Assembly: GCA_026421185.1 (NCBI GenBank)
Contig: JAPKCH010000006.1
Span: 1 to 64,000 of the forward strand
Source: Dehalococcoidia bacterium
GTDB taxonomy: Bacteria; Chloroflexota; Dehalococcoidia; Lucifugimonadales; Lucifugimonadaceae
Length of the DNA: 64,000 nucleotides
Direction of reading: 5' to 3'
In this document: piece by piece, positions 1-64,000 of the stretch
Layout: every line of letters starts with the position of its first letter
Position numbering within the stretch: position 1 is the first letter of the stretch
The notes under the pieces: model-generated
Databases searched by the model: none
What the model was told of the DNA's origin: nothing
What the model saw: the letters and a program-made list of their open reading frames with translations, nothing else
Made by a program: the position numbers and the translations under genes

Positions 1-129
1 GTCTTCGTCGACTTGCTCGCGCATCCCAGAGTGTTAGTGGCTATCGACACATAAAAGTAAAGAATCTTTCAGATGACGAACGAAATCGATTACAGTCAGT
101 GGTCGGTGAAGGCTTAGACCCGAGCGTAG

Positions 130-459
130 CTACGCCCCGGCGGTTGGTGTTGTTTCGTCATGGCCTTCGTGGAGGGTGGCGTCGTTATGGGTGAACACAC
201 CGAGGTCACGACCTTGATGTACGTGGACTACGAGGTCTTCTCGTTCGATTCCAACGGCGTCGGTGAGGTCTTCGTCGACCATCGACATAAGCTCTTGGAT
301 TGATTCTTGAGTTTGAGATTCCGAAACAATCATTGTTCCGTGAACCAAGCCCGGTACGAAATGTAGGTCAAGCCGTCCTACAGGTTTACCGTCTTCCAGA
401 ATGGTGTAGCACTCACCTGTGGGTGTGCGGACTTCTCGTTCAAAGTAAAAAGTTGCCAT
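130..459 (-). CDS. hypothetical protein (start trimmed to MATFYFEREVRTPTG)
   Basis: ORF track; internal ATG at 457-459 lies just downstream of the proA stop; conserved-looking sequence, no family recognised. Confidence 0.6.
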   Translation of the reverse strand: MATFYFEREVRTPTGECYTILEDGKPVGRLDLHFVPGLVHGTMIVSESQTQESIQELMSMVDEDLTDAVGIEREDLVVHVHQGRDLGVFTHNDATLHEGHDETTPTAGA

Positions 460-466
460 TGTGCTG

Positions 467-1741
467 TTATCTGACCTGCCCCTGACCGCGGACTTTCCAC
501 TTGTAAGTGGTAATTTCCTTGAGTCCCATTGGGCCACGAGCATGGAGTTTGTTGGTTGATATTGCAACTTCAGCACCTAGACCAAATTGGGCACCGTCGT
601 TGAAGTAGGTCGATGTGTTTGCAAATACTGCGCCAGAATCTACTTCGTTTAGGAATTGTTCAATAGCTTCGGTGTTTTCCGAAATGATAGCCTCGGAATG
701 TTTCGATCCGAACTCGGCAATGTGTTCCATTGCTTCTTCCATTGAATCCACAATTTTCACTGAAGCGATTAGCGCCAAAAATTCAGTTCCGAAGTCGTCG
801 GACTGTGCAGAAGATACTTTAGCGCCATCGACGACTGCGCCCATGATGCTCATGGCACGGCCATCGACACGAAGTTCGATATCGTGAAGACCAAACTCAA
901 ATGCGAGGCTGGGCAAGAATTCTCGAGCGACGCCTTGATGGACCAATATGGTGTCCAGGGCGTTGCAGACAGTTGGGCGTTTTGCTTTGGCGTTTACGAC
1001 GATCTTGAGAGCGCTATCGAGATTGGCGTCGGCATCGATATATGTGTGGCAAACGCCGACTCCGCCGGTGATGGCTGGCATCTTGGCATTTTGGCCGACA
1101 AATTTTACGAGTTCCGCACTTCCACGAGGAATCATAAGATCGATTGAATCGTCCATTTCTAGCATTTCTTTTACGAGTGCTCGATCGGTTGATTCGACAA
1201 ACTGAACTGCGCCGCGTGGAATACCAACTTCTTCAATAGCGTTTTTCACGATGCCCGCTAGGACGGTGTTAGTGAGGATGCATTCCTTGCCGCCACGAAG
1301 AACAACGCCGTTGCCTGATTTGAGGCATAGCGTTGCAATGTCGATCGTGACGTTAGGTCGGCTTTCATAAATCACACCGATCACGCCGAGTGGAACACGT
1401 ACTTGTTCAAGATTGAGACCGTTTGGGAGGTCTCGTTTTTCAAGAGTCTCCCCAATTGGGTCTTCGAGTGCTGCTATATTTCGAGCAGCATCGGCCATGT
1501 CTTTGACACGTGCGTTGTTGAGTGTCATTCGATCCATCATGTGGAAATCGAGACCGTAACGCTTGGCTGTTTCGAGATCTTGTTCGTTCGCTCGGAGTAT
1601 CGATTTACGGTTTGCTTCTATGGATTCGGCAATTCCGATGAGAGCGGCGTTTTTTACTTCGGTGGAAGTCGCAGCTAGTCGGCGGGCAGCTGTACTCGCT
1701 GCTTTGCCTTGCTCTTGAATTGTTGGTGAAGTGAGAGTCAT
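467..1741 (-). CDS. proA: glutamate-5-semialdehyde dehydrogenase
   Basis: GVIGVIYESRPNVTIDIATLCLKSGNGVVLRGGKE and GPMGLKEITTYKW motifs; adjacent to proB. Confidence 0.97.
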   Translation of the reverse strand: MTLTSPTIQEQGKAASTAARRLAATSTEVKNAALIGIAESIEANRKSILRANEQDLETAKRYGLDFHMMDRMTLNNARVKDMADAARNIAALEDPIGETLEKRDLPNGLNLEQVRVPLGVIGVIYESRPNVTIDIATLCLKSGNGVVLRGGKECILTNTVLAGIVKNAIEEVGIPRGAVQFVESTDRALVKEMLEMDDSIDLMIPRGSAELVKFVGQNAKMPAITGGVGVCHTYIDADANLDSALKIVVNAKAKRPTVCNALDTILVHQGVAREFLPSLAFEFGLHDIELRVDGRAMSIMGAVVDGAKVSSAQSDDFGTEFLALIASVKIVDSMEEAMEHIAEFGSKHSEAIISENTEAIEQFLNEVDSGAVFANTSTYFNDGAQFGLGAEVAISTNKLHARGPMGLKEITTYKWKVRGQGQVR

Positions 1742-1785
1742 CGTTGATAGTTTAAATATTTTAAGTGACGAGTATGAAATTTCAG

Positions 1786-2925
1786 CTAAGGCAGCGCTAG
1801 ATTATTTCGGTGTACTACTTCGGCTCCATAGTAGTGGCCGATAAGGTCAGGCAGTGCTTTTGAATTTGCACCTTTTATTAGTTCGACATCGGTAGATGGG
1901 TAGGAAGTTAGTCCCCATCCGATAGTTGTTCCATCGATTTCCGTAACTTCAATGATATCGCCTCGTTTGAACGGGCCGGAAACAGAGACTATGCCAATTG
2001 GTAGCAAACTGTTCCCATTGTTCTTGAGTGCGTTCGATGCGCCGGCGTCGACAGCGACGCTGCCGCGGTGTTCGGAACGTCCGGTGAGAATCCAACGTTT
2101 TCGGCTTTCACGGCGTGAGACTTCGGATACGAACCGAGTGCCAATTTCAGCACCATTACAGATAGATTCGAGCACATTTTTTATGCGACCCGATGCGATA
2201 ACCATTGGTATACCGGAATCCATTGAAATGCGTGCTGCTTCGAGTTTGCTCACCATTCCACCACTGCCTTGCAGATCGTGAGGACCACGGGCTGCTTTTT
2301 CGATTTTTGAATCGATCTTCGTGACTAATGAAATTAGTTCAGAATTTGGGTCGATATGTGGGTCGGTGGTGTGAAGGCCGTCCATATCGCCTAAAAGAAC
2401 TAGGAGGTCGGCATCGACGGTGTTTGCGATCATCGCCGAGAGTCGGTCGTTGTCTCCGTAAACTTCTCCCGCTAGTTCTTCCACCGCGACTACGTCGTTC
2501 TCGTTCATGATCGGTACAGCGCCGATCGATAGCAAGGCATCGAGGGTGTTGCGTACATTGAGGTAGCGAGAACGACTTTGCAGGTCGCCACGTGAGATGA
2601 GTGCTTGCGCTACTTCGACGTTGAGTTCGGAAAATAACTTCTCAAAGGTCATCATTAGCTGAGGTTGGCCGAGCGCTGCTAAGGCTTGTCGATATGCGAC
2701 AGTGCCCCGTTGAAGCTTGTTTTTACCTGGCGTTCGGGAAAGAGATTCGCGCCCTGCAGCAACCGCCCCAGAACTTACTATCAACACTTCAATGCCAGAG
2801 GCTTTCACAGCGGCTATTTGTCGAAATATATTGTCAATAGTTTTAAGGTCGAGCGAATCCTTCCCACCGGTAAGCAGGTTGGTTCCGAGCTTTACAACTA
2901 TTCGTTTAGGGCGCTTGATTTCCAT
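1786..2925 (-). CDS. proB: glutamate 5-kinase with C-terminal PUA domain
   Basis: RIVVKLGTNLLT N-terminus, IPIMNENDVVAVEE-like and GDNDRLSAMIA motifs; PUA-like C-terminus. Confidence 0.97.
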   Translation of the reverse strand: MEIKRPKRIVVKLGTNLLTGGKDSLDLKTIDNIFRQIAAVKASGIEVLIVSSGAVAAGRESLSRTPGKNKLQRGTVAYRQALAALGQPQLMMTFEKLFSELNVEVAQALISRGDLQSRSRYLNVRNTLDALLSIGAVPIMNENDVVAVEELAGEVYGDNDRLSAMIANTVDADLLVLLGDMDGLHTTDPHIDPNSELISLVTKIDSKIEKAARGPHDLQGSGGMVSKLEAARISMDSGIPMVIASGRIKNVLESICNGAEIGTRFVSEVSRRESRKRWILTGRSEHRGSVAVDAGASNALKNNGNSLLPIGIVSVSGPFKRGDIIEVTEIDGTTIGWGLTSYPSTDVELIKGANSKALPDLIGHYYGAEVVHRNNLALP

Positions 2926-3132
2926 CTATTGTCGATTGTGGACCAATATGTAGCGTAGTAGCCAAAATATTACTGGTTATTTTGTAACGTAGGCGGCCCT
3001 CAGTGCTAGCATGGAACAACACCAAGGTCGTCGAATTTTGTTCGATGGTCCTTTAGTTGAGTTGGAGCGGTGTTGGTTACGGTTCGTAGCCAAGTGAACG
3101 CAGGTCATAAAAATGGGTATACGGGAATCTGA

Positions 3133-6100
3133 ATGAGCCTGTCCGGGTTGCTCCCACTGCTTGGCGAAACCGAGCAGTTTACGGCGCTTCTAAATAGCCT
3201 CCGTGCTCCAAGAGCACAGGCGGCAGTGATATCACCAGACCCTGCCACCGAATGTACGGTGGCGACACTTTGGCGGGAATCTGACGCGCCTGTTTTCGTT
3301 TTGACTCCGAATCCTGAATCGGCTCGACGACTTCACGATCGCCTGTTTACTTGGCTTGGTGACGACGCTCCGGTATTTCATTTTTCCGAATCGGAAGACA
3401 TACCGTTCGAACGATATGTTCCTGACCGCGGAGCTAGTCACAACCGTCTTCGAGCACTTGCCGCCATGCGTGGTGAAATCAAAGGCGTGAAGCACCCGTT
3501 GATCATTTCATCGGTTAACGCTGCTTCTCAGGCGACTCTTGAACGGTCTGTATTTGATTCATCAACTCATACTCTCAGCATCCGTAATCGCATAAAGCTT
3601 GAGCCGCTGATTCGTCAGTGGGTCGAGATGGGTTACGTTAATGAACCCACAGTAGAAATTCCCGGAACGTTCTCACGTCGAGGTGGAATTCTAGATATCT
3701 TCCCGGTTTCATGTGACAGGCCAATTCGGATTGAGCTGTTTGACGATGAAATTGAGAGCATCAGGCATTTTGATTCAAGAACACAGCGATCTGCGGGCAA
3801 GGTTCGTAGCGTAACTATTCCGCCAGCTCTCGAAACATTGCCTCGACTTGCTGATGAAGAGTTGGTGCAAGAACTTCTTGAAAAGATGGATTTGATTGGT
3901 ACTTCGGAAGAAGCTAAACGCCGAATTCCGTCTGAACTGAGTCATGCACTCGAAGGTGAAGTTCTCGACGAGATTTCGTTCTACGCTGGTTTCTTCAACC
4001 TGGGCAACGTTTTTGATTTTTTGCCAGCCGAGAGCTTGATGATCGTATTACGCCCCGGAGCTATCGAGGAGACTGGTCGATCGCAGGATCGCCGTATGGC
4101 AACGTTGCGTGAAGCCAAAGAGAAACGTGGCGATGTTCCGATCGGTTTCGCTCAACCTCATATCGAATGGGGATTCATTTCTGATGCGATCGACGCTCGA
4201 CCTAAACGAGTGAATCTTTCGCCGTGGGGCATAGATTCGGGAGCTCTCCCGAGCGGTTCGATGCCTTTGCCCTTGAAGCTGCCTACTCTGGTAAGTGGCG
4301 GGGTTGATACAGTATTGGAAGTTTTTCGTAAGAGAATTCCCGAGAAGAAGCGTACGGTTGTAATTACAAATCATGCACAGCGCTTCCATGAACTGGCTGA
4401 AGAAGCTGGTGTCGAAACTAGTTTGGTAAAGACGGTTGAGACTGCTCCCGAACCCGGAGAAATCCACGTTGTAGCGGGGCATTTGCTTTCTGGATTTTCA
4501 ATTGAAACCGCGGATGGGTCTGAGGTTTCGATTTTGAGTGATGCCGAAGTATTCGGGATTCAAAAAGAACGCCGTCGAGTGCGAAAGCGTCCGATTCGAA
4601 AGGGGCCAGCGCTCGAACAATTGAAGCCGGATTCCTACGTGGTTCACGTTGAACACGGCGTGGCTAAATTTATTGGCACGGAGGTGATGGGTGCTGAGGG
4701 TCAAGAATATCTTGTTCTTGAGTACGCGGAAGACGACAAGCTTTATGTTCCAACCGAGCACTTGGATCGACTTCAACTTTACCACGGCACGGCCGACGCC
4801 TCACCTAAGCTAACTCGCCTTGGTTCACAGGAGTGGAGCAAAGCTCGGGCAAGAGCGAAGAAGGCTACTGAGCAACTTGCTGGTGAGCTGATAGCTCTGT
4901 ACGCATCTCGTAAGGTTGCGACTGGATTCGCCGCCATTCCAGATACACCGTGGCAAGATTCTTTCGAAGCCAGCTTCCCGTTTGAAGAAACTCCTGATCA
5001 GTTGACCACTATCGAGGCAGTGAAGTCCGATATGGAGTCGATCCAGCCGATGGACCGACTGGTTTGTGGTGACGTTGGTTACGGTAAGACTGAAATCGCA
5101 CTGAGAGCCGCGTTTAAGGCTGTTCAATCGGGGCGCCAGGTTGCAATTCTCGTACCGACAACCGTTCTTGCTCAGCAGCATCTCGTGACGTTTAAAGAGC
5201 GGCTTGATCCGTTCCCTGCTTCCGTCGAGATGCTTTCACGGTTCCGAAGTGATAAGCAGTTGAAGCAGACGGTTGCGAATATTGAAAGCGGAAGTGCTGA
5301 TATCGTGATCGGCACTCATCGGTTGCTGCAAAAAGATGTTCGATTCAAAAATCTTGGACTTGTAATCATCGATGAAGAGCACAAGTTCGGCGTGACGCAC
5401 AAAGAACGATTGAAGCAGATGCGTACTCAGGTCGACGTGATGACGTTGAGTGCTACGCCGATTCCTCGTACGCTTCACATGTCACTTGCAGGTGTTCGAG
5501 ATATGAGCACCATTGAAACGCCGCCGGAAGAACGTTTGCCGATCAAGACGTATGTTTCGGAAGAGAGTGACGATCTCACTCGTGAGGCTATCTTGAGAGA
5601 ACTGGATCGTGGTGGTCAGGTTTTCTATTTGCACAATCGTGTCAAAGACATTGAGCTCGTAGCAAACAAGCTTCAGAAACTTGTTCCCGAAGCCAATGTT
5701 CAGATTGGTCACGGACAGATGCCTGAAGACGAACTTGAAAATGTCATGGCAGCGTTTGATCGCCATGAATTCGACGTTCTTCTTTGCACAACGATTATTG
5801 AATCGGGAGTCGATCTGCCCAATGCGAACACGCTGATCGTTGATCGAGCAGATATGTTTGGTCTGTCTCAGCTGTATCAGATACGTGGACGAATTGGTCG
5901 TGGAGCGAACCGGGCGTATGCCTACCTGATGGTTCCTCGTGCGAAGGCTTTGACCGAACAGGCTGAACAACGTTTGAATACGATTCTCGCAGCGACGGAG
6001 CTCGGCGCTGGCTACCAAATTGCCCTACGTGATCTCGAAATTCGAGGCATCGGTAACTTGCTTGGCGCAGAGCAGTCGGGTCAGATTTCAGCCATTGGGT

Positions 6101-6714
6101 TCGATCTATATACGAAGCTTCTATCCGAAGCTGTTCGAAAGTTGAAAGAATCGGAGAATAACGGTAAGCCGGTTGAACCTGCTCCACCTGAATTCTCAAC
6201 TGTTCGAGTGGATATCGGAATCGATGCACGCATCCCCGATAGCTACATCGAAGATCTTGGTCAGAGGCTCGAGATTTATCAACGCCTTGCACGTATGCAA
6301 AGCTCACAAGAGATTAACGATATTGACGAAGAGATTCGCGATCGATTTGGTCCTATGCCGACTCATGTGAAACTGTTGATGAAATCGACGCACATACGAA
6401 TTCTGGCGGAAGCTGCCGGTATCGAACTTATCAGTGCTAAAAAATCTCGATCCACTATGACTCTTAAGCAGCCGACTGGTGGGGCGCGAGAGCTTCTTCA
6501 GAAGCAGTTGGGCTTGGGCGTTGACGTTGGTCACATGCAGATTCACGTCGATATCGACAGAGATGAGCCTGATTGGATCGAGGAGCTAATGGCTGTTATG
6601 GATCAGCTGAAGATGTTCCAAGAGCGAATGATTCAGATAATGGAAATGGCTATGGCTGCGAGTATGAGTGAAGACTCTGGATCGTCACCGATGAGCGCGG
6701 CTAACGTTGGCTAG
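3133..6714 (+). CDS. mfd: transcription-repair coupling factor Mfd
   Basis: 1193 aa; RID domain (YVVHVEHGVAKFIG), VCGDVGYGKTEIALRAAFKA Walker A, IDEEHKFGV, TRCF C-terminal domain. Confidence 0.98.
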   Translation: MSLSGLLPLLGETEQFTALLNSLRAPRAQAAVISPDPATECTVATLWRESDAPVFVLTPNPESARRLHDRLFTWLGDDAPVFHFSESEDIPFERYVPDRGASHNRLRALAAMRGEIKGVKHPLIISSVNAASQATLERSVFDSSTHTLSIRNRIKLEPLIRQWVEMGYVNEPTVEIPGTFSRRGGILDIFPVSCDRPIRIELFDDEIESIRHFDSRTQRSAGKVRSVTIPPALETLPRLADEELVQELLEKMDLIGTSEEAKRRIPSELSHALEGEVLDEISFYAGFFNLGNVFDFLPAESLMIVLRPGAIEETGRSQDRRMATLREAKEKRGDVPIGFAQPHIEWGFISDAIDARPKRVNLSPWGIDSGALPSGSMPLPLKLPTLVSGGVDTVLEVFRKRIPEKKRTVVITNHAQRFHELAEEAGVETSLVKTVETAPEPGEIHVVAGHLLSGFSIETADGSEVSILSDAEVFGIQKERRRVRKRPIRKGPALEQLKPDSYVVHVEHGVAKFIGTEVMGAEGQEYLVLEYAEDDKLYVPTEHLDRLQLYHGTADASPKLTRLGSQEWSKARARAKKATEQLAGELIALYASRKVATGFAAIPDTPWQDSFEASFPFEETPDQLTTIEAVKSDMESIQPMDRLVCGDVGYGKTEIALRAAFKAVQSGRQVAILVPTTVLAQQHLVTFKERLDPFPASVEMLSRFRSDKQLKQTVANIESGSADIVIGTHRLLQKDVRFKNLGLVIIDEEHKFGVTHKERLKQMRTQVDVMTLSATPIPRTLHMSLAGVRDMSTIETPPEERLPIKTYVSEESDDLTREAILRELDRGGQVFYLHNRVKDIELVANKLQKLVPEANVQIGHGQMPEDELENVMAAFDRHEFDVLLCTTIIESGVDLPNANTLIVDRADMFGLSQLYQIRGRIGRGANRAYAYLMVPRAKALTEQAEQRLNTILAATELGAGYQIALRDLEIRGIGNLLGAEQSGQISAIGFDLYTKLLSEAVRKLKESENNGKPVEPAPPEFSTVRVDIGIDARIPDSYIEDLGQRLEIYQRLARMQSSQEINDIDEEIRDRFGPMPTHVKLLMKSTHIRILAEAAGIELISAKKSRSTMTLKQPTGGARELLQKQLGLGVDVGHMQIHVDIDRDEPDWIEELMAVMDQLKMFQERMIQIMEMAMAASMSEDSGSSPMSAANVG

Positions 6715-7045
6715 CTAGTATGAATTACGTTGCCATTCCCTATCTGGAGCGGAAATGAACTTTTGCTCAAGTGAATTCGCTGAATATTCGATCTTTGTAG
6801 ATTCATCTGAACTATTTTTATTATCTAATGGCATGTCATTGGGATAACGCGTACGATCGTACTTCTGCGATTGTTGCAGGAATAATCTCTGTGCTTATGG
6901 CGCGTTTTTCGATACTAATATCATTACAAATAGTTCCATTGGTTGAAACACTCAGTGCATGATAGAGAAATGCTGATTTGTTTCAGATGCCGGTACGGAA
7001 TTTAGGCTGTATCGGGCAACTAAGTGTGATCGGGTAATTCGTGAT

Positions 7046-7609
7046 ATGACTGACCAACAGAATAGTTATTTCCAGCAGGTAAAAGCATCTGGGCGTATGT
7101 TCGGTTTTTTAGGACTTCTGCTCGGTGTTACAGCTGGTGCTCTGACAGGGGTTGCCGTGAAGGGCTTGATAGGTGACCCGCTTGTAACAGGAAGCGGAGC
7201 TGCGGCGTTTTATGGGACGTTCGGTATCAGTTCACTGATGACGATGTTCGTGATGTTGAATTACCTTGCCATGAGCTTGCGTATTTCGAGTGAGAAGCTC
7301 GATATTCGTTTGGGCATTAAGGGCTCAGAGGTGGAGATTGCTGACATCAAGGCAGTTCGTATCGCCGATCCGAAGTCGAGAATGACTCGTGCTGTTGCTC
7401 AGACAAGGCCCAATATACGCAGCATCGCAAAAATGTGGAGCGTACTAGGTGTGAAGACGGGCATTGAGATTGATATCCAAAATGACGTAGATTCCGGTAA
7501 ATCCAAAACCGTGACATGGTTTATTGCATCGAATGATCCGGAAAAGTTGAACGAACGACTCAGTTCAGTGGTTTCCGTTACGTGTGAAAGCCCAGAAAAG
7601 ACTGCGTAG
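7046..7609 (+). CDS. hypothetical membrane protein
   Basis: 187-aa ORF with two hydrophobic segments. Confidence 0.6.
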   Translation: MTDQQNSYFQQVKASGRMFGFLGLLLGVTAGALTGVAVKGLIGDPLVTGSGAAAFYGTFGISSLMTMFVMLNYLAMSLRISSEKLDIRLGIKGSEVEIADIKAVRIADPKSRMTRAVAQTRPNIRSIAKMWSVLGVKTGIEIDIQNDVDSGKSKTVTWFIASNDPEKLNERLSSVVSVTCESPEKTA

Positions 7610-7624
7610 ACGGCAGCCGTCTAG

Positions 7625-8680
7625 TTACAACAGTCGGCGTTTGCTGCCGACTGTGTACTGCTCAGTAGCGATATTTAGCGCCGTTATCTCATCGTTCGAC
7701 AACTTCCATGTCATGGCTGATGCGTTGTCGACTGCCTGAATTGCAGATTTAGCGCCGGGTATAGGTAATGTGTTCTGCTGAATTAGCCAGTTCAGAGCCA
7801 CCTGAGAAACCGACACATCGTGAACATCTGAAATATCGTTCATTAGGGCTATCAACGGCGGCAATAGTTTTAGCCTTTTTTGTGCCCATCGCCATCTGCG
7901 AAGCAGTGGTGGAGGATTGTCAGTACGGTACTTTCCTGTGAGTAAGCCCTCCGCTAGTGGTCCGTACGAAATCACTGAAATATCTAAATCACGACATGCT
8001 CCGAGTACGCCGTTGGATTCGACCATTCGATTCAGCAGGCTGTATCCAACTTGATTTGAGGCCAAAACGACACCTTTTCGATCAAGTAACTCGTGAGCAC
8101 GTTTAGTTTGGTCGGCGGAAAAATTCGATACGCCTACAGCTTTGATAAGGCCATCTTGAGTGGCGTCGGCTAGTGCTTCGACCCAGTATTCAAAGCTTCG
8201 AGGTCGGAATGGGAAGTGAATCTGGTAGAGGTCGATCGTTTCGCAATTGAGTCGCTTCAGGCTGGCTTTCAGAGCACGACGAAATGATGTGCGATGCCAT
8301 CGCCACGGATAGGGAAAGAATTTTGTGGCGAGTATGGGCCGAGATGAAATCGTATTTGCAGCATCGTTTGAGCTATCACGCAGCATGGCGATGATTCGTT
8401 CTGAGCGACCACGTCCGTAAATTTCGGCAGTGTCGAACCAGTTGATTCCGTGTTCAATGCTCGCTGAATAAGCGTGAGCGAGATCTTCATCGGTATACGA
8501 ACGTCCGTAGCCCCAGTAGAAAGCTCCGCCCCATTGCCATGTGCCTGTGCCAACTAGGCTGACTTTTAGATCGGACCGTCCAAGTTGTACAAGCTTTGAG
8601 GGTGCTGATTCTGGCTGGCTAGAGGTTGATTGTTCGGTGCTCACGGTCACAAGGTTACGGACTATCACGTGATTTGGCAT
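7625..8680 (-). CDS. aldo/keto reductase
   Basis: GTGTWQWGG, WFDTAEIYGRGRSE, LYQIHFP, AVGVSNFS motifs. Confidence 0.93.
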   Translation of the reverse strand: MPNHVIVRNLVTVSTEQSTSSQPESAPSKLVQLGRSDLKVSLVGTGTWQWGGAFYWGYGRSYTDEDLAHAYSASIEHGINWFDTAEIYGRGRSERIIAMLRDSSNDAANTISSRPILATKFFPYPWRWHRTSFRRALKASLKRLNCETIDLYQIHFPFRPRSFEYWVEALADATQDGLIKAVGVSNFSADQTKRAHELLDRKGVVLASNQVGYSLLNRMVESNGVLGACRDLDISVISYGPLAEGLLTGKYRTDNPPPLLRRWRWAQKRLKLLPPLIALMNDISDVHDVSVSQVALNWLIQQNTLPIPGAKSAIQAVDNASAMTWKLSNDEITALNIATEQYTVGSKRRLL

Positions 8681-8689
8681 TGATACCGG

Positions 8690-10279
8690 TTGAATACTGG
8701 CTTAGTCTTCCGGCAGTTAGTAGCGAATCTAAATTGTGCCCCAACGAACGGCGCAATTCTGCAGTGCCATCGGAGAGCTACGTTGCCATCAGATAAAAAG
8801 CGACCCAATATTGTTTTCTTGTTCCCTGATCAATTCAGGGCAGATTTCGCAGGCTTCAACGGTGCGGATTGGTTGCAAACGCCGAATATCGATTCTATTG
8901 CCGAGAATGGTGTGAGATACACGAATTCGTTCTCAGCATCGCCGATATGTGTTCCGGCTCGCACGGCTCTGCTGACCGGAATGAACGCGATGCGTAACGG
9001 CGTGACCGGAAATTTGCACAATTTGCGTGCCGATTGGAGAGATGCAGGGTTAAGAACTTGGCCAGAAATTCTTGCCGAGAACGGCTACTACACCGCCGGT
9101 ATCGGAAAGATGCATTTTTATCCGTGGGATGAGCGACGTGGATTCCAGTACCGGGTTATTTGTGAAGATAAGCGCTGGTTGGAAGTTCGCGACGACTACT
9201 TTCACTACTTGAAGCGTCACGGCTTGAAGAAGCTGCACGGCAACGAGATGCCGGGTTACCACGAGAACAAGGGAGCCGTTATTCACGACATTCCGTGGGA
9301 GCATTCTTGGGACAGGTTCGTGGGTTCCGAGGCTGTGAAATTTATTGGTGACTACGGCGCCGATCAACCGTTTGCGATGATGGTTGGGTTCCCTGGACCT
9401 CACTGCCCATACGACCCGGATGAACGTTTCTTGGAAGGCATCGACGAGTCGAAGATTCCAGAGGCTGCGCCTGAAGTGCCGGGGCATACGCCAAAGTTGA
9501 GGCAGGGCAATATCGATGGCAATGTTCGTCCATGGAATGGAGTCGATTACACTGAGTTTCCTGATGACATGAAGCACACCGTTCGCAAGCACTATTCTGG
9601 ATTAGTCCAGCAGATCGATTTTGAAGTCGGTGAAATTCTCGATGCCCTTCGTAAGAAAGGTCTTCTCGAAAAAACCTATGTAGTATTGGCTTCCGATCAC
9701 GGTGACTACCTTGGTGATCACAACATGATCGGCAAGGCGTCGTTCTACGAATCGGCCATTCGGGTGCCGATGGTTGCGATGGGGCCCGGGATCGAAGCAG
9801 GTCAGACGCAAGAAGGATTGGTTGAACTTCGTGATTTGACTGCGACGATGTTGAGCTGGGCAGGGATCGAGCAGCCGGCTTGGTACGACGCACAACCCCT
9901 GCCGGGTAACGGAATGCCCGGTAAAGATGGCCGGGAGAATATTTTCGGCCTGCTTGGTGACGGCTGGATGAATTTTGACGGTCGTTACAAGCTACATAAA
10001 TACCGTACTGGTGAATCGCTATTGTTCGACATGCTGAATGATCATCAGGAGCAGGTAAATCTATTTAAAAATCCTGAATTCGCTGACATTGTGCGTCGGT
10101 TAGAAATCGAGCTGACACAGGAACTAATGGCGTCTATCGAAGGATCAATGGATGATCGTTTGGCGCAGAACGGCGATATGTCACAGGATCCGACGTTCGG
10201 GTACGAAAGCTGGAACCGACCTTGGCCGAATTCGCCTAGAACTAGCGAGGCGACGTATGAGAAGCCAGCGCGTGGTTAG
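8690..10279 (+). CDS. sulfatase (type I, Cys-type); true start may be TTG at 8783
   Basis: RPNIVFLFPDQFRADF and FGly consensus ICVPARTALLTG; DHGDYLGDH. Confidence 0.93.
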   Translation: MNTGLVFRQLVANLNCAPTNGAILQCHRRATLPSDKKRPNIVFLFPDQFRADFAGFNGADWLQTPNIDSIAENGVRYTNSFSASPICVPARTALLTGMNAMRNGVTGNLHNLRADWRDAGLRTWPEILAENGYYTAGIGKMHFYPWDERRGFQYRVICEDKRWLEVRDDYFHYLKRHGLKKLHGNEMPGYHENKGAVIHDIPWEHSWDRFVGSEAVKFIGDYGADQPFAMMVGFPGPHCPYDPDERFLEGIDESKIPEAAPEVPGHTPKLRQGNIDGNVRPWNGVDYTEFPDDMKHTVRKHYSGLVQQIDFEVGEILDALRKKGLLEKTYVVLASDHGDYLGDHNMIGKASFYESAIRVPMVAMGPGIEAGQTQEGLVELRDLTATMLSWAGIEQPAWYDAQPLPGNGMPGKDGRENIFGLLGDGWMNFDGRYKLHKYRTGESLLFDMLNDHQEQVNLFKNPEFADIVRRLEIELTQELMASIEGSMDDRLAQNGDMSQDPTFGYESWNRPWPNSPRTSEATYEKPARG

Positions 10280-10375
10280 GTAAAGCATGAGATTTGTGAA
10301 TTTGAATGCTGGCATACGATTCCACCCTCGCACAGCCCCCCCGATGTGAGAGGGGGACTATTTTAGGAGTAATAC

Positions 10376-12052
10376 ATGAGCGAACAAGCACCAGAAACTA
10401 CCAAAAAGACCAACATTGTTGTGATGATGGTCGATGATTTAGGTTATTCCGATTTGGGCTGCTACGGTGGTGAGATAAGTACTCCTAATATCGATGCACT
10501 TGGATATAACGGGCTGAGATTCACGCAAATGTACAACGGTGCTCGATGTTGCCCTTCGCGTGCGGCGTTGCTGACAGGCTTACATCCTCATCAGGCTGGA
10601 ATAGGTCAATTGAGTGCGGATCTTGGCGTACCGTCGTATCAGGGCTATTTACGTGATGGTTGTGTCACTATCGCAGAGGTGATGAAGACCGCCGGATACC
10701 GGACGATGATTTCAGGTAAGTGGCACGTTTCTGGAAGCTGGGACAACCGGGAACGTGACAAGTGGATTCTTGGTGACAAGAAGCACCCGATGCCGAAGCA
10801 GCGCGGATTCGACAGGTCGTTTAGCTTGCTGAACGCAGCTGACTCGTTCTGGAACCCGAAGTCTCTGATTATTGAAGACGTACTGGTTGACGTTGAGACC
10901 AGTGATTTTCACATGACAGATGCCATTGGTGATCACGCTATTAATCAGATCGAAGAGTCGGTCGAGATGGGCATGCCGTTCTTCCAGTACGTAGCCTTCA
11001 ACGCTCCGCACTGGCCGCTTCATGCGTGGGAAGAGGACATCGTGAAGTACGAGGGTAAGTACATGGCTGGCTATGACGCCATTCGAACTTCACGCCACGA
11101 GCAGCAAAAAGGACTAGGGGTTGTCGATGACAAGTGGGTTATTTCACCTCGAGATACTGATTCGCCTAATTGGGATGACGTTCAGAACAAGGAATACGAA
11201 GATATTCGAATGGCGACCTACAGCGCCATGATCGAGCAGGTGGACCGCACTGTGGGTCGAATCGTCACTACGTTGAAGAAATCTGGCGAATTCGACAACA
11301 CCGTCATCATGTTCTTATCGGACAACGGCGGTTGTGCCGAGCTGTTCCAAGAAGACACCGATTGGCCGGATCCTTCGCAATGGGAGAGCGCCCTGACTCT
11401 TGATGGCCAGCCGGTTCGCGTTGGTGACATTCCTGAACTGCGGCCGGGTCCAGATACGACTTTCCAGGCTGTTGAATTACCATGGGCTAACGTTTCAGAT
11501 GCGCCGTTTAGACTGTTCAAACGTTGGGTTCATGAAGGCGGAATTTCAACTCCATTCATCGTTCATTGGCCTGATGGAATCGAGGGTTCGGATATTCTGA
11601 ACAATCCGATGCACATCATAGATATTGCGGCGACCTGCTACGACATCTCCGGAGCGCAGTATCCGAAAGAGCATCACGACACTGAGATCACGCCACTCGA
11701 AGGCGAAAGTTTCTTGCCGGCTTTGAAGGGCAAGGAACTGAAACGTGATGCTCCTATCACCATCGAACACGAAGGTAATCGTGGTATTCGAGTTGGCGAC
11801 TGGAAGCTGGTCGCCGAGTGGGGCAAGCCGTGGGAGATGTACAACATCTCAGATGACAGAACTGAGCAGAACAACTTGATCGATGGCGAGAAGGATCGAG
11901 CTAAAGGGTTGGAGAAGGCTTATTTCGAGTGGACTGAACGTGCAGAAGTGTTGCCGTGGCCAGTAGACCCAAGAGTGATAGCAAAACGACTAAAAGGCGA
12001 TCACGCGCACATATCGCAGCATCGAGCGCCACTGAGCGGTGGAATGAAGTAG
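10376..12052 (+). CDS. arylsulfatase (Cys-type)
   Basis: NIVVMMVDDLGYSDLGCYGGEISTPNIDAL, CCPSRAALLTG FGly motif. Confidence 0.95.
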   Translation: MSEQAPETTKKTNIVVMMVDDLGYSDLGCYGGEISTPNIDALGYNGLRFTQMYNGARCCPSRAALLTGLHPHQAGIGQLSADLGVPSYQGYLRDGCVTIAEVMKTAGYRTMISGKWHVSGSWDNRERDKWILGDKKHPMPKQRGFDRSFSLLNAADSFWNPKSLIIEDVLVDVETSDFHMTDAIGDHAINQIEESVEMGMPFFQYVAFNAPHWPLHAWEEDIVKYEGKYMAGYDAIRTSRHEQQKGLGVVDDKWVISPRDTDSPNWDDVQNKEYEDIRMATYSAMIEQVDRTVGRIVTTLKKSGEFDNTVIMFLSDNGGCAELFQEDTDWPDPSQWESALTLDGQPVRVGDIPELRPGPDTTFQAVELPWANVSDAPFRLFKRWVHEGGISTPFIVHWPDGIEGSDILNNPMHIIDIAATCYDISGAQYPKEHHDTEITPLEGESFLPALKGKELKRDAPITIEHEGNRGIRVGDWKLVAEWGKPWEMYNISDDRTEQNNLIDGEKDRAKGLEKAYFEWTERAEVLPWPVDPRVIAKRLKGDHAHISQHRAPLSGGMK

Positions 12053-12148
12053 TCGACTGGCCGGGTTTTATTTAGTCTCTTTTTCATTTCGTATAGTTGG
12101 AACCAGCATATACTGTCGGAAATGCTGAGCTTTTAAGGAGTTACCGAT

Positions 12149-12736
12149 ATGTCTGTTTGGAACTTTAGACGTGCGAGATATGGAATTTTTATCGCTATGT
12201 CAGGGCTGCTCGCAGTTGTCGTTTTGGTCGCCTGTGGTAACAGTGCTGCGGATAAAACTGCAAGCTTCGTTAAGATCAGAACCGCACCTGCCGATTACGC
12301 GATAGAGGATCTCAAAATTTTTGGATTGAAAGCTAACAAGCAGTACGACGTTGATGGGCTTCCCGATGGGTTGGACGCTTGGAGAGGTTTTTGGGGGTTA
12401 GATCCGTATGAACGGCACGACTACGAGATTCGTTTCTACGCTTCTCACGCGCTTGCAGTTTCAAGCGGCCAGCAGTTAGCGATTGATGCAACTGGTGCAG
12501 AGTTTACGGCTAAGCGTGATGAGCAAGTTTGGACCGAGGGCGTTAAAGATCGCTGGCAGGCTAGGGGGGTGACTGACGTTTCGAGTGGTGGTTCACGACA
12601 GGCACCAGGGCCGACTTATCAGGATTGGGCTATCGTCGGAAATATGGTGATTCTGTGTGATGGTCTAGATTCTGAGCAAGCGATCATTAGGTGTGCCTCG
12701 CTGATCGCTAATTTCCTGCCAGATGAGGGTGCCTAG
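12149..12736 (+). CDS. putative lipoprotein, hypothetical
   Basis: N-terminal signal with lipobox-like LVACGN; no family recognised. Confidence 0.6.
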   Translation: MSVWNFRRARYGIFIAMSGLLAVVVLVACGNSAADKTASFVKIRTAPADYAIEDLKIFGLKANKQYDVDGLPDGLDAWRGFWGLDPYERHDYEIRFYASHALAVSSGQQLAIDATGAEFTAKRDEQVWTEGVKDRWQARGVTDVSSGGSRQAPGPTYQDWAIVGNMVILCDGLDSEQAIIRCASLIANFLPDEGA

Positions 12737-13254
12737 TCGATATTGGGGTCATTGGTTAGTTCGCTAGATTGCTTTCCGCGTCGTTTGATCTCTGCCCATA
12801 ATTGGCCATCTCGGCGTGCTGCTATCACGGTTGTCACTGCCACGATCACTACTAGTACTGCCGAAGTTACGCAGTATTGGCAGACTGCTTTGATCACAAA
12901 GAATTCGATAGCACTGAGGTATATCGAAGCTAAAACTCCGACGCCCGCGACTCCTGTGACTATTCGTCGAGCGCGCATATCGTCGATCGGTGCTTGAGCG
13001 GCATGAAGTGCGCCGAGCATGATGATCGAATAGGTCGCCATGCCGAAAACAGAGACTGGGATTCCAAAAAACTTCGACCACTTACTGCCGAGTACGGTGT
13101 TGCAACCACTGACGCTACAGCCGACTTCTGTGTGGGCCAGAGCGTTCGCAGTTAGGTAAGTGGTGACAGCGAGTCCGACGAGTGCGATCAGAGCGATCAA
13201 AAGCCAAAGCTTCGAAGGTTGATCAGAATTTTCCATCGTCTCACCGTCTGGCAT
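12733..13254 (-). CDS. vitamin K epoxide reductase (VKOR) family protein
   Basis: four TM segments, paired Cys GCSVSGC and CQYC; start overlaps DsbA-like stop (TAATG). Confidence 0.88.
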   Translation of the reverse strand: MPDGETMENSDQPSKLWLLIALIALVGLAVTTYLTANALAHTEVGCSVSGCNTVLGSKWSKFFGIPVSVFGMATYSIIMLGALHAAQAPIDDMRARRIVTGVAGVGVLASIYLSAIEFFVIKAVCQYCVTSAVLVVIVAVTTVIAARRDGQLWAEIKRRGKQSSELTNDPNID

Positions 13255-13964
13255 TAACCGTCTACTTCGTTCAGCGCCTCTTCGAGTCGTACTCGGTAGT
13301 AACCGTATTCTTTGAGCCCGCCGATGTTCACGCCGTTCAAGAACAAGGTTGGTGTTGAGTTCACTCCGAATTCGATCGCTGCTTCACGGTCGCTAGTTAT
13401 CTTTGATAGGTATTTACCAGATTCCATACATTCGTCGAATTGGCTTAGGAATAGCCCTGTCATTTCTGCAAATATCCGAAGGTTAACATCTGAATATGTG
13501 CCTTGGTTTTCACCGTTCCAGTTTACGAATATTGTTTCTTGATATTCCTGGAATCGATTTTGCTCTGCGGCACACTCTGATGCTTCAGCTGCTCGCCACG
13601 ACTCATCTCCGATGAACGGGAAGTGCCTGAAAAGAATATTTACGCGTCCAGTGTCTACATACTCGCGAATGATCTGTTGCCCTGGCCCGAGGGCAAAATT
13701 TGCGCAGACAGGTCACTGAAAGTCCCCGAATTCAACAAGGGTGATAGGAGCGTTGGGATCACCGATAAGCGATCCGCCGGTTACAAGGGCCGACTTTTCT
13801 TCCGTAACTGCCGATTCTGGTGAGTTAAGGAAGATGACTACGATGACTGCTATTGCCGCAAATACGACAATGCCTCCACCCCAGAAAGACCAATTTATTT
13901 TTCCGGATTTCTTAGGATCTCTCGATTTGTTTTTGCGTCGATCTTGTCTTGAAATCAATTGCAT
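13254..13964 (-). CDS. membrane-anchored DsbA/thioredoxin-like selenoprotein; in-frame UGA (Sec) at 13713-13715
   Basis: ORFs 13713..13964 and 13254..13463 are in the same frame; readthrough gives ...NAPITLVEFGDFQ-U-PVCANFALGPGQQIIREYVDTGRVNILFRHFPF...FGVNSTPTLFLNG; UGA is at the first Cys of the CxxC. Confidence 0.87.
13677..13696 (-). promoter_or_regulatory. candidate bacterial SECIS hairpin of DsbA-like selenoprotein
   Basis: minus-strand TTGCCCT-CGGGCC-AGGGCAA: 7-bp stem, GGG in loop, loop about 25 nt after UGA. Confidence 0.7.
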
Positions 13965-14015
13965 TCTTTACGTTGATACGTGATTGAGTCACTGGTGATA
14001 CAAAAATATATCAGG

Positions 14016-14681
14016 CTAAGTTTTGCGGCCTGTGAAGATTAAGTGCCGGATTCCACCTTTTCCTTTGTGTGCCTGAATTTCGTGTTTCTGAGCACGGAAA
14101 CCGTTTCGTTTCATTCTGGATACGAACCTCGGTTCGTCATCTGCTGACCATATTGCGACTCTGCCGCCATTCTTGAGAGCGCTTCGTATCGCTCCTAGTC
14201 CGTGGTCGGTATAGAGCCATGCGTTGCGTTCGCTGACGAGTGGAGATGGTCCGTTGTCGATATCGAGCATGATCGAGTCGTATTCGTTACGAGCATTTTT
14301 AATTACTTTTGAAACGTCGTTTTGAACGAGTTCGGTTCGCTTGTCGTCGAGAGGATGTTCAGCGAACTGAGCAAGTGGACCCTTGTTCCATTCGATTACT
14401 TCTGGAACAAGTTCGACCTGTACAGCTTTGCCGTCTTTTGGGATTAGGTCGAGTGCTGCTCGCAGCGTGTAGCCAAGTCCTAATCCGCCGATCATGACTT
14501 TCGCACCGGGGCGGAGTTTGTTGCAAACAAGACGTGCGAGTTCTATTTCAGAGAAGTGCATGCGGGTCGACATCAGTGGGAGGTCGTCTGCCCTGATGAT
14601 GTATTCGCCGTCGTGTTCGACGAGTTCTAGACGTGTGCCGTCGGGCGATAATGCTTCGCCAACTGTGATCCAAGGTTTCAT
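14016..14681 (-). CDS. spermidine synthase-like / class I SAM-dependent methyltransferase fold protein
   Basis: VMIGGLGLGYTLRAALDLIPKDGKAVQVELVPEVIEWNK and DSIMLDIDNGP motifs. Confidence 0.75.
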   Translation of the reverse strand: MKPWITVGEALSPDGTRLELVEHDGEYIIRADDLPLMSTRMHFSEIELARLVCNKLRPGAKVMIGGLGLGYTLRAALDLIPKDGKAVQVELVPEVIEWNKGPLAQFAEHPLDDKRTELVQNDVSKVIKNARNEYDSIMLDIDNGPSPLVSERNAWLYTDHGLGAIRSALKNGGRVAIWSADDEPRFVSRMKRNGFRAQKHEIQAHKGKGGIRHLIFTGRKT

Positions 14682-14858
14682 TGCTATAAGTCTACGATGC
14701 TGGATGGGCTGATTGGGATGTGAGTTTTGTTTCTGTCTCCCTCCCTTGAAGGGAGACCATAGTAGTTAGTACCGCACGAAATTTTTGAAGTTTTTTGTCG
14801 GGGCATGTTGGAATGGAAGCGTACCCGTTGAGTTCTGTCAGAAAGGATTGAGAGTCTG

Positions 14859-15104
14859 CTAATTGACTTCGATATTAGTTACGTGCGGAGCGTGGATACC
14901 GAGTGATACGGTCAGGAACTGGGTAACCATTTCAAGAGTAGGTACACACTCTGGGCATTCTTCGTTGACGCCTGGGCTGTACTGGACCTTTAGGCTGTTT
15001 CCATCTAGGGTCGGCACGCCAAGGGTTCCGCCTTCAGAGGCGACCATCGTCTGGATCTGCTCAAGAACAAAATCTACGCTTGTGTCGAAAGTACTATGAA
15101 CCAT
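14859..15104 (-). CDS. NifU C-terminal-like domain protein
   Basis: small protein with VQYSPGVNEECPECVPTLEMVTQFL resembling the NifU CxxC region. Confidence 0.6.
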   Translation of the reverse strand: MVHSTFDTSVDFVLEQIQTMVASEGGTLGVPTLDGNSLKVQYSPGVNEECPECVPTLEMVTQFLTVSLGIHAPHVTNIEVN

Positions 15105-15163
15105 TTATCTGGGATCTTTCTTGCAGAAAACCGAAGCTAATCACTTGTACTATGGGCGTAATT

Positions 15164-15433
15164 CTATACGCACCACGTGGGGGGGTATTTTTCGTTCATC
15201 GTATCGATCGCATGATCGATCGCTTCCACATTGAATTCGGAAAGTATCTGATCGCCGATTACGATAATCGGGGTCGAGTCGTAACCCAAAGCCAGTAGCT
15301 CAGCGCGTCCCTCGAGATCCGTCGAGACATTTTTCACGACGAACTCGACATTGCGGAGCGAAAGGAACCCTTTCACCATTTCGCAGGAGCCTCAGAAATT
15401 CGACGAATAGACCGTAACTTGCCTGTTTAGCAT
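15164..15433 (-). CDS. glutaredoxin-like selenoprotein; in-frame UGA (Sec) at 15392-15394
   Basis: ATG at 15431-15433 in frame with ORF 15164..15379; product MLNRQVTVYSSNF-U-GSCEMVKGFLSLRNVEFVVKNVSTDLEGRAELLALGYDSTPIIVIGDQ...; UGA at first Cys of CxxC, TP motif conserved. Confidence 0.87.
15358..15376 (-). promoter_or_regulatory. candidate bacterial SECIS hairpin of glutaredoxin-like selenoprotein
   Basis: minus-strand GTGAAAG-GGTTC-CTTTCGC; GGU-type apical loop about 23 nt after UGA. Confidence 0.72.
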
Positions 15434-15487
15434 TTGAGTGAACTCCAGTATCCGATTGCTATGGATAACAGGTTATCGCATACTCAT

Positions 15488-15540
15488 TAAAACGCTCGGT
15501 GGACCCCGTTTACAATAACCGAAACACACCGAGCGTTTTA
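15488..15540. terminator. hairpin / intrinsic terminator candidate
   Basis: perfect 14-bp inverted repeat TAAAACGCTCGGTG / CACCGAGCGTTTTA with T-rich flank. Confidence 0.75.
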
Positions 15541-15693
15541 GACACAATCCCCGTACTCCGTGCTCGACCCTGTTCTACGCCTTAAAATGGCATACAACAT
15601 TGGTACCGCGAGTACTAAAGCACCGAAATACACGACAGAGCTACACCTCTGAGCCCCTTCCCGAAGGAATGGGGGGCATCACAGGTTTGAACC

Positions 15694-17262
15694 CTACTCT
15701 GGGTACACGGGCTCTTCGAATGGGTACAGAGGGACTCGACGGCTGTTGAATTCGAATGTGTCGAGATCGGCTGATGTTACGCCGGGGCTGTTCACGATGA
15801 TGATTTCGGCTGCGATTGGCTGATACGCAGGCCGTGGTGAACTAACGCCCTTGGCGACTATGATTCGGTAGTCCTCAGGGTTGATTCCCATTGAATACAT
15901 CTGAGCTCGTGCAGTGTTTCCGCTACGCCTTGATGTCAGTAGTATCGTCATTCCGTCGACAGTATTAAACAGCACACGCTTGCCATCGTCGTAGAAGCGA
16001 CCGCCGCCGTGTGTGGGGCGAGTTTCCTCGTACGGTCCATCATCGATGATGCCGACAGTTCCGACGACACGAATAGGTTCGCCGTGCATGTCATCGGTTT
16101 TGCCGCCGACCTTAAGAGATATTTCGGCACCCGTTCCCGCAGCCACACATGCTTCGACTGATTCAGGATCATAAAGGCTTTGTAGGTAACCCTCGATATT
16201 CATTTCCCGAGCGACTTTGAGGATGTGGGTGGAGTCGGCAGACGATCCGCCGCCGATGTTGTCGCCAACGTCCATGAGGACGATAGGCCCGAGGTGAGAG
16301 TGTTCAGATGGTTCGGACTCGGTAAGTGCGGAACCGTCGTCTGGCATAAAGTTCTCGATGCCATCGGGTTTAGGTCCGGCGTATAGTTCGTTCGCTTCCG
16401 TTAGTGCGTCTTCGATGGAGTGGACGGATCTGTTGAGATCGATTCGCTTGGTCCATGCGCTTGCTGCGAGATCTTTGGAAACTTTTTCAGCGAGATCGGC
16501 GTCGTCGTCAGTGATTGTGATCCACGACATGCCCATCTCTTCAACGTCGGCGTATGGGTAGCCTTCGGCGATAGAAGTGTCGAGAACGTTGTCGATTTCA
16601 TTGGCAGCCACACATTCATTGACAAGGCCAAACATCGGCTCCTGCCCGGTGAACTGCTTAACGATATTTACGAGCATCGGAGGCATTTCGATGAACTGTA
16701 CTGGGTTCACTTCGCCCTTTGCGGCACGGTATATCAGCTCTGCGGTTTTGCGTCCGCGGAGCTTGGTGTCGAGATGTGGGCAGGTTCGCCAGACGATGCA
16801 GACGTCGGTGTTAGCGACGGTGGCTTTCGAGATATTGGCGTGCATGTCGAGAGTTATTCCGACTGGCACGTCGGGACCGACGATTTCTCTTATGGCCCTA
16901 GTGAACTCACCGTCCATATCAGGGAATTCTTCTGATACGGCCGCCCCGTGATTCGCTAGGAGAACGCCGTCCCACGGTCCTTGATCTCGCAGCATGCCAA
17001 GCATTTCGCTTGAGATTCGGTCGTAGGCATCTTTGGTGATGGTTCCGATTGGGCCAGTCCGAGCGTGCATTAGAAGAACGGCTTCGAAATTTAGTTCGTT
17101 GGCACCTTGGAGGTAGCCAGCGATGGTGTGGTCTGAGGTGGCGTAGTTATCGGCGATTTCGTCACCGCGAAGTAGTCGGCTTTTTTCGAACTCTTCGTAC
17201 GTCGCAGGCACGATAGAAAACGTATTTGTTTCGTGCGAAATGCCGAGTATTGCGAATTTCAT
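15694..17262 (-). CDS. M81 family metallopeptidase (MlrC-like), copy 1
   Basis: MKFAILGISHETNTFS start; GITLDMHANIS, DVGDNIGGGSSADST, C-terminal ARAQMYSMGINPEDYRIIVAKGVSSPRPAY. Confidence 0.92.
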   Translation of the reverse strand: MKFAILGISHETNTFSIVPATYEEFEKSRLLRGDEIADNYATSDHTIAGYLQGANELNFEAVLLMHARTGPIGTITKDAYDRISSEMLGMLRDQGPWDGVLLANHGAAVSEEFPDMDGEFTRAIREIVGPDVPVGITLDMHANISKATVANTDVCIVWRTCPHLDTKLRGRKTAELIYRAAKGEVNPVQFIEMPPMLVNIVKQFTGQEPMFGLVNECVAANEIDNVLDTSIAEGYPYADVEEMGMSWITITDDDADLAEKVSKDLAASAWTKRIDLNRSVHSIEDALTEANELYAGPKPDGIENFMPDDGSALTESEPSEHSHLGPIVLMDVGDNIGGGSSADSTHILKVAREMNIEGYLQSLYDPESVEACVAAGTGAEISLKVGGKTDDMHGEPIRVVGTVGIIDDGPYEETRPTHGGGRFYDDGKRVLFNTVDGMTILLTSRRSGNTARAQMYSMGINPEDYRIIVAKGVSSPRPAYQPIAAEIIIVNSPGVTSADLDTFEFNSRRVPLYPFEEPVYPE

Positions 17263-17354
17263 GGAGTAAGTTCGGGCGTCGTCGGACGACTTGGTCGTTG
17301 TTTCGTTAGTCGCGCTCGTCATCGTATGACTCGACTCTGCGCCGCAGTTTAACC

Positions 17355-17395
17355 AACCCCACTAGCCCTTTCCTTCCGGAAGTGCTAGTGGGGTT
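17355..17395 (-). repeat. hairpin between the two M81 genes
   Basis: perfect 11-bp inverted repeat AACCCCACTAG / CTAGTGGGGTT. Confidence 0.65.
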
Positions 17396-17400
17396 GAAGC

Positions 17401-18969
17401 CTACGCTGGGTATACGGGTTCTTCGAATGGGTAGAGGGGGACTCGGCGACTCTTGAATTCGAAAGTATCGAGGTCGGCTGAAGTTACGCCGGGACTGTTT
17501 ACGATAATAATTTCGGCAGCAATCGGCTGGTATGCCGGTCGTGGCGAACTCACACCCTTGGCGACAACTATTCGGTAGTCCTCAGGGTTGATTCCCATCG
17601 AGTACATCTGCGCCCGGGCTGTGTTTCCGCTTCGCGCCGAAGTTAAGAGAATTGTCATTCCGTCTACGGTGTTGAAGAGCACACGCTTGCCATCGTCATA
17701 GAAACGGTATCCGCCATGAGTTGGTCGGGTCTCTTCGTAAGGGCCATCATCGATGACTCCCACAGTTCCAACGATGTGCACCGGTTCGCCGTGCATATCG
17801 TCGGTCTTCCCACCAACATCTAGCGCAAGTTCGGCGCCAGTTCCTGCGGTTACACACGCTTCGACAGCTTCAGGATCGTAGAGGCTCTGTAGATATCCGG
17901 TTACGCCCATCTCTTGAGCGACCTTGATGATGTGAGTGGAGTCTGCTGATGATCCGCCACCGATGTTGTCTCCAACGTCCATGAGAACGATAGGACCAAG
18001 GTGAGAGTGTTCAGTCTTTTCGGCTTCTGCGAGTGCTGATCCGTCGGTTGGCATGAAGTTCTCAATGCCTTCAGGCTTAGGTCCAACGTATCGTTCTTCA
18101 GCCTGCTTCAATGCGTCTTCGATCGAAGCGACAGGCTTGTTCAGATCGATTCGCTTGGTCCACGCTGCGGTAGCAAGATCTTTGGAAACTTTTTCTGCGA
18201 GCTCGGTGTCTCCATCGGTGATTGTGATCCACGACATGCCCATTTCGTTGACATCGGCGTATGGGTAGCCTTCAGCGATAGAGGTGTCGAGAACATTCTC
18301 GATTTCGTTGGCAGCGACACATTCGTCGACGAGGCTTAGCATTGGTTCTTGGCCAGTGAACTGTTTCACGATGTTTACGAGCATTGGAGGCATTTCGATG
18401 AACTGGACTGGCTTGATTTCTCCTAGAACCGTTCGGTAAATGAGTTCAGCAGTTTTGCGTCCGCGTAGCTTGGTGTCTAGGTGCGGGCATGTTCGCCACA
18501 CAATACAAACGTCGGTATTGGCGACGGTGTCTTTAGAAATGTTGGCGTGCATGTCGAGCGTTATACCGACTGGAACGTCGGGTCCGACGATTTCGCGTAC
18601 GACACGAGTAAATTCGGCGTCCATGTCAGGGAATTCTTCCGACACAGCTGCACCGTGATTGCTAATTAGAACGCCGTCCCAGGGTCCCTGATCACGAAGC
18701 ATCTGGTGCATTTCGCCCGAAATACGATCGTAAGCATCTTTGGTGATCGTACCGATCGGGCCTGTGTTTGCGTACATCAATGGCACGGCCTCGAATCCGA
18801 GTTCTTCGGCCCCCTGAAGGTATCCGGAGATCGTGTACTGAGATTCGGCGTAGAGATCGACGATCTCTTGTCCATGGGCGATAGTCGCCTTCTCGAATTC
18901 TTCATAGGTTGCTGGAACCCGTGAAAATGTGTTTGTCTCGTGTGAAATGCCGAGAATGGCGAATCTCAT
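17401..18969 (-). CDS. M81 family metallopeptidase (MlrC-like), copy 2
   Basis: MRFAILGISHETNTFS start; near-identical to copy 1 over long stretches. Confidence 0.92.
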   Translation of the reverse strand: MRFAILGISHETNTFSRVPATYEEFEKATIAHGQEIVDLYAESQYTISGYLQGAEELGFEAVPLMYANTGPIGTITKDAYDRISGEMHQMLRDQGPWDGVLISNHGAAVSEEFPDMDAEFTRVVREIVGPDVPVGITLDMHANISKDTVANTDVCIVWRTCPHLDTKLRGRKTAELIYRTVLGEIKPVQFIEMPPMLVNIVKQFTGQEPMLSLVDECVAANEIENVLDTSIAEGYPYADVNEMGMSWITITDGDTELAEKVSKDLATAAWTKRIDLNKPVASIEDALKQAEERYVGPKPEGIENFMPTDGSALAEAEKTEHSHLGPIVLMDVGDNIGGGSSADSTHIIKVAQEMGVTGYLQSLYDPEAVEACVTAGTGAELALDVGGKTDDMHGEPVHIVGTVGVIDDGPYEETRPTHGGYRFYDDGKRVLFNTVDGMTILLTSARSGNTARAQMYSMGINPEDYRIVVAKGVSSPRPAYQPIAAEIIIVNSPGVTSADLDTFEFKSRRVPLYPFEEPVYPA

Positions 18970-19173
18970 AATGTTCTCTCTACTAGATCGTGGTTGATTC
19001 GTTATCTTCAAACCGTGAGTGTCGTGACAGTTAGCTATATGCCGGTCGAGATAATACCTTGACCCACGCGGTTTTGAACCCTGCTACGAGGGCAGTTCTC
19101 ATCGAAGGAATGTTGGACGCAGACGATGCCGCCTATTCCAAAATAACCGATACTGATCTTTCCGGGGTGCGGA

Positions 19174-20565
19174 TCAAATCGAAGGTGAGAGGGTGTTCCA
19201 GACGGTGGCTTTATCGTAGGAATGAGACAATTGTAGTAGGGATAGGTCATCGTGCATTTCACCTGTCAGCATAGTCCCAACGGGTATTCCTGCGTCGCCG
19301 AAACCTGCGGGAAGACTTATCGATGGGTGTCCCGATATATTGAACGGAGCCGTGTAGCATGCGTTGATTCCGCGGGAGTGCTCGCCACGTCGGCGTGATC
19401 GTTCGGCGGTTGCAAACGGTGAAGTTGGAGTTGCGATTGCTTTGAGGTTTTGATCTTGCAATAACTGAGAGAAATATGCCTTGAAGGCTCTACCTACATC
19501 ACCTGCGTTAATAAGGTCGGTCGACGATAAGAACGCACCTTGCAGCAGGTTGACTCGTGACTGTGGACCGTATTTGTCCCAGTCTTGCTTGACTGTTTTT
19601 TGATGTTTTTGATATGAATTGGAGAACAAAATAAGGAACGTAGCGGCACGTGCTTCTGCCATGCCTTGAATATCTATATCGACCAGTTCGCAACCTAGCT
19701 CTTCAAGCTTGCTCAGGAAGGTTTCAAACCCTTCCATAACTTCTGGTTCGTTCGGTGCGGAGTCGATAAACCCATGAGGAACGCCAATTCTCCAGCCAGA
19801 GACATCGGCTTCGATGTTAGCGGTGTACTCGGGAATTTCTCCAGCCCAACTTAAGTCGTCAGAGGGTTCGTGTCCTACCATCGCCTCAAGCATCATTGCT
19901 GTGTCGAGAGCTGTCAATCCGAGTGGGCAGATTTCACTATGTTCGCTGCGACCTACGCCAATCCGGCTCACAAGCCCGTGCGTGGGTTTGATTCCGTACA
20001 GATTATGCGCACCGGCTGGGAGTCGAACGCTACCTCCGCCATCCACACCGATTGTTCCGCTTGCCATTCGGGCAGTCAACGCCGCTCCTGAACCACTCGA
20101 CGACCCGACAGACATTCGTTCAGGGTTCCACGGATTCCACGGCGGAGGGTTCAGGTCAGATTCAGTAGGTTTGGAGAAGAATTCGTTTAGGTTTGCCTTG
20201 CCAATGACGATAGCTCCGGATTTTTTGAGTCGAGCAATGACGGGTGCATCTTCTTCTGGTACTCGATCTTCGAACAATCGCGAATTAATAGTCCACGGTA
20301 TTCCTTTTACGGGAACCGCGTCTTTTACGCCGAGGGTGACACCGGCTAACGGTCCAAGTTTTTCGCCTTTGGCACGTGCCGTGTCGATTTCAACCGCTTG
20401 CTGCAATGCTCCTTCAGGGTCGACTGCGATTAGCGAGTTTAGTTGAGGGTTGAGCTTTGAAATTTGATCTAAATGCGCTTGAACCAGTTCGACTGAGGTG
20501 AGGGAACCTTCGCTAATGAGACGAGCTTGCTCGGAGAGGGACAGCATATGGGGATTGGTGACCAT
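19174..20565 (-). CDS. amidase signature family protein (GatA-like)
   Basis: GVTLGVKDAVPVKGIPWTINS, SVGSSSGSGAALTARMASGTIGVDGGGSVRLPA amidase signature. Confidence 0.93.
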   Translation of the reverse strand: MVTNPHMLSLSEQARLISEGSLTSVELVQAHLDQISKLNPQLNSLIAVDPEGALQQAVEIDTARAKGEKLGPLAGVTLGVKDAVPVKGIPWTINSRLFEDRVPEEDAPVIARLKKSGAIVIGKANLNEFFSKPTESDLNPPPWNPWNPERMSVGSSSGSGAALTARMASGTIGVDGGGSVRLPAGAHNLYGIKPTHGLVSRIGVGRSEHSEICPLGLTALDTAMMLEAMVGHEPSDDLSWAGEIPEYTANIEADVSGWRIGVPHGFIDSAPNEPEVMEGFETFLSKLEELGCELVDIDIQGMAEARAATFLILFSNSYQKHQKTVKQDWDKYGPQSRVNLLQGAFLSSTDLINAGDVGRAFKAYFSQLLQDQNLKAIATPTSPFATAERSRRRGEHSRGINACYTAPFNISGHPSISLPAGFGDAGIPVGTMLTGEMHDDLSLLQLSHSYDKATVWNTLSPSI

Positions 20566-20762
20566 TACGCGTCACCATCCATGTTTCGCGACATTTTGGT
20601 AACGTCGATTTCGCAGCCAATCTCGGGCATCAGGCTTTCCATCAGCCTGCAGTATTCTCTGACGCCGATCACCAAAGTGATCAACGGCGGGAGATCGGCG
20701 TCAGTGAGCGGTGCGATTTGTCGGCCACGAGCAATAATTTGTTCGTCGGTTCGGTATTCCAT
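20565..20762 (-). CDS. small conserved hypothetical protein coupled to amidase
   Basis: 65-aa ORF whose stop overlaps the amidase start (TAATG). Confidence 0.6.
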   Translation of the reverse strand: MEYRTDEQIIARGRQIAPLTDADLPPLITLVIGVREYCRLMESLMPEIGCEIDVTKMSRNMDGDA

Positions 20763-21018
20763 GCGTCAGTTGATCCTTTTGTTATTTGGGGTGAAGCATA
20801 CTCCGGGTAATATGCCACTAGACATCGAAGAAAGCCTTAACCAAGAATAGAATTTAAAATTTTGGTAACCAGTTCGTCGACCGTTGCGTCGATACTGACC
20901 TTCAGGTGTCTTAACGGGTGAATTATTGAGCATGTAGAGTGTTGCCGCTGTCGGCAGTCTTATAAAAGGTGCCAAGGCAGATTTACTCTTTGACTTGCTT
21001 ATAAAAGGATTCGCCCTA

Positions 21019-22104
21019 ATGCTCGAACGTTTTAAAGTTCCTGAAAAAGACCGTATTTATGTTGTTCAGGAACGAATGCGAGCCGTGACTGAGGCGATGT
21101 TTAGGCATAACGGTGTAGCGGCCAACGACGCTGAAGTATCGGCAGATGTGCTGATGAAGAACGATCTTCGCGGAAACGAGTCACACGGCGTCTCGAACGG
21201 AATGCGTCGTTATGTTCGAGAGTACGGCTCCGAGACGATCAACCCGACTCCCGAGTACAAGGTTATTCGAGAGTCGAAGACGACTATGACTATCGATGCT
21301 GATGGAGCGCTCGGCACACATGTGGGTCCGTGGGCGATGCAACAGGCGATCGACAGGGCGAAAGAGTTCGGCATGGCAGCGGTGGCAGTGATTAATTCGG
21401 GTCATCTTGCAGGATGCGGCTACTACGCAATGATGGCTGCCGACCAGGGAATGATTGGGCACTGCATGACGGCAGGAAACACCCTTTCGACTGTGCCAAC
21501 GTTCGGCTCAAGGCCGGTAATGGGCACAAACCCTGTTGCATGGGCAGCACCAGCGCGAAAAATGCCGCCGTTTTTGTTCGATATCGCAACCACGCAGGTC
21601 GCTGGAAATAAATTAGCCCTTGCCCGCCGCACGGGAGCGAAAGTCGAGCCGGGCTGGATCACAGATTCCGAAGGCGCGCCGATCATGGAGCCGGTCGACA
21701 CTCCGCCACCAGGTGAGTATTTCATGCTGCCGTTTGGTGGCACCAGGGAGAACGGATCGCACAAGGGCTACGGTCTAGCGTTAATGAACGAAATTATCTG
21801 CAACGAGCTATCGGGATTTGGTCCTGGCCCTGTGCACGGCATACCTGGGGGTCACTTCTTCCAGGCGTACGACATCGAGGCTTTCACGGACACTGAAAAA
21901 TTCCTCGATGATATGGATTCCCTACTTCAGTACATCGTCGATGTACCGCCCGCCAAAGGGCAGGAACGAGTCCTCTACGCAGGTCTCAAAGAAGATGAAG
22001 AAGAAAAACTACGCCTGAAAAACGGTATCCCCTATCATTTCGAAGTTATCGAATGGTTTGAGTCGTACTGTGCCGAAGCAGGCATCGATTGCGACCTTCG
22101 CTAG
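21019..22104 (+). CDS. Ldh family (malate/L-lactate/ureidoglycolate-type) oxidoreductase, copy 1
   Basis: MLERFKVPEKDRIYV start; ESHGVSNGMRRYV, GPWAMQQAID, NSGHLAGCGYYAMMAADQGMIG, GSHKGYGLALMNEI. Confidence 0.92.
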   Translation: MLERFKVPEKDRIYVVQERMRAVTEAMFRHNGVAANDAEVSADVLMKNDLRGNESHGVSNGMRRYVREYGSETINPTPEYKVIRESKTTMTIDADGALGTHVGPWAMQQAIDRAKEFGMAAVAVINSGHLAGCGYYAMMAADQGMIGHCMTAGNTLSTVPTFGSRPVMGTNPVAWAAPARKMPPFLFDIATTQVAGNKLALARRTGAKVEPGWITDSEGAPIMEPVDTPPPGEYFMLPFGGTRENGSHKGYGLALMNEIICNELSGFGPGPVHGIPGGHFFQAYDIEAFTDTEKFLDDMDSLLQYIVDVPPAKGQERVLYAGLKEDEEEKLRLKNGIPYHFEVIEWFESYCAEAGIDCDLR

Positions 22105-22177
22105 AGCTTTTCCACTAGACTGTTCCCGCCGCCGATATCTTGCATCAGACATCTGTTGATCAAAAGGACTCACCCCA

Positions 22178-23263
22178 ATGCTCGAACGCTTCAAAGTTCC
22201 CGAACAAGACCGCGTATACGTTGCTGTAGAACGTATTAGGGCCGCAACCGAGGGAATTCTGCGGCACAGTGGAGTACCCGCCGACGAGGCTGTGAGTTCA
22301 GCAGACGTTCTAATAAAGAACGATCTACGGGGAGTGGAATCTCACGGTGTATCGAACGGACTTCGCCGGTACGCGGCTGAATACGGCTCGAACGATCTAA
22401 ATCCAACTCCAAAGTTCAAGATCGAACGGGAAACGAAAACGACCATGACAGTAGATGCTGACGGTGCGTTAGGCATTCACGTAGGTCCGTGGGCTATGCA
22501 AATGGCTATCGACAAGGCAAAAGAGTTTGGAATGGCGGCCGTTGCCGTGAAGAACTCGGGTCATTTGGCTGGCTGTGGATACTACGCGATGATGGCAGCT
22601 GAGCAAGGAATGATCGGTCACTGCATGACTGCCGGAGGAGCAAATCAGACCGTTCCTACGTTCGGTTCAAAACCCGTTATGGGCACGAACCCAATAGCCT
22701 GGGCTGCGCCAGCTCGGAACATGCCTCCGTTCTTGTTCGACGTAGCGACTACACAGGTTGCCAATAACAAGATCGGTCTTGCCCGACGAATTGGTGCAAA
22801 CATCGAGCCGGGATGGGTGGCGGATCTTGACGGTGAACCGATCCTCGAAGAAGTAGCACCACCCGACACCGGCGACTACTACTTGCTTCACATCGGAGGT
22901 ACTCGGGAGAACGGATCGCACAAGGGCTACGGTCTGGCGTTGATGAACGAGATTATTTGTAACGAACTATCCGGCTACGGACCGGGTCCGGTTGTCGGTG
23001 GTTCGGGCGGTCACTTCTTCCAGGCGTATGACATCGAAGCGTTCACCGATACTGAGAAGTTCAAAGACGATATGGATGCCCTGCTTCAGTACATCGTCGA
23101 TGTGCCACCTGCAAAGGGCTTCGAGCGGGTTATTTACGCAGGTCTGAAGGAAGACGAAGACGAAAAGGAACGCATGAAAACTGGCATTCCGTACCACAAG
23201 GAAGTAATCGAGTGGTTCGAATCGTACTGCGTCGAAGCTGGCATCGAGTGCGACCTGCGGTAG
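22178..23263 (+). CDS. Ldh family oxidoreductase, copy 2
   Basis: same motifs as copy 1, tandem paralogue. Confidence 0.92.
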   Translation: MLERFKVPEQDRVYVAVERIRAATEGILRHSGVPADEAVSSADVLIKNDLRGVESHGVSNGLRRYAAEYGSNDLNPTPKFKIERETKTTMTVDADGALGIHVGPWAMQMAIDKAKEFGMAAVAVKNSGHLAGCGYYAMMAAEQGMIGHCMTAGGANQTVPTFGSKPVMGTNPIAWAAPARNMPPFLFDVATTQVANNKIGLARRIGANIEPGWVADLDGEPILEEVAPPDTGDYYLLHIGGTRENGSHKGYGLALMNEIICNELSGYGPGPVVGGSGGHFFQAYDIEAFTDTEKFKDDMDALLQYIVDVPPAKGFERVIYAGLKEDEDEKERMKTGIPYHKEVIEWFESYCVEAGIECDLR

Positions 23264-23391
23264 GTTATCGGCAGGCTTTTTCCGATTCTTTACCCCTGCG
23301 CCATTTGGACCAAAAGCGTGGTTTAATGGATGAGATGTGCATTCAGTTGATTGAGCGCACCGACGTAACTCCACTTTATTAGGAGCTGATA

Positions 23392-23595
23392 ATGGCTGAA
23401 ACGATGATTATTCCCGGCGACGATGGTCCGTACCACGTCAAAGGTGATTTCGTATTGATCGACGGCGAAGGCAACAAGCTGGAATTGACCGACGAAACTT
23501 GGCTGTGTCGCTGTGGCGAATCTACCAAAAAACCGTTCTGCACGGGTTCCCACAGTAGTAGCGATTTCGTTGATTCTTCGAGGGCCGCAAAATGA
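23392..23595 (+). CDS. CDGSH-type iron-sulfur protein 1
   Basis: LCRCGESTKKPFCTGSH motif. Confidence 0.9.
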   Translation: MAETMIIPGDDGPYHVKGDFVLIDGEGNKLELTDETWLCRCGESTKKPFCTGSHSSSDFVDSSRAAK

Positions 23596-23786
23596 CAGTA
23601 GAAATTCGTATTCAAGATGACGACTCTCTCGAGATTACTGGCAAGTTCGATTTGATCGACGAGGATGGCAATGCATATGGTCATCACGGCAAACTTCGAT
23701 TGTGCCGATGTGGGGCCTCAAAGACGAAGCCGTACTGCGACAACACACACGTAGACATCAATTTCGAAAGCAAAGTTCGAGCATAA
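23592..23786 (+). CDS. CDGSH-type iron-sulfur protein 2
   Basis: LCRCGASKTKPYCDNTH motif; ATGA overlap with upstream gene. Confidence 0.9.
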   Translation: MTVEIRIQDDDSLEITGKFDLIDEDGNAYGHHGKLRLCRCGASKTKPYCDNTHVDINFESKVRA

Positions 23787-23798
23787 TTCTAACCAAAG

Positions 23799-23843
23799 CG
23801 CCGGGGTCAAAGCGTACAGCGATGTACACTCACCCGGCGTTTT
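23799..23843 (+). terminator. intrinsic terminator candidate after CDGSH pair
   Basis: CGCCGGG...CCCGGCG followed by TTTT. Confidence 0.6.
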
Positions 23844-23886
23844 CGCGCTGGAAACTAAATCGTCACCAAATCACGGAGTTTGTTCG

Positions 23887-25275
23887 TTGCTCAACGCCGG
23901 AGTAGCCCGAGTAGATATAAGCCCTCAAATTGGAGTCGCTCACGCCGGTTGGGGGGCTCAGACCCACCAGGTCTCGATTGGCAACGACATGCCACTGTAC
24001 GTGACCGCTCTCGTCGTGACCAAAGATGACGTTGAGCTTGCGATTGTCGATGTCGACATCGGAATCTTTACGAACCAGCAAGACAAAGATATTCGAGAGT
24101 TGATCTCGAAAGCATCTGGCATACCGTTCGGAAACATCAGGCTTGCATATACGCACACGCATTCGGGACCGATTACTTTTGGCCAGTGGATAAAAGACGG
24201 GATTGATCTTGCCACTGAGTGGTGGAATACGATCCCAGCCACCTGTGCGAAGGCTGTTGTTGATGCGAAGTTGACAGCACAGCCCGCCCGTACTGGTTTT
24301 GGGCGTGGAAGCTGCGACATAAACATCAACCGACGACCGGCCCGAGATAACGGTGAACTGTTTACGGGGCGAAACTGGGACGGTGCTGTCGATCATTCGG
24401 TCGACGTTGTTAGTTTTGATGATGCTGACGACAATCCCATTGCGACGATTGTGAACTACGCGATGCATCCAACGATTATGGCTCATGAAAATCAGTGGGT
24501 TACACCCGACTTCCCTGGGCCGATGCGTTCGGTTGTTGAACACGCTGTTGGGGGGCTTTGTTTGTTCCTGCAAGGGGCAAGCGGTAATCAAGGGCCTGTT
24601 GATGGGTTTACGGGCGATCTTCGCGTGTACCGAAAGGCCGGATCTAAACTAGGTGCGGAAGCAGCTCGTGTTCGCCTGAACATTGACCCGCGTGAACGAA
24701 ACGAAAGACTCGACCAGATCTTGGTTTCGGGCGCCGATCTTGGGATTTACTCCAACGTGCCTACCAACGAATCGGACGACACTGTTGCCGTAAGCAATGT
24801 TTCTATCGACATGCCGAGTCGAGACGTCATAAGTCTTGTGGATGCACAGGCCGCTTTTGATGCCGGTGAAAAAGAACTTGAAACGTCGAGAGCGTCGGGG
24901 GCTTCCGAAGAGGAAATTCGTAGAGTCGTTTCTAAAGTAATGCGAGCGAACATTAAGTTGAGCGTTGCCCGTCTTTCTGATGAGAACACGCTCGACGGTC
25001 ATATAGAAATTACCGCCCAGTCGATGCGATTTGGTGAGACGGTTTTGGTTTCGATTCCTGTGGAACCGTTTGTTGAACTTGCTCAGGCGGTAAAAGAACG
25101 TTCTGGTTCGGCTCACACAGTGTTTTCGGGCTTCAGCAACGGTCACATCAACTATCTTGCCACCGATATTGCGCATGAAGAAGGCGGATACGAGGTGGGC
25201 GTGAGCGTGTTTGCACCGGGATCAGCTGAACTGGCGATCGAAGCATCGCTAGAAGCGATAGGCGATGTGTTGTAA
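23887..25275 (+). CDS. neutral/alkaline ceramidase-like protein (N-terminal domain family)
   Basis: AGVARVDISPQIGVAHAGWGAQ, AYTHTHSGP, NYAMHPTIM, FLQGASGNQGP motifs; TTG start. Confidence 0.8.
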   Translation: MLNAGVARVDISPQIGVAHAGWGAQTHQVSIGNDMPLYVTALVVTKDDVELAIVDVDIGIFTNQQDKDIRELISKASGIPFGNIRLAYTHTHSGPITFGQWIKDGIDLATEWWNTIPATCAKAVVDAKLTAQPARTGFGRGSCDININRRPARDNGELFTGRNWDGAVDHSVDVVSFDDADDNPIATIVNYAMHPTIMAHENQWVTPDFPGPMRSVVEHAVGGLCLFLQGASGNQGPVDGFTGDLRVYRKAGSKLGAEAARVRLNIDPRERNERLDQILVSGADLGIYSNVPTNESDDTVAVSNVSIDMPSRDVISLVDAQAAFDAGEKELETSRASGASEEEIRRVVSKVMRANIKLSVARLSDENTLDGHIEITAQSMRFGETVLVSIPVEPFVELAQAVKERSGSAHTVFSGFSNGHINYLATDIAHEEGGYEVGVSVFAPGSAELAIEASLEAIGDVL

Positions 25276-25728
25276 GGCGAATCCGTCTAGGATTAAAATC
25301 GAAATTCGTCGACTCAAACTAAAATTAGTCGCCAAATCAAAAAATACCACCGCAGGGAGACACATGTAAACGGATGTCGATCGAGACTATTGGGATGACT
25401 TACAAGTACGCCCCGTTCTCCGTTGCCTATTCGTATGACCGGTGATCCCTAGGCAATTTTCATGCCCGTTATCGACTTACGTACATACCTTCGTGATGCG
25501 CACATGTTATTGATGTTCGCATTGGGCATCACTTATTTCGTCTTCTTTGTAACTACCTTAGAAACCGTGAAGACGCACGTGGAGCGAATGCTGACGAAGT
25601 TGTATATGAACGGATCGTATACCGGTCGTCATTTTCGCGTAGGAGAAGCGACTACTTGTACAGGGATCACTACTTCGGCTGGTGAGTCAATCGAACATCG
25701 TTCGTACGGCGCTTAGTATTCGGTTCGG

Positions 25729-26589
25729 TTAGTCGGGATTTTCAAGAATATCTTTGTTCATTGCCCATCGTGGATAGTAGTCGTATACCGCGTAGTCAGG
25801 GAGTGGCTGGCCAATGGGTTGAGGAGGGACCATGAACTTGCCTTTCCAACTTATAAGGGTCGAGTAGGTGTATGTGAGTCCGAGTCGGCGTAAATTCCGA
25901 CCTGAGGCGATGTTCCAATCTGCTGCGCTCGCAAAAGGCGTTGCTCCTTGTTCTAATATCCAGTCACCGGCTGCGCTGACGACCGCGGTTCCCTGTCCCT
26001 GTCCCTGTGAGCCTTGAACGGTATCAACGCCTATTTCGTAAACCTTGAACCCATTGTCGTTGACTGTAGAAAGTGCCACCAGTTGTTCACCTTCGTAAAT
26101 ACCAAAATGAGCGAGTGATTTAGGACTAACGCAGTGCCAGAAGATGCTCCAGTTGATCTCGCCGACCTGCTTTTTAGAAAGTTTTACCACTCGGGGATCG
26201 TTCACCGGCTTCCAAGTCGATTCATCGGCAACATAGCAAGGAACTGGACCCCATATTGCAACTCCATCAAGTAGCGTTACACGGCTGATCTCGAACGCTC
26301 CTGCGACAGAGAACAGCAGGTCAGGATGAATGTCGTTGAGGATATGTCGAAGTTTGTCGTGCCATTCAGGACGAGCTGAAATGGCTACGACATCGTCGAT
26401 TCGCACTGCAAAAAAACCTCCGTTGTCGGCACCTTCAGGTGTGGCACCGAGAGAGGGAGAATCGACTGCCTGCTCAGGAAGTGGGTATCCGAGTGACGCC
26501 TCGATCTTGGGGCGGACTTTGTCTATGAGTTTTTTGTCGATCATTTTGTGGGTTATGAGGACGGGATAATTTTGTGAGCCCTCTCCCAC
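25729..26589 (-). CDS. GNAT family N-acetyltransferase-like protein
   Basis: VYEIGVDTVQGSQGQGQGTAVVSAAGDWILEQG acetyl-CoA-loop-like motif. Confidence 0.65.
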   Translation of the reverse strand: MGEGSQNYPVLITHKMIDKKLIDKVRPKIEASLGYPLPEQAVDSPSLGATPEGADNGGFFAVRIDDVVAISARPEWHDKLRHILNDIHPDLLFSVAGAFEISRVTLLDGVAIWGPVPCYVADESTWKPVNDPRVVKLSKKQVGEINWSIFWHCVSPKSLAHFGIYEGEQLVALSTVNDNGFKVYEIGVDTVQGSQGQGQGTAVVSAAGDWILEQGATPFASAADWNIASGRNLRRLGLTYTYSTLISWKGKFMVPPQPIGQPLPDYAVYDYYPRWAMNKDILENPD

Positions 26590-26623
26590 ATAAAGAGTAA
26601 GAGAGAGGGAGATGTCGCTGTTC

Positions 26624-27508
26624 CTATACCGGCATCGTGCGTTTCGAGTAGGCTCGGCCTGCTTCTGCAGTGTCGGTTCGATGCCCTGCGATAACCCTCA
26701 CGCCCTCATCGATTTTGTCGGCGACGTTTTCGGGTGTGCAGCCATCGAGGAACGCAAGATCATTCGCCTTGCAAGCATTCTTTACTCTTTCACGAGCTTC
26801 GACCATCCGAGGATCCAGTGGCTTGGATGGGTCACGCTTGATTCCGAAAGACATCGAAAGATCACCGGGTCCCCATTCAGCAAATCCAAGTCCTGGTACT
26901 GAGAGAGTTTGTTCACAATTGGTGAGTGCCCGAACTGTTTCGATCTTTACTCCCAAAAGTAGTTCACCTTCAGGGTTGAGCGGCCAAGGGTCGGCTTTGT
27001 CGACATAAGTGTCGGCATCGATACCCCAAACAGGAGCGGACGTTGGTTGCGAACCGACTCCGCGTGTTCCCCGTTCGAGCCCGTATCCGACACCCTTCAT
27101 GTTGATTGGGTAACGGCACGATTCGATGAACGCTCGTACTGCGTCTGGTGTTTCTGCTTGGCAAAGAAGAATTCCGTGAACGCCGCGGGCAAGAACCATT
27201 CGGAACTGCCATGCGTTGAATCGGATTATTTCTTCCGATGAACCCTCTACTGGTGTTTCGACGATTACAGGAGGGGTGCGGTGTCCGCTGTTGGTAGGAC
27301 CACCATCGATGAGACCGTTCATGTAGTTGTCGAGTCCGGTCATATCGAACGCACCATGTTCCATGCCTACGTTGATGTAGTCGGCCCAAGTGTGTGAATC
27401 TTTGAGTCCTTGTTCGTATGTAAGTACGTGACCCGTGTGACCTCCATCGTAATAGATCGGCTGGTCTTGCTCAAGGAGTTCGATTGCGCGGTTAATGCGT
27501 TTTGCCAT
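26624..27508 (-). CDS. HpcH/HpaI aldolase family protein
   Basis: LLGVKIETVRALTNCEQTLSVPGLGFAEWGPGDLSMSFG; start trimmed to MAKRINRAIELL. Confidence 0.85.
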   Translation of the reverse strand: MAKRINRAIELLEQDQPIYYDGGHTGHVLTYEQGLKDSHTWADYINVGMEHGAFDMTGLDNYMNGLIDGGPTNSGHRTPPVIVETPVEGSSEEIIRFNAWQFRMVLARGVHGILLCQAETPDAVRAFIESCRYPINMKGVGYGLERGTRGVGSQPTSAPVWGIDADTYVDKADPWPLNPEGELLLGVKIETVRALTNCEQTLSVPGLGFAEWGPGDLSMSFGIKRDPSKPLDPRMVEARERVKNACKANDLAFLDGCTPENVADKIDEGVRVIAGHRTDTAEAGRAYSKRTMPV

Positions 27509-27774
27509 GGTATTCCTGCTGGGAGCTTTTTGACTCCTGAGTTGCGACGGTAATGAAATCTTGGCGAATCGTACCGTTAAAATGGAATTTGTTAAGCAAT
27601 TTCCAAGCTTGTGACTCACCGATAATTTGCGTAAACATCGTTCTTGCCTTAGTCGAGCAATTCCGCAACAGTATATTTATGCAGTGTAGTTGCTCGGGCG
27701 GACACTGAACGTGCATGCTTGGATAATAGAATCGGTAAACTGATGCATGCGTGAAGCACCATCATTACGACTAA

Positions 27775-28206
27775 ATGGGCTTAAGGTTTTTGGCAATACG
27801 GACTAAACATAGATTTGTGCGAATGGGTTTCTCGTTTGGGATGAGTTTTGTACCGCTTGCAATGGTGCTGGGATTGTTGACGCCGGTTTTGGGGCCTGTG
27901 ATAGACCATCACTACGCCGATCGTTCACCCGCTCACGCTCATGTATTTGTTGGAGAAGATACGAATATTCACGATCACTCGCTGGTCAATCACGATCATT
28001 CCTCCGGAGAAACGACCAGTGACGGCTTATCTGTCACCAGCACGTCGATAACGGGGTCTCATAGCCCGCTGACACTAGATGGAGCGGCTCTAGAGTCGTT
28101 AGTGCCAGATTTCGACTCTCACTTGGTCGCAATTCAGGTCGGCGAATCCTTCGTCCCCGACAACGAAACGATCGCTCCTTTGGATAGACCACCACGACGC
28201 GCCTAA
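27775..28206 (+). CDS. secreted His-rich hypothetical protein
   Basis: N-terminal hydrophobic segment followed by His-rich DHHYADRSPAHAHVFVGEDTNIHDHSLVNHDHSS. Confidence 0.55.
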   Translation: MGLRFLAIRTKHRFVRMGFSFGMSFVPLAMVLGLLTPVLGPVIDHHYADRSPAHAHVFVGEDTNIHDHSLVNHDHSSGETTSDGLSVTSTSITGSHSPLTLDGAALESLVPDFDSHLVAIQVGESFVPDNETIAPLDRPPRRA

Positions 28207-28269
28207 TTGCGCAATGTTTGGTTTATTCGAATCGTCTCAATAGAGATCGATTACTAGTTAGGAGCTAAA

Positions 28270-29310
28270 ATGTCTCTGTTTTCTTATCGCACACGAGCTG
28301 CACTTTTACTTACTGTCCTTTTCGCTGTACTTGGAACCGGCACCGTACTCGCTCACGAGGGGCGAGATGTTGGTGACTATAACTTCGTCGTAGGGTTCAT
28401 AAATGAACCTGCCGTCGAAGGAATGTTGAATGGGGTTTCACTGGGGATCACATCGCTGCTTGTTGAAGAGGTTCACGCCCACGATGACGGCATGGATATG
28501 TCGATGGGCGATGGAATGGCAACGGAAATCGATCTCGTATCGCACGGCGGAGTATTCGTCGACGAATTGGCTGCTGGTGATTCTTATGAGTTCATATTCG
28601 ATCACAATTTCGAAGATCTAACCGTTTCGTTCCATGCTCATCCTATTGAGACCCAGGGTTCGATCATGATTGGTCACGACAATCCGACAGCGGCTGAAGT
28701 TGTTGTCGAGATTCACGAAAATGGTTTCGTCCCAGCAATGGTTATGATCCAGACTGGAACGGCGGTCAAATTCGAGAACCACATGAGTGAACAAACGGTT
28801 GTAATGAGTGGTCCTCTTAGTGATGTGACTCGAGAAGTCGACGCACCTGTTGCACTGAACGAAGTGATCGGTGTCACCACGCTTCAAGTTGAAGTAACTC
28901 ACGTTGCATCATCGGTTTCGCAAATCATGGATTTGAACGAGGTCTGGAACTCACCGGGTCAGTACAAATCTCAGTTCATTCCGACTTCACCTGGTGCTTA
29001 CAACTTCCGTTTCTTCGGCGATATCGAAGGGCAGACGATCGACGAGAGCTTCGAATCAAGCAATACGACGTTTGACGAAGTGACTTCTTCTACAGAAATT
29101 CAATTCCCGGTTCAGTTGTCCGCACCTCGTGAAACAGAGAACGCCGCACGTGGCGCTATTGAAGCTGCCAACACTGCCGTAACGGATGCTTCAGATGCTG
29201 CCGATTCTGCTTCAAGTGCAAATACATTGGCTGTCTTTGCATTGGTTCTAGGTCTTATCGGATTAGTGCTCGGTGGATTAGCATTCCAGCGTTCGGGTAA
29301 AAAAGCGTAA
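28270..29310 (+). CDS. secreted, C-terminally anchored protein with His/Met-rich segment and cupredoxin-like region
   Basis: signal peptide, HAHDDGMDMSMGDGM, VVVEIHENGFVPAMVMIQTGTAVKFENHMSEQTVVMSG, C-terminal TM. Confidence 0.75.
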   Translation: MSLFSYRTRAALLLTVLFAVLGTGTVLAHEGRDVGDYNFVVGFINEPAVEGMLNGVSLGITSLLVEEVHAHDDGMDMSMGDGMATEIDLVSHGGVFVDELAAGDSYEFIFDHNFEDLTVSFHAHPIETQGSIMIGHDNPTAAEVVVEIHENGFVPAMVMIQTGTAVKFENHMSEQTVVMSGPLSDVTREVDAPVALNEVIGVTTLQVEVTHVASSVSQIMDLNEVWNSPGQYKSQFIPTSPGAYNFRFFGDIEGQTIDESFESSNTTFDEVTSSTEIQFPVQLSAPRETENAARGAIEAANTAVTDASDAADSASSANTLAVFALVLGLIGLVLGGLAFQRSGKKA

Positions 29311-29351
29311 TTCACGCTTAGGAGATTAAAATTACACTGATTTCGATTGAA

Positions 29352-29516
29352 ATGACTCGATTACCGTTACTCCATGGAGTTGGCGGACCGTATGACGAGG
29401 CGATTATTTTTGGTGGGATTGGTCTGCTTTTAATTGCGTTAGGTTTCCTCTCATGGAAGGCTAGTAAAAGCAAAGAAGAGCGACGGAAAAAGAGAAAGGC
29501 GCGACGTAAGCGTTGA
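29352..29516 (+). CDS. 54-aa single-TM basic-tail membrane protein (not in ORF track)
   Basis: MTRLPLLHGVGGPYDEAIIFGGIGLLLIALGFLSWKASKSKEERRKKRKARRKR; stop overlaps the next TTG start (TTGA). Confidence 0.6.
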   Translation: MTRLPLLHGVGGPYDEAIIFGGIGLLLIALGFLSWKASKSKEERRKKRKARRKR

Positions 29517-31867
29517 GTCGATTGTTTGAACAAAACCCGCTAGTTTTCCGATCGTTTCTCGGGCTGATCGCTCTCGCATCAATATTCGTTTTGCTCACTT
29601 CTCAGAGCAAGAGCGTCGATGCACACGCCAACCAGATTAATTCGATACCTTCACCCAACAGCGAACTTGAAACTTCGCCCAGTCGTGTGGTTATTTGGTA
29701 CAGCGAACCTATTGAAGAGTCGTTTAGCGTTGTGACCGTGTTGAACTCGGCTGCCGAGCGAGTTGACCTCGATGATTCGACCCGTGATCTATCAGAGCCA
29801 TCGGTGATGTCGGTGGGGTTACCCGAACTAGAAAACGGCACTTATACCGTCATTTGGAAGAACCTTTCGTCGATCGACGGTCACAAAGTCATCGGTTCAT
29901 TCGTATTTGCCGTTGGCGAGCCGCTATCGGCCGGGGCGGATATTGGAGCAGTCGAACAGCCGCTATTGCAGACTGTCGCGGATCCGTGGATCAGATGGGT
30001 GGTATTTCTTTCCGCAGCTATCGTGATTGGTGGACTAACTTTTGAGCTGGCGATCGGTATTCCGATTGTTTACAGCGGGGCTGCCAAAGATAGCTGGCAA
30101 TCAGCAGGAGTTGCAGTTTCAGCAGCATGGTCACGAATCGCTGTGATCTCACTCGTGATGCTTGTAATAGGGATGCTTGGTCAGCTGTTGCAGCAAGCAA
30201 GTGTTCTTTCTGTAAATTCTGCATTTGCGCCTAATTTTGAAGTATTGAAATCAGTTGCGTTCGATAGTGGTTGGGGACGATTGTGGACGTACCGTCTGAT
30301 CGCTGTAATCGGAATCGGGATTCTGTTCTTTCTTGCGAAACGCTCTGCTGTGCCTACCGGCGTGTACGAATCGGACGAAGAAGGTACCGAGCCTGAGATT
30401 GAAAGTTCACTAACGGCCGATTCAGTGACAGCTCATATTGCGACTGTTATTGGGTTGGTGTTCCTTGCTCTAATTGCCGCTAGCAGTCACAACGCTGCAT
30501 CGCCGTCTGAGATCAAAATGCTTGCTACTTTTACTGATTTCATTCACCTCGTAGCATCGATGGTGTGGCTTGGTGGAGTTATTTATCTGGCAATTGCAGT
30601 TCCTGTGTTTATTCGTGAACTTGGTAGTTCAGAGGCGTCTGATCTGTTCGATTCAGCGATTTCTCGATTCACGGTTTTTGGATTGCTAAGTGCTGGCGTT
30701 TTGGTAATAACGGGGATTTTCTCGAGCTACATGCAGGTCACTGTTCCATCTGCGATAGCAACGCCGTATGGCTGGTTACTAGTTGGGAAACTGGCTCTAA
30801 TCGCCCCGTTGTTCGGATTCGCTGCTTACAACGGCTTCAAGCTTGCTAAACGGTTCGGGGTGGGTGGCGAGAAGTCGCTTGGACGATCACTAGTGATCGA
30901 ATCGGTGATAGCCGTTTTGATATTCGCTGTGGTCGGGTGGCTAGCGAGTTTAGAGCCTGCTAGGCAATACGCAGGGCGAACGGGAATTGGTGCTGATGAA
31001 AAAGCTGCTTATCACGATGTTGCTGATGGCACCGAGTTCGATATTAAGATTAACCCGGCTGAAGTTGGTGCCAACGATGTGATCGTTAGAATCACGAAAC
31101 TTACTGGTGAAGCGATCGAAAACGCAGTCGATGTTCGCGTGCGTCTCAAATTCGTTGACGATGATTTGGGTGAACCTATGGTTTCGTTGGAAGATACAGG
31201 TGCCGGCATCTGGCGACTGAACGACGCTCGGTTGAACATCGCTGGCGAGTATCAGGCAGAGGTCGTGGTTCAGCGTCATGACGCGTTTGACTCTCGAACT
31301 GCGTTCAGATTCGATGCTCGATCAACCGCCACAGCTGCCGATTCGATCAAGCCTGACATCGATAGGGCGAATTTGTTGTTTGGAGTTCAACTTTTGCTGA
31401 TCGGTGTGCTTATTGTTGTAATCGGTGTGAGAGGCAAGATCATACCTGCGATATTCACGAATTCTGGTGCACAAAAGGGGCTTATGGCTCCGGGTGTGGT
31501 GATCGCAGTTCTTGGATTGCTGTTCGTGTTGAACGTACAGGTTTTGCGGATTGGTCTAATCGAAGATATTCGTAATCCGTTCCCACCAACTGCAGAATCG
31601 GTGGCAATGGGTGAACCGGTATACGCAACGGCGTGTGCGGGTTGTCACGGTGTTGCAGGGCTAGGTGACGGACCGGCAGGTGCTGGACTTCCGAAGCCAC
31701 CATCTGACTTGATTGTTCATGTGCCGCTGCACACCGATACTATTCTGTTTGAGTTCATTCGAGACGGAATAGCTCAATCCGGTATGCCCAGTCAAGACGG
31801 TACACTTACTGAATACGAAATGTGGAATCTGGTGAACTATCTACGAGCCGAGTTCGACACCCGTTAG
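29513..31867 (+). CDS. CopC-CopD-YtkA/FixH-like-cytochrome c fusion protein
   Basis: CopC-like domain beginning HANQINSIPSPNSELETSPSRV with SSIDGHKVIGSF; CopD-like multi-TM region (SMVWLGGVIYL); beta domain; C-terminal CAGCH haem-binding motif. Confidence 0.88.
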   Translation: MSRLFEQNPLVFRSFLGLIALASIFVLLTSQSKSVDAHANQINSIPSPNSELETSPSRVVIWYSEPIEESFSVVTVLNSAAERVDLDDSTRDLSEPSVMSVGLPELENGTYTVIWKNLSSIDGHKVIGSFVFAVGEPLSAGADIGAVEQPLLQTVADPWIRWVVFLSAAIVIGGLTFELAIGIPIVYSGAAKDSWQSAGVAVSAAWSRIAVISLVMLVIGMLGQLLQQASVLSVNSAFAPNFEVLKSVAFDSGWGRLWTYRLIAVIGIGILFFLAKRSAVPTGVYESDEEGTEPEIESSLTADSVTAHIATVIGLVFLALIAASSHNAASPSEIKMLATFTDFIHLVASMVWLGGVIYLAIAVPVFIRELGSSEASDLFDSAISRFTVFGLLSAGVLVITGIFSSYMQVTVPSAIATPYGWLLVGKLALIAPLFGFAAYNGFKLAKRFGVGGEKSLGRSLVIESVIAVLIFAVVGWLASLEPARQYAGRTGIGADEKAAYHDVADGTEFDIKINPAEVGANDVIVRITKLTGEAIENAVDVRVRLKFVDDDLGEPMVSLEDTGAGIWRLNDARLNIAGEYQAEVVVQRHDAFDSRTAFRFDARSTATAADSIKPDIDRANLLFGVQLLLIGVLIVVIGVRGKIIPAIFTNSGAQKGLMAPGVVIAVLGLLFVLNVQVLRIGLIEDIRNPFPPTAESVAMGEPVYATACAGCHGVAGLGDGPAGAGLPKPPSDLIVHVPLHTDTILFEFIRDGIAQSGMPSQDGTLTEYEMWNLVNYLRAEFDTR

Positions 31868-31891
31868 AGCCGTCTACCTAGGCTTATAGTT

Positions 31892-33124
31892 CTATTCGAT
31901 GTCGTTGGTAACTGCTGCGCCCGCTTCGACCATTGCTGAGATATCTGATTCGCTATAGCCAGCATCCAGTAAGACCTCGCTGGTGTGCTGTCCGAGCAAC
32001 GGTGCAGGCTTGGTGATTCTTCCTGGCGTTCCGTATAACTTAGCGGCAAGCCCTATGTTTTTGGTCGTGCCAGCCGTAGGGTGTTCCAGAATGGCTTCCA
32101 TGCCTCGATCTTGAACTTGAGGATCTGCCCATATTTGCTCCATATTTAGGATTGGACCTGCTGGCACGCCTGCTTCCTCAAGGATTACCAGCCATTCATC
32201 GGTGGTCTTATTGGTGGTATTGACCTGTAGCTCTTCTTCGAGCTTGGCGCGATTTACCAATCGGCCAGCATTGTCTTTGAACTCTTCGCGTGCGATGAGT
32301 TCTTCGCAACCGAATGCAATGGCGAGTCGTTCCCAGTTCGGCTGATTAGGCGCACCAACAATGATGTGCCCGTCGGACGTTTCTAGAGCCTGGTAGGGCG
32401 CAGAGTTACGGTGAGAAGACCCGAGGGGGCCGGCTACTTCGCCGGTGGCGAAGTAGCCGGCGGATTCCCATACCGTGTACGCAAGCGCTGCTTCGAGAAG
32501 CGAAATTTCCAAATATTGCCCGTTGCCAGTTTTGAGTTTGTTTATGTAGGCGGTAAGAATGCCGTAAACTGAGAACATTCCAGCATTCATATCGGCAATG
32601 GGCACACCGGCTTTCACGGGAGCAGTTCCTGGTACGCCAGTGAAACTCATGATTCCACTCATGCCCTGCGCAATCAGATCGTATCCACCACGCTTGGCGT
32701 ATGGACCTGTGCGACCGAATCCAGATACCGAGCAGTAGATGATTCCAGGGTTGATCGCTTTTAGATCTTCGTAGCCGAGTCCCAGTCGTTCCATCACGCC
32801 AGTACGATAGTTTTCGATGATGATGTCGGCATCTTTGACGAGTTTTTTCATCGCTTCGACACCAGCTGACTCTTTAAAGTTGAGCACCATGCTGCGCTTG
32901 TTTCGGTTCATCGCTAGAAACGCAGCTGATTCAGTGTCGATAAACGGAGGTCCCATACGCCGGGTGTCATCGCCGCCGTTTGGCTTTTCGATCTTGATCA
33001 CATCGGCGCCCATGTCAGCGAGGAGCATGCTGCAGAACGGGCCAGCGAGGATCTGTGAGCAATCGAGCACTTTTACGCCTTGGAGTGCTTCGGGCATGCC
33101 GTTAGGGTTCGGGAGAGTCTGCAT
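31892..33124 (-). CDS. CaiB/BaiF family CoA transferase
   Basis: GVKVLDCSQILAGPFCSMLLADMGADVIKIEKP, NRNKRSMVLNF, SGFGRTGPYAKRGGYDLIAQGMSG. Confidence 0.95.
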   Translation of the reverse strand: MQTLPNPNGMPEALQGVKVLDCSQILAGPFCSMLLADMGADVIKIEKPNGGDDTRRMGPPFIDTESAAFLAMNRNKRSMVLNFKESAGVEAMKKLVKDADIIIENYRTGVMERLGLGYEDLKAINPGIIYCSVSGFGRTGPYAKRGGYDLIAQGMSGIMSFTGVPGTAPVKAGVPIADMNAGMFSVYGILTAYINKLKTGNGQYLEISLLEAALAYTVWESAGYFATGEVAGPLGSSHRNSAPYQALETSDGHIIVGAPNQPNWERLAIAFGCEELIAREEFKDNAGRLVNRAKLEEELQVNTTNKTTDEWLVILEEAGVPAGPILNMEQIWADPQVQDRGMEAILEHPTAGTTKNIGLAAKLYGTPGRITKPAPLLGQHTSEVLLDAGYSESDISAMVEAGAAVTNDIE

Positions 33125-33336
33125 GGTTTTCTTTGTAGTGGAGCTGTAATTTGAACGTTTCTAAGCGGATCGAATCTGACCGTGGAAATTCTATTCCGAA
33201 TTTTCCAGTGCTGCGGTCTTATGCATGGCAAGCAGATGAACAATGAACTATGGGATCTTTCGGGTTTTACTGCCTCGTTTTTCATAACGCTTCACGTAAA
33301 ATGCCGTGCATATTCAGATCATAGGAGATATACAAC

Positions 33337-34101
33337 ATGTTCAGCTTGGAAAATAAAGTCGTATTTGTAACCGGCGGTAACGGCGGTATTGGACTGGGTA
33401 TGGCGAAGGGCTTTGTCGATCAGGGCGCATCGGTAGTGTTGGCTGCTCGAACAGTATCCAAGCTGGATTCGGCTGTTGCAGAGATAGCGGCGAGTGGTGC
33501 TGGAGATCGAGCGCTGGCGGTGCAGTGTGATGTCACTGACAGGCCATCGATCCAGGCGGCTCTTGACGCTACGGTTGAGAAGTTCGGTGGATTGGATATT
33601 GTTGTCAACAATGCCGGCACTAACAAACGAGCCGACGAGCCACATCTTCTTTCTGAAGAAGACTGGCAGGACGTTATCGACACGAACCTAACGAGCATGC
33701 ACAGTGTGACGTCGCTTACGTTCCCGCTGATGAAATCACGTGGCGGTGGCAAGATCATTAACATTGGATCGATGATGTCGATATTTGGCTCAGCTTATTC
33801 ACCTGCTTACGCAGCGAGCAAGGGCGGAGTGGTTCAATACACGAAGAGTTGTGCGATTGCGTATGCTAAGTACAACGTGCAGGTGAACGCAATTTTGCCT
33901 GGTTGGATTGTGACCGAAATGACTGACGAGTTCGGTCGATTATTCCCAGATCGCTATGCAGCGATTGAGGGCAGAACTCCGGCTGGACGCTGGGGTGAGC
34001 CTCAAGATTTGGCTGGAACGGCGATATTCCTCGCTTCGGACGCATCACAGTTCGTATCGGGCGTATCGATCCCGATCGACGGTGGGTATTCGGTGCAATA
34101 G
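33337..34101 (+). CDS. SDR family oxidoreductase
   Basis: VFVTGGNGGIGLGMAKGF, NNAG, YAASKGG motifs. Confidence 0.95.
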   Translation: MFSLENKVVFVTGGNGGIGLGMAKGFVDQGASVVLAARTVSKLDSAVAEIAASGAGDRALAVQCDVTDRPSIQAALDATVEKFGGLDIVVNNAGTNKRADEPHLLSEEDWQDVIDTNLTSMHSVTSLTFPLMKSRGGGKIINIGSMMSIFGSAYSPAYAASKGGVVQYTKSCAIAYAKYNVQVNAILPGWIVTEMTDEFGRLFPDRYAAIEGRTPAGRWGEPQDLAGTAIFLASDASQFVSGVSIPIDGGYSVQ

Positions 34102-34116
34102 GGAATAAGTACTTCG

Positions 34117-34668
34117 CTACTCTGCGTCAGCGCTTTTGAACATATTCTCGCGGTACCACTTCAGCTCTTCGACACTTTCTTTCACGTCATTCATCGCCAG
34201 ATGTGTGCCTTTTTTGGACGGTGGACGTTCACCTTTTGGGTACCACCGTTCGATCACTTCTTTGAACGACGAAACATCGATCATTCGGTAGTGCAGGTAG
34301 TCCTCGAAAGTCGGCATTTCCTTGTGGAGGAAACGTCGGTCGACCCAGATCGAATTTCCACATAAAGGCGCCTTGCCTTTTTGAGTCCACTTCTTTACGA
34401 ATTCGAGAGTCTGCCGTTCGGCTTCTGCGACATCGATTTCTGAAGCCTCGATACGGTCGAGCAGTCCTGATTTTTTGTGCTGATTAGCTGGCCAATCTTC
34501 CATGCGTGCCATTTCTTCAGGCGTACGGTGAATGGCGAGTTCAGGACCTTCGGCGAGGATGTTGAGGTCGGCGTCGGTTACGAGCGATGCGATCTCAACG
34601 ATCACCTGTTCGTCGCCGAGACCAGTCATTTCAAGATCAAGCCAGACTAGATTCGTTTTTTTAGGCAT
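34117..34668 (-). CDS. orn: oligoribonuclease
   Basis: NLVWLDLEMTGL, LCGNSIWVDRRFLHKEMP, YRMIDVSSFKE DEDDh exonuclease motifs. Confidence 0.95.
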   Translation of the reverse strand: MPKKTNLVWLDLEMTGLGDEQVIVEIASLVTDADLNILAEGPELAIHRTPEEMARMEDWPANQHKKSGLLDRIEASEIDVAEAERQTLEFVKKWTQKGKAPLCGNSIWVDRRFLHKEMPTFEDYLHYRMIDVSSFKEVIERWYPKGERPPSKKGTHLAMNDVKESVEELKWYRENMFKSADAE

Positions 34669-34842
34669 TGGTCGATTCTAGGGGAGGAATGGTCGATGTG
34701 CTTGCTGAACAGTTGTATTCTTGAGGTTGGTTCTCATAGCTTCGGTTTCTGATCGATCTCGCTGGCTTTGTGTTGTTAACCTGCCTGCTGCGACGCTATA
34801 CTCCGGGTTCGCACGATCCATAGGAATATCAGGAGAACCGGC

Positions 34843-35601
34843 TTGCCAACTAATCGTATTTTCTCGGCGAACAATGAAGGTCGAAAAGCGCATTTCTTGC
34901 AGATGCACTTTCCTTCAACCGAACTTGTTGAGCTTGCTCTGCTCGCTGGTATGGATGGTGTCGATCTTGACGGCGAACAAGGGCACTTCGATCTCTCGGA
35001 AATCGACGAGATATGTCGTGTAGCCAATGCTGCTGGAATGACGGTTACGGCTCGTGTACCATCGGTCGATGCGGTTCCAATCAAGCAGTATCTGGCGCGT
35101 GGCGTGCAAGGTATTCAGGGGCCTGGCGTTGAAAGCGGCGAGCAAGCGCAGGTTCTGTCGGATTCGTGCTACTACACTCCCGCAGGAAAACGATCGTGGG
35201 GGCCTGGTAGAGGTCACTACTACGACTACCTGCCGGCGATGAATGACAAGTTTGGCGGCAACAAGGGCTATATCGCCGATGCGAACGACAATATGTTCGT
35301 TATCGCGCAGCTCGAAAGCCAGAAGAGCATCGAGAACTTGGATGCGATTGTTTCGGTGCCTGGAATTCATTGCATAACGTTTGGTCAGAACGATATGGCG
35401 TCGTCTCTAGGCGTTCCGGGTGAGCCCAGTCATGAGAAGGTAAAAAACGCTCATGCCTATCTCGAAAAGCGTGCAAGGGCGGCTGGTAAGCACCTGCTTT
35501 CAGATCGCGTGAGCTATGTGCGAGCCACAGTGGCGCTACTAGATACGATGCGTGGTCATCTGGCCGAGCATCGAGATGATGCTGTGGGGCAGATCGAATA
35601 A
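34843..35601 (+). CDS. HpcH/HpaI aldolase family protein
   Basis: GMDGVDLDGEQGHFDLSEI, ARGVQGIQGPGVESGEQA; TTG start. Confidence 0.85.
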   Translation: MPTNRIFSANNEGRKAHFLQMHFPSTELVELALLAGMDGVDLDGEQGHFDLSEIDEICRVANAAGMTVTARVPSVDAVPIKQYLARGVQGIQGPGVESGEQAQVLSDSCYYTPAGKRSWGPGRGHYYDYLPAMNDKFGGNKGYIADANDNMFVIAQLESQKSIENLDAIVSVPGIHCITFGQNDMASSLGVPGEPSHEKVKNAHAYLEKRARAAGKHLLSDRVSYVRATVALLDTMRGHLAEHRDDAVGQIE

Positions 35602-35683
35602 ACGCAACTAAACCTGTGGGAAGAGCGTAAATTGCGTTCGACTCGTTATTTCATACATCTACTCAATATTCGAGACCCAATAC

Positions 35684-36433
35684 ATGATCATTAAAACTCC
35701 TATTCCTAAAATTGAAATTGAACGTCCTTCGCCGGATTTGATAAAACGTCTGCAGGGAATTGGAAGCGCAATGGCTTCGGGTGAACTTAGGAAGCTTGGA
35801 ATCAATGCATCGGTTCTCGACGGGATCAAGACGTTTACTCCTGGTACGACGGTCGTGGGACCTGCCATAACGCTTCAATACCTTCCAAAGCGTGAAGATC
35901 AATTCCCTGAAGGAGAATATCGAGATCCAGAATCACAAGTTCATCGCCACGCTTTGTACCACGCTCAGGCTGGCGACATCATCGTTGTCGATGGTCGAGG
36001 CGAAAACACGAGTGGTGTTTTTGGCGACATGATGCTGACGTATCTCAAGGGTCGAGGTGGATTGGGCATCATTATCGATGGTGCGATACGCGATATACGC
36101 GGTGCCAAAGAAACCGGCCTTGGTATTTGGCTCACCGGCGTAACTCCATATTCACACACCCAGACCGTCCAGTTCCCGTACGCCTACAACGTGCCGATCG
36201 ACTGCGCCGGAACGCTCGTTATGCCTGGCGACATTATGATCGCTGACGATGATGGCTGTGTGGTTGTTCCAAAAGAACTCGCTGAACAGCTTGCCGAGGC
36301 GGGCGGTAAGCATGCTGAGTGGGAAGATTTCACGAAAATTAAGCTTTCCGAGGGTGGAGATCTTCGAAAGTATTACCCACTTTCTGACGAGGGTAAGGTT
36401 GAGTACGAAGAATGGAAGAAGACCAAAGGGTAA
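35684..36433 (+). CDS. RraA-like 4-hydroxy-4-methyl-2-oxoglutarate aldolase/demethylmenaquinone methyltransferase-fold protein
   Basis: GPAITLQYLP, DIIVVDGRGE, GIIIDGAIRDI, PGDIMIADDDGCVVVP. Confidence 0.9.
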   Translation: MIIKTPIPKIEIERPSPDLIKRLQGIGSAMASGELRKLGINASVLDGIKTFTPGTTVVGPAITLQYLPKREDQFPEGEYRDPESQVHRHALYHAQAGDIIVVDGRGENTSGVFGDMMLTYLKGRGGLGIIIDGAIRDIRGAKETGLGIWLTGVTPYSHTQTVQFPYAYNVPIDCAGTLVMPGDIMIADDDGCVVVPKELAEQLAEAGGKHAEWEDFTKIKLSEGGDLRKYYPLSDEGKVEYEEWKKTKG

Positions 36434-36499
36434 CGTGTCGTTATTTCGGCTTTAGCCGGAAGATGATCGTTCTCTCACTTGGCAAGATAATAGAACTAC

Positions 36500-36530
36500 A
36501 CTGGAGCCCGGCTTATAGTCGGGTTCCAGT
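36500..36530 (+). terminator. hairpin downstream of RraA-like gene
   Basis: ACTGGAGCCCG / CGGGTTCCAGT arms. Confidence 0.5.
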
Positions 36531-36605
36531 ATTTAAGTACGTGAACTTTCTAGCAACGTGCTTTAGTTTGAGATTTTGTATTCAGTCGATCGTAGGGAAA
36601 CGTAG

Positions 36606-37106
36606 ATGCCATTCAACGTGGTGTTAGTCGCACCAGAAATACCTCAGAACACCGGCAACATCATTCGGTTGTGTGCGAACACTGGTGCACGGCTGCACTT
36701 GGTTGAACCGTTGGGGTTCGACCTAAGCGAGAAGGCATTACGACGAGCTTATTTGGACTATCGTGATCTTGCGAATGTGGTAGTTCACGAATCGTTCGAA
36801 TCGTTCGCTGAATCTACAGACATGACCAGAGCGTTTGCTGCGACAGCTGGTGGGGTGACAACTTACGATCAAGTTGAATATTTAGATGGAGACACCGTAA
36901 TTTTCGGCTCAGAGAGCAAGGGTTTGTCCGACGACGTTATCGCCAAATTCGCCCCTGATAGCCGAATAAAAATCCCGATGATGACATCCAACAGAAGCAT
37001 CAATCTTTCAAATGCTGTTTCGCTGGTGGTGTACGAAATGTGGCGACAACAATCGTTCGCAGGAAGCGATGTTCCAACTCCAGATTCGAAACCTTATTTC
37101 TCTTAA
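36606..37106 (+). CDS. trmL: tRNA (cytidine(34)-2'-O)-methyltransferase (SPOUT)
   Basis: FNVVLVAPEIPQNTGNIIRLCANTGARLHLVEPLGF; FGSESKGL; IPM...RSINLSNAVSLVVYE. Confidence 0.93.
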   Translation: MPFNVVLVAPEIPQNTGNIIRLCANTGARLHLVEPLGFDLSEKALRRAYLDYRDLANVVVHESFESFAESTDMTRAFAATAGGVTTYDQVEYLDGDTVIFGSESKGLSDDVIAKFAPDSRIKIPMMTSNRSINLSNAVSLVVYEMWRQQSFAGSDVPTPDSKPYFS

Positions 37107-37127
37107 GTTGATGGTCCAAGTTTAGGA

Positions 37128-37475
37128 TTATTTTTCAAACCACTCGGAATCGAACGCTAGTGACGTCACGTGCCATAGATCGCCATCGTCCGCCTGTGGG
37201 ACTTTCTGCATATACGACGACATGATGTCGTTCCACTCTTTGTTGCGAGGCGAGCCTTTGAATTTTTCAGGATCTCGTTCGAAATCGAAATCATCAGGAA
37301 CTGTCAGGTACATGAACAGGTGATTTACACTTCGGAAAATCTCCATTCGTTCGATGCCGATCGCTTTGCGTTTTGTGTCGACTTCAGGCCACGCGTTGCG
37401 ATGGTATTCCTCATACTTTGCAATAATTTTGGGATCGTCGATTAGGTCGACGACTTGTGCGATGGATTTCGACAT
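37128..37475 (-). CDS. L-rhamnose mutarotase family protein
   Basis: IAKYEEYHRNAWPEV, IERMEIFRSVNHLFMYL. Confidence 0.8.
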   Translation of the reverse strand: MSKSIAQVVDLIDDPKIIAKYEEYHRNAWPEVDTKRKAIGIERMEIFRSVNHLFMYLTVPDDFDFERDPEKFKGSPRNKEWNDIMSSYMQKVPQADDGDLWHVTSLAFDSEWFEK

Positions 37476-37611
37476 TCGGTTGATTGCTCTCTTCTTACCG
37501 AGGCTGTGATTGCGTATACGACTGGAGTTGGTGCAGTAGGATGATCGCTCATTCTGTCATTAGGTCCGTACTCGGCGGCCCGCACTTGGCTTTTATTTGG
37601 AGGTTTGGATA

Positions 37612-38844
37612 GTGAACACGCAAGCGATTGTCGGATCGACGATTATCGATGGCACAGGTACCAAACCTGTTGCAAACGGCACGATTCTCATAAACGACGG
37701 GAAAATCACAGAAGTTGGATCTTCCGACACCGTAGTTGTGCCTCCAGATGCGACCACGATCGATGCGACCGGCAAGTTCACCATGCCGGGGATTATCGAT
37801 TCACACGTTCACGTATCTCCAAATCAAGATCTTCCGAGTGATATTCGCCTAAATATTCGAGTCGGATTCAATGCCATCAACACTCTGCGTCAGTCGCTGG
37901 GTGCCGGGGTAACGACTGTGGTCAGCATCGGCGGCGGTCCACCGGCTGTTGAACTGACGAATGCCATCAAAGAAGGCTACGTCGATAGGTGTGCGAATCA
38001 AATTACGGCCGGTGTTGTGAATGCTTCCGGCGGACACGTGCGAGGAATTCATGCAGATGGTCCGTGGGAGATCCGAAAAGCTGTCCGAAAACTCGCTTCT
38101 GCCGGTTGCACAATGATCAAAACCGCTGCCACGGGTGGATTCCAGTGGGAGCACGAGCGTGTGCATTGGCCTGATTACACAGAGGAAGAGCTAACAGCGT
38201 TGGTCGACGAGGCTAGAATGCGCGATATGCCTGTCGCAGCGCATGCTCATGGGCACGAGGGATTGAAGTACGCAGTTAACGCTCGGGTGCACATGGTTCA
38301 TCACGGTGCGTTGATCGATGATGAAGGACTTGAGGCGATTACGAAGGCGGATTTGTACTTCGTTCCGACTCTGTTTACGACGAATCGAGACCGTATATCG
38401 AATATCGAATATCCGTGGACGCGAGAACGGATGGAAGCGGCGTACCCGATTCACCGTCAGGGAGTTTCTAAAGCCTACAAGATGGGAACGAAAATCGCAT
38501 TGGGTACTGATGGTGGTCCGGGTGATGCGATGATCGAACTATCTGAATTTGTCGACTGTGGAATGTCGCCAATGGATGCGATTGTGGCTGGTACTCGGAA
38601 CACGGCGGATGCGTTGTCTATTCTGGATAAGGTTGGAACGGTAGAGCCGGGCAAAGATGCAGATTTACTGATTGTTGGCAAGAACCCGCTCGACGATATC
38701 AAGTCACTTCAAGTTCAAGACAATATCTCGCTAGTCATGACGCACGGCAAAGTTCAAACTACTTCCGAAGAGATGAAGACTTACCTTGATTCGCGACTGA
38801 GCGGACCGCCAAGGCGAATCGTTCGTGTGAACACGGAGATGTAA
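37612..38844 (+). CDS. amidohydrolase family protein (imidazolonepropionase-like)
   Basis: MPGIIDSHVHVSP, AAHAHGHEGLKYAVNARVHMVHHG, ALGTDGG, VGTVEPGKDADLLIV. Confidence 0.92.
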   Translation: MNTQAIVGSTIIDGTGTKPVANGTILINDGKITEVGSSDTVVVPPDATTIDATGKFTMPGIIDSHVHVSPNQDLPSDIRLNIRVGFNAINTLRQSLGAGVTTVVSIGGGPPAVELTNAIKEGYVDRCANQITAGVVNASGGHVRGIHADGPWEIRKAVRKLASAGCTMIKTAATGGFQWEHERVHWPDYTEEELTALVDEARMRDMPVAAHAHGHEGLKYAVNARVHMVHHGALIDDEGLEAITKADLYFVPTLFTTNRDRISNIEYPWTRERMEAAYPIHRQGVSKAYKMGTKIALGTDGGPGDAMIELSEFVDCGMSPMDAIVAGTRNTADALSILDKVGTVEPGKDADLLIVGKNPLDDIKSLQVQDNISLVMTHGKVQTTSEEMKTYLDSRLSGPPRRIVRVNTEM

Positions 38845-38853
38845 CGACCCGAT

Positions 38854-40251
38854 CTACCCTCGTTCGGCTTTGTCGTACTCGGCGTAGATGTATGGGTGCT
38901 CGGTATCGTAGTGGGTGAGCGTGTCGGGATTGTCGATACGGCCACTTGGACGAACGTCGTTGCCTTTGATTCCGTTGACCTTATCGCCTAGATCGTGACG
39001 GCATGATTCGATCAGGCCGGTGAGCCGTGCTACAACATCGGGATGCTGGTCGAATACGTTCACGGTTTCACGGATATCAGCTCTTAAATCGTATAGCTCA
39101 TTGATCTCCTCATCGAGTTTGCGAACATGAAGCTTCCATCTGTCGTCACGTACCGCTTCGAGTGTGTTTCCGGCGTAGTAGAAAAATTCGCTGCGCGGCG
39201 ACTCGGTTGGTTCAGTCGCGAACATCAGGGGCGATACATCGACGGTGTCGGTAGTTCGATCCTGTGGAAGTTCAGCTCCTGTCAGGCCAGCAATAGTTCC
39301 GAAGAAATCGATCGAAGAAGTAAGCTCGTTTCGTACTTCGCCAGCTGGAATTTTTCCTGGCCAACGCATGATGCACGGAACGCGTTGACCGCCATCCCAT
39401 GTCTGTCCTTTTCGTCCACGAAGTGCTCCGTTGCTGCCGCCCTGATCCTGCAAACGAGATCCGTTGTCGCTGGTGAAAATCACGAGCGTATTCTCGTCGA
39501 GCCCCTGACGTTTGAGTTCGTCGAAAATAACTTCGGCAACCCAGTCGACGCCCGCAACACACGCTCCGTAGTCACCGTTTTCTGAGGCATTTACGAGATT
39601 TTCTGGTGCGTAGAGCGGAAGGTGCACATACATGTGTGCGAAGTACAGGAAGAAGGGGTTCTCTTTGTTGCCCCGAATGAACTTCACGGCTTCTTCTGCG
39701 TACCGTTCAGTGAGCGCACGAAGATCGGGTTGCTCTTGGATAACTTCAGCATCGCGAATCAACGGTAGCGGCGGGCGACTACGGAGTTTTTCGAGGCGAT
39801 CGTGATCGTCGATAGTTGGATCGTCGACTTGGCGTCCCATGTCGTTGCTGTAGGGCAGTCCAAAGTAGCTGTCGAATCCATGATTCGTCGGCAGGAATTC
39901 TTCTTGATCGCCTACGTGCCACTTACCAATGATTTTTGTTGAGTATCCAACGTCTTTTAGTGCACCAGCAATCGTAGTCTCATCTGGGTTGAGTCCGATG
40001 GCATCACCAGGGAACAGAACATGGAAACCATCGAATTCTCCAAAGCCAATTCGCTGCGCGTAACAACCTGTGAGGAGTGCTCCACGGGAAGGAGAGCAGA
40101 CGCCTGAGGCAACGTAGAAATCAGTAAATCTCACACCCTCGGCTGCCATATTGTCGAGCGCAGGGGTTTTGTTTATCTTGGATCCGTAAGAGCCTAGATC
40201 TCCGTATCCAAGATCGTCGCAATTGATTAGTACGATATTTGGCTGTGCCAT
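38854..40251 (-). CDS. sulfatase (Cys-type)
   Basis: NIVLINCDDLGYGDLGSYGS, CSPSRGALLTG FGly motif. Confidence 0.95.
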   Translation of the reverse strand: MAQPNIVLINCDDLGYGDLGSYGSKINKTPALDNMAAEGVRFTDFYVASGVCSPSRGALLTGCYAQRIGFGEFDGFHVLFPGDAIGLNPDETTIAGALKDVGYSTKIIGKWHVGDQEEFLPTNHGFDSYFGLPYSNDMGRQVDDPTIDDHDRLEKLRSRPPLPLIRDAEVIQEQPDLRALTERYAEEAVKFIRGNKENPFFLYFAHMYVHLPLYAPENLVNASENGDYGACVAGVDWVAEVIFDELKRQGLDENTLVIFTSDNGSRLQDQGGSNGALRGRKGQTWDGGQRVPCIMRWPGKIPAGEVRNELTSSIDFFGTIAGLTGAELPQDRTTDTVDVSPLMFATEPTESPRSEFFYYAGNTLEAVRDDRWKLHVRKLDEEINELYDLRADIRETVNVFDQHPDVVARLTGLIESCRHDLGDKVNGIKGNDVRPSGRIDNPDTLTHYDTEHPYIYAEYDKAERG

Positions 40252-40443
40252 TTGGCTCCCGTTTATATTTCACTGTTGCCCAGAAAACTTTAGACAGTGT
40301 GCACGTAAAAACAAGGCTAGAACAGTGATAGTGAAGTCATTTTTCGGGCAACCGATTGGAATCGGAAGTGGCAACTGAGATATGGTCTTGTTATATCGTC
40401 TCGTTAAATAGGACGGTTCTTGGAGCCGTTTGGAGTCTTATCA

Positions 40444-40791
40444 ATGCTGTTCTTCCTGCTCGCAAACCTGACCGATGATGGCCTACAGGCTTGCGTTGAA
40501 AACCCTGATGCGTTCGCTGAGGCGTGCGACAGCATCAATGTGCCTGGTGCACGTTTGCTTTCGAGATACGCCACGTTAGGCCAGTACGATTTCGTAGTTT
40601 TGGTGGAAGCTGATAGTGCCCAAACAATGTCACGGCTATCGGTGGTGCTTGGGGCGAATGCGCACGTTCACGTGGAGTCGATGCAGGCTATAACGGCTCA
40701 TCTGATGTCGGAGCGAGAAGAAAAACTCATTCACACAGGAAATCCAGCGAAAACTTCAGTTCCAGTAGAACCCGCCGAAGCGGCGAGTTAG
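40444..40791 (+). CDS. GYD domain-like protein
   Basis: MLFFLLANLTDDGLQ...ATLGQYDFVVLVEADS. Confidence 0.7.
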   Translation: MLFFLLANLTDDGLQACVENPDAFAEACDSINVPGARLLSRYATLGQYDFVVLVEADSAQTMSRLSVVLGANAHVHVESMQAITAHLMSEREEKLIHTGNPAKTSVPVEPAEAAS

Positions 40792-41117
40792 CTGGTTGGA
40801 ATGACGTATACGTGTGCGCTTCATTGACGACTGATTTCATATTAGTGCGGCGTTTTCTTGCAACAGCTGAGTGATTCGGACAAATCCTGAAATATTGCGT
40901 CCGATGCTCAAAACCTTCGAGTCGTTCGTCAATAGAATCATCATGCCATCGTCTTTACTGGTATTTATTTCCGGAATAGCTATGGTGCTTGAAGACATAT
41001 TTGTAACTATTGGGATTATCGGCACCGTGGCGACGATAGTCATAGGAGCAGGTGTGTTGAGTCCACGCATGCGCAAACAGGACGCCATTTGGCATCGCCA
41101 CTTCGTATAATCGTTAG

Positions 41118-42107
41118 ATGTTTATTGGCAATGTTGAAGTAAAAGGGCTGGCGCGACTGGCCCCAATGGCTGGAATTTCTAACGCTGCGTACCGCATGGT
41201 CGCCCGCGAATGCGGGAGTGCACTTACTACGAGCGAAGAGATAGATGCGACAGGTCTGACTCGCAAGAATACGAAGACCCGTTACGACATTGCAAAGTAC
41301 CTTCCTGAAGAGAAGCCAATTGCATTGCAGATTCTCGGATCCAATGCCGAGACACTAGTGCCTGGTGCACAGTGGCTGCAGGATCAGGGTGCCGACATCA
41401 TCGATCTGAACATGGGTTGCCCAGTTCAGAAGATCACGAAGACAGGTCGCGGCTCGGCGATGATGAAGGATGTGGCGAAGACCGCAAAAATCCTCGAAGC
41501 CATGCGTGCTGTACTTACTATCCCATTTACGATAAAAATTCGCAGCGGTTGGGATGAAGAGCACCTAAACGCAGTTGAAGTTGCGACGATGGCCGAAGAC
41601 ATTGGAGTGGATGCGATTACTGTTCACCCGCGAACTCGAACACAGCAGTTCACGGGGCTTTCCAAGTGGGACATGATTACCCAAGTCGTAGATGCAGTGA
41701 ATATTCCAATTACAGGCAACGGCGATGTGAAGTCGATGTCGGACGCACGACGTATGGCATCTGAAACGGGCGTTGAGTCGGTGATGATCGGCCGAGGCGC
41801 CATGGGCAAGCCTTGGGTGTTCGACGAGTCGTTTGAGGGGCTTTCAGACCAGGCCAAGTACGAATATCAGACGCGAGTCGTTAACCGCCACACTGAACTC
41901 ATAGTCGAGTTGTTCCCTGAGCACGTCGGTCTAATTCAGATGCAAAAGCACCTGTCGTGGTACGCCGGTGGCCGAGAACGAGTTCGTGCGTTCAGGGTCG
42001 AACTTTTTGGGGCGAATAGCTACGAAGAGACACGAGATGTGTTCGACCGCTATTGGGCGTCAGTCGATCCTTCGATTTCCGAACAGCCAAATATGGCTGC
42101 TGTTTAG
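41118..42107 (+). CDS. dusB: tRNA-dihydrouridine synthase
   Basis: LAPMAGISNAAYR, DIIDLNMGCPVQKITKTGRGSAMM, ITVHPRTRTQQFTG, GNGDV, IGRGAMGKPW. Confidence 0.95.
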   Translation: MFIGNVEVKGLARLAPMAGISNAAYRMVARECGSALTTSEEIDATGLTRKNTKTRYDIAKYLPEEKPIALQILGSNAETLVPGAQWLQDQGADIIDLNMGCPVQKITKTGRGSAMMKDVAKTAKILEAMRAVLTIPFTIKIRSGWDEEHLNAVEVATMAEDIGVDAITVHPRTRTQQFTGLSKWDMITQVVDAVNIPITGNGDVKSMSDARRMASETGVESVMIGRGAMGKPWVFDESFEGLSDQAKYEYQTRVVNRHTELIVELFPEHVGLIQMQKHLSWYAGGRERVRAFRVELFGANSYEETRDVFDRYWASVDPSISEQPNMAAV

Positions 42108-42348
42108 CTCGCGGCGCGTTTCGCTTGGCGACTGTTAGTCGCTAGAAATTCCATACGATTTGCACCATCAATAGTAGGATGATGATCAATGTGGTTGCGA
42201 CCGCCGGAACTGTTAAGTATCGTCACCAAAGCGCTAAGCTCCCACTATCGGCATACCAAGCGGAAACGCACGAATCACCTGCTGTAAATATTCGGTACTA
42301 ATCGTTTGTGAGCCATCAGCGTCGGCCAATAGCCCATTGCACTAGACG

Positions 42349-42407
42349 CGAGTTTGGTGCGCCCTGTGGGGATCGAATCCACGACCTGCGGATTAAAAGG
42401 CAGTGTC
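42349..42407 (-). repeat. 59-bp direct repeat copy A carrying a tRNA-Lys-like 3' half (tRNA-like part about 42355-42400)
   Basis: minus strand CTTTTAATCCGCAGGTCGTGGATTCGATCCCCACAGGGCGCACCA; 5' half does not pair; 56/59 match to copy B by eye. Confidence 0.8.
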
Positions 42408-42452
42408 ACACTACGATTCGGCTACCGATACTTACGTTCATAGGGCCTGAAT

Positions 42453-44237
42453 CTACAGCGAAGTCACCTGAGTCGACTCGTTCGGATCCTGACGATAACG
42501 GCCCGCTGTTGGCTGCGCTTCGCCACTATCATCCATGGACCAGAACACATTGTGATCCCAGTTTTCGTCGGATCGGTCAGGGAAGTCTTCACGGTAGTGG
42601 CTACCTCTGCTTTCAGTACGATGCAGAGCGGCTTTTGCCATTAAGTCGGCAGTAAATACCAGATTGTCAGTCTCGAGAACCCGGAGTAATTCATCACTAT
42701 TGGTGACCGCCACATCGCGTAACAGCTGTTTTCGTAGCGAGGAACACTCTGATTTCATATCTTCGAGTAGTTCTGCATCACGCACTGCAATCAAAGATTT
42801 ACCCGCTCGTATTTTGAGCGTCTTCCTGATCTCGAACCATGAGCCTTCGCCCGACCCGTGGCCAAATCCATTCATTCGGCTCATTGCTGGCTCAAGTGAG
42901 CTTTCAGTAAATTCCTTGTTCCCAGCACTACCAGCACGTTCTGCAGCCCGCTCCCCTGCTCTTTTGCCAAATACGTTGCATGCGGCGAGCATTCCTCCAC
43001 CGAGTCGATCTGCGCCATGAGGTCCTGCGATCGTTTCGCCAACAGCAAACAATCCCGGCACCGTCGATTCGCCGAATTCGTTGACTCGGATACCGCCGTT
43101 AATAGCGTGCGCCGAATGAGCAATTTCAAGTTGCTCGTCTATCAATTCGATCGTTGCGGGAGGTGGATGGTGCTGAGGTCGCGAGGGTTTTACTTTACTG
43201 AGATCGACTCTGCTAAAGTCGACGGTGATCGAATTGCGCTCACCGCCATTCCCGGCTCGAAGTTCGCACTGAATTGCGATATCGAGCCACTTAGAAATGT
43301 CCCTCGTGCTGTAGGGGTAGTGATGAGTGCGTTGCTCATAAACGTCCTCGACTCGGATCCCTGCTGGCAGATATTTACTGAGGAACTCCTCTCCAGCAGC
43401 ATTTCTAAGAACCGGATTGAGCGTCCACCAAGGTCCACCACCCATCGGTGGGGTACCTTTTACTTCCCTCACCATGTATTGCATAAATTCCAGATTGACG
43501 AGTTCGGCGCCCGCACGAAAAGCCATTGCGTAGCCGTCGCCAGTGATGTCGCCCGGCGTGTGGCTCAAAGGGAACATTTGGGCAGCGCCACCGGTCGCCA
43601 TTATCACCGCCGCAGCTCGATAAAATACGGTCGCTCCATCGCCATCGAGTCCTAGCGCGCCAGTGCATTCACCGTCATCGACTATTAGATCGACGATAGT
43701 GACGCCTTCATGCACTTCAGCGTTGTGTCGTCTCGCTTCAACCGCCAGCGATTCAACCATGTTGCCGGTATGTCCGCCGGATTTACTTGCCATCATTCCG
43801 TGGGCGCGTGGCTGCGACGCGAAGCACGAGTATCCCGAATAGTGTTTCCGCTTGCGCTCAGGGTCGGCGAGAAGTTCGAATCCCCATTTTTCAAGTTCGA
43901 GCAAACGCTCAGGCGATTCTTCAGAAAGTATCTTGGCCATCCGGGCATCCGCCATTCCGGCCGCAGCTGTCATGATGTCCTGATAGTGAACTTCAGGACT
44001 GTCCTCACTACCCCCACATCCATCTGCCGCCTGCCACGCCGATCCGACCCCGATGGAGTTCATACCTGGATAGTTTGTGGAGCCAGACTTCCCAAGTTTC
44101 TTCTTCAGCACCATCGTTACCGAAGCACCGTTCGCTGCAGATGCAAGGGCCGCTCGAGAAGCTGCGGCACCACCACCGATGACAAGCACATCTGTCACCT
44201 GAGTTCGAGCTGGCTCGATTCTAAAAGATGTTCTCAA
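42453..44237 (-). CDS. FAD-binding fumarate reductase/succinate dehydrogenase flavoprotein-type protein
   Basis: DVLVIGGGAAASRAALASAANGASVTMV, MATGGAAQMFPLSHTPGDITGDGYAMAFRAGAEL, GLFAVGETIAGPHGADRLGGGML. Confidence 0.9.
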   Translation of the reverse strand: MRTSFRIEPARTQVTDVLVIGGGAAASRAALASAANGASVTMVLKKKLGKSGSTNYPGMNSIGVGSAWQAADGCGGSEDSPEVHYQDIMTAAAGMADARMAKILSEESPERLLELEKWGFELLADPERKRKHYSGYSCFASQPRAHGMMASKSGGHTGNMVESLAVEARRHNAEVHEGVTIVDLIVDDGECTGALGLDGDGATVFYRAAAVIMATGGAAQMFPLSHTPGDITGDGYAMAFRAGAELVNLEFMQYMVREVKGTPPMGGGPWWTLNPVLRNAAGEEFLSKYLPAGIRVEDVYEQRTHHYPYSTRDISKWLDIAIQCELRAGNGGERNSITVDFSRVDLSKVKPSRPQHHPPPATIELIDEQLEIAHSAHAINGGIRVNEFGESTVPGLFAVGETIAGPHGADRLGGGMLAACNVFGKRAGERAAERAGSAGNKEFTESSLEPAMSRMNGFGHGSGEGSWFEIRKTLKIRAGKSLIAVRDAELLEDMKSECSSLRKQLLRDVAVTNSDELLRVLETDNLVFTADLMAKAALHRTESRGSHYREDFPDRSDENWDHNVFWSMDDSGEAQPTAGRYRQDPNESTQVTSL

Positions 44238-45460
44238 TTCGTAACCCCAGTAGCGATAGTGCCTGATTTTTCGAGCCGAAAAATATCGTTTTCAGATAAA
44301 CCGAGCTCAGAGAGGATTTCCGCCGTATCTTGCCCAATATCGGGTGCACCGCGTTTTACTACTCCAGGCGACATCCCCATCTTGACCGGCACTCCAACAT
44401 GATTGTGCACTGCACCCGACTGGGTCGTCGTTTCGACGATCATCCCATTGTGTTTAACTTGCGGCTGCTCAAGAGCCATTTTTGAATCGAGAATCGGAGC
44501 CGTCATAACATCAAATGACTCAAGGGCAGGAATCCACTCTTCGGCCGATTTCTCTGAAATCTGATTTTGAAGAAGATCATGAAGCTCGGCGGCGTGATAC
44601 GACAGATTTTCCTCGGAATCGAAGCGCTCATCCGTTGATAAATCTACGATTCCCAACGCCTCGCATAGGTTCGCCAGTGGATTCGCCTTGAACAAGGCTG
44701 TGACCACGATGTAGTCGGTCTTGGTTTTGTATATACCACCATCGAGTGGATTGGCTCCGTGCATTGGAGTTCCGGTGGGAAGAGGATTTGCAGCCCCAGC
44801 AACCTGCCACGCCTGCATCCACATCATTCCGTCGAGAAGAGAGACTTCGACGGTTTGGCCTTCCCCGGTCGATTCGCGTACAAATAATGCCATCAAAATC
44901 CCTTGAACTAGCAGATTTCCGGCGGTCATATCTGCGACGGGCAGTGGAAGCTTTCTCGGAACACCACTGGAATCTGCGTTGTTGTACATCGCTCCACTCA
45001 ACGCATCGGCTACCGTCTCGTGCCCCGGCTTGCGAGCCTCAGCCATCGGACCCGACGTTCCAAATCCAGTTCCTGTTGCGTAGATTATTCGCGGATTGCG
45101 TACTTTAAGTACTTCGTACCCAAGCCCAAGTGATTCCATGACACCCGGTCTGAAGTTATTCACAACTACGTCTGATTGGTCGGCAAGTCGGAGAATTAGA
45201 TCGATACCTTCTGCCGACTTCAAGTTCACTGCGAGTGAACGCTTGTTTCTATTCAGTGCTGCGTAACTCAGACCAACGCCGTCCTTGAACGGACCAAATG
45301 CCCTTGCCAGCTCGCCTGATCCGGGACGTTCGACCTTGATAACGTCTGCACCGTGATCAGCCAGCACCGCGGTTGCAGCGGGGCCCATGATGACCTGAGT
45401 GAAATCAAGAACTTTGATATTCGAAAGTGATCTGATAGCCATCATTAGGCGTCTTCCCAT
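44234..45460 (-). CDS. CaiB/BaiF family CoA transferase
   Basis: IKVLDFTQVIMGPAATAVLADHGADVIKVERPGSGE, NRNKRSLAVNLKS. Confidence 0.94.
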   Translation of the reverse strand: MGRRLMMAIRSLSNIKVLDFTQVIMGPAATAVLADHGADVIKVERPGSGELARAFGPFKDGVGLSYAALNRNKRSLAVNLKSAEGIDLILRLADQSDVVVNNFRPGVMESLGLGYEVLKVRNPRIIYATGTGFGTSGPMAEARKPGHETVADALSGAMYNNADSSGVPRKLPLPVADMTAGNLLVQGILMALFVRESTGEGQTVEVSLLDGMMWMQAWQVAGAANPLPTGTPMHGANPLDGGIYKTKTDYIVVTALFKANPLANLCEALGIVDLSTDERFDSEENLSYHAAELHDLLQNQISEKSAEEWIPALESFDVMTAPILDSKMALEQPQVKHNGMIVETTTQSGAVHNHVGVPVKMGMSPGVVKRGAPDIGQDTAEILSELGLSENDIFRLEKSGTIATGVTN

Positions 45461-46233
45461 TCAGGTATGCGTTTTTCAGAGAAAGCCTTAGGACCTTCGG
45501 TAAAATCGTTCGATGCTTTTAAGCGTTCGAACATGGAATACTCAGTATCCAGCACATCCCAATAGGGTTCGTCTCTGCCGAGAATTGCCGCCTGTTTCGC
45601 GGCCTGAAGGGCCTTTGGCGAGCATTCCAACATCTCGTCTGCCATGGCGATTGCAGATTTCATAAGCTCATCTGATGAAACAACCGTATTCACGATCCCA
45701 AACTCTTGGGCACGATCAGCCGAGATAAACGATCCGGTCAGTATCATCTCCATGGCAAGTTTCGTGGGGATGGCTCGGGCCAGACCTTGCACTCCGCCAC
45801 CATCTGCCATTAGGCCTCGTTTTGCTTCAGGCAATCCGAATCGAGATCTATCAGAAGCTATGACAACGTCGCACGCCATCGCCAGTTCAAGCCCGCCGCC
45901 CACCGCGTAGCCATCGACTGCGGCGATGACGGGTTTCCACAGACCAAATTTAGGATGATTAAAAGCGTCTTCACGAGTCTCTTCAAAATCTCGAATCGAA
46001 TCGGCGTTTTCGGTGCGCCACTTAAGGTCGTTTCCAGCGGAAAACGCCCGACCTCCAGTGCTGGTCAATATAGCGACCCAAATAGAAGGTGTATCTCGAA
46101 CAATTTTGAACGCATCCGACATCGCTTCAACAAGCGGTGGGTTCAGAGCGTTCATTGCCTTGGGACGGTTCAGCGTGATGGTCGCAAGATGTCCATCGAG
46201 ATCAAAATTTAGTACGTCGAACATTGTCACCAC
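45445..46233 (-). CDS. enoyl-CoA hydratase/isomerase family protein
   Basis: ATITLNRPKAMNALNPPLVE, GGRAFSAGNDLK, AVDGYAVGGGLELAMACDVVIAS. Confidence 0.94.
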   Translation of the reverse strand: MVTMFDVLNFDLDGHLATITLNRPKAMNALNPPLVEAMSDAFKIVRDTPSIWVAILTSTGGRAFSAGNDLKWRTENADSIRDFEETREDAFNHPKFGLWKPVIAAVDGYAVGGGLELAMACDVVIASDRSRFGLPEAKRGLMADGGGVQGLARAIPTKLAMEMILTGSFISADRAQEFGIVNTVVSSDELMKSAIAMADEMLECSPKALQAAKQAAILGRDEPYWDVLDTEYSMFERLKASNDFTEGPKAFSEKRIPEWEDA

Positions 46234-46422
46234 TCAATCTTTGGAAATTGCTTTCCGAAAAATTTCTCCAAAACAGGAATTCGGACATCACATTAGGCTA
46301 CATTCGCCGGGCAATCCGGCAAGGGCTGCTTCACGTAGATTCGGAACTAGAAATTCTACTCTCAGATTACGATAGTACCTACTTAGAGGGACTTCGATAC
46401 TCCTTGGAAATCACCAGAAAAA

Positions 46423-46448
46423 AAAGCCACCGGCATGCCGGTGGCTTT
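46423..46448. terminator. bidirectional intrinsic terminator candidate
   Basis: perfect palindrome AAAGCCACCGGCA/TGCCGGTGGCTTT flanked by A-run and T-run. Confidence 0.8.
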
Positions 46449-46464
46449 CTAATTCGAAAAAATT

Positions 46465-46523
46465 CGAGTTTGGTGCGCCCTGTGGGGATCGAATCCACGA
46501 CCCGCGAATTAAAAGGTAGTGTC
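46465..46523 (-). repeat. 59-bp direct repeat copy B carrying a tRNA-Lys-like 3' half (tRNA-like part about 46471-46516)
   Basis: same orientation as copy A with 3 mismatches seen by eye. Confidence 0.8.
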
Positions 46524-46549
46524 TCCGCCTTGGATCACCAGATCGACCG

Positions 46550-47499
46550 GATTTTGTCAGAACTCAGTGCTCCGGTCGAAACTAGATCGACCTGAATACA
46601 TCATCGGTCACTGTATTTAAGCTGAGAGCTCGGTCATTAGAGTTGACCATCTGTCGGTGAAAATCTTCCGTCGAACATCCGCCGGGACATGCTCATTTCC
46701 CGCTGACTGGACTCTCAAATAATTTCGTAGTTCGTCGAAAGCATTGCAGAGTCGGCTGGCGGGCTCGAACTTTGCGAAGCCGAGCATCGGGTAATAGCGC
46801 TGCTTTATCGATCTATGGTCTTGCTCGATACGATTATTCAAATACTGATTGTCCCGATGCAAGACCTTACGACCAACGATCCAACGGATTGCCTTTGTGT
46901 AAGCAGGATGTTTGTCTGTCGTCATCCGCAATGGCTTACGCCCTGCACTATCGATCAGACGGCGTAAGAAACGTCGCACAGCATGTTTGTCTCTGTGCTC
47001 ACTGAGCATGGAATCAAGCATATTTCCTTCTCGATCGATAGCGCGATAGAGGTAACGCCAATTGCCACTTACTTCGATATACGTCTCGTCCAGATACCAG
47101 GAACGACCGGCAATTCCACGCCGTTTCGCACGAAGATACTCACAGACCAACGGAGCAAATCGAAACTCCCATACTCGGATTGTTTCGTAGCTTAGTTCGA
47201 AACCTCGCTGCAACAGAAGTTCAGCAACATCGCGAAACCCGAGCTTGCATCTAAGTCGCCAGAGAACAGCGAGTAAGACGATGTCCGTCGGGAACTGGAG
47301 ATCATTGAACGGGGTACCTGAACGTTCGTTGAATCGCCTGTCGCAGTCTTGGCAATAGAAAGTTCGATAGCCAAGTGAGGTTCGATATTTTCTCTTCGAA
47401 ATGGACGTAGATAGGCAGTGTGGACAGGACATAAACAAGATTTCCTCAGCAAGTAAGGAATGATGCTATTCTGCCCCGACACCGAGTTCCGACAGAACC
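46550..47499 (-). mobile_element. IS6-family-like insertion sequence
   Basis: transposase ORF bounded by imperfect 20-bp terminal inverted repeats GATTTTGTCAGAACTCAGTG (46550-46569) and GGTTCTGTCGGAACTCGGTG (reverse complement of 47480-47499). Confidence 0.8.
46617..47438 (-). CDS. IS6 family transposase
   Basis: zinc-ribbon CPHC...CQDC, WYLDETYIEV, MTTDKHPAY, NRIEQDHRSIKQRYYPMLGF (DDE). Confidence 0.93.
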   Translation of the reverse strand: MFMSCPHCLSTSISKRKYRTSLGYRTFYCQDCDRRFNERSGTPFNDLQFPTDIVLLAVLWRLRCKLGFRDVAELLLQRGFELSYETIRVWEFRFAPLVCEYLRAKRRGIAGRSWYLDETYIEVSGNWRYLYRAIDREGNMLDSMLSEHRDKHAVRRFLRRLIDSAGRKPLRMTTDKHPAYTKAIRWIVGRKVLHRDNQYLNNRIEQDHRSIKQRYYPMLGFAKFEPASRLCNAFDELRNYLRVQSAGNEHVPADVRRKIFTDRWSTLMTELSA

Positions 47500-47524
47500 G
47501 TCATCGAGGAGTGAGTATCGCCAC

Positions 47525-47965
47525 TTACCCGTTCGGTACCCATTTCAGGACGTGCGTGGCAACTGCCACTACTTCACCCTTTTGGTTGACCACTTCGACC
47601 GCCGCAGATGACCGCCGGTGTTCTTTGTCGATTTCCGTTACTTCGTAGTTCACTGTGATCGTGTCGCCAAAGTAGACGGCACCGAGAAACCGCACGCGGT
47701 CATATCCGAGCGACACGGCGGTTTCATCCGGAGTTGGACGAGAGTGCTTCCTTAGAATCGCGGATGATGCAGTCGACATGTAACCGACTAGCAAAGCACC
47801 ATGCGCAATCCGGGCACCGTACCCGCTTTTGCGCATGTACTCCTCGTCAACGTGGTTCGGCGCGAAGTCGCCAGTGATACCAGCGAACCCATACACATCC
47901 GACTCACTAACAGTTTTCGAAAACGAGGCGCTTGCGCCAACATCAATCGGAAAGTTTTTTGTCAA
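47525..47965 (-). CDS. MaoC family dehydratase
   Basis: FAGITGDFAPNHVDEEYM, ARIAHGALLVGYMS hot-dog hydratase motif. Confidence 0.9.
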   Translation of the reverse strand: MTKNFPIDVGASASFSKTVSESDVYGFAGITGDFAPNHVDEEYMRKSGYGARIAHGALLVGYMSTASSAILRKHSRPTPDETAVSLGYDRVRFLGAVYFGDTITVNYEVTEIDKEHRRSSAAVEVVNQKGEVVAVATHVLKWVPNG

Positions 47966-47974
47966 TAGAAGTCC

Positions 47975-48193
47975 TCAACATTCAGTGAAAGAAAACGTAC
48001 CACGCGCACCTAAATAAACCTCGACCTCTCCTTCGCTAAGCTCATCCAATCGTGAGAATCCTGAATCTCGCATATCGTCTAGTGACGACGTTTCAGCGTA
48101 CTCAGGATGTGATCGTAAAAACCGCTCCCGCATGGAATCCGTATTACTGCTATTAATCTGCTCATACTTCGAGTTTTGGGCTTTCCCAGTCAA
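47975..48193 (-). pseudogene. truncated class V aminotransferase-like N-terminal remnant
   Basis: RERFLRSHPEYAETSSLDDMRDSGFSRLDELSEGEVEVYL resembles the N-terminus of class V PLP-dependent aminotransferases that normally continue with a YLDYTG-like motif; here replaced by GARGTFSFTEC-stop at about 48010. Confidence 0.55.
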
Positions 48194-48375
48194 GATATAT
48201 TCCGAGTATCTAAGTGCTAATTACACAATTTTGTAGTGCGGCGCGCTGGTGGGTTGGGCGTGTTCGATTAGGAATGTGGTGAACGCTCGACCCTGTTCCA
48301 GATCCCTCGACTGCGATGACTTCGCTCGGTAAGTTGATTAGTGGCAATGGGTCGTGAGTATCCAACATCGCGATT

Positions 48376-48413
48376 TTACCCTCACCCCAGCCCTCTCCCA
48401 CTGGGAGAGGGTG
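48376..48413. repeat. short dispersed hairpin repeat (CCCTCACCCCAGCCCTCTCCCACTGGGAGAGGG)
   Basis: close copy at 51789-51828. Confidence 0.65.
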
Positions 48414-48429
48414 TAAAGCACCGCAAGAA

Positions 48430-49902
48430 CTAAACCGTTGGTAGCGGCATATCGTCGCCGGTTTCGTCTTGCCAGATGCGGATTCGAGCTGCCATCTGGC
48501 GAATTCGATCCTTGTGTTCCGGTTGGTTGAACAGGTTTGTGAGTTCAGATGGGTCGGTGTTGAGGTCGTACAGTTCACACTGATCACCGGGCGAAAGATT
48601 CAGCTTCCAGCGATCACCAGTCACAACTCCACGCCACGGAATCGCAACCATTCGATTGATTTCTGGTGAGCCTAAATTGCGGTCGCCCATACCGTTCCAC
48701 TGAATGAATACGTCGTTGTCTGAAAGATCTTCTTCGCCACGTAGAACAGGTCGAAGCGATTTGCCTTCAAGGTGATCTGGAATATCGCTGCCTGAAAGAT
48801 CAAGCAATGTTGGAACAAGATCGACTTGTCCGATAGAACCAGGGATTCGTTTTGGTTGCATATCGGTCATCCACGGGACGTACATCAGGAACGGCACGTT
48901 GGAAGCTTCTTCGTAAAGCGCGCGCTTCTCGAGCATTCCGTGATCGCCAGCCATCTCACCGTGCTCGCTAGTGAACACGACGATGGTATTGTCGGCCTGT
49001 CCGCTTTCTTCGAGAGCTTCGAAGATTTTTCCGAGTTGGTTGTCGACTAGAGTTACGTTTGCAAAGTACTTCGCACGAAGCGTGCGGAAGCCTTCTTCGG
49101 TCGTGGTGTCGTGGAAATCTCCTCCGGCTTCACCTAGAGGATTATTACCACCGCCCATGTAGTAGTCAGATCGTAACCGGTTCACGAGCGAGCCTGAATC
49201 GGGTCGAGTGCGGAAACCGGGACCTACTTCAATTTCATCTGGATCGTAGAGATCGTTTAGCGGACCTGTGTAAGGCGGGTGCGGCTCGAAGAAGTTAACG
49301 TAGAGCATCCATGGCTGATCGGCGTGCCTGCCTTCTGGATATTCAGTGATGAACTTCGATGCAGTGTGACCCAAGAACGCTGCCTGAGTCTGTTCTGCAG
49401 TTAGCTCAGTCGTCCCTGTCCATGCTTCGTAGGACATCGACATTGATGGTGGCTCAACTCCGTGATCGATGAGCCACTGGTTGTAAGGAGCTTCTTGATA
49501 TCGGTATTCCTTGCGAGTAATTCGTACTCGCTGGAAGTCTTCAACCGCCTCCCATTTGTCGAATCCGTGCTGGGCGGTCATATCATCACCCAAGTGCCAC
49601 TTGCCCATGTGTGCGTTGTAGTACTCGTCATCGATCATGTCGCCGATAGTCTTAATGTCGCGTGAAAGCGGGATATTGTTTCGCTGTAGACCAGTTCCGT
49701 ACGGGTACAAGCCCGTCATGATAGACGCACGAGCCGGTGTACAGACTGGCTGGGTTACGTAAGCGTTTTCAAATACGAAACTCTTCTCGGCGAGCTTGTC
49801 GAGATTTGGGGTTTTGATCCAATTGTTACCGTAGGCAGCCATCGAGTCTCGACGCTGCTGATCGGTAAGGATGAAAAGGATGTTGGGCTTACGTTCTTGC
49901 AT
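48430..49902 (-). CDS. sulfatase (Cys-type)
   Basis: KPNILFILTDQQRRDSMAAYGN, CTPARASIMTG FGly motif, SEHGEMAGDHGM. Confidence 0.95.
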   Translation of the reverse strand: MQERKPNILFILTDQQRRDSMAAYGNNWIKTPNLDKLAEKSFVFENAYVTQPVCTPARASIMTGLYPYGTGLQRNNIPLSRDIKTIGDMIDDEYYNAHMGKWHLGDDMTAQHGFDKWEAVEDFQRVRITRKEYRYQEAPYNQWLIDHGVEPPSMSMSYEAWTGTTELTAEQTQAAFLGHTASKFITEYPEGRHADQPWMLYVNFFEPHPPYTGPLNDLYDPDEIEVGPGFRTRPDSGSLVNRLRSDYYMGGGNNPLGEAGGDFHDTTTEEGFRTLRAKYFANVTLVDNQLGKIFEALEESGQADNTIVVFTSEHGEMAGDHGMLEKRALYEEASNVPFLMYVPWMTDMQPKRIPGSIGQVDLVPTLLDLSGSDIPDHLEGKSLRPVLRGEEDLSDNDVFIQWNGMGDRNLGSPEINRMVAIPWRGVVTGDRWKLNLSPGDQCELYDLNTDPSELTNLFNQPEHKDRIRQMAARIRIWQDETGDDMPLPTV

Positions 49903-50048
49903 TTTTTACTTCTAGGTTTCTAGGTGGTTTGCGTAAGTTGTGCGAATTCACTGAAAGTCAGAGTCTACGTGTTACCAGCCACCGGAAGGTTACGGCAATC
50001 CCGCCCGCGCGTAATCATGTGCGGGATGTGCGAGAGTAATCTCTAACT

Positions 50049-50612
50049 ATGGGACTAATTTTGCACGAACAACTTGAGACTGATAAAACTCGGCTAACAC
50101 CGCTGGCAGGTGAAATCTCTGATGCGATGATGGCGATTGAGGGCGATTCGCTGCTTTCGGAGTCACGTCTCAAATTCCCGCGTCTATTCCAAGCGCCGCC
50201 AGTGAGGCACGACGATTATCTTCAGGCAGTTTCACAACGCTTGCAGTACGAACCGGGACAGGTTGCCTGGTGGGGATGGTTGTTCTTAGAAAAAGAATCT
50301 CGAAATGTGCTCGGTACGCTTGGCGTCAGTGGGCTGCCTAGCGATACAGGTGCAGTTGGGATAGCGTTTTCGATCTACTCGGATAAAGAGAATCTGGGAT
50401 GCTACAAAAGCCGTAGTCGATTGGATTCTGGCGCAATAATGCGTGAAGTCGCTCAGGGTGACGATTCATCCGAAGAATTTTGCAGCCGTTCGAGTTGCTC
50501 AATACTCGAAGTTCGAACTGAAGGGAACGTTTGTCGACAATGTTGTTGGCGAAGTTCACTTGTACGAGGCTAAGAAGCGCGTGATCGTGCCTCCGCCTTC
50601 TGCACTGGTCTA
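50049..50612 (+). pseudogene. GNAT acetyltransferase, frameshifted
   Basis: frame 1 reads ...GIAFSIYSDKENLG, then the homologous continuation ATKAVVDWILAQ*CVKSLRVTIHPKNFAAVRVAQYSKFELKGTFVDNVVGEVHLYEAKKR is in another frame and contains a TAA. Confidence 0.7.
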
Positions 50613-50750
50613 GTCGTTTCGTTACTACCATTGCTAATTGTCATATCGATTCGTGACCTCAGACTGATATCACCATAGAATTACTTCATTGTTTATTTCG
50701 TGGGTGCCCATGGAAGTTATGCCGGTATGGATGCCGGCTTGGAGATTTAG

Positions 50751-51152
50751 TTGACCGATAAGCCAGTTGAAACCTCAGAAGTTAAGTTCGAATCGTCGGC
50801 TAAGAAGAAGCGCTATACTCGACCGTGGGGCTCATACGAAGTGCTCACCAGTGGTCCTGGATTCCAGACCAAACGCTTGACAGTGAAGTCTGAAAAACGA
50901 CTTTCCTTGCAATGGCACCGACACCGTGACGAAACGTGGGTTGTGGCCCGCGGTACAGCGGAAGTTACAGTTGGTGAAGAGCAGCACACGCTTGGACGTG
51001 GCGAGACAATGTTCGTTGCTCGCAATATTCACCACCGGATAGCGAATATTTCAGCGGTTGAGCCTTTGGAGATCATCGAGATCCAAACAGGCGATTACTT
51101 AGGCGAAGACGATATCGTTCGAGTAGAAGATGACTTCGGTCGAGCTGAGTAG
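50751..51152 (+). CDS. cupin, mannose-6-phosphate isomerase type II C-terminal-like
   Basis: RPWGSYEVLTSGPGFQTKRLTVKSEKRLSLQWHRHRDETWVVARGTAEVTVG...HRIANISAVEPLEIIEIQTGDYLGEDDIVRVEDDFGR; TTG start. Confidence 0.9.
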   Translation: MTDKPVETSEVKFESSAKKKRYTRPWGSYEVLTSGPGFQTKRLTVKSEKRLSLQWHRHRDETWVVARGTAEVTVGEEQHTLGRGETMFVARNIHHRIANISAVEPLEIIEIQTGDYLGEDDIVRVEDDFGRAE

Positions 51153-51279
51153 GCTTTGTCTCTGCATCTGTCAGGTATAGTGCCGCATCTCAGGGTTGGC
51201 GGGACAAACGCAGACTTTTATTTTCGACAGAATTTATTGACGCCCAATTGCGGATCGCCAATGAACGGGGAGAGATTCG

Positions 51280-51750
51280 ATGGGCCAGCTTCTAGTAGAC
51301 GATAAATTTCCGGATATCGAATTGTCGATTGCCGGAGGTGGCACTATGTCGCTTCCAGGCGATGTGGCTGGTAGCTGGACCTACGTATTGCTCTATCGCG
51401 GAGGCTGGTGACCGTACTGCACTCGGCAGTTAGCCGATGTAGAAGCTTCGATTACTGAACTGAACGAACTCGGTATCAAGATCATTGCCGGAAATACGGA
51501 CGGCGATTCTGATACAGATCAAACACATTCGGATCACGATCTTTCGTTCCCAATTGCGCACAGTGTGCCGGTTGAAGTCGGCGAGAAGATTGGCGCTTGG
51601 ATTGGCGAGCGACAGGGTGAGCCGATGATTCAGCCGTGCGAATTTGTACTGCGACCCGACGGTACTGTGGCTGCCTCGTTGTATGCAACCACGCAGCTAG
51701 GCCGAATGAATCCGTCCGAGGTTGTTCGATTCGTGAAGGCGCGAATTTAA
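51280..51750 (+). CDS. AhpC/TSA peroxiredoxin-like selenoprotein; in-frame UGA (Sec) at 51409-51411
   Basis: ATG at 51280 in frame with ORF 51565..51750; product MGQLLVDDKFPDIELSIAGGGTMSLPGDVAGSWTYVLLYRGGW-U-PYCTRQLADVEASITELNELGIKIIAGNTDG... Confidence 0.88.
51417..51442 (+). promoter_or_regulatory. candidate bacterial SECIS hairpin of peroxiredoxin-like selenoprotein
   Basis: CTGCA-C-TCGGC-AGTTA-GCCGA-TGTAG: two 5-bp stems with one bulge, G/U in apical loop about 18 nt after UGA. Confidence 0.65.
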
Positions 51751-51788
51751 TAGAGCGTCACCTAGACGGTTCTTGTCGGCTTAGTGAC

Positions 51789-51828
51789 TTCACCCTCACC
51801 CCAACCTTTTCCCACTGGGATAGGGGGC
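51789..51828. repeat. short dispersed hairpin repeat, second copy
   Basis: TTCACCCTCACCCCAACCTTTTCCCACTGGGATAGGGGG. Confidence 0.6.
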
Positions 51829-51841
51829 GAACTCGATGGGC

Positions 51842-52969
51842 CTACTTCAGTGCCACTGAACCGTCTTCTCGGATTGGTGGCGCTACTAGGGCAGGATCGA
51901 ATGGGTGCATCGCGGGGGCGTCTTCGTTGAAGATGACTCCAAGTCCCGGCTTCTCTGACGGCGTGTACCAGCCGCGTTCGAGCTTGATGATCTCATCGGT
52001 CATATCTCGGCGTGGCGCAATCTCTTCCTGCACCGATTCCTGAACGTCCCACGATGGCGATGAAGTGCCTATGGCAATGCATGCAGCAGTAGCGATTGGC
52101 CCTTGGAAGTTGTGCGGGCAAATCTTGATGTGATGCGCTTCAGCGATTGTTGCGATCTTCTTCACACCCGTAATTCCGCCTGCGACAGCGATGTCGGGTT
52201 TGAAGAACGCAGGCTTCGCAAGTTCTGCGTACTCACGGAACTCCCAAATGCCCATATTTCGTTCACCAACTGCGAGCGGGAGTCGCATTTTGGCTGCGAC
52301 GTCGCCCATAGCTACAACTGAATCAGGAACGATAGGATCTTCGATGAAATAGGGGCGCAGCTTGGCGACTTCTTCGCAGAATGCAATCGCTTCGTGCGGC
52401 TGCATGTTGCGGTGAATTTCGATTCCTATGTCGAAGTCCCAACCGACGGTTTCTCGAACGGCCTCGACCATTTCGACCGCCAAACCGATCATCCTGGTGT
52501 AAGTCAGCTCAGCCCAATTTTCAGGCATTGGAGTGAACTTGAGAGCGGAAAATCCCTGGTCGAGAGCTTTCTTGGCTCCAACTGCGCATTCCTCTGGAGT
52601 GTTGCCACCGATTCCTTGCGCTATACCGCGTATTTTATGACGAACTTTTCCGCCCAGAAGATCCCAAACTGGAGCCTGAAGTCGCTTGCCCTTGATGTCC
52701 CAAAGCGCCATATCTATGGCACTAATCGCTCCACCGATGCTGTTTCCTCGGAACGCCGAGTTATAGCGCCAGAGGTAGCTCCAGATGTGCTCAATATTGC
52801 CAGCGTCCATACCGATCAGCGCATCGGAGAATCCGTGAATGGTTGCCTCTGCGGCTTTCGGATATGACCAGTAGCACGACTCACCGATGCCTTCGGTACC
52901 ATCTTCCGTGGTGACTTTCACCACTAGATAACGGGACACAAAGAACGTTTCTATTTTCGAGATTTTCAT
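51842..52969 (-). CDS. mandelate racemase/muconate lactonizing enzyme family protein
   Basis: ISAIDMALWDIKGKRLQAPVWDLLGGKVR, FIEDPIVPD, AVGERNMGIWEF. Confidence 0.93.
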   Translation of the reverse strand: MKISKIETFFVSRYLVVKVTTEDGTEGIGESCYWSYPKAAEATIHGFSDALIGMDAGNIEHIWSYLWRYNSAFRGNSIGGAISAIDMALWDIKGKRLQAPVWDLLGGKVRHKIRGIAQGIGGNTPEECAVGAKKALDQGFSALKFTPMPENWAELTYTRMIGLAVEMVEAVRETVGWDFDIGIEIHRNMQPHEAIAFCEEVAKLRPYFIEDPIVPDSVVAMGDVAAKMRLPLAVGERNMGIWEFREYAELAKPAFFKPDIAVAGGITGVKKIATIAEAHHIKICPHNFQGPIATAACIAIGTSSPSWDVQESVQEEIAPRRDMTDEIIKLERGWYTPSEKPGLGVIFNEDAPAMHPFDPALVAPPIREDGSVALK

Positions 52970-53035
52970 TTGTTTTTCTTGGGTTCATACATGGCTAGCA
53001 AGGATCGTGATCGTGTTAATACAGAGCCGGGGCTC

Positions 53036-54286
53036 CTAGATATTCCAGTGGGCGTTGATGCTGGCTTCGTATTGGGCTGTTTCTTCGTTTTCGATCTCTG
53101 CGACGGTTACGGGGCGACCGAGTACCGACGATTCGAGAGCAGCGTTACAAACTGCGAGGTCTTTGCGACCGACGTAGGCATCGACTTCCGGCTTGGTTCC
53201 GTCGGCAATACATTGCCCTAGTTCGTAGTATTCGAGCGCAACTAGGAAGCGGTCAGCGTCTTCAAATGGCGTGTCGTACGAACCGAGCCGATCGCTACCG
53301 AATAGTCGTGCTGGCAGTTCGTCCAAATGGAAATTGGGAACGAGTTCGAGAACTTCATCGCCTGTGACTTTTCCTACACCATCGATGGTGAGTGTCAGCG
53401 GGTCGCCTCGACGCTGCTTGGCGGGCTCCATCGAGCCTTTGCTGCCGTAGATCATTCCGTACTGAATTGGTTCGCCATGAGCCGCCCAGAACGATGTCCA
53501 CTGACCGATCGCACCGCTCTTGAACTTGAGTGTCGAAATGACCATATCTTCAGCTGTGGCATCGATTTCGTCGGGAACTTCGTTCGCCCAGTGGTCGTAG
53601 AAGTTGGCGACGCCGATTTTTTCGCCCTTGTATCGCTTGGGTTCCCAGATTTTCGATACAGCGTAGACCTCTTCGATATCGCCGAGGTAGTACATCATCT
53701 GATCGACAGCGTGGACACCGGCATCAACAAAGATTCCACCGATGTTCTTGTAGTGTCGCCACGGCCAAATGATGATGTCGTTTCCGCCCCGAGCCGATCC
53801 TAGAAGAAAGCTGTAGGGATCGCCGATAGCTCCAGAATCGAGAAGCGCTTTGTTGAGTCGACACATTGGGTCGCGTCGTTCTTGCTCACCAACACTGAGC
53901 ACTTTGCCGCTTCGCTTCCAAGCGTCGATAACTCGATTACAGCCTCGAACTGTGAGCGAAAGCGGTTTTTCGCAAAGAACGTTGTAGCCTAGATCGAACG
54001 CCATTTCGGCGACGAGATGATGTGATCCAGAATCGGTGGTGATATCGACCGCTTGGATATCGGGTCGCATCTTCTTCATTGTTTCCATCGAGGTGAAGAT
54101 TTCGGGGCGACTGCCGAGCATTTCCTCGGCTTTGTCAGCGAGGTGAATGGCATTTTCTTCACGGGTGTCGCATACCGCAACGAGTTCAACGTTGGCCATG
54201 CCGCTTTCGTAAAGAGCGCCAAGCGCACGTAAATGTCGGCCACCCATGCCGCCAGCACCGATTATCGCAATTGGAATTTTCACCAT
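53036..54286 (-). CDS. Gfo/Idh/MocA family oxidoreductase
   Basis: IPIAIIGAGGMGGRHLRALG, YNVLCEKPLSLTVRGC, GGIFVDAGVHAVDQMMYYLGD. Confidence 0.95.
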   Translation of the reverse strand: MVKIPIAIIGAGGMGGRHLRALGALYESGMANVELVAVCDTREENAIHLADKAEEMLGSRPEIFTSMETMKKMRPDIQAVDITTDSGSHHLVAEMAFDLGYNVLCEKPLSLTVRGCNRVIDAWKRSGKVLSVGEQERRDPMCRLNKALLDSGAIGDPYSFLLGSARGGNDIIIWPWRHYKNIGGIFVDAGVHAVDQMMYYLGDIEEVYAVSKIWEPKRYKGEKIGVANFYDHWANEVPDEIDATAEDMVISTLKFKSGAIGQWTSFWAAHGEPIQYGMIYGSKGSMEPAKQRRGDPLTLTIDGVGKVTGDEVLELVPNFHLDELPARLFGSDRLGSYDTPFEDADRFLVALEYYELGQCIADGTKPEVDAYVGRKDLAVCNAALESSVLGRPVTVAEIENEETAQYEASINAHWNI

Positions 54287-54301
54287 TAGTTTGATCCCTT
54301 T

Positions 54302-55435
54302 TTATCGGTCTTGAACGCTTCCGTCGAAGCCGATTGGGGTGTCGAGTATTTTTGGATTTTCGGGTCCGGAAAGGGCTGCTTCGTTTAGTTCGATACCGAG
54401 TCCTGGTCCTTCTGGAACGATGAGGTATCCATCGACCAGTTCAAGCGGAGTTACAAGTAGATCGCTTTTAGGTGGCTCCGATTCGCCTGTGTATTCCTGA
54501 AGCGCAAAGTTTGGAATACAGGCGTCGAGCTGAACACAGGCTGCCGTGCTAACTGGAGAAAGAGGATTGTGAGGAATGACCTTCACATGCTTCGCTTCAG
54601 CCATCGCTGCGACTTTCTTCGATCCTGAGAGTCCGCCACACAGGCAGAGATCAGGCCGAATGTACGATGCTGCATTCGCTTCGAGAAGTTGTTCATATTC
54701 GAAAATAGTTGTGAATCGCTCGCCGGTTGCGATTGGAATATTGCAGGCGTCGGCAACTTCACCCATTCGGGCTGGGCTATCAGGAAGCATAGGGTCTTCG
54801 TAGAAGAACGGATTGAATTGTTCGAGTCGTCTACCAAGCCAAATGCTTTCGGCGGGAGCCATCTGTCGATGGATTTCCACACAGATATCTACGTCGCCAC
54901 CAACCGCTTCTTTCACAGCACCCACGCGGTCAACTGCTTCGTCGGCCCACTCGGTGTACGACTTGTGGAGGTAGTAGTCGGACGAGAACGGAGTGAAGCG
55001 CACGGCGGTGAAACCGTCTTTCGCCGCGGCAACGGCACTCGCTACGAGATCATCTTTAGTATCTCCGCCAACATGCATGTAGCAGCGGACTTTGTCGCGG
55101 GTCTTTCCGCCCATTAAATCGTAGATCGGCACACCAAGTCGTTTGCCTTTGATGTCCCACAGCGCTATATCGATAGCGCTCAAAGCACCTTGAACGACCG
55201 AGCCCATGAAGTGAGATGAGCGGTAGAGCCACTGGTAGTGGTGCTCGATATAGTCGGGATTTTTGCCCTTGAGATACTCCGCCATCGTATCGACCATCGT
55301 CTTGGTAGGTCGTTGCCAGCCGTGGACTCCACCTTCACCGATGCCGACAGTGCCGTCTTCGCAATAAATGCGAATCAGCAGCCAGCGATCCCACAGCATG
55401 GTTTCGACTCGTTCGATCTTGGTTGGCGCTGGCAT
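54302..55435 (-). CDS. mandelate racemase/muconate lactonizing enzyme family protein
   Basis: LSAIDIALWDIKGKRLGVPIYDLMGGKTRDKV, FYEDPMLPDSP, IATGERFTT; start trimmed to MPAPTKIERVE. Confidence 0.93.
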   Translation of the reverse strand: MPAPTKIERVETMLWDRWLLIRIYCEDGTVGIGEGGVHGWQRPTKTMVDTMAEYLKGKNPDYIEHHYQWLYRSSHFMGSVVQGALSAIDIALWDIKGKRLGVPIYDLMGGKTRDKVRCYMHVGGDTKDDLVASAVAAAKDGFTAVRFTPFSSDYYLHKSYTEWADEAVDRVGAVKEAVGGDVDICVEIHRQMAPAESIWLGRRLEQFNPFFYEDPMLPDSPARMGEVADACNIPIATGERFTTIFEYEQLLEANAASYIRPDLCLCGGLSGSKKVAAMAEAKHVKVIPHNPLSPVSTAACVQLDACIPNFALQEYTGESEPPKSDLLVTPLELVDGYLIVPEGPGLGIELNEAALSGPENPKILDTPIGFDGSVQDR

Positions 55436-55625
55436 TTTTGGGCAGGTCCGTTTCGGGATTTTTGTTTTCTTCAGGCGAGCAATAGCAGGCAAGAAACCTT
55501 TGTTAGCCGAGAAGGTAGCTCGGAATCGATGCGGATACAAGATCAATTCGGTTTGTGTTGTGCTCTTGGCGGAGTTATAACCACGGTATGAACGACTACA
55601 TTGGTGAACAAGAGAGAAGATTCAA

Positions 55626-57122
55626 TTGCTCGATCTAGTGATAAAAGGTGCGACGGTAATCGATGGTTCGGGGTCGGAAGGTCTGGTGCTGGACGTAGGC
55701 ATTGAAGGCGACAAGATCGTTGCGATAGCTCCAAGAATTGATGCTGAATCTGCCGAAACGCTCGATGCGATCGGACTGGTGCTGTCGCCGGGATTCATCG
55801 ACGTTCATTCGCACGACGATTTTCACGTTCTGATCGAACCTGAAGTTCGTCACAATATTTTGCAAGGGATTACGACTGCGATAGTTGGTAACTGCGGCTT
55901 TGGGGCTGCTGGTTCCGAGGCTGGCAAGGTTCAGATGAAGGCGATCAACGAGCCGAGTGCTGATCTTCCCGATTGGGCCGGGTATGCCGGTTATCTCGAT
56001 GAAGTCGACAAGATTTCACCGGTGTTGAACGTCGCTGCCTTGATCGGACATCACACTGCACGCCGAGAGGCTATGGGCGGTGTGGAAGATCGCCCGCCTA
56101 CGGATACCGAGCTCGCCGGGATGCTGGCTAACGTCAGCGAAGGCATGGAGGCGGGAGCTGTTGGGCTATCGACCGGACTGGTTTACGAACCCGGCCGGTA
56201 TGCAAACACTGAAGAAGTTGTTGCACTAACAAAGGTCGTTGGCAAACATGGCGGTCTCTACGTTTCTCACATGCGTGACGAGGGTGGAAGGCTTCTTGAT
56301 TCAGTCAAAGAGACGCTTCACATCGGAGAGGCTGCAGGAACTTCCGTTGAAATTTCGCATCACAAATCGGTTGGCAAAGATAACTGGGGCATGGTGACTC
56401 AGTCGCTAGAGCTGATCGAAGATGCGGTTGCACAGGGTCGTGACGTAACTGCCGATCAATATCCGTACACGGCTCGAAGCACGATGCTGTTTGCGCTCGT
56501 TCAGAACGGTACGTTCAACGACAGCGAAGGCGGGGCGATGGGCAAATCATCACCCGATGAAGTTTTGCTGTGTTCAGTACCGGGTCAAAGCGATTTCGAA
56601 GGTCGCTCGCTTCAAAGTTTTGTCGAAGAGTTCGATCTGCCGGGAGAAGAGGCAGCGAACAAGCTTCTTCGTGACTACTCCGGCGATATTTTGGTGGCTG
56701 CGTTTGGAATGGACGAAGGCGATGTTCGGATGGTCATGGCGCATTGGTCGACCATGATTGGAACCGATGGACTGGATCGTGGCTCGAAGCCTCATCCGCG
56801 AGCATGGGGCACTTATCCACGTGTGCTCGGCAAGTACGTTCGAGAAGAGGGGGTTATTTCTCTTGAGAACGCTATCTACAAGATGACTCACATGCCTGCC
56901 GCTAAGTTTGGAATCGCTGGCAGGGGATTGGTCAAAGAGGGCTACTACGCCGATCTGGTGTTGTTCGATCCTGATACCGTGATCGACGAAGCTACATATG
57001 AAAACTCCCGTGTCGGACCCACCGGGATGCCACATGTGATCGTGAACGGTAAGTTTGCGGTCAGAGACAGTAAGCACGCCGGATCAAGATCGGGTCGTGC
57101 TCTTCGTCGAGGTCAACTCTAG
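55626..57122 (+). CDS. N-acyl-D-amino-acid deacylase-like amidohydrolase
   Basis: LDLVIKGATVIDGSGSEGLVLDVGIEGDKIVAI, SPGFIDVHSHDD, NCGFGAAG, GLSTGLVYEPGRYANTEEVVAL. Confidence 0.93.
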   Translation: MLDLVIKGATVIDGSGSEGLVLDVGIEGDKIVAIAPRIDAESAETLDAIGLVLSPGFIDVHSHDDFHVLIEPEVRHNILQGITTAIVGNCGFGAAGSEAGKVQMKAINEPSADLPDWAGYAGYLDEVDKISPVLNVAALIGHHTARREAMGGVEDRPPTDTELAGMLANVSEGMEAGAVGLSTGLVYEPGRYANTEEVVALTKVVGKHGGLYVSHMRDEGGRLLDSVKETLHIGEAAGTSVEISHHKSVGKDNWGMVTQSLELIEDAVAQGRDVTADQYPYTARSTMLFALVQNGTFNDSEGGAMGKSSPDEVLLCSVPGQSDFEGRSLQSFVEEFDLPGEEAANKLLRDYSGDILVAAFGMDEGDVRMVMAHWSTMIGTDGLDRGSKPHPRAWGTYPRVLGKYVREEGVISLENAIYKMTHMPAAKFGIAGRGLVKEGYYADLVLFDPDTVIDEATYENSRVGPTGMPHVIVNGKFAVRDSKHAGSRSGRALRRGQL

Positions 57123-57218
57123 GTAAATCGTTTTAGTTTGGGAGTAGACTGCGCCCGAATAACAGCGTTCGAATAGTGTTTGAAACTATGGGACGCACAA
57201 GACCGCTAAGGAAATCAC

Positions 57219-58406
57219 GTGCCCGAAATAATCGAATCTGTAACGGTTACTCCCATACCGTCGAGCTATCAAAAAGAACTCGGCAAAAACGCTTACATCG
57301 ACAACATTGGTACGCAACGGCTTGAATGGGTCGTTCGTGCACGAAGTTCGAGCGGGGCTGAAGGCATTTCGATTGCGAATCGCATGATGCGTGAAGGTTC
57401 GGTCGAGAGCATGCTTGCGCACATTAGAGGCGCATTGCTGGGACGTGAAGTCGATCAGCTATTAGAGATTTCCGATGGCGTTGTTACTGGCGCGGGTCCA
57501 GGGATGGATCGCTGGTACCGTCGAAATGGCTGGATGACGATTCTGGCGTTCGATCTTGTTGGCAAGACCCGAGGTGTTTCTGCAATTGATCTGCTCGGTG
57601 GCAAGAAGCACGATTCGGTGCCTGCTTACGACACAACTCTCTATTTTCAAGATTTCCTGAATCCTACAAAAGGCGCTCAGCAGGTTGGTGATGAGGCTGC
57701 AAAAGCCGTTGCCGACGGCTGGCAAGCACTCAAGCTGAAGATGGGGCGAGGCGGCAGATGGATGCTCCCCGAAGCCGGAATGCGCCGTGACATTGAAGTG
57801 GTTCAGTCGGTTCGTGAATCGGTTGGACCCGATGTGAAAATCTACGTCGATGCGAACTTTGGCTACGATGGCCATCTTGATCTTTTGGACCAATACATCA
57901 AGGAAGTCACTCCACTCGATATCTTCTGGTTGGAGGAGATGATCACCCACGACGTCGATGGCTACAAAGCGATGCGAGAATCACTAGCGAAGCATGGCTC
58001 TTCAGCGTTGCTCACATGTGGTGAAGTAGATCGTAATCCGATCTCCGAAGTGTTCCAAGATCTTATCGATGATCGACTGATCGACGGCTATCAGCCCGAC
58101 ATCGTTGGTCATGGCTTTTTGGGCTGGATGGACCTCGAACGTCAGCTAGAAGGCACCGGTGTCCGAACCATTCCTCACAACTTTGGCAACGGCTGCTTCG
58201 GTAGCTACGCAAGCATCGTTTGGGGAGCGGCGTCGGAGACCTACGTTTCGCTCGAAGATGAACGAAATCTTCCGCACTACCTCACTCCGCTTCCTGAGTT
58301 CACGAATGGTGCATACGCACCGCCTACTGAACCGGGATTGGGCGTCGATATAGATGAGGCCGGTTATGCTCCGCATGCGAAGCATGAGAACAGGATGGAG
58401 GCGTAA
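57219..58406 (+). CDS. enolase-superfamily (mandelate racemase-like) protein
   Basis: WQALKLKMGRGGRWM, VKIYVDANFGYDGHLDLL, FWLEEMI; 57219 start. Confidence 0.88.
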   Translation: MPEIIESVTVTPIPSSYQKELGKNAYIDNIGTQRLEWVVRARSSSGAEGISIANRMMREGSVESMLAHIRGALLGREVDQLLEISDGVVTGAGPGMDRWYRRNGWMTILAFDLVGKTRGVSAIDLLGGKKHDSVPAYDTTLYFQDFLNPTKGAQQVGDEAAKAVADGWQALKLKMGRGGRWMLPEAGMRRDIEVVQSVRESVGPDVKIYVDANFGYDGHLDLLDQYIKEVTPLDIFWLEEMITHDVDGYKAMRESLAKHGSSALLTCGEVDRNPISEVFQDLIDDRLIDGYQPDIVGHGFLGWMDLERQLEGTGVRTIPHNFGNGCFGSYASIVWGAASETYVSLEDERNLPHYLTPLPEFTNGAYAPPTEPGLGVDIDEAGYAPHAKHENRMEA

Positions 58407-58409
58407 ATC

Positions 58410-59627
58410 ATGCATGAGCTATCACAGCACATGATCAACAAAATTACGATTACGCCAATTGAGGGTTACTTTGGCGCACCGGGCAAGGGCCGAATCGTAG
58501 GTCGTAACTCGAAGAGCGAGAACTACGGATACAACCAGCGCGAGTGGTTGCTGCAGGTATTTACCGATTCAGGATTGGTCGGATTGAGCAATGCTCGACC
58601 TGCCATGAACCGTGGCGGAATCCTTGATATCTACAATGATTTCCAAGATCTTATCGGTCAGAAGCTTTCAGGCTTTTTCACCGTTTATGGCGGACGAGTA
58701 ACCAATGTAAATCCTCGCTGGTCTGATTTGATCGATCGATACGGATTCCTCGATGTCGCCCTATTCGACTTGATTGGTCAGGCATTTTCTCAACCTGCCT
58801 ACAGTCTTCTTGGTGAGAAGGTTCGGGATAAGATCGAAGGCTACGATTCGAGTCTGTACTTCCAAGACCTAGTGAACCCTGCTGAAGGTGCGAACGCTGT
58901 CGCTATCGAAGCCGCTAAGGCGGTTGAGAAGGGTTGGCGGGCATTGAAGCTCAAGCTGGGACGTCCCGGCAAATGGTTCGAGCCAAATGCTGGTACCCGC
59001 CGTGACATCGAAGTAGTCGAAACGGTACGAGCAACAGTTGGAGACGACATAAAAATTCTTGTTGATGCCAACAACGGCTACGACGGTCGTCTTGATCTGC
59101 TAGAAGATTTCGTACGTGGAATCAGCGATCTCAACGTTATGTGGATGGAAGAGATGATCACCGAGAATATCTCTGAGTACCAGAAGCTGAACGAGTTCCG
59201 AGACAAGTACACGCCTAAAACGATGATCGTTGATGGCGAAACTCACAAAGGGCGCCAGACCATCTATTGGCAGTTGATGGAACATGGTTTACTTGATGCA
59301 ATTCAACCCGACATGCTCGACATGGGTTTCTGGCAGTTCCACGTGCTGGCTCGGGATATCGAGGAATCGGGAGTCGATACTCTTATTGCGCCACACAACT
59401 ACAACGCCGCATATCTTGGACTCCGAGCTGACATCCATTTCGGGGCAGCCACCAAGCGATTTGTAATTGCTGAAGACTCAACGCTCGACTTCGATCTGTA
59501 TCAGGGCGATGAGTACGTATTTGAAGAGGGAATGTACACAGTGCCTGATTCACCGGGGCTGGCAGTGAGTATTGATCAGGATCTTTATGATCGTGTGTAC
59601 AAGCAGCACGAAACAGTTATTAGCTAG
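58410..59627 (+). CDS. enolase-superfamily (mandelate racemase-like) protein, tandem paralogue
   Basis: WRALKLKLGRPGKWF, IKILVDANNGYDGRLDLL, MWMEEMI. Confidence 0.88.
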   Translation: MHELSQHMINKITITPIEGYFGAPGKGRIVGRNSKSENYGYNQREWLLQVFTDSGLVGLSNARPAMNRGGILDIYNDFQDLIGQKLSGFFTVYGGRVTNVNPRWSDLIDRYGFLDVALFDLIGQAFSQPAYSLLGEKVRDKIEGYDSSLYFQDLVNPAEGANAVAIEAAKAVEKGWRALKLKLGRPGKWFEPNAGTRRDIEVVETVRATVGDDIKILVDANNGYDGRLDLLEDFVRGISDLNVMWMEEMITENISEYQKLNEFRDKYTPKTMIVDGETHKGRQTIYWQLMEHGLLDAIQPDMLDMGFWQFHVLARDIEESGVDTLIAPHNYNAAYLGLRADIHFGAATKRFVIAEDSTLDFDLYQGDEYVFEEGMYTVPDSPGLAVSIDQDLYDRVYKQHETVIS

Positions 59628-59655
59628 CCAACGGCATTAGGAATATTTTTCAACT

Positions 59656-60687
59656 ATGAAAGTTCTAATTACAGGTATTACGGGGCGTGTTGGCGCGAAT
59701 ATTGCACAGAACTTTTTAGGTCGTGGGCACGATGTTCGCGGCATGGTGTGGTCGGGCGATCCACAAGCAGAGAAGATGAAGACTGTCGGCGCTGAGATTG
59801 TTGAGGGTGACCTGGCTAACTCTGCTGATGTGAACGCAGCGGTCGACGGGCAAGAAGTTGTGCTGCACTTGGGCGCTGCTTTTCAGGCAGGAGGTCCGTT
59901 CATACCGGAGCAGTATTTCGATACCAATGTGAAGGGTACATTCAACATTCTTGAGGCTTCCAAAAAACTCGGTGATCAGCTGAAGCACGTATTCATTACG
60001 AGCACTGACGCCACGATGTTCAAGTACCCCGAAGGCGGAATTGCTGAGCCGATTGCTGAGGATTCACTGCCGCTTTCGACTACCGATTGGTACGGCTACT
60101 CGAAGGTTCTCTGCGAAAGCTTGCTGAACCGGTATTACGCACAGGACGGTCTGCGAGGAACGATTATTCGATTCGCGAACGTTTGGGGTGCTGGTGAGAT
60201 TTTGAACTTTCGACAGTTCCACTTGAGTAACTTCTTAACGCAGTTTGAAAGTCGGACTGACGACGCGGGCAAGACGACGTACGCAGAACTTCAAGCTGAA
60301 GATGCTAAGAGCGATGGTGGTCCACGTTTGATTGTGGCTCGTGATGTGAACGGTCGACCGTGGAAGAAGCATCAGGTCGAAGTTCGTGATCTTGTTCACG
60401 CCTACGAACAGGCTGTTGGCAATCCGAATACGTTCGGCAACGTTTATCAACTGGGATCGAAAGAGCCGTTCACTTGGGACGTGCTTATTCCGTACATATC
60501 TGAGAAGACGGGTATTCCGTACTCAACGGTCGATCTGCCAACGAATCCGACGTTCTATGAATACGATCTTTCGGCTGCGAAAAATGATTTTGGTTACAAC
60601 CCAACATTGACGTTGAACGAGATGGTCGATGAGGGGATTCGCTATAACGCCGAGGGCGGCGGCGGAATTATTCCAACGAACGTTTAG
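59656..60687 (+). CDS. NAD-dependent epimerase/dehydratase family protein
   Basis: KVLITGITGRVGANIAQNFLGRGHDVRG; WYGYSKVLCE. Confidence 0.93.
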   Translation: MKVLITGITGRVGANIAQNFLGRGHDVRGMVWSGDPQAEKMKTVGAEIVEGDLANSADVNAAVDGQEVVLHLGAAFQAGGPFIPEQYFDTNVKGTFNILEASKKLGDQLKHVFITSTDATMFKYPEGGIAEPIAEDSLPLSTTDWYGYSKVLCESLLNRYYAQDGLRGTIIRFANVWGAGEILNFRQFHLSNFLTQFESRTDDAGKTTYAELQAEDAKSDGGPRLIVARDVNGRPWKKHQVEVRDLVHAYEQAVGNPNTFGNVYQLGSKEPFTWDVLIPYISEKTGIPYSTVDLPTNPTFYEYDLSAAKNDFGYNPTLTLNEMVDEGIRYNAEGGGGIIPTNV

Positions 60688-60707
60688 TAATGGCTAGGGG
60701 TTGGCGT

Positions 60708-61247
60708 TTACGGCCTGACGCGGTTCATCGCTACATAGATGCTAACGCCGAGTCCGATGTATGCCACGATGTTTAGGAACACACCGTTCCATACTCCGAG
60801 CATCGATGCCACGGTAAAGCCGACTATCCATATTCCAAGCATGGTCACGGCAGCCACAATCCTCAGACGAGCGTCGAGTTTGTTTCTGCCTACTCTGCGT
60901 ACTAAATCTCCTACTGGGGCGCCTGCGAGTGCAATGACGAATGATGCAGCCACATTGCCGATCATGAATCCAAGCGGAAGTACCCAAAGTATCCAAACGA
61001 TCACTGCGTAAGCGACGCCAATTACTAGGGCGCCAACTACCGAGAGTGCAATCGCTGTAGAAAATTCGCTAGCGGTGGCACGGAAGATCGCGGGTTGACC
61101 GATGTTCGCACAGTCGGGGCATCGTCCTCCAACTGGTGACTGCACCATGCACTGAGGGCAAATCAAATCGCCACAACGTGAGCAACCGAGGTTGGAAGTT
61201 GTGTCCGGGTGTCGAACGCAGGTGCTGTCGAATGTATCGTTAGTCAT
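60708..61247 (-). CDS. B-box-type zinc finger-like membrane protein
   Basis: TSNLGCSRCGDLICPQCMVQSPVGGRCPDCA followed by four TM-like segments. Confidence 0.75.
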   Translation of the reverse strand: MTNDTFDSTCVRHPDTTSNLGCSRCGDLICPQCMVQSPVGGRCPDCANIGQPAIFRATASEFSTAIALSVVGALVIGVAYAVIVWILWVLPLGFMIGNVAASFVIALAGAPVGDLVRRVGRNKLDARLRIVAAVTMLGIWIVGFTVASMLGVWNGVFLNIVAYIGLGVSIYVAMNRVRP

Positions 61248-61331
61248 TTGCGAATCAGGATACCCACAAATTGTGAATATAGATTGAAAGAATCTACAGG
61301 AATTTCTAAGATCGCAGAGGTAGCGGTTTCG

Positions 61332-62000
61332 TTACTGCTGAACCCATTCTTCGCGGTTTGAAATGTCTCGGTCGAACACCACACGAGTCAACATAAGCTG
61401 AACCGAAATCGATCCAGAGTTGTCTCTTAGAGAGTTAGATGTCATTCGCTTCGCAGCGGTGATCAGGGCGAACGTTACCGAGAATATTACGAGTTCCAGA
61501 GGCAGGTTAAGCAAGACTGCCCAGACAGGCATCATTATTACAGCGATCAGCCACCAAACGGCTGAATCTTTCCAAGGAGTGAACAGCACGCCTAGTGCTG
61601 GTACCGAGCCGTAGACGACTAACAATGGGAAGTTGAGTGCAAGAGTTGTTCCCAACACTGTCGCCATTCCTCTCCCGCCTTGGAACTTGGCGAACACTGA
61701 CCAGTTGTGGCCGAGAATTGCCGCAATACCCACTGCTGATTCCGTGCCAACTCCCAGGTCTAAATAGCGACTTGAAATGAGAAATACTGGGAACGAGCCT
61801 TTTACAAATACATCGAATATGACAACCGGTGCTGCCCATTTGGCTCCAACTTGAGCGGTGAGATTTGACGTCCCAACGTTGCCTGAACCGTGTTGCTTGA
61901 TATCGACTCCACCGATCCATTGACCTATGAGGTACGAAGTTGGAATTGAACCCAACAAGTAGGCACCAATAACGACTGCAATAGTGGTCGTGAGGTCCAT
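61332..62000 (-). CDS. plsY: glycerol-3-phosphate acyltransferase PlsY
   Basis: YLLGSIPTSYLIGQW, HGSGNVGTSNL, LGHNWSVFAKFQGGRGMAT. Confidence 0.96.
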   Translation of the reverse strand: MDLTTTIAVVIGAYLLGSIPTSYLIGQWIGGVDIKQHGSGNVGTSNLTAQVGAKWAAPVVIFDVFVKGSFPVFLISSRYLDLGVGTESAVGIAAILGHNWSVFAKFQGGRGMATVLGTTLALNFPLLVVYGSVPALGVLFTPWKDSAVWWLIAVIMMPVWAVLLNLPLELVIFSVTFALITAAKRMTSNSLRDNSGSISVQLMLTRVVFDRDISNREEWVQQ

Positions 62001-62006
62001 CAGGTT

Positions 62007-62948
62007 TTACTCCAACCCTGCTGGGACACTGCCGATGTTTGATCCGTGCATCTTCTTGGCTCGATCGAGAAGCTTTGAAACTGTGTCGGGCGGTGGACCG
62101 TTGGTTCCGGGAACCGTTTCGTTCTTCGCTCCAAGAGCGTGATAGTCGGTGCCGCCTGATGGAACGAGATTATGTCGAGTGGCGATATCGAGATAGGAAT
62201 CACGCCTATCGCTGGCATATTTTTCTGCGTAGACCTCGATTCCCACGAGTCCGGCCTCGACTAACTGCTTCACTAAGCTATCGAGTTTTTTCACCGTTCG
62301 TGGATGGGCGATGGCACCGATTCCGCCCGCGGAGTGGATCATCTCGAGCGCTTGGACTGGGTGAAGTTTTGGGCGGGGTATTCGAGCAATGCCATTGTCT
62401 CCGAGGAAACGATCAAATGCTTCGGCGACGGTATCGACGTGACCTGCCTCAACCATTGCTCTAGCGATGTGAGGACGTCCAACCGAACCCTTTGCCATCT
62501 CAATCACACGTTCCCATGAGACAGGACGTTTGATTTCAGCAAGTTTGTCTACCATGGCTCTTGCAGCGTCTACTCGTTCGATTCTGAACTGTTCGAGCTT
62601 CGTTTGGAGCTTGCTATTTTGAGGATCGATGAAGTAGCCGATCAGGTGAAGATCAGAATCGTCGGTGGCGGTACCGAGTTCTATTCCGGGGATTACCGAT
62701 AGATGCGGATAAACGTTGGCTGTTTCAATAGCCTCGGCGACACCGTTGGTTGAATCGTGATCGGTAACGGCGACAGTCTGGAGGGTGGTCGAGGATATCT
62801 GGTCAATCAGTTGCTTCGGCGTTAGCGTGCCGTCAGAAGCGGTCGTGTGTAGATGAAGATCTACTTCGACTGGCCATTCTGGTCTGACTGCGAGGATAGA
62901 AGCGTTATATCGACTGTCTTTGGCATTTTGACCTGTTGAGTCGCTCAA
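62007..62948 (-). CDS. PHP domain phosphoesterase
   Basis: VDLHLHTTASDGTLTPKQL, VTDHDSTNGV, PGIELGT, GGTDYHAL. Confidence 0.95.
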   Translation of the reverse strand: MSDSTGQNAKDSRYNASILAVRPEWPVEVDLHLHTTASDGTLTPKQLIDQISSTTLQTVAVTDHDSTNGVAEAIETANVYPHLSVIPGIELGTATDDSDLHLIGYFIDPQNSKLQTKLEQFRIERVDAARAMVDKLAEIKRPVSWERVIEMAKGSVGRPHIARAMVEAGHVDTVAEAFDRFLGDNGIARIPRPKLHPVQALEMIHSAGGIGAIAHPRTVKKLDSLVKQLVEAGLVGIEVYAEKYASDRRDSYLDIATRHNLVPSGGTDYHALGAKNETVPGTNGPPPDTVSKLLDRAKKMHGSNIGSVPAGLE

Positions 62949-63724
62949 ACTTCGATCTGCCTATCGACCCGTTCGACTGAGGTTGCGAGACCAGTTGAGC
63001 TGTCGATATCAATCAATACCGAGTTGAAGTTGATGAGTCCGCTTCGTACTGGCTGCATACGTTGACGCCGATTCGTGAGGAATCGTTCAAGCGATCCTTC
63101 AACTTCTACTCCGAGTATGGAGTCAACGGCTCCCACCATTCCTAGATCAGTTACGAATCCAGTGCCTTCGGGTAGGACTTTGCAATCGGAAGTTGGAACA
63201 TGAGTGTGAGTTCCAACCACTGCGGCTACTCTGCCATCGAGATGCCACGCGAGAGCGCCTTTTTCCGATGTTGCTTCGGCGTGGAAGTCGACTACGATCG
63301 GCTTGCCTTGTCCGAAGCCGCCAGCGAGAAGATCGTCTACTACAGCGAAAGGTGAATCAAATTCGCCTACCCATACTCGTCCGATCAGGTTGATGACAGC
63401 GATAGGGCCTGAGTCGTCGGTCGAGCCTCTGCCGGGTGTTCCGGGAGGGTAGTTGAGCGGGCGTAGGACTGGGAGATAAGGGTCATCGAGATGCTCGATG
63501 ATTTCTCGTTTGTCCCATACGTGATTGCCGGTGGTGATGACATCGGCTCCGGCTTCGGTCATTTCTGCGACGGTGTCGACGGTTAGGCCGATACCCGCTG
63601 CGAGGTTTTCGCCTTGGAGTGTGACGAAATCGATATCCAGTTCGGATCTAAGGTTTCTAAGTAGTTTGTTAACGGCTTTACGGCCACCGCTACCTACTAC
63701 GTCACCGATCATCAATACCCGCAT
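62945..63724 (-). CDS. YmdB-like (TIGR00282-type) metallophosphoesterase
   Basis: MRVLMIGDVVGSGGRKAVNKLL, VITTGNHVWDKREI, VDFHAEATSEKGALAWHLDGRVAAVVGTHTHVPT. Confidence 0.95.
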   Translation of the reverse strand: MRVLMIGDVVGSGGRKAVNKLLRNLRSELDIDFVTLQGENLAAGIGLTVDTVAEMTEAGADVITTGNHVWDKREIIEHLDDPYLPVLRPLNYPPGTPGRGSTDDSGPIAVINLIGRVWVGEFDSPFAVVDDLLAGGFGQGKPIVVDFHAEATSEKGALAWHLDGRVAAVVGTHTHVPTSDCKVLPEGTGFVTDLGMVGAVDSILGVEVEGSLERFLTNRRQRMQPVRSGLINFNSVLIDIDSSTGLATSVERVDRQIEV

Positions 63725-63844
63725 ACGAGCCTTTCAAAATGTGGTCGAATTTGTGAGATGACCTGATTACGTTCATCGACACGTTCAAGAATGCGGGAAC
63801 CGAGCAGCGAATTCAAGTTGGTTGATAGTGCTGAGATTAAACAA

Positions 63845-63875
63845 AGACACCCGACGAAAATTTCGCCGGGTGTCT
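63845..63875 (-). terminator. intrinsic terminator candidate downstream of rny
   Basis: AGACACCCG...CGGGTGTCT hairpin followed on the minus strand by TTTGTTTAAT. Confidence 0.75.
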
Positions 63876-63905
63876 GGAAGTTCACTTTATGTTCGTTGGC
63901 AGCTG

Positions 63906-64000
63906 CTACTGAGCTACTTCGATTGATCGTGATTCTCTGATAACTACCACTCGGATTTGTCCTGGGTAGGCGAGAGTTTCTTCAATCCTTGCAACGATGT
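63906..64000 (-). CDS. rny: ribonuclease Y, C-terminal fragment (runs off window)
   Basis: translated minus strand IVARIEETLAYPGQIRVVVIRESRSIEVAQ-stop; rny-ymdB gene order is common. Confidence 0.85.
   Translation of the reverse strand, partial: IVARIEETLAYPGQIRVVVIRESRSIEVAQ

Follow-up and report, generated by a model that had tools for sequence, protein, structure and literature searches.

A probable membrane-anchored DsbA-like selenoprotein encoded across an in-frame UGA beside a VKOR-family gene in Dehalococcoidia

The window, i.e. the whole stretch of DNA analysed, comprises 64,000 nucleotides of a Dehalococcoidia bacterium. On its minus strand, positions 13254-13964 form a single frame of 236 codons, whose sole in-frame interruption is a TGA at 13713-13715. 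According to genetic code table 11, the ORF (13713-13964) stops at ...VEFGDFQ-TGA. Past the TGA, the frame stays open up to a TAA (13254-13256), and translation with TGA read as U gives 236 residues with U at position 84. This TAA shares its last A with the start codon of a VKOR-family gene. A spermidine-synthase-like protein (14016-14681, minus strand) is encoded directly upstream of the frame in 14 of 14 loci of the genus, with 72-90% identity. Two adjoining, closely similar ORFs of about 540 aa are found at 15694-19011 on the same strand, an apparent tandem duplication. The features of the locus are listed in Table 1.

Table 1. Coordinates of the features at the locus, numbered from the first position of the window.
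Feature	Position	Strand	Basis or remark
Full CDS of the predicted membrane-anchored DsbA-like selenoprotein, UGA read as Sec	13254..13964	-	236 aa + TAA
In-frame UGA, putative Sec84, position 1 of the redox motif U-P-V-C	13713..13715	-	
Cys87, motif position 2, putative resolving residue	13704..13706	-	invariant in protein alignment
Putative SECIS hairpin UUGCCCU-CGGGCC-AGGGCAA	13677..13696	-	published-model fit, covariation, silent-site conservation
Hairpin, 5' arm	13690..13696	-	
Hairpin, loop CGGGCC	13684..13689	-	
Hairpin, 3' arm	13677..13683	-	
Thioredoxin_4/DsbA domain, residues 64-220	13305..13775	-	profile matches, predicted structure
Predicted N-terminal TM anchor, residues 28-46	13827..13883	-	hydropathy; predicted helix 30-46, low confidence
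Presumed cis-Pro, Pro205 in the conserved TP motif	13350..13352	-	T204 and P205 invariant
VKOR-family gene, presumed redox partner	12733..13254	-	start overlaps selenoprotein stop (TAATG)

The UGA coincides with the first Cys of the CxxC motif in the Thioredoxin_4/DsbA domain. When C was placed at U84, the profile PF13462 (Thioredoxin_4) matched across the UGA (2.9e-30; 106.1 bits, cut-off 23.2), and PF01323 (DSBA) matched with 5.2e-10 (39.9 bits, cut-off 25.6); hence, the continuation past the UGA is not a matter of chance. The initial annotation, made from the sequence letters, had placed the UGA at the first catalytic Cys of a DsbA-like CxxC, with the frame continuing to 13254 and an N-terminal transmembrane anchor. 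Translation and domain matches confirmed the position and the frame, and the anchor is borne out by a hydrophobic segment (mean hydropathy 2.7) behind a basic N-terminus with 9 K/R vs 2 D/E in residues 1-28. We infer a membrane topology in which the active site lies outside the membrane. AlphaFold2 modelled the DsbA domain with confidence (pLDDT mostly >90). In structural comparison, the predicted fold came closest to Corynebacterium DsbA/TsdA, BdbD and Wolbachia DsbA1; by prediction, the domain therefore has a DsbA-like fold. The Cys-containing DsbA/BdbD proteins (PDB 3eu3, 4pwp, 3f4r) share this fold and the motif position, but carry Cys at the first position of the motif, where the present protein would have selenocysteine (Sec). 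From family knowledge, Pro205 presumably adopts the cis form.

Going by the ORF list, two separate proteins would be mechanically possible, namely a short transmembrane peptide terminated by the UGA and a thioredoxin-like remnant translated from an internal start. However, the domain starts ahead of the UGA, the 20 codons that lead up to it are strongly conserved (dN/dS 0.03) and the Cys homologues are single proteins, which makes two products extremely improbable.

Besides our own genome, 18 genomes of the genus (19 in all) were searched for orthologues; 13 had one, all with TGA at this codon, and in 5 none was found. The UGA is thus kept in 14 of 14 genus orthologues, own locus counted. The genus orthologues are 60-71% identical to the query. 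Outside the genus, the site is TGA in additional genera and families within the class, and TGC or TGT in others; homologues with Cys aligned at the UGA, which the initial annotation had expected of a Sec codon, were found in this way. The dN/dS (Nei-Gojobori, genus sequences) was about 0.09 after the UGA vs 0.18 before, ratios which are rough with silent sites close to saturation. The value after the UGA indicates that the downstream part is a selected protein. The table-11 reading, which yields a truncated ORF only, would agree with a sequencing error or with a prematurely terminated pseudogene. Sequencing error is excluded by the same UGA in 14 separate genus assemblies; the UGA recurs at this codon in other families, and the codons past it are under strong purifying selection. 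Either explanation has a practically negligible probability.

A hairpin with a G-rich loop about 25 nt past the UGA had also been reported in the initial annotation. The hairpin is present, and the distance is slightly shorter, with 16 nt from the UGA to the stem and 23 nt to the loop. The model for bacterial SECIS elements in the available part of PMC13188914 allows a loop of 3-9 nt, a stem of 4-16 bp, G in loop position 1 or 2 and a distance of 16-37 nt from the UGA. With a loop of 6 nt, a stem of 7 bp, G at loop position 2 and 23 nt, the hairpin is within this model as given there, and it covaries. Among 15 distinct sequences, 99% of the cells were paired and three pairs showed compensatory two-sided changes, as compared to at most one in slid controls. 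In a sequence from another genus (L046), GCC/GGC is replaced by UUC/GAA with pairing and loop preserved. Silent divergence was 0.02 in the SECIS codons vs 0.76 in the codons beyond the hairpin. For the 48-nt stretch of the own genome, the minimum-energy fold is a competing structure and shuffled sequences fold equally well (z -0.5). Since the folding energy of the single sequence is not unusual, the case for a SECIS element rests on conservation and covariation. An Rfam scan of the 64-kb window gave no match at gathering thresholds.

The machinery for Sec insertion is present in the genome: selA (518 bits), selB (313 bits) and selD (370 bits) all score over their curated cut-offs, and a tRNA-Sec was found at a contig end. 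This truncated selC was located by aligning the tRNA-SeC(tca) of relatives; contig C35 (3356 bp) ends within the gene, so that its 5' part, with the anticodon (UCA), is retained. A complete tRNA-SeC(tca) was found in 10 of 10 relatives checked. A pattern search for tRNA-Sec with TTCAAA gave no match; the lineage carries TTCAAC. The best-scoring match of the own genome to the tRNA-Sec family (L017; 53 bits, over the Rfam cut-off) was rejected, as ARAGORN identified it as tRNA-Ser(GCU). The own selD (L012, G000:C83, at a contig end) has an in-frame UGA (CAGUAGK) and SelD itself is therefore probably a selenoprotein in this genome. At the level of sequence, the gene, its UGA, the SECIS element and the Sec machinery are established, and Sec would be incorporated at residue 84.

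The UGA could alternatively encode another residue, either by a reassigned code (Trp) or by read-through with a near-cognate tRNA, and UGA does rarely terminate in the window: the 31 stop-to-stop frames of ≥300 codons end with TAG (20), TAA (9) and TGA (2). However, both UGA stops end ordinary genes and have more stops close behind, hence UGA is not simply reassigned. Furthermore, relatives have Cys at the site, not Trp, the hairpin is conserved and the Sec machinery is complete. Decoding as a residue other than Sec is very unlikely. Elsewhere in the window, an AhpC/TSA-like frame at 51280-51750 on the plus strand, with TGA at 51409 (RGGW-U-PYC), encodes a second probable selenoprotein. PF00578 matches it across the UGA (2.1e-19), and it resembles known Prx-like UxxC selenoproteins.

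Of the 60 proteins compared in a tree, 30 have Sec. The best tree has eight changes of state between Sec and Cys, of which well-supported branches force at least three. The nearest Cys homologues (L039 and L040; G033 and G023) are from genomes without selA over the cut-off. L039 and L040 belong to a sister genus and have lost the hairpin while LGPG is retained at the protein level, a pattern consistent with a change from Sec to Cys, the direction of which is left unfixed by the tree. Class-wide, selA was present in 27 of 28 Sec-bearing vs 17 of 24 Cys-bearing genomes (p 0.018, relatedness ignored), which is a modest link between Sec and selA. The lone Sec-bearing genome without selA (G327) is 72% complete. 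A supposed Sec row with one TGA (G056) was rejected, since this TGA is an upstream stop and the motif is CPFC. Five sequences (L096-L100, from G327, G207 and G301) form a separate Sec clade with another conserved hairpin-like stretch 3' of the UGA (CGTTTC-CGTGAT-GAAACG); in both G207 and G301, two copies with Sec occur alongside one or more with Cys.

All Sec rows have an in-frame TGA at motif position 1. The sole extra internal TGA is found at motif position 2 in one species (L030; G003:C46), where both motif positions are TGA (UPVU). In the available part of PMC13188914, UxxU is reported for Prx-like, metal-binding and FmdB proteins, and UxxC only for the DsbA-like form 1 and DsbG-like proteins. 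The VKOR gene downstream is frameshifted or partly deleted in that assembly, and the UPVU may hence stem from an assembly fault or gene decay.

The VKOR gene lies directly 3' of the selenoprotein gene in 14 of 14 genus loci (with the frameshift in G003) and also adjoins many other members of the family across the class. Oxidative folding pairs of DsbA and VKOR are known in bacteria. There, the VKOR gene is likewise located beside a DsbA-like gene; the present locus differs in that the DsbA-like partner would bear Sec. Overlap and conserved adjacency suggest that selenoprotein and VKOR form an extracytoplasmic oxidative-folding pair, the assignment of VKOR as the partner being based on gene order and family knowledge. 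Going by the sequence evidence, we assign a probability of about 0.9 to a real selenoprotein, i.e. an anchored thiol-disulfide oxidoreductase of the DsbA/Thioredoxin_4 type with Sec inserted at the UGA by SelB, tRNA-Sec and the hairpin, and VKOR as the likely re-oxidant. SelB and Sec-tRNA(UCA) would decode the UGA, aided by the hairpin 16 nt 3' of it, and the U-P-V-C active site of the product would lie outside the membrane. Sec84 would most likely be the substrate-facing residue and form a mixed (seleno)disulfide with substrate proteins, which Cys87 would resolve. The adjacent VKOR would re-oxidise the U-C pair and thereby drive extracytoplasmic oxidative folding.

The direction of the reaction, oxidase vs reductase or isomerase, is less certain. 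UxxC selenoproteins are often reductive catalysts, and the protein could be a DsbG/DsbC-like reductase or isomerase, with VKOR serving another partner. In this direction points the family NF041057 (Rcas_1661 thioredoxin-like (seleno)lipoprotein), the members of which are related to the present protein and are classed as DsbG-like selenoproteins in the available part of PMC13188914. However, the adjacent VKOR is conserved and the best structural matches include the oxidases BdbD and DsbA. A reductase or isomerase is thus rather unlikely and the oxidase is preferred. Among the curated families, NF041057 came closest. With its thioredoxin-like UxxC domain, it matches residues 58-224 (3.2e-35), and the present protein is, judging by this match, clearly related. 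The score is 121.9 bits at a family cut-off of 190 bits, and 0 of 40 relatives were over the cut-off. NF041057 is a family of lipoproteins, whereas the present protein has a transmembrane anchor and is without lipobox, as residues 1-83 contain no Cys.

DsbA-like and DsbG-like UxxC selenoproteins have been on record since 2005, from the Sargasso Sea, according to the available part of PMC1088965, and the current catalogue, in the part available, lists a 'DsbA-like protein form 1' (PF01323) and DsbG-like selenoproteins (PMC13188914). As far as these texts were available, their DsbA-like selenoproteins share the DsbA-like domain (PF01323), the UxxC motif and a downstream SECIS element with the present protein, and a membrane anchor or a VKOR neighbour is not mentioned in these parts. 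Compared by description only, those of PMC1088965 are assigned to COG2761 in the part available, whereas the present protein matches Thioredoxin_4 (PF13462) more strongly. A full-text literature search, with subscription literature mostly outside its reach, gave no paper linking selenocysteine, VKOR and DsbA and none on this DsbA-like selenoprotein in SAR202, the group to which the genus may belong; novelty is unproven.

Hence, the selenoprotein is a well-supported fresh case of a bacterial selenoprotein type already known. Three features are less usual: Sec recurs in the family across the class, the gene is paired with VKOR, and one species has UxxU. That a Sec-DsbA/VKOR folding pathway recurs across Dehalococcoidia, a class of the Chloroflexota, with repeated exchange of Cys and Sec and a step to UxxU in G003, is a tentative proposal to which we give slightly less than even odds. 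Locally, Sec occurs together with selA, and Cys where selA is missing, in the closest sister genus; this is a clean example of Sec/Cys exchange tracking the Sec machinery. What appears to be a gene broken by a stop very probably is, by its sequence, a whole membrane-anchored disulfide-forming enzyme with selenium at its active site. Reading with the standard code splits this gene, and an extracytoplasmic disulfide enzyme of an uncultured lineage is lost from view. Should selenoprotein and VKOR act together as proposed, they would provide a natural test of what Sec contributes at the position that faces the substrate in an oxidative-folding catalyst.
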